DNA from: Leptospiraceae bacterium
GTDB lineage: Bacteria > Spirochaetota > Leptospiria > Turneriellales > Turneriellaceae
Direction of reading: 5' to 3'
DNA: 10,822 nt
Assembly: GCA_016788945.1 (NCBI GenBank)
Contig: JAEUSA010000009.1
Location: 1-10,822 of the forward strand
A program made the position numbers and the translations under genes. Every line of letters starts with the position of its first letter. Position 1 is the first letter of the stretch. Below the pieces are notes generated by a model, which searched no databases, was not told the DNA's origin, and saw only the letters and a program-made list of their open reading frames with translations. Below, piece by piece: positions 1 through 10,822 of this stretch.

Positions 1-81
1 CCTCCCCAAGACGGCACCGGACCGAAGTTAAGGTAATGCGTTTTTTACTTCACGCCGGATGCCGCATTGACAATACGAATT
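1..81 (+). other. leader upstream of nuoA / possible tail of an upstream gene
   Basis: No complete gene fits here. Two forward frames are open from the window edge and stop early, at TAA 29-31 and TAA 34-36, so the first 30 or so bases may be the tail of an upstream + strand gene. The rest, to 81, is a short leader before nuoA. I see no convincing terminator, and no strong ribosome binding site in front of the ATG at 82. A GGA at 57-59 would suit the alternative TTG start at 67. Confidence 0.3.
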
Positions 82-483
82 ATGGAAAACACCGCAGTGC
101 CCGCCTCAATCTGGCCGGCGCTGATTCAACTAATGTTCGGCGCAGGTTTCGCCGGCGTCATTCTGTTACTCGCGCACAAGATTCGCCCACGCACCTCGAA
201 GCCCGCCGAGGCACATCCCGACACTTTTGAATGCGGTATTCCGTATGCAGACGATGCACGTGGCCTGTTCAACGTCAAGTTTTACCTGATCGCCATGGTA
301 TTCATCGTGTTCGACGTTGAAGCCATTTTCCTTATGCCCTGGGCGGTATCATTCCGCTCCTTTAAGGACGCCGGCTTCGGCTTACTGATGCTTGGCGAGC
401 TCATCGTGTTTTTAGTGGTATTGTTTATCGGCTATTATTACATTTTACGTAAAGGTGCCCTGAACTGGGAGGATCCCAATTGA
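82..483 (+). CDS. nuoA: NADH-quinone oxidoreductase subunit A
   Basis: Membrane subunit of respiratory complex I (NDH-1), which transfers electrons from NADH to quinone and pumps protons across the inner membrane. The 133-residue product has three hydrophobic segments (about residues 10-32, 65-88 and 100-122), the usual NuoA topology. The family signature TFECG (Cys51) lies in the loop after the first helix, and the acidic FDVEAIF motif (Asp78, Glu80) lies in the second helix; both are typical of NuoA/ND3. Length is normal for the family. I chose the ATG at 82, which gives the short N-terminus usual for NuoA. An in-frame TTG at 67, with a GGA seven bases upstream, would add five residues and cannot be excluded. 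The stop codon overlaps the nuoB start, so the two are translationally coupled. Confidence 0.95.
467..473 (+). promoter_or_regulatory. strong Shine-Dalgarno for nuoB
   Basis: GGGAGGA lies inside the end of nuoA, six bases before the TTG at 480. It is one of only two strong ribosome binding sites seen in the window and decides the non-ATG start of nuoB. Confidence 0.8.
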
Positions 484-1097
484 TCGCAGAAAAAATTCCT
501 AATCGCTTCACAAATCCCGCGGCAGGTGAAAATCCCGCCGGGGCGGTAGCAGGTGGGTCGGTACAAAAGGGGCAATTCGACCAGAGCTTTATTGTCGGTG
601 CGGTGGATGACTTTGTATCCTGGGGCCAGTCATATTCGCTGTGGCCATTTCCGTTCGCTACAGCATGCTGCGGTATCGAATACATGGCGGTCAGCGCTTC
701 GGACTACGACATCGCGCGCTTTGGCGCAGAACGACCTTCATTCTCGCCGCGTCAGGCCGACATGATTCTCGTGTTGGGCACAATCACGTACAAGATGGCG
801 CCGGTCTTGCGCAATATCTATGAGCAGTTGGCAGACCCGCGCTACGTGGTTTCTGTCGGCGCCTGTGCATCATCGGGAGGCATGTTCCACACCTATGCGG
901 TGTTGCAGGGGATTGATCGCATTCTGCCGGTAGATGTGTATGTGCCAGGTTGCCCACCCCGGCCCGAGGCAATTCTCGAAGCCATTATGCAATTGCAGAA
1001 GAAACTGCGCTCGCAAAGCATTGAAGAACGCCGCGCAGAAATTCGCGAAAAATTGGCGTTAATCGAGGAAAAGAATCGTCCAATAACTGTAGAATAG
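480..1097 (+). CDS. nuoB: NADH-quinone oxidoreductase subunit B
   Basis: Peripheral-arm subunit of complex I that holds iron-sulfur cluster N2, the last electron carrier before quinone. The 205-residue protein carries the four N2 ligands: the tandem Cys63-Cys64 in [10 protein letters not shown], Cys129 in GACASSGG and Cys158 in PGCPPRP. To my knowledge these are the same positions as in E. coli NuoB. A basic/acidic helix forms the C-terminus after about residue 165. The start is a TTG that overlaps the nuoA stop (TTGA). It is well supported by a strong ribosome binding site, GGGAGGA at 467-473, six bases upstream. In most complex I operons nuoC follows; here a cupin gene begins 18 bases downstream instead, so the rest of the complex must be encoded elsewhere. 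Confidence 0.97.
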
Positions 1098-1115
1098 GGG
1101 TTTAATCTAACAGGT

Positions 1116-1469
1116 ATGGCAGCGCAATACTACGACATACAAGACTCCCGGCGCATCTTCGGCAGCGAAGTGGAGCTCATGAAGTTCCTGAAATCACTGC
1201 TGATCAAAGACTACAAAATTTACGAAATGCAGAATGAGCAGGGTACGCTGGTGCCCTACCATGCACACGCATTCAGTGAAACCATTCTTGTGTTAGAGGG
1301 TGTAATCCGCCTGATAATCGAAGAAGACATTGTTGACGTTTACCCCGGACAGCTCGTCACCATACAACCATTCGCGATTCACCTTGCCGCCTTCCCGAAC
1401 GAGGGGGGTGCGCGTTTTTACCTGCTCTATTCAGAGCGCGGCAAAAATAATCTGTTCACAGAAAAATAG
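1116..1469 (+). CDS. small single-domain cupin protein
   Basis: A 117-residue cytoplasmic protein with one cupin beta-barrel. Cupin motif 1 is complete: HxH (His49, His51), Glu55 and a glycine six residues later (Gly62). Motif 2 follows as PGQ (Gly78), Pro85 and His89. The three histidines and Glu55 are the usual metal-binding set, so a bound divalent metal is likely. Small cupins of this kind may be dioxygenases, isomerases or ligand-binding proteins, and nothing here fixes the substrate. The gene starts 18 bases after nuoB on the same strand and may share its transcript, but I know of no link between cupins and complex I. No good ribosome binding site precedes the ATG at 1116. An internal ATG at 1179 (TGGAG at 1171-1175) would remove the first 21 residues and still keep the barrel. 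Confidence 0.85.
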   Translation: MAAQYYDIQDSRRIFGSEVELMKFLKSLLIKDYKIYEMQNEQGTLVPYHAHAFSETILVLEGVIRLIIEEDIVDVYPGQLVTIQPFAIHLAAFPNEGGARFYLLYSERGKNNLFTEK

Positions 1470-1540
1470 AAATTTCACAACGACGCTGCGCAGGTCTCAA
1501 AAGGTTTATTAGATCGGGAAAATGCCGGCCAATTTCCGTT
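1470..1540. other. gene-free start of the convergent gap
   Basis: This stretch lies between the cupin stop and the nested repeat. It holds one imperfect hairpin at 1517-1537 (GGAAA pairing with TTTCC around a GCCGGC core). No T-run follows on either strand, so it is not a standard intrinsic terminator. Otherwise I see nothing in it. Confidence 0.35.
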
Positions 1541-1694
1541 GGGTTTGTCTAAAAAGTCGCCCAGCAAGTGAAAACGCTGCATTTGCCTTTAGGCAAATGC
1601 ACGCAAAACGCTACGGTGTTTCCCGGAAACCCCTCCGCTGTTTTCACCTGCTGTCCGCGCCCGTTGCGCGGTTCGCAACTATTTAGACAACCCC
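1541..1694. repeat. nested inverted-repeat element between convergent genes
   Basis: The outer arms are 1541-1560 and 1675-1694, which match in inverted orientation at 17 of 20 positions. A second pair of arms is 1562-1575 and 1640-1653 (13 of 14). Between the inner arms sit a perfect 10-bp stem with a TTTA loop (1578-1587/1592-1601) and a smaller stem (1615-1622/1626-1633, one mismatch, loop CCG). Between B' and A' is a further 6-bp stem (1663-1668/1674-1679). The right outer arm covers the last five codons and stop of the convergent TPR gene. The whole could fold as a branched RNA from either strand, or be a palindromic mobile element. None of the stems is followed by a T-run, so a role as an ordinary terminator is not obvious. 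Confidence 0.75.
1578..1601. repeat. perfect 10-bp hairpin with TTTA loop
   Basis: The arms are TGCATTTGCC and GGCAAATGCA, fully complementary, with a four-base loop. It is the most stable single stem of the nested element and is symmetric for both strands. It could act in transcript stability or as a weak bidirectional end for the convergent genes, but it lacks the following U-tract. Confidence 0.8.
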
Positions 1695-2602
1695 TCGATC
1701 ATCTTCATTTCTTTGTTCGTCGCACGAAAGGGTTTTTCAACGGCTTGTGGCGCCGCGGTACGCAAGTTGGCGAGCAACCGCTGCGCTTCTGAATCTTCAC
1801 CATTCTGCGCTATGATTTCTTCAAGGAGAACACGCGCATCATAAAACCGGCGCTCGGCCATACGCACTTCAATCAGCGGCCAGATATAACGCGTATTGCG
1901 ACCGAATATGTGGTAGAGTTCTTCAGCGCAGTCGGCTGTCAGTTTTGGGTTCTTCTGCAACGCCGCCAGACGGTATCGCAGCAGGTAGAACTGTTCGCGC
2001 TCGGGTTTATTGTTGCGCAGCGCGGTCGCGCAAGTAAATGCTTCACGCCATTGGCGGCGGCGTTCATGCCTTTCGCAGTCTTCGGGTTTGACATTGGCCG
2101 GCGCCGGCTCGAGCGATTCGAGCAGTTCTGTCGCCTTATCCCGTTTTTTGAGCCTGCCCAACAGCCGCGCGTGCAGAATATGCGTTTCGATATCAACGCG
2201 GTCGAGTGTGAGGTATTGATTAAAATATTGCAAGGCTTTGTTGTCGCTGCGGCGCGCGTAAAAGTAGCGCGCGAGAAAGGCGATCGCCTTCTTATCGCTG
2301 TATCCGTGCGTGATGGCGCGTTCATACATGTTCGCCGCTTCATCGTTGCGCCCTAACTGCACAAGACATTCTGCTGCGAGAATTTCTGCGTCAAGCTTCG
2401 GCGGATACGTGCGCGCATCGCGATCTTCATTCATCTGCAGCGACACGCGCAGCGATTCGAGTGCGTTTAAGAAACGCCGGCGCTCAAAATGTTCGCGTCC
2501 GCGTTCGAGAAAATCGATATCGGTTATGGCCTGGGCAGCGAGCGCCGCCGGCCAGATGACCAGTAGCAACAAATGTCGCGACAGCGACATTTGTTGCAGC
2601 AT
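1679..2602 (-). CDS. secreted TPR protein
   Basis: A 307-residue protein with an N-terminal signal peptide: a short polar start, a hydrophobic stretch at residues 9-22 and an Ala-rich end around LAAQA. Signal peptidase I cleavage near residue 24 or 25 is likely, giving a periplasmic protein. The mature part is almost all helical TPR-like units: about residues 31-58, 72-101, 105-134, 139-165, 205-235 and 253-283. TPR arrays bind other proteins; no catalytic domain is visible. The ATG overlaps the TGA of the upstream TPR-barrel gene (TGATG), so translation is probably coupled and the two products may act together at the outer membrane. A 14-bp hairpin begins two bases after the start codon. An ATG at codon 5 lies inside that stem and is less likely. 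The gene's 3' end forms one arm of the nested repeat at 1541-1694. Confidence 0.8.
   Translation of the reverse strand: MLQQMSLSRHLLLLVIWPAALAAQAITDIDFLERGREHFERRRFLNALESLRVSLQMNEDRDARTYPPKLDAEILAAECLVQLGRNDEAANMYERAITHGYSDKKAIAFLARYFYARRSDNKALQYFNQYLTLDRVDIETHILHARLLGRLKKRDKATELLESLEPAPANVKPEDCERHERRRQWREAFTCATALRNNKPEREQFYLLRYRLAALQKNPKLTADCAEELYHIFGRNTRYIWPLIEVRMAERRFYDARVLLEEIIAQNGEDSEAQRLLANLRTAAPQAVEKPFRATNKEMKMIEGLSK
2566..2597 (-). repeat. perfect 14-bp hairpin at the start of the secreted TPR gene
   Basis: The arms 2566-2579 and 2584-2597 are perfect inverted repeats of 14 bp, separated by a four-base loop. On the mRNA the stem starts two bases after the ATG at 2602-2600 and covers codons 2 to 13 of the signal peptide. 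It could limit new initiation so that the gene is read mainly by ribosomes finishing the upstream gene, or it could be a processing site. Confidence 0.85.
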
Positions 2603-4140
2603 CAGAACCTTACGCCGAAAGAGACCTGCAAGCCGATCGCATGGTTACGTTCAGAACCTGGCGTTGATTCAAAAAACAGGCGCTCGCGCAGTATATAGCG
2701 GTTCTTAAACATCTGTGCCGAGAACAGCGTGATGATGAACGAATTGTTCCGGTAAGAAGAGAACGCATTACCCGTGGTTGCTCCGGTTGTATTGAAACCA
2801 AAATAACCTTGCCCGTTGCCAAAGCTGGTGAGATTCGTATTGTTGGTGTTCTGAAAATACAGGCGTTCGGTAAGTAAAAAACCGTAGGTGAAACCGATCT
2901 TGTCGAATTCACGCTGCAAACGTCCGAATTCCATACCGAGAGAAAAATCGTATGTGCCGAAGTAATGACCCACCGCGTCGGTACCGGTGACGGGTTTGAA
3001 TTCTGAGATATAAATTTCGTCGATGTCGACTTTCACGATGATATCGGTAAAAGGTCCCTTGCTCACAGGTTGTTTCTCATCGACCACCGTGCCGATGCTC
3101 AGGCGCAGGTTACGACGGTATTCAAGGTCAATCTTGACCACGTCGAAACTCGTGCTCTTCGGCCCCGAGGTATCGTCGCGAAATAAATAGCGCGGATAGA
3201 TGCGCAGAATGAAATAATTCAGCTCGTCGCGGCCGCCCATAAAGAGACCAAACTTTGTGTCACTGATCGAAGTGTAGTCGGTATTCTGTACATACGTCGT
3301 TGTCGACGGGGGTACGGTGCTGTTCGTCAGGTTCAACTGGTTAAACAGAATTCCGCCGCCGAAAAAGAAGTACTTCAGATTGTACTGCATCTCGATACGT
3401 TCTTGCCCGGCAAAGAACGTCGGCTGCAGAATGCCATAATACGGCGTGTAACCGTTGAGGCGAAAGGTCAGTTCGCGCAGCGGATTAAAAATTGCATAGG
3501 CGCCTGCGGGTGTCTGGAACACGCCCGAGGGTTTATACATGTTGAACGCGGTCGATTGTTTGTCGATTGCGCCGATGATAGAAGCAAAGGCGCCGACCTC
3601 GGCGATGACGTCGGGGCGGGCTTCGCAATTCGGGTTGGTGGCCGGGTCACCGCTCAGGTCATTGCGCGCATCGTACATCTTTTGTTCTGCGAGTTTGGCG
3701 TATGCATCGGGCAACCATTTCTGTACCGACGCATTGCGCGCATCAAGCTTGAGAACGGTCTCGCCGGAAATTACGGCATCTTTATAGAGCCCCATGGCAT
3801 ACTGCATTTTGCCGAGGCTGGCCCATGAAATCGTCTGCCGCGGATTGCGCTGAACGGCCTTTTGGTAGTTATCGAGGGCCTTATTTTTGTCTCCCGCGAG
3901 CTCATAGGTATACGCGACGTTATGGTACGACCGTGCGGCGCGGGTGTCGTCGAGTGAAATCGCGCGCTGGAATTTATCCGCCGCATCGAGGTAACGGGCA
4001 TCGTTGGAAAGGTCGATACCCTCCCAGTTGAGCTTGTCTACCTCGGCAGCGAGGTCTTTACTACTGACCTTCTGCTGCTGAGCCGCGAGCGAACTGCACA
4101 ACGCAGCGCACACAAGACCTGCAAAATGGTGGATTTTCAT
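2602..4140 (-). CDS. TPR protein with C-terminal outer-membrane beta-barrel
   Basis: A 512-residue exported protein. Residues 1-20 form a signal peptide (cleavage likely near SLAAQ). Residues about 36-160 hold three to four TPR units, including a classic one at 71-100 (SYHNVAYTYELAGDKNKALD). Cys171 follows in a short linker. From about residue 220 to the end the sequence alternates polar and aromatic/hydrophobic residues in strands separated by Asn/Thr/Gly-rich loops, as in outer-membrane barrels, and it ends in VSFGVRF with a terminal Phe, the signal read by the BAM machinery. The predicted arrangement is a periplasmic TPR domain anchored by a barrel. The family is not recognised. No strong ribosome binding site precedes the ATG; an AGGGG lies about 16 bases upstream, which is too far. 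The gene overlaps the next TPR gene by one base. Confidence 0.8.
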   Translation of the reverse strand: MKIHHFAGLVCAALCSSLAAQQQKVSSKDLAAEVDKLNWEGIDLSNDARYLDAADKFQRAISLDDTRAARSYHNVAYTYELAGDKNKALDNYQKAVQRNPRQTISWASLGKMQYAMGLYKDAVISGETVLKLDARNASVQKWLPDAYAKLAEQKMYDARNDLSGDPATNPNCEARPDVIAEVGAFASIIGAIDKQSTAFNMYKPSGVFQTPAGAYAIFNPLRELTFRLNGYTPYYGILQPTFFAGQERIEMQYNLKYFFFGGGILFNQLNLTNSTVPPSTTTYVQNTDYTSISDTKFGLFMGGRDELNYFILRIYPRYLFRDDTSGPKSTSFDVVKIDLEYRRNLRLSIGTVVDEKQPVSKGPFTDIIVKVDIDEIYISEFKPVTGTDAVGHYFGTYDFSLGMEFGRLQREFDKIGFTYGFLLTERLYFQNTNNTNLTSFGNGQGYFGFNTTGATTGNAFSSYRNNSFIITLFSAQMFKNRYILRERLFFESTPGSERNHAIGLQVSFGVRF

Positions 4141-4179
4141 ATGTGATTAGACGCCCCTATCTGGGTGAGTATCGACGGT

Positions 4180-4542
4180 TCAGGCGCGGTTTTTGAGGTT
4201 TTTTGCGAGGGCGGTGAGTTTATCGGAGAGTTCTTGGACACTCTGGCGCGCCATCGGGTCGACCTGACTCAGGTGTTCCTGAATCGAGCGACTCAATTCG
4301 GTGGCCCGTGATTCATAGTCACGAATCGCCAGAACCGCTTTTTCGATGAGTTCGTCGACTTTCTGGTTGGTGTTTTCGGCCGTTTTGGATTCAGAGATTT
4401 TCCGGTTCAGCGCCTGAATATCGCGGTCGAGCACCGTCAAACCGTGGCGAACTTCTTCGGTCACCGAGATCAGAGTCTCGATTCCGGTTTTGAGGGCTTT
4501 TTTGAGGGTTTCTTCCATAGCGGTAAAAAACGTAATCTGCAT
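4180..4542 (-). CDS. small coiled-coil protein (phasin-like, function unknown)
   Basis: A 120-residue soluble protein that is charged and almost wholly helical, with heptad-like hydrophobic spacing over about residues 10-118. It has no Cys, no Trp, no signal peptide and no membrane segment. The start resembles small spirochaetal phasin-related proteins (METLKKALKTG-like), but the match is by eye only. It begins 23 bases after the STAS gene and ends 39 bases before the TPR-barrel gene, so it may share a transcript with both. The ATG at 4542 has a weak GAG upstream. An ATG at 4518 (MEETLKKAL) has no visible ribosome binding site but gives a more natural N-terminus. It could be a structural or granule-associated protein, or a partner of the STAS protein; function is not established. 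Confidence 0.65.
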   Translation of the reverse strand: MQITFFTAMEETLKKALKTGIETLISVTEEVRHGLTVLDRDIQALNRKISESKTAENTNQKVDELIEKAVLAIRDYESRATELSRSIQEHLSQVDPMARQSVQELSDKLTALAKNLKNRA

Positions 4543-4565
4543 TTCTCGTCTGTCTGCGCCCCCGG

Positions 4566-4928
4566 TTATGCGGCCAGCGCCGCGCGTGCCGCGTCGAGAT
4601 CGTCAACCACAGTAAAAACAGAGAGTAGCCGTGTAACCTCGAAAATGCTCCTGATTTGCGGGTTTAATCCGCATAATACGACTTTTGAACCCGGCCGCTT
4701 TTTCGCCAGGCTGACAAAGCTGACAAGCACACCAATGCCCGAAGAATCGACAAATGCCAGATCGGTCAGATCAAAAATGAACTTACCCACGCCGCTGTCG
4801 AATTTTTTCACGAGGTTCGTGCGCAAATCGGGCGCCGAAAACATGTTCAAATCGCCGGTCAGTGCGACGACCGCGGTTTCGCCTTCGTCGGTAATGCGGT
4901 AGGTGAGACTCTTGCTTTTATCGAGCAT
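4566..4928 (-). CDS. STAS-domain anti-sigma-factor antagonist
   Basis: A 120-residue single-domain protein of the SpoIIAA/RsbV type. In this family the unphosphorylated antagonist binds an anti-sigma factor or other switch kinase and frees its target; phosphorylation of one serine blocks this. The signature VDSSGIGVLVS is at residues 60-70. Ser62 aligns with the phosphorylated Ser58 of B. subtilis SpoIIAA. The N-terminal strand with LTGDLNMFSAPDL (23-35) and the C-terminal helix around IRSIFEVTRL (92-101) complete the STAS fold. No anti-sigma kinase, phosphatase or sigma factor is encoded in the window, so the partner must be elsewhere. The gene follows gmhA with a 34-base gap that contains a GGGGATATCCCC palindrome, and it precedes a coiled-coil gene by 23 bases. 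Confidence 0.92.
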   Translation of the reverse strand: MLDKSKSLTYRITDEGETAVVALTGDLNMFSAPDLRTNLVKKFDSGVGKFIFDLTDLAFVDSSGIGVLVSFVSLAKKRPGSKVVLCGLNPQIRSIFEVTRLLSVFTVVDDLDAARAALAA

Positions 4929-4933
4929 CCACC

Positions 4934-4945
4934 GGGGATATCCCC
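4934..4945. promoter_or_regulatory. 12-bp palindrome upstream of the STAS gene
   Basis: GGGGATATCCCC is a perfect palindrome five bases before the STAS start codon (bases 4929-4933 lie between). It sits where an operator or a translation-blocking stem could act. A TTGACT at 4961-4966 (minus strand), 18 bases from GATATC, could be a -35/-10 pair, but the -10 is poor. Confidence 0.35.
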
Positions 4946-4962
4946 CAAAACGACATAGTTAG

Positions 4963-5559
4963 TCAAGATGTAACTTTATACTGTTTTTCAAACAGTTCTT
5001 TTTCGACCGCTGCACACAGAATATGACCGATCAGAATGTGGCATTCTTGAATGCGCGGCGTTTCATCAGAAGGCACCGCAATGAGGTGGTCGACCATCTC
5101 GCGCATCTTGCCCCCGCTGCGGCCGGTAAGGCCGACGGTCTTGATACCTATTTTCTTCGCTGCTTCGAGCGATTTGAGAACATTCTTCGAATTGCCGGAT
5201 GTCGAAATGGCGATGTAGATGTCGCCGTTTTGGCCGTTGGCTTCAAGCTGGCGCGAGAACAGCAGCTCATAACCATAGTCGTTGCCTATCGCCGTCAGAG
5301 CCGAGGTATCGGTTGTAAGCGCGATCGAGGCAAGCGCGGGACGGTCAAAATAGAAACGGCTCACAAATTCGGCGGCGATGTGCTGTGCGTCGGCAGCGCT
5401 GCCCCCGTTACCGGCAATCAGGGTTTTTTTACCCGCTCGATAGGCGGCAATCAGGTCGGCCGCGACTCGGTCGAGAAGCTCAATATTCTTTTCATCAGCA
5501 AGAAATTTCTGTTTCACCTCGATCGAGTCTTTTACCTGATTGCGTATGTAGTCTTTCAT
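4963..5559 (-). CDS. gmhA: phosphoheptose isomerase (sedoheptulose 7-phosphate isomerase)
   Basis: SIS-fold enzyme that converts sedoheptulose 7-phosphate to D-glycero-manno-heptose 7-phosphate, the first step of the ADP-heptose pathway for the LPS core; cytoplasmic. The 198-residue protein starts MKDYIRNQ, like other GmhA proteins. It has the phosphate-binding AGNGGSAADAQH loop (49-60), the ISTSGNSKNV loop (118-127) and the zinc/catalytic residues His60, Glu64, Gln171 and His179, each one position before the E. coli residues His61, Glu65, Gln172 and His180. Length is normal. The frame is open further upstream to 5640, but that would overlap the RluA-family gene and add an unrelated Cys-rich tail, so the ATG at 5559 is chosen. 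The gap to the upstream gene is 22 bases, with no strong ribosome binding site. Presence of gmhA fits an LPS-bearing cell. A related SIS enzyme such as DiaA is less likely given the zinc ligands. Confidence 0.93.
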   Translation of the reverse strand: MKDYIRNQVKDSIEVKQKFLADEKNIELLDRVAADLIAAYRAGKKTLIAGNGGSAADAQHIAAEFVSRFYFDRPALASIALTTDTSALTAIGNDYGYELLFSRQLEANGQNGDIYIAISTSGNSKNVLKSLEAAKKIGIKTVGLTGRSGGKMREMVDHLIAVPSDETPRIQECHILIGHILCAAVEKELFEKQYKVTS

Positions 5560-5581
5560 CTTGTGCAATTTAGCAAATTTC

Positions 5582-6541
5582 TCACAGCGCGAACAGCTTT
5601 TTGAACTCGTCGGGCACCGGAGCCTCAAGGCACACCTCACGCCCCTGCGGTAGACGAAAGGTCAGTTTATGCGCGTGCAGCATTAAGCGGAGAGGCAGTG
5701 CGCCACCTGCGCTGGCACGAATGGCATCCGTGCCAGCTCGCGCTCGAGCAGGTCCTGTGCTGCCATACGTTTTGTCCCCCAAGATCGGCAGGCCCTGCTC
5801 AGAAAGATGCACGCGCAGCTGGTGCGTGCGCCCGGTAATCGGCATCGCCTTGATCAGCGCGAGTTCTCCCTTGGTCTGCAACAACTCAAAGCGGCTGTAG
5901 GCAAAGTCACCCTCATCTTTCGTCGAGCGATAGATGTTCTTTTTTTTCTCTGCGCGCACCAGCTGGTTCTTGACTTCCCAGTGATCAGCAGGGGGTGGAT
6001 TTATGATGGTACAAGCGGCAAGATACTCTTTTTGAATCAGATTCTCACGGAACAATTCGGCAACGTAGGCATTTTTGCTTTCATCCACCGTAAAAAGAAT
6101 GCAGCCCGACGTCGGCGCATCCAAGCGATGGTGAATGCCAACGTACACGTCTTTCCCTAACAGTACCTTCAGCGCGGTCACAAGGTTGTCGCGCGCATTG
6201 TCGATCGTCGGCACCGTCGGCATATTCGCCGGTTTGTTGACAACGATCAGGCCGTCTTCGTGGACCAGGATATCTTTTGGCGAGAGCGTCGGAAAATCGA
6301 GCTGAATCGGGCGCAGCTTTTCGGGATGGTATTCAACGCGCACCTCGCTGCCCTTGAACACGGGTTTGGAAGCGATGCGGCAACGTGAACCGTTCAAATA
6401 GGCAGCCCCGACCATCACGAGTTTACGTGCAGTTGACTTCGAGATCCCCCCCGGTACTTTTTCATTGAGCAGAGCATGCACGACCTTGTCGAAGCGCTGC
6501 TCTTTGAGATCGTTACCGATGACTGTCGAATAGGCGGGCAT
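5582..6541 (-). CDS. RluA-family RNA pseudouridine synthase with S4 domain
   Basis: Converts specific uridines in structured RNA, usually 23S rRNA, to pseudouridine. The 319-residue protein has an N-terminal S4 RNA-binding domain (about 15-71, with SKSTARKLVMVGAAYLNG). The catalytic domain contains the motif I region VNKPANMPT (101-109), the catalytic motif HHRLDAPTSG with Asp141, GRTHQLRVHL in the middle and LMLHAHKL near the end. S4 plus RluA domains are typical of RluC/RluD, but which uridines it modifies cannot be told. Between GDKTYGS and LMLHA lies an Ala/Arg/Gly-rich stretch of about 25 residues encoded over an interrupted hairpin (5705-5753). The length of this spacer varies in the family, so insertion there is possible but not proven. 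The gene sits between serS and gmhA on the same strand, 42 bases after serS, with no clear ribosome binding site. Confidence 0.93.
   Translation of the reverse strand: MPAYSTVIGNDLKEQRFDKVVHALLNEKVPGGISKSTARKLVMVGAAYLNGSRCRIASKPVFKGSEVRVEYHPEKLRPIQLDFPTLSPKDILVHEDGLIVVNKPANMPTVPTIDNARDNLVTALKVLLGKDVYVGIHHRLDAPTSGCILFTVDESKNAYVAELFRENLIQKEYLAACTIINPPPADHWEVKNQLVRAEKKKNIYRSTKDEGDFAYSRFELLQTKGELALIKAMPITGRTHQLRVHLSEQGLPILGDKTYGSTGPARARAGTDAIRASAGGALPLRLMLHAHKLTFRLPQGREVCLEAPVPDEFKKLFAL
5705..5753 (-). repeat. interrupted hairpin inside the RluA-family gene
   Basis: A perfect 9-bp stem (5711-5719/5729-5737, nine-base loop) is extended by a 6-bp outer pair (5705-5710/5748-5753) with a ten-base bulge on one side only. 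It encodes the Ala/Arg/Gly-rich spacer before LMLHA. It may be an inserted palindromic element or chance symmetry in repetitive Ala/Arg codons. Confidence 0.5.
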
Positions 6542-6579
6542 ATTGCAGTGGAGCGGTTTGTGGCCTATCGCGCCAGCAC

Positions 6580-6598
6580 AAGCTCAGGCGTTGAGCTT
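6580..6598 (-). repeat. 7-bp hairpin over the serS stop codon
   Basis: AAGCTCA and TGAGCTT flank a five-base loop, and the second arm contains the serS TGA. There is no T-run after it, so terminator function is doubtful. It may mark the serS 3' end or the junction with the following RluA-family gene. Confidence 0.4.
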
Positions 6599-7846
6599 TG
6601 CCTCGATGGCAGGCCAGTCAATGCCGCCTTCAGCTGTCTGGTGGTACTCTAACAATGCGGCGATCAAACGGCCTGCCGCAACACCTGAACCATTGATCGT
6701 GTGCAAGTATTCATTCTTACCCGTCGTGGCATTTTTCATGCGTATCTTCGCGCGGCGTGCCTGAAAGTCCTTAAAGTTCGAGCACGAAGAAATTTCAAGC
6801 CAACGGTTGAGGCCGGGCATCCACACTTCGAGGTCGTAAGTAATGGAAGACGTGAAACCCATATCACCCGAACACAAACTGACGACACGGTAGGTCAGAC
6901 CTAATTTTTGCAAAATTCTTTCGGCGTCAGCAGTAAGGGCGAGCCATTCTTTTTCTGAATCTTCGGGCTTAACAAACTTCACCAGCTCGACTTTGTAGAA
7001 CTGGTGCACGCGTACGAGGCCCCGCGTGTCTTTGCCAGCGCTGCCGGCTTCGCGGCGGAAACAGGGTGTGAGCGCGGTCAGATAAATCGGTAGTTGTTCT
7101 TCGTTGATGATCTCATCTGCATAGATATTGGTGAGCGGCACTTCTGCCGTCGGTATCAGCGAGAGCGCATCTTTTTCCATGCGGTAATATTCGTCGGCAA
7201 ACTTCGGAAACTGTCCCGTGCCATACATACACTCGTCTTTCACCAGCAGCGGAATCGTGCGTTCTTTGTAACCCGCCCGTTCATGCGTTGACAGCATAAA
7301 ATTCGTCAGGCGGCGTTCGAGCTTCGCAATCTGCTCGTTGTAGACATAAAATCGAGCACCGGAAATTTTTACACCGCGCTCAAAATCGACCAGATCATGC
7401 GCTTCCGCGATTTCAAAGTGAGGTTTTACGGCGAAAGGAAATTTCGGAACTTCACCGACAGTGCGCAAGACCACGTTTTGCGTCTCGTCTTTGCCGTCGG
7501 GTACTTTGTCGTCGAGCAGGTTCGGCAGCCGGTCGAGCAAATAGCGGAATTTTTCTTCCACTTCGCTCTCCTGCTCCTTGAGCACCTTGAGCCGATCGGC
7601 GACTTCTTTCATCTTTTCGCGCAGCTCATCGAATTCTGCCTGCTTGCCTTGAGCTTTGAGCTCGCCGAGTTTCTTCGACTGTACATTGCGCTCATTGGCA
7701 AGCGCTTCGACTTCACGAATGGTCGCGCTGCGTTTTTCGGCGATCGTTTTGAGATCGGTCGACGAAGATTCATCACCACGGCGTTTGAGGCTCGTGAGCA
7801 CGCGGTTTAACCCTTCTTCTGACTTGAGCAGCTGAAAGTCGATCAT
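6584..7846 (-). CDS. serS: serine--tRNA ligase
   Basis: Class II aminoacyl-tRNA synthetase that charges tRNA-Ser (and tRNA-Sec) with serine; cytoplasmic. The 420-residue protein has the N-terminal antiparallel coiled-coil arm that grips the tRNA long variable arm (about 30-100). The catalytic domain follows: GTGQFPKF (209-216), the serine-binding TAEVPLTN (233-240), motif 2 PCFRREAGSAGKDTRG (261-276) and motif 3 NGSGVAAGRLIAALLEY (385-401). Length is normal for bacteria and no key residue is missing. The ATG at 7846 has no recognisable ribosome binding site, only TTTTTCCC before it. A very strong hairpin at 7891-7939 lies about 45 bases upstream, within the end of the preceding gene. This leader might control serS, but no T-box or other known regulator is visible. 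The stop codon lies within a small hairpin. Confidence 0.98.
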   Translation of the reverse strand: MIDFQLLKSEEGLNRVLTSLKRRGDESSSTDLKTIAEKRSATIREVEALANERNVQSKKLGELKAQGKQAEFDELREKMKEVADRLKVLKEQESEVEEKFRYLLDRLPNLLDDKVPDGKDETQNVVLRTVGEVPKFPFAVKPHFEIAEAHDLVDFERGVKISGARFYVYNEQIAKLERRLTNFMLSTHERAGYKERTIPLLVKDECMYGTGQFPKFADEYYRMEKDALSLIPTAEVPLTNIYADEIINEEQLPIYLTALTPCFRREAGSAGKDTRGLVRVHQFYKVELVKFVKPEDSEKEWLALTADAERILQKLGLTYRVVSLCSGDMGFTSSITYDLEVWMPGLNRWLEISSCSNFKDFQARRAKIRMKNATTGKNEYLHTINGSGVAAGRLIAALLEYHQTAEGGIDWPAIEAKLNA

Positions 7847-7884
7847 GGGAAAAACTGCAAATTTGAGATAGGCTGGAAAGCGGG

Positions 7885-8703
7885 TTAAGATGCCTTGTTA
7901 TCCGCTGTGTGGCGATGCCACGCAGCGGATAACAAGGCAGAAATCTGCTCGGCATTTGCGGCATCGATGCGCCGGGCGAGAAAGAGACATAATTCTTCGA
8001 TCGATTGAGGCAGCACTTTTTCGACATCTTCAAACGAGGTAGTTACCACAGAATACGTTTCGTAGAGTTCAGCGAGCAGCGTGTAGAAGCCAGACAGATC
8101 CTGTGAGTCCATAGCCAGCATGGCAAGCGTGCGGTGCAGTGTATGGTCAGAAGCGAGTCGCCCATAGGCGTAAAGCGGCTGCGGCAAAGAGCGCGTCGTG
8201 CGCGCCGCTGCCCCAGGGCCTCCATGCCCATCGGCACCCTCAGCCCAACGAAAAAAATCGGCGCGGAAAGCCTGCCGCTCTTTGGCGAGGCAATCGTAAC
8301 TCAGACAGATACCCTCGCCGTAGAAAGAAAAATTCTGCGGGTGCTCCCACAGAGAAATCTGCGGGTGCGGCGACCCCTGCGGATGTAATAAACAGCCCGT
8401 GCGCACGGATGCGCCGGGTTCGCACGCAACAGGAGGTTGCTCTATGTGCGAACCGTTTTTGGTACCAACAAAACCAACGAACGGGCAGACATAGATGTCA
8501 TCGCGGATGCGCTGCGGCAAGGTTTCGGCTTCGCGCTCTTTTCGGTAAGCGACGATATTTTCGGCCTTAGTCAGATCGAGCGCAAGAAAAATTTCGGTAT
8601 TTCTCTGCGCCCATGCCGTGCGCTCGGCTGCGTTGAATTTCAGGTTAAAAATTCCGCAGCAGGCGCTGCAGGAGATTTTTTCCCCCATGCATGGATTGCG
8701 CAC
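7885..8703 (-). CDS. cysteine-cluster protein (possible metal or Fe-S binding)
   Basis: A 272-residue soluble protein with ten cysteines. The clearest cluster is CSACCGIF (Cys12, Cys15, Cys16), followed by CPF (Cys73), GCLLHP (Cys104) and GICLSYDC (Cys133, Cys138). This order resembles YkgJ-like zinc/iron-chelating cysteine-cluster proteins; I recognise the pattern, not a precise function. The C-terminal half is helical and lacks cysteine except Cys239. Two stretches look like insertions: residues 81-101 between CPFVGFVG and GCLLHP, and the Gly/Ala/Arg-rich 155-172. Both are encoded over imperfect hairpins, and the last 17 codons lie over a 17-bp stem. The start is GTG at 8703, four bases after the lipoprotein stop. 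ATG at 8688 gives MGEKISCSACCG, which is also plausible and leaves out Cys5. Confidence 0.75.
   Translation of the reverse strand: MRNPCMGEKISCSACCGIFNLKFNAAERTAWAQRNTEIFLALDLTKAENIVAYRKEREAETLPQRIRDDIYVCPFVGFVGTKNGSHIEQPPVACEPGASVRTGCLLHPQGSPHPQISLWEHPQNFSFYGEGICLSYDCLAKERQAFRADFFRWAEGADGHGGPGAAARTTRSLPQPLYAYGRLASDHTLHRTLAMLAMDSQDLSGFYTLLAELYETYSVVTTSFEDVEKVLPQSIEELCLFLARRIDAANAEQISALLSAAWHRHTADNKAS
7891..7939 (-). repeat. very strong hairpin over the end of the cysteine-cluster gene
   Basis: Arms 7891-7907 and 7923-7939 are perfect inverted repeats of 17 bp. The interior continues with a wobble pair and a 5-bp stem (7909-7913/7917-7921), closing on a GAT loop, about 23 bp in all. It encodes the last residues of the cysteine-cluster protein and ends four bases before the stop codon (bases 7888-7890 lie between), about 45 bases before serS. 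The sequence after it (TCTTAACCC on the transcript) has no T-run, so it is not a textbook terminator. It could shield the 3' end, slow RNA polymerase or control serS. Confidence 0.9.
8177..8212 (-). repeat. GC-rich imperfect hairpin inside the cysteine-cluster gene
   Basis: Outer arms 8177-8183 and 8206-8212 pair with one mismatch, and an inner 5-bp stem (8191-8195/8201-8205) follows after a seven-base bulge on one side. It underlies part of the Gly/Ala/Arg-rich stretch. High GC makes chance pairing easier here. Confidence 0.35.
8417..8454 (-). repeat. two-part hairpin inside the cysteine-cluster gene
   Basis: A perfect 9-bp outer stem (8417-8425/8446-8454) encloses a perfect 5-bp inner stem (8426-8430/8436-8440) with a five-base loop and a five-base bulge on one side only. 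It encodes the stretch NGSHIEQPPVACEP between two conserved cysteine motifs. Confidence 0.55.
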
Positions 8704-8707
8704 TATC

Positions 8708-9346
8708 TTATTTTGATTGCTTCATGCAGAGTAACGCAGCTGGGCCAATACAATTTATTCCGGTTGACGTCGAGGTAAACCCGCTGCCGGTCACCGATAT
8801 GTTGCCTGTTGTAGGTATGGTGGTATTTGCAATCGTGAAATCCGTACAGTTAGCCCCGCTGGCACGACCGTCAATATTAGTGCCGGTGTAGACCGATTGC
8901 GAAACAGAACTCACCGGCGTTCGAAAACCAGTGCCGACAAGCTCCGCGTAGTTTTCCGCCAAGACAGTATAACTATTTCCGTTTTTTGCCAAGAACGGTC
9001 CGAGACTTGAATTTACCGAGCAGCCGCTACTTTCATTTCCCTGAATATTGCATATAGCATCAACCGAGGATGTCGATAGCCATGCGCGGTATGTACCTGC
9101 GAAACCTTGCGACGAAGCTTCGGACGCGCAAATACAATTCGCACGCGCCAAACCTGTTATCGTACTGCAGAGTCCGCTGAACTCGGTAATATCCGTAAAA
9201 AAATCTCCTTGGCCTGTGGTATTGGTATAAAACACCACCACCCCAAACTCATTATTCGCCACGGCCTTAGCCTTATCGACAAAGCCGATATTATTACATT
9301 GCAGGGAAAAGACAGCGAGCAGAGTGCCGAAGGTATAGTTTCGCAT
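8708..9346 (-). CDS. DUF1554-type surface lipoprotein
   Basis: A 212-residue secreted lipoprotein. The N-terminus MRNYTFGTLLAVFSLQC is a short lipoprotein signal with Cys17 as the likely lipidated residue; the lipobox (FSLQ-C) is loose, as is common in spirochaetes. The body carries a pattern I recognise from DUF1554 proteins of leptospires: CICASEA (71-77), GTYRAWLSTSSVDAIC (84-99), a central region ending in RTPV, then SVYTGTNIDGR (151-161), Cys167 and a final C...LLC (Cys199, Cys207). The function of the family is unknown; a cell-surface or ligand-binding role is inferred. The ATG at 9346 is chosen because AGGGGG (9353-9358, spanning the upstream stop codon) lies six bases before it. ATGs at 9352 and 9376 are too close to or upstream of this site. 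It follows the CsgG-like/barrel gene by ten bases and probably shares its transcript. Confidence 0.82.
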   Translation of the reverse strand: MRNYTFGTLLAVFSLQCNNIGFVDKAKAVANNEFGVVVFYTNTTGQGDFFTDITEFSGLCSTITGLARANCICASEASSQGFAGTYRAWLSTSSVDAICNIQGNESSGCSVNSSLGPFLAKNGNSYTVLAENYAELVGTGFRTPVSSVSQSVYTGTNIDGRASGANCTDFTIANTTIPTTGNISVTGSGFTSTSTGINCIGPAALLCMKQSK

Positions 9347-9352
9347 ATGCAT

Positions 9353-9358
9353 CCCCCT
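9353..9358 (-). promoter_or_regulatory. Shine-Dalgarno that sets the lipoprotein start
   Basis: AGGGGG on the minus strand lies six bases before the ATG at 9346 and overlaps the last two bases of the preceding gene's stop codon. This favours 9346 over the ATGs at 9352 and 9376. Confidence 0.75.
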
Positions 9359-10442
9359 AAAAAACATAACCCGCACTTAATACCAGCCCCGTCACTTTGC
9401 CTGTCGTTTGGTTTTTGTCGTAGAGTTGCAGATGGTTGAGCTCAACACCGATGGAAACGGCGCTGAACATCAGCCAATGCAGCGAAAATGCCACGCGCAG
9501 CGTGGGATTATAAAAATTGCGCGTGTAAATCACCGTGTCGCTAGCCTTCACCTCGAACTTCGCGCCGTAAAGGCCGCCGCCGAGTTCGGCGTTGAAGCGA
9601 AAGCGGTCTGACCAGAAGAACAGAGAATAACCGAGGTTGGCAGTCAAGGGCAGGGCACTCAATGAACTGGAGAAAGTGGCGCTGCCCGATGTTTTGGTAT
9701 TCAGTTTGAAAAACTGAGTAAACACGCCTGCATACAAGCCCCGCCAGAGCAGGCGATTGGCAGATAGTGTCAGCGTTCCCGCGTCGTCGTATGCGTCTTT
9801 CAGGTCACCGCTCGGGCCGACGACACCGAAGGCCAAGTTCGCAGAATATTTTTTTGGCGCCCATGTTATCGTGGTCTCTTTTTTCAGTTCGAGTTTCTCG
9901 CCCTTCTGCTGTCCTTTCGACTTGCCGTCTTTTTGCTGTTGTTCTTTGGCAATCGCGGTCATTTCGGCGACAATGTCGTCGGCGACCTTATCTGCGAGCG
10001 CAAAAATCGTCGCATCGGTAGGGTTGGTGCGCTCTTTCAGCTTGCGGAATTTTTCTTCGCTGCCGAGCGAGATCACCGTTTCGACCACGATGCGGCGGTT
10101 TATCGCGTCATAGGTGAATTTCCCGAACACCAGAATCTGCACATCATTTTTCGCGCAGTATGCCGCGGCTTCGGCGGCATTGAGTGCCCCTTTAGGCTTA
10201 ATAAGCTTACGCGCGGCGTCTGATTTTTTCGGATCTTCGCGTACATATTCGAATTTTTTCTGCAACGACTTGTCGATCGCCTCGGTCAGCGAGTTCGGCA
10301 TGTAGCCAAAGTTTTTTGTCCCCGTTTCGTCTTCATAAGTGAGGATCGCCACTTTGGCGAGACTTTTATCTGCAGCGGCAGAAAGCCCCGCGCTGAAAAA
10401 CAACAGGGCAACTGTGAGTGCAAGGCTGCGCACGTTTTTCAC
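9357..10442 (-). CDS. exported protein with CsgG/TolB-like N-domain and C-terminal beta-barrel
   Basis: A 361-residue protein of unknown function. Residues 1-23 form a signal peptide (FFSAGLSAAAD). Residues about 27-165 have the alternating strand/helix pattern VAILTYEDETG... SLTEAIDKSL... VQILVFGKFTYDAINRRIVVETVIS, which resembles the periplasmic CsgG/TolB N-domain-like fold used by several envelope proteins; this is by eye only. A Gln/Lys/Gly-rich linker follows (167-189). From about 198 to the end are amphipathic strands with Tyr, Phe and Trp, finishing LSAGYVF with a terminal Phe, typical of outer-membrane barrels. The layout, a soluble periplasmic domain followed by a barrel, parallels the TPR-barrel protein at 2602-4140. 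The start is GTG at 10442, 29 bases after the adenylate cyclase stop. The stop sits just before the lipoprotein start. Confidence 0.75.
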   Translation of the reverse strand: MKNVRSLALTVALLFFSAGLSAAADKSLAKVAILTYEDETGTKNFGYMPNSLTEAIDKSLQKKFEYVREDPKKSDAARKLIKPKGALNAAEAAAYCAKNDVQILVFGKFTYDAINRRIVVETVISLGSEEKFRKLKERTNPTDATIFALADKVADDIVAEMTAIAKEQQQKDGKSKGQQKGEKLELKKETTITWAPKKYSANLAFGVVGPSGDLKDAYDDAGTLTLSANRLLWRGLYAGVFTQFFKLNTKTSGSATFSSSLSALPLTANLGYSLFFWSDRFRFNAELGGGLYGAKFEVKASDTVIYTRNFYNPTLRVAFSLHWLMFSAVSIGVELNHLQLYDKNQTTGKVTGLVLSAGYVF

Positions 10443-10471
10443 CTGCTATGGTTCAGAGAGTGCGGCAAGAA

Positions 10472-10822
10472 CTATTTGACGCGCGATTCAGCGCGTTCGC
10501 GGTAAAGTGCGCTTACCCGGTCAGCGGGGTTCTTCGCCAGCACGCGAGCGAATAAAGATTTCGCCGCTGCATAATCACCGGCATAATACGCGCTGACTCC
10601 CGTGGTGAAATCTTCAATCGTCAGGTCGTGCAGTTCGAGCAAGTAGTCGCTTTGCCCGTCGACAATTTCGAGAATCGCCAGCGGCTGTTGTTTGCCGCGA
10701 ATAGGCAGCTTACCTAAAGGCCGTGAGCGAAACCGGTTATTCTGCGGTATGCTCCCGAACATCGGTTCAGATATCAGCACCGCGGCGCCGGCCACTTTTG
10801 TCAGGTGTTCAATACGCGAGGC
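10472..10822 (-). CDS. class III adenylate cyclase, C-terminal part (runs off the window)
   Basis: The frame is open to the right edge, so only the last 116 residues are seen; the real start lies outside. The visible part begins ASRIEHLTK, matching the conserved segment near the end of class III nucleotide cyclase domains (usually preceded by GDAVN, not in view). It continues with VLISEPMF and RPLGKLPIRGKQQPLAILEIVD, where the usual arrangement is a VKGK..P..IYEV strand. These enzymes make cAMP from ATP. A TPR-like helical pair follows (FTTGVSAYYAGDYAAAKSLF and NPADRVSALY), a tail I associate with spirochaetal cyclases. The catalytic metal-binding aspartates lie outside the window, so activity cannot be judged. 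It is followed by the CsgG-like/barrel gene after 29 bases. Confidence 0.85.
   Translation of the reverse strand, partial: ASRIEHLTKVAGAAVLISEPMFGSIPQNNRFRSRPLGKLPIRGKQQPLAILEIVDGQSDYLLELHDLTIEDFTTGVSAYYAGDYAAAKSLFARVLAKNPADRVSALYRERAESRVK

Follow-up and report, generated by a model that had tools for sequence, protein, structure and literature searches.

The 154-bp palindromic element at positions 1541 to 1694 of the window (the whole stretch of 10,822 nucleotides analyzed here) is probably a copy from a MITE-like family of non-autonomous DNA transposons. In the mechanism that we propose, the terminal inverted repeats of the element would once have been the substrate of a DDE transposase of the IS5/IS1182 kind, which mobilized it. 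It would then have landed at the meeting point of the convergent ends of a cupin gene and a TPR gene, and the last codon and the stop of the TPR gene would be new ones that came with it. Inside the arms is a folded core that is conserved, and the pairing of both arms and core would be maintained at the DNA level. The uncommon feature of the family is that this core is conserved inside exchangeable ends, which the plain MITE model does not predict and which counts against that model in its simplest form. The original prediction, which had been made from the window alone and had named an inverted duplication, a palindromic mobile element, and a structured RNA as candidates, was as a whole partly supported.

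All of the predicted inverted-repeat architecture was found. The outer arms, or terminal inverted repeats, lie at 1541 to 1560 (GGGTTTGTCTAAAAAGTCGC) and 1675 to 1694 and matched each other at 17 of 20 positions by arm comparison. Inside them, a core stem is formed by 1562 to 1575 and 1640 to 1653 (13 of 14 pairs, also recovered by folding), and it bears a perfect 10-bp hairpin, H1 (1578 to 1601), the linker CGCAAAACG (1602 to 1610, plus strand), and a second hairpin region, H2, with approximate limits of 1611 to 1639 taken from folds and alignment A1. A further hairpin in the fold, H3 (CCGCGC-CCGTT-GCGCGG; 1655 to 1671), follows the core stem, and the outer stem closes the whole into a cloverleaf. 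In its long form the element, on the plus strand in the orientation of our covariance models R1 and R2, scored 113.1 bits with R1, which was built in part from the window copy itself, and 104.6 bits with R2, over model positions 1 to 140. The 160-nt stretch from 1538 to 1697 had a fold energy of -73.2 kcal/mol on the plus strand and -82.9 kcal/mol on the minus strand (z = -9.15 and -9.27; 0 of 200 shuffles reached it on either strand), so that the folding of both strands gave a z score of about -9 each. We give next to no probability to a chance palindrome or a local inverted duplication as the source of this structure, considering the fold and the family-wide occurrence of copies with the same architecture; the dispersed copies refute both, and the arms that had suggested a local duplication are terminal repeats common to those copies. 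The GC content of the element is 54%, so the AT-richness that is typical of, although not required for, a MITE is absent. There is no transposase gene in the element, and the only listed open reading frame (ORF) that starts inside it is a 74-amino-acid plus-strand frame that enters the TPR gene.

The neighborhood consists of NADH dehydrogenase genes, a cupin-domain gene on the plus strand (1116 to 1469; Cupin_2, 29.5 bits, cutoff 27.2), and, convergent with it, a TPR protein gene on the minus strand (1679 to 2602; TPR_19, 40.6 bits, cutoff 25) with the element at its 3' end. As had been noticed beforehand, the right outer arm ends the TPR gene: on the minus strand, 1679 to 1693 reads GGG TTG TCT AAA TAG and encodes the last five codons of the gene (G-L-S-K-stop). 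We read the same gene junction in six relatives. In five of them the element was absent, and the distance between the cupin and TPR stops was -12 bp (G005), 5 bp (G004), -9 bp (G002), 34 bp (G003), or -4 bp (G006), compared with 209 bp in the window; the sixth, G001, has other sequence after the cupin gene and was uninformative. Because five relatives have the junction and no element, the window copy is an insertion. The five readable relatives also lack a further stretch of some 70 bp that leads from the cupin stop to the element (window 1470 to 1540).

The outcome set against the original prediction, a unique sequence whose arms are not conserved, did not arise: searches of this genome and its relatives uncovered a dispersed family. 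Within the genome of the window, BLAST with the element returned 24 places at an E value of ≤10, one of them the element itself; besides it, the clear matches were C33 (72% identity over query positions 16 to 164; E value, 2.2e-12) and C269 (80% over 15 to 80; 2.1e-9). At an E value of ≤0.01, 7 of 41 genomes were matched, namely, six of the seven Turneriella genomes (the window's own among them and G003 not) and, weakly, G016. Model R1, built from 18 long copies, matched 10 of 21 genomes. Model R2 drew on 36 copies from several subfamilies; applied at an E value of ≤1e-4 to 48 genomes of the class, it matched all seven Turneriella genomes, with at least 41 matches in Turneriella parva (G004), 22 in the window's own genome, 14 in G003 (the best at only 8.8e-7), 13 in G005, 12 in G006, and 6 each in G001 and G002. 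Outside Turneriella there were at least seven matches in G040, which belongs to another family, and at least one in G016, and the other 39 genomes of the class did not appear among the matches listed. Across the phylum, at least 8 of 296 genomes matched at an E value of ≤1e-5, the remaining 288 being without a match among those listed.

Copies were mostly 115 to 190 bp long, and shorter forms were also present; some of these, L231 (78 bp) and L232 (44 bp) among them, seem to have arisen by internal deletion. No copies were found in plasmids with two queries, in phages with the L036 element as the only query, in Escherichia coli with the G040 element as the only query, or in viral contigs with one exact core pattern. 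The element was likewise unmatched in Rfam, both for the window and 20 loci at gathering thresholds and for 6 loci at an E value of ≤10. The only Rfam match at L036 was the RNase P RNA gene of T. parva beside the copy (L036:999-1569), and the copy starts 3 nt beyond the predicted end of that gene. We saw no description of the family in the literature searched, which covered few subscription papers.

To the insertion at the window site the family adds an excess of target duplications. After three same-site copies had been removed, a perfect 4-bp direct repeat was present at the boundary of 4 of 55 copies (shuffled mean, 0.34; P = 0.0002), and at least three of four letters were repeated in 11 of 55 (mean, 3.3; P = 0.0006). 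Of the 25 offsets compared, the boundary ranked first; its neighbor (1,-1) had counts of 3 and 10. A perfect duplication is missing in 51 of the 55 copies, and the flanks of the window copy have no clear one; the movement of this particular copy would lie in the past. Dispersal, insertion relative to five relatives, and target duplications support the predicted palindromic mobile element, as do insertion sequences that share their ends with two other groups of copies.

The first of these, in G006, is a 1,292-bp insertion sequence with the ends CAGGATGTTGAAAA and CAGGCTGTTGAAAAA and with TTAG on each side. It encodes DUF772 and DDE_Tnp_1 domains and matched IS5_4 at 188.4 bits, over the cutoff, with IS1182 below its own cutoff. 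Two copies in the same genome (L219 and L221) have CAGGCTGTTGAAAAA and CAGGGTGTTGAAAAA as ends around the core. The second, in G040, is 1,664 bp long and carries an IS1182 transposase (299.7 bits; cutoff, 270), and its ends, AGTCTGTTGAAAAAGCC, are the left end of four of the seven G040 copies (L267, L270, L271, and L272); the other three differ. Insertion sequences of the IS1182/IS5 kind and the element family are therefore alike in that CAGGCTGTTGAAAAA in G006 and AGTCTGTTGAAAAAGCC in G040 end both, but the insertion sequences carry a transposase, and a scan of four IS1182-type loci (L121, L122, L123, and L126) with R1 did not detect the core. A further insertion sequence in G040 (L295:1781-3510) has the ends GCCTGTCGAAAAACCCG, and the left end of copy L268, AGGCTGTCGGAAAACCCGC, is similar. 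For the subfamily of the window, a search for IS1182 or DUF772 gave no match in G000 to G005 and so no partner with the window's ends; in the fetched loci, where these ends occur as inverted pairs separated by up to 3.2 kb, no pair was seen enclosing a transposase, and no transposase was recognized by eye among the ORFs of 12 loci with the window's end motif from Turneriella and G014 to G017. Since this subfamily is without a found partner, its copies may be stranded.

The ends of the window's subfamily, GGGGNNGTCTAAAAAGTC, also flank unrelated interiors in G014 and G016, which belong to another family of the order, as expected of transposon or MITE ends. Elsewhere, in other subfamilies and in G040, one and the same core (stem, ACGC, H1, ACGCAAAACG, H2, TGTTT, stem) lies within wholly different but still paired outer arms. 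A strict linker motif was found in 40 of 70 long copies, compared with 68 of 3,500 dinucleotide shuffles and 0 of 70 on the reverse strand, and was missing from the other 30; a looser motif was found in 50 of 70, compared with 368 of 3,500. This excess over shuffles indicates that the likeness of the cores is not accounted for by shared structure alone. A more tentative reading, which we regard as rather doubtful, is that the unit passed on is not the terminal repeats but the folded core: a small structured cassette whose transposon ends would have been swapped several times, each swap matching a different local IS5/IS1182 transposase, so that it outlived these transposases and reached distant families of the class. 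If the shape of such a core were what is recognized, the pair-by-pair rewriting of the arms would be explained.

In G016, a MITE family that appears young combines ends of the window's type with the interior CACCGCAAAGGCGCGAAGG (L035, L039, L101, L109, L117, L132, L138, L139, L143, and L147), and the genome has 57 end-motif hits at up to one mismatch. In the window's own genome, five loci (L206, L209, L210, L211, and L212) form a near-identical 170-bp subfamily, with the ends GGGGCTGCGCGGCAGG where complete; L206 is flanked by ATCT on each side, and this subfamily is perhaps the most recently active set in the genome. One G040 copy (L270:2001-2161) has an extra hairpin next to H1 and is otherwise like its sisters L267 and L272.

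Set beside known systems, the family resembles the bacterial MITEs, which one survey describes as shorter than 500 bp, with terminal inverted repeats, no transposase gene, and typically AT-rich sequence (PMC10969869). Size, terminal repeats, direct repeats in some copies, intergenic position, and a very stable fold are shared with those elements, but the present family is not AT-rich and its interior is conserved across wholly different subfamily ends (PMC10969869). The ERIC/RU-1, Correia/NEMIS, and RUP repeats, as far as the part of the source consulted describes them, are likewise dispersed, intergenic, 100 to 200 bp long, and associated with long paired transcripts and target duplications, but occur in other hosts and mostly end in TA (PMC2229807). 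Ends here are GGGG..., CAGG..., or AGTC..., and the family is without an Rfam match. Recognition of MITEs usually relies on their ends, and the interior may vary without constraint. Here a structured interior has been kept within ends that differ wholly between subfamilies, which suggests that a non-autonomous element could persist after its transposase is gone by exchanging its ends.

The structure is conserved with paired changes. In alignment A3, which holds 36 copies aligned to the R1 structure and is thereby biased towards it, 41 of 47 pairs had a two-sided change in one copy or more; there were 395 two-sided cells against a shuffled mean of 107.2 (reached by 0 of 500 shuffles) and at most 91 when partners were slid. 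Alignment A1 (18 copies; MAFFT), from which its structure was itself derived, gave two-sided changes in 25 of 47 pairs and 98 cells against 29.1. It is important to note that the copies in both alignments are related and that these counts are not of independent events. Mismatches were G-U in 54 cases and A-C in 42 for the best 31 rows, and 101 and 88 for all 64, and this near equality gives no clear sign of selection on one RNA strand. Template-switch repair of near-palindromes would also yield paired changes, and we therefore do not claim selection. The lack of strand bias among the mismatches favors a DNA palindrome over an RNA, and the pairing would be kept at the DNA level, either because a hairpin is needed or because template-switch repair matches the near-palindromes. 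With its pairing so well kept, the family provides a natural setting in which to distinguish selection from repair that matches palindromes.

A comparison of the flanks of 75 copies found few sites in common: there were two-sided matches for four groups, one of which, L041 and L264, did not align as DNA. The gap between fliG and fliH (genes identified by Pfam) holds a copy in three species (L191, L207, and L216). A comparison of L191 with L207 shows nine pairs in which both partners differ and pairing is retained, one pair broken by a two-sided change, and one broken by a one-sided change; between L191 and L216, three pairs differ on both sides yet remain paired and three have one-sided breaks. 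L031 (G002) and L050 (G004) occupy one site; L050 has no core at all, and a deletion between CCGC repeats apparently removed it. At L215 and L262, a copy from another subfamily occupies the site in G002, and next to it is an apparent remnant of the right arm of the G004 type.

These observations bear on the structured RNA that had been proposed as one candidate, a 3'-UTR element or small RNA in which selection would act on the RNA fold and copies would have spread secondarily. The check named beforehand for such an RNA, paired changes among copies, came out strongly positive in A3 and A1, and the copy that three species retain between fliG and fliH, with its nine and three paired double changes, points the same way; this check does not separate RNA from DNA structure. 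The almost symmetric mismatches between the strands go against a single RNA strand, the orientation of copies relative to tandem genes is mixed (the same in 11 of 26), the element is unmatched in Rfam, the window site is empty in five relatives, and pairs are also lost, as in the three one-sided breaks between L191 and L216. We consider an RNA origin unlikely.

The placement of copies was examined in 59 with usable neighbors (75 less four same-site copies, giving 71, of which 12 were skipped), with neighboring genes taken from crude ORF-based calls. Copies lay a median of 9.5 nt from the 3' ends of genes facing them (n = 58), 15 of which they overlapped, and 63 nt from facing 5' ends (n = 60; P = 1.6e-5); 26 were between tandem, 17 between divergent, and 16 between convergent genes. 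An arm that reaches into a gene end, as in the window, is thus common across the family, and by overlapping gene 3' ends the family can donate stop codons. The same placement is consistent with a two-way transcription terminator for convergent genes, with mobility incidental. The common subfamily has the ends AAAAAGTCGC...GCGACTTTTT, copies sit against gene 3' ends, one of them close behind the RNase P RNA gene of T. parva, and by an uncontrolled, home-made heuristic a stem followed by a T-run was found on at least one strand of 53 of 65 long copies and on both strands of 32. That heuristic, which had no control, gave nothing for L216, however, and a standard scan of window positions 1400 to 1800 gave two terminator-like sites (0.7 expected), neither within the element proper. 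Further, the T-run falls inside the outer stem, some subfamilies have none, and 17 of the 59 copies lie between divergent genes by the crude calls. A terminator role of copies is plausible from these predictions; that termination is what the family is, with transposition secondary, we judge quite improbable.

The transposon reading was also weighed against a REP/REPIN-type repeat mobilized by a RAYT (Y1 transposase). Palindromic intergenic repeats characterize both kinds, and Y1 transposase genes were present in five of the seven Turneriella genomes, but most of the 10 Y1 loci bear other palindromes (for instance, TCGTTGCCACGGGTTTAAAC), and at an E value of ≤1 R1 gave only a 44-bp palindrome of the window's end type (L252) and a 15.6-bit match (L250). 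With the long-form element at 0 of the 10 Y1 loci, we rejected the link, which we hold to be very improbable. The palindromes beside the Y1 genes in G000, G001, G004, and G006 (L247, L248, L249, and L251 to L255) are near perfect and are REP-like repeats of Turneriella, unrelated to the window element.
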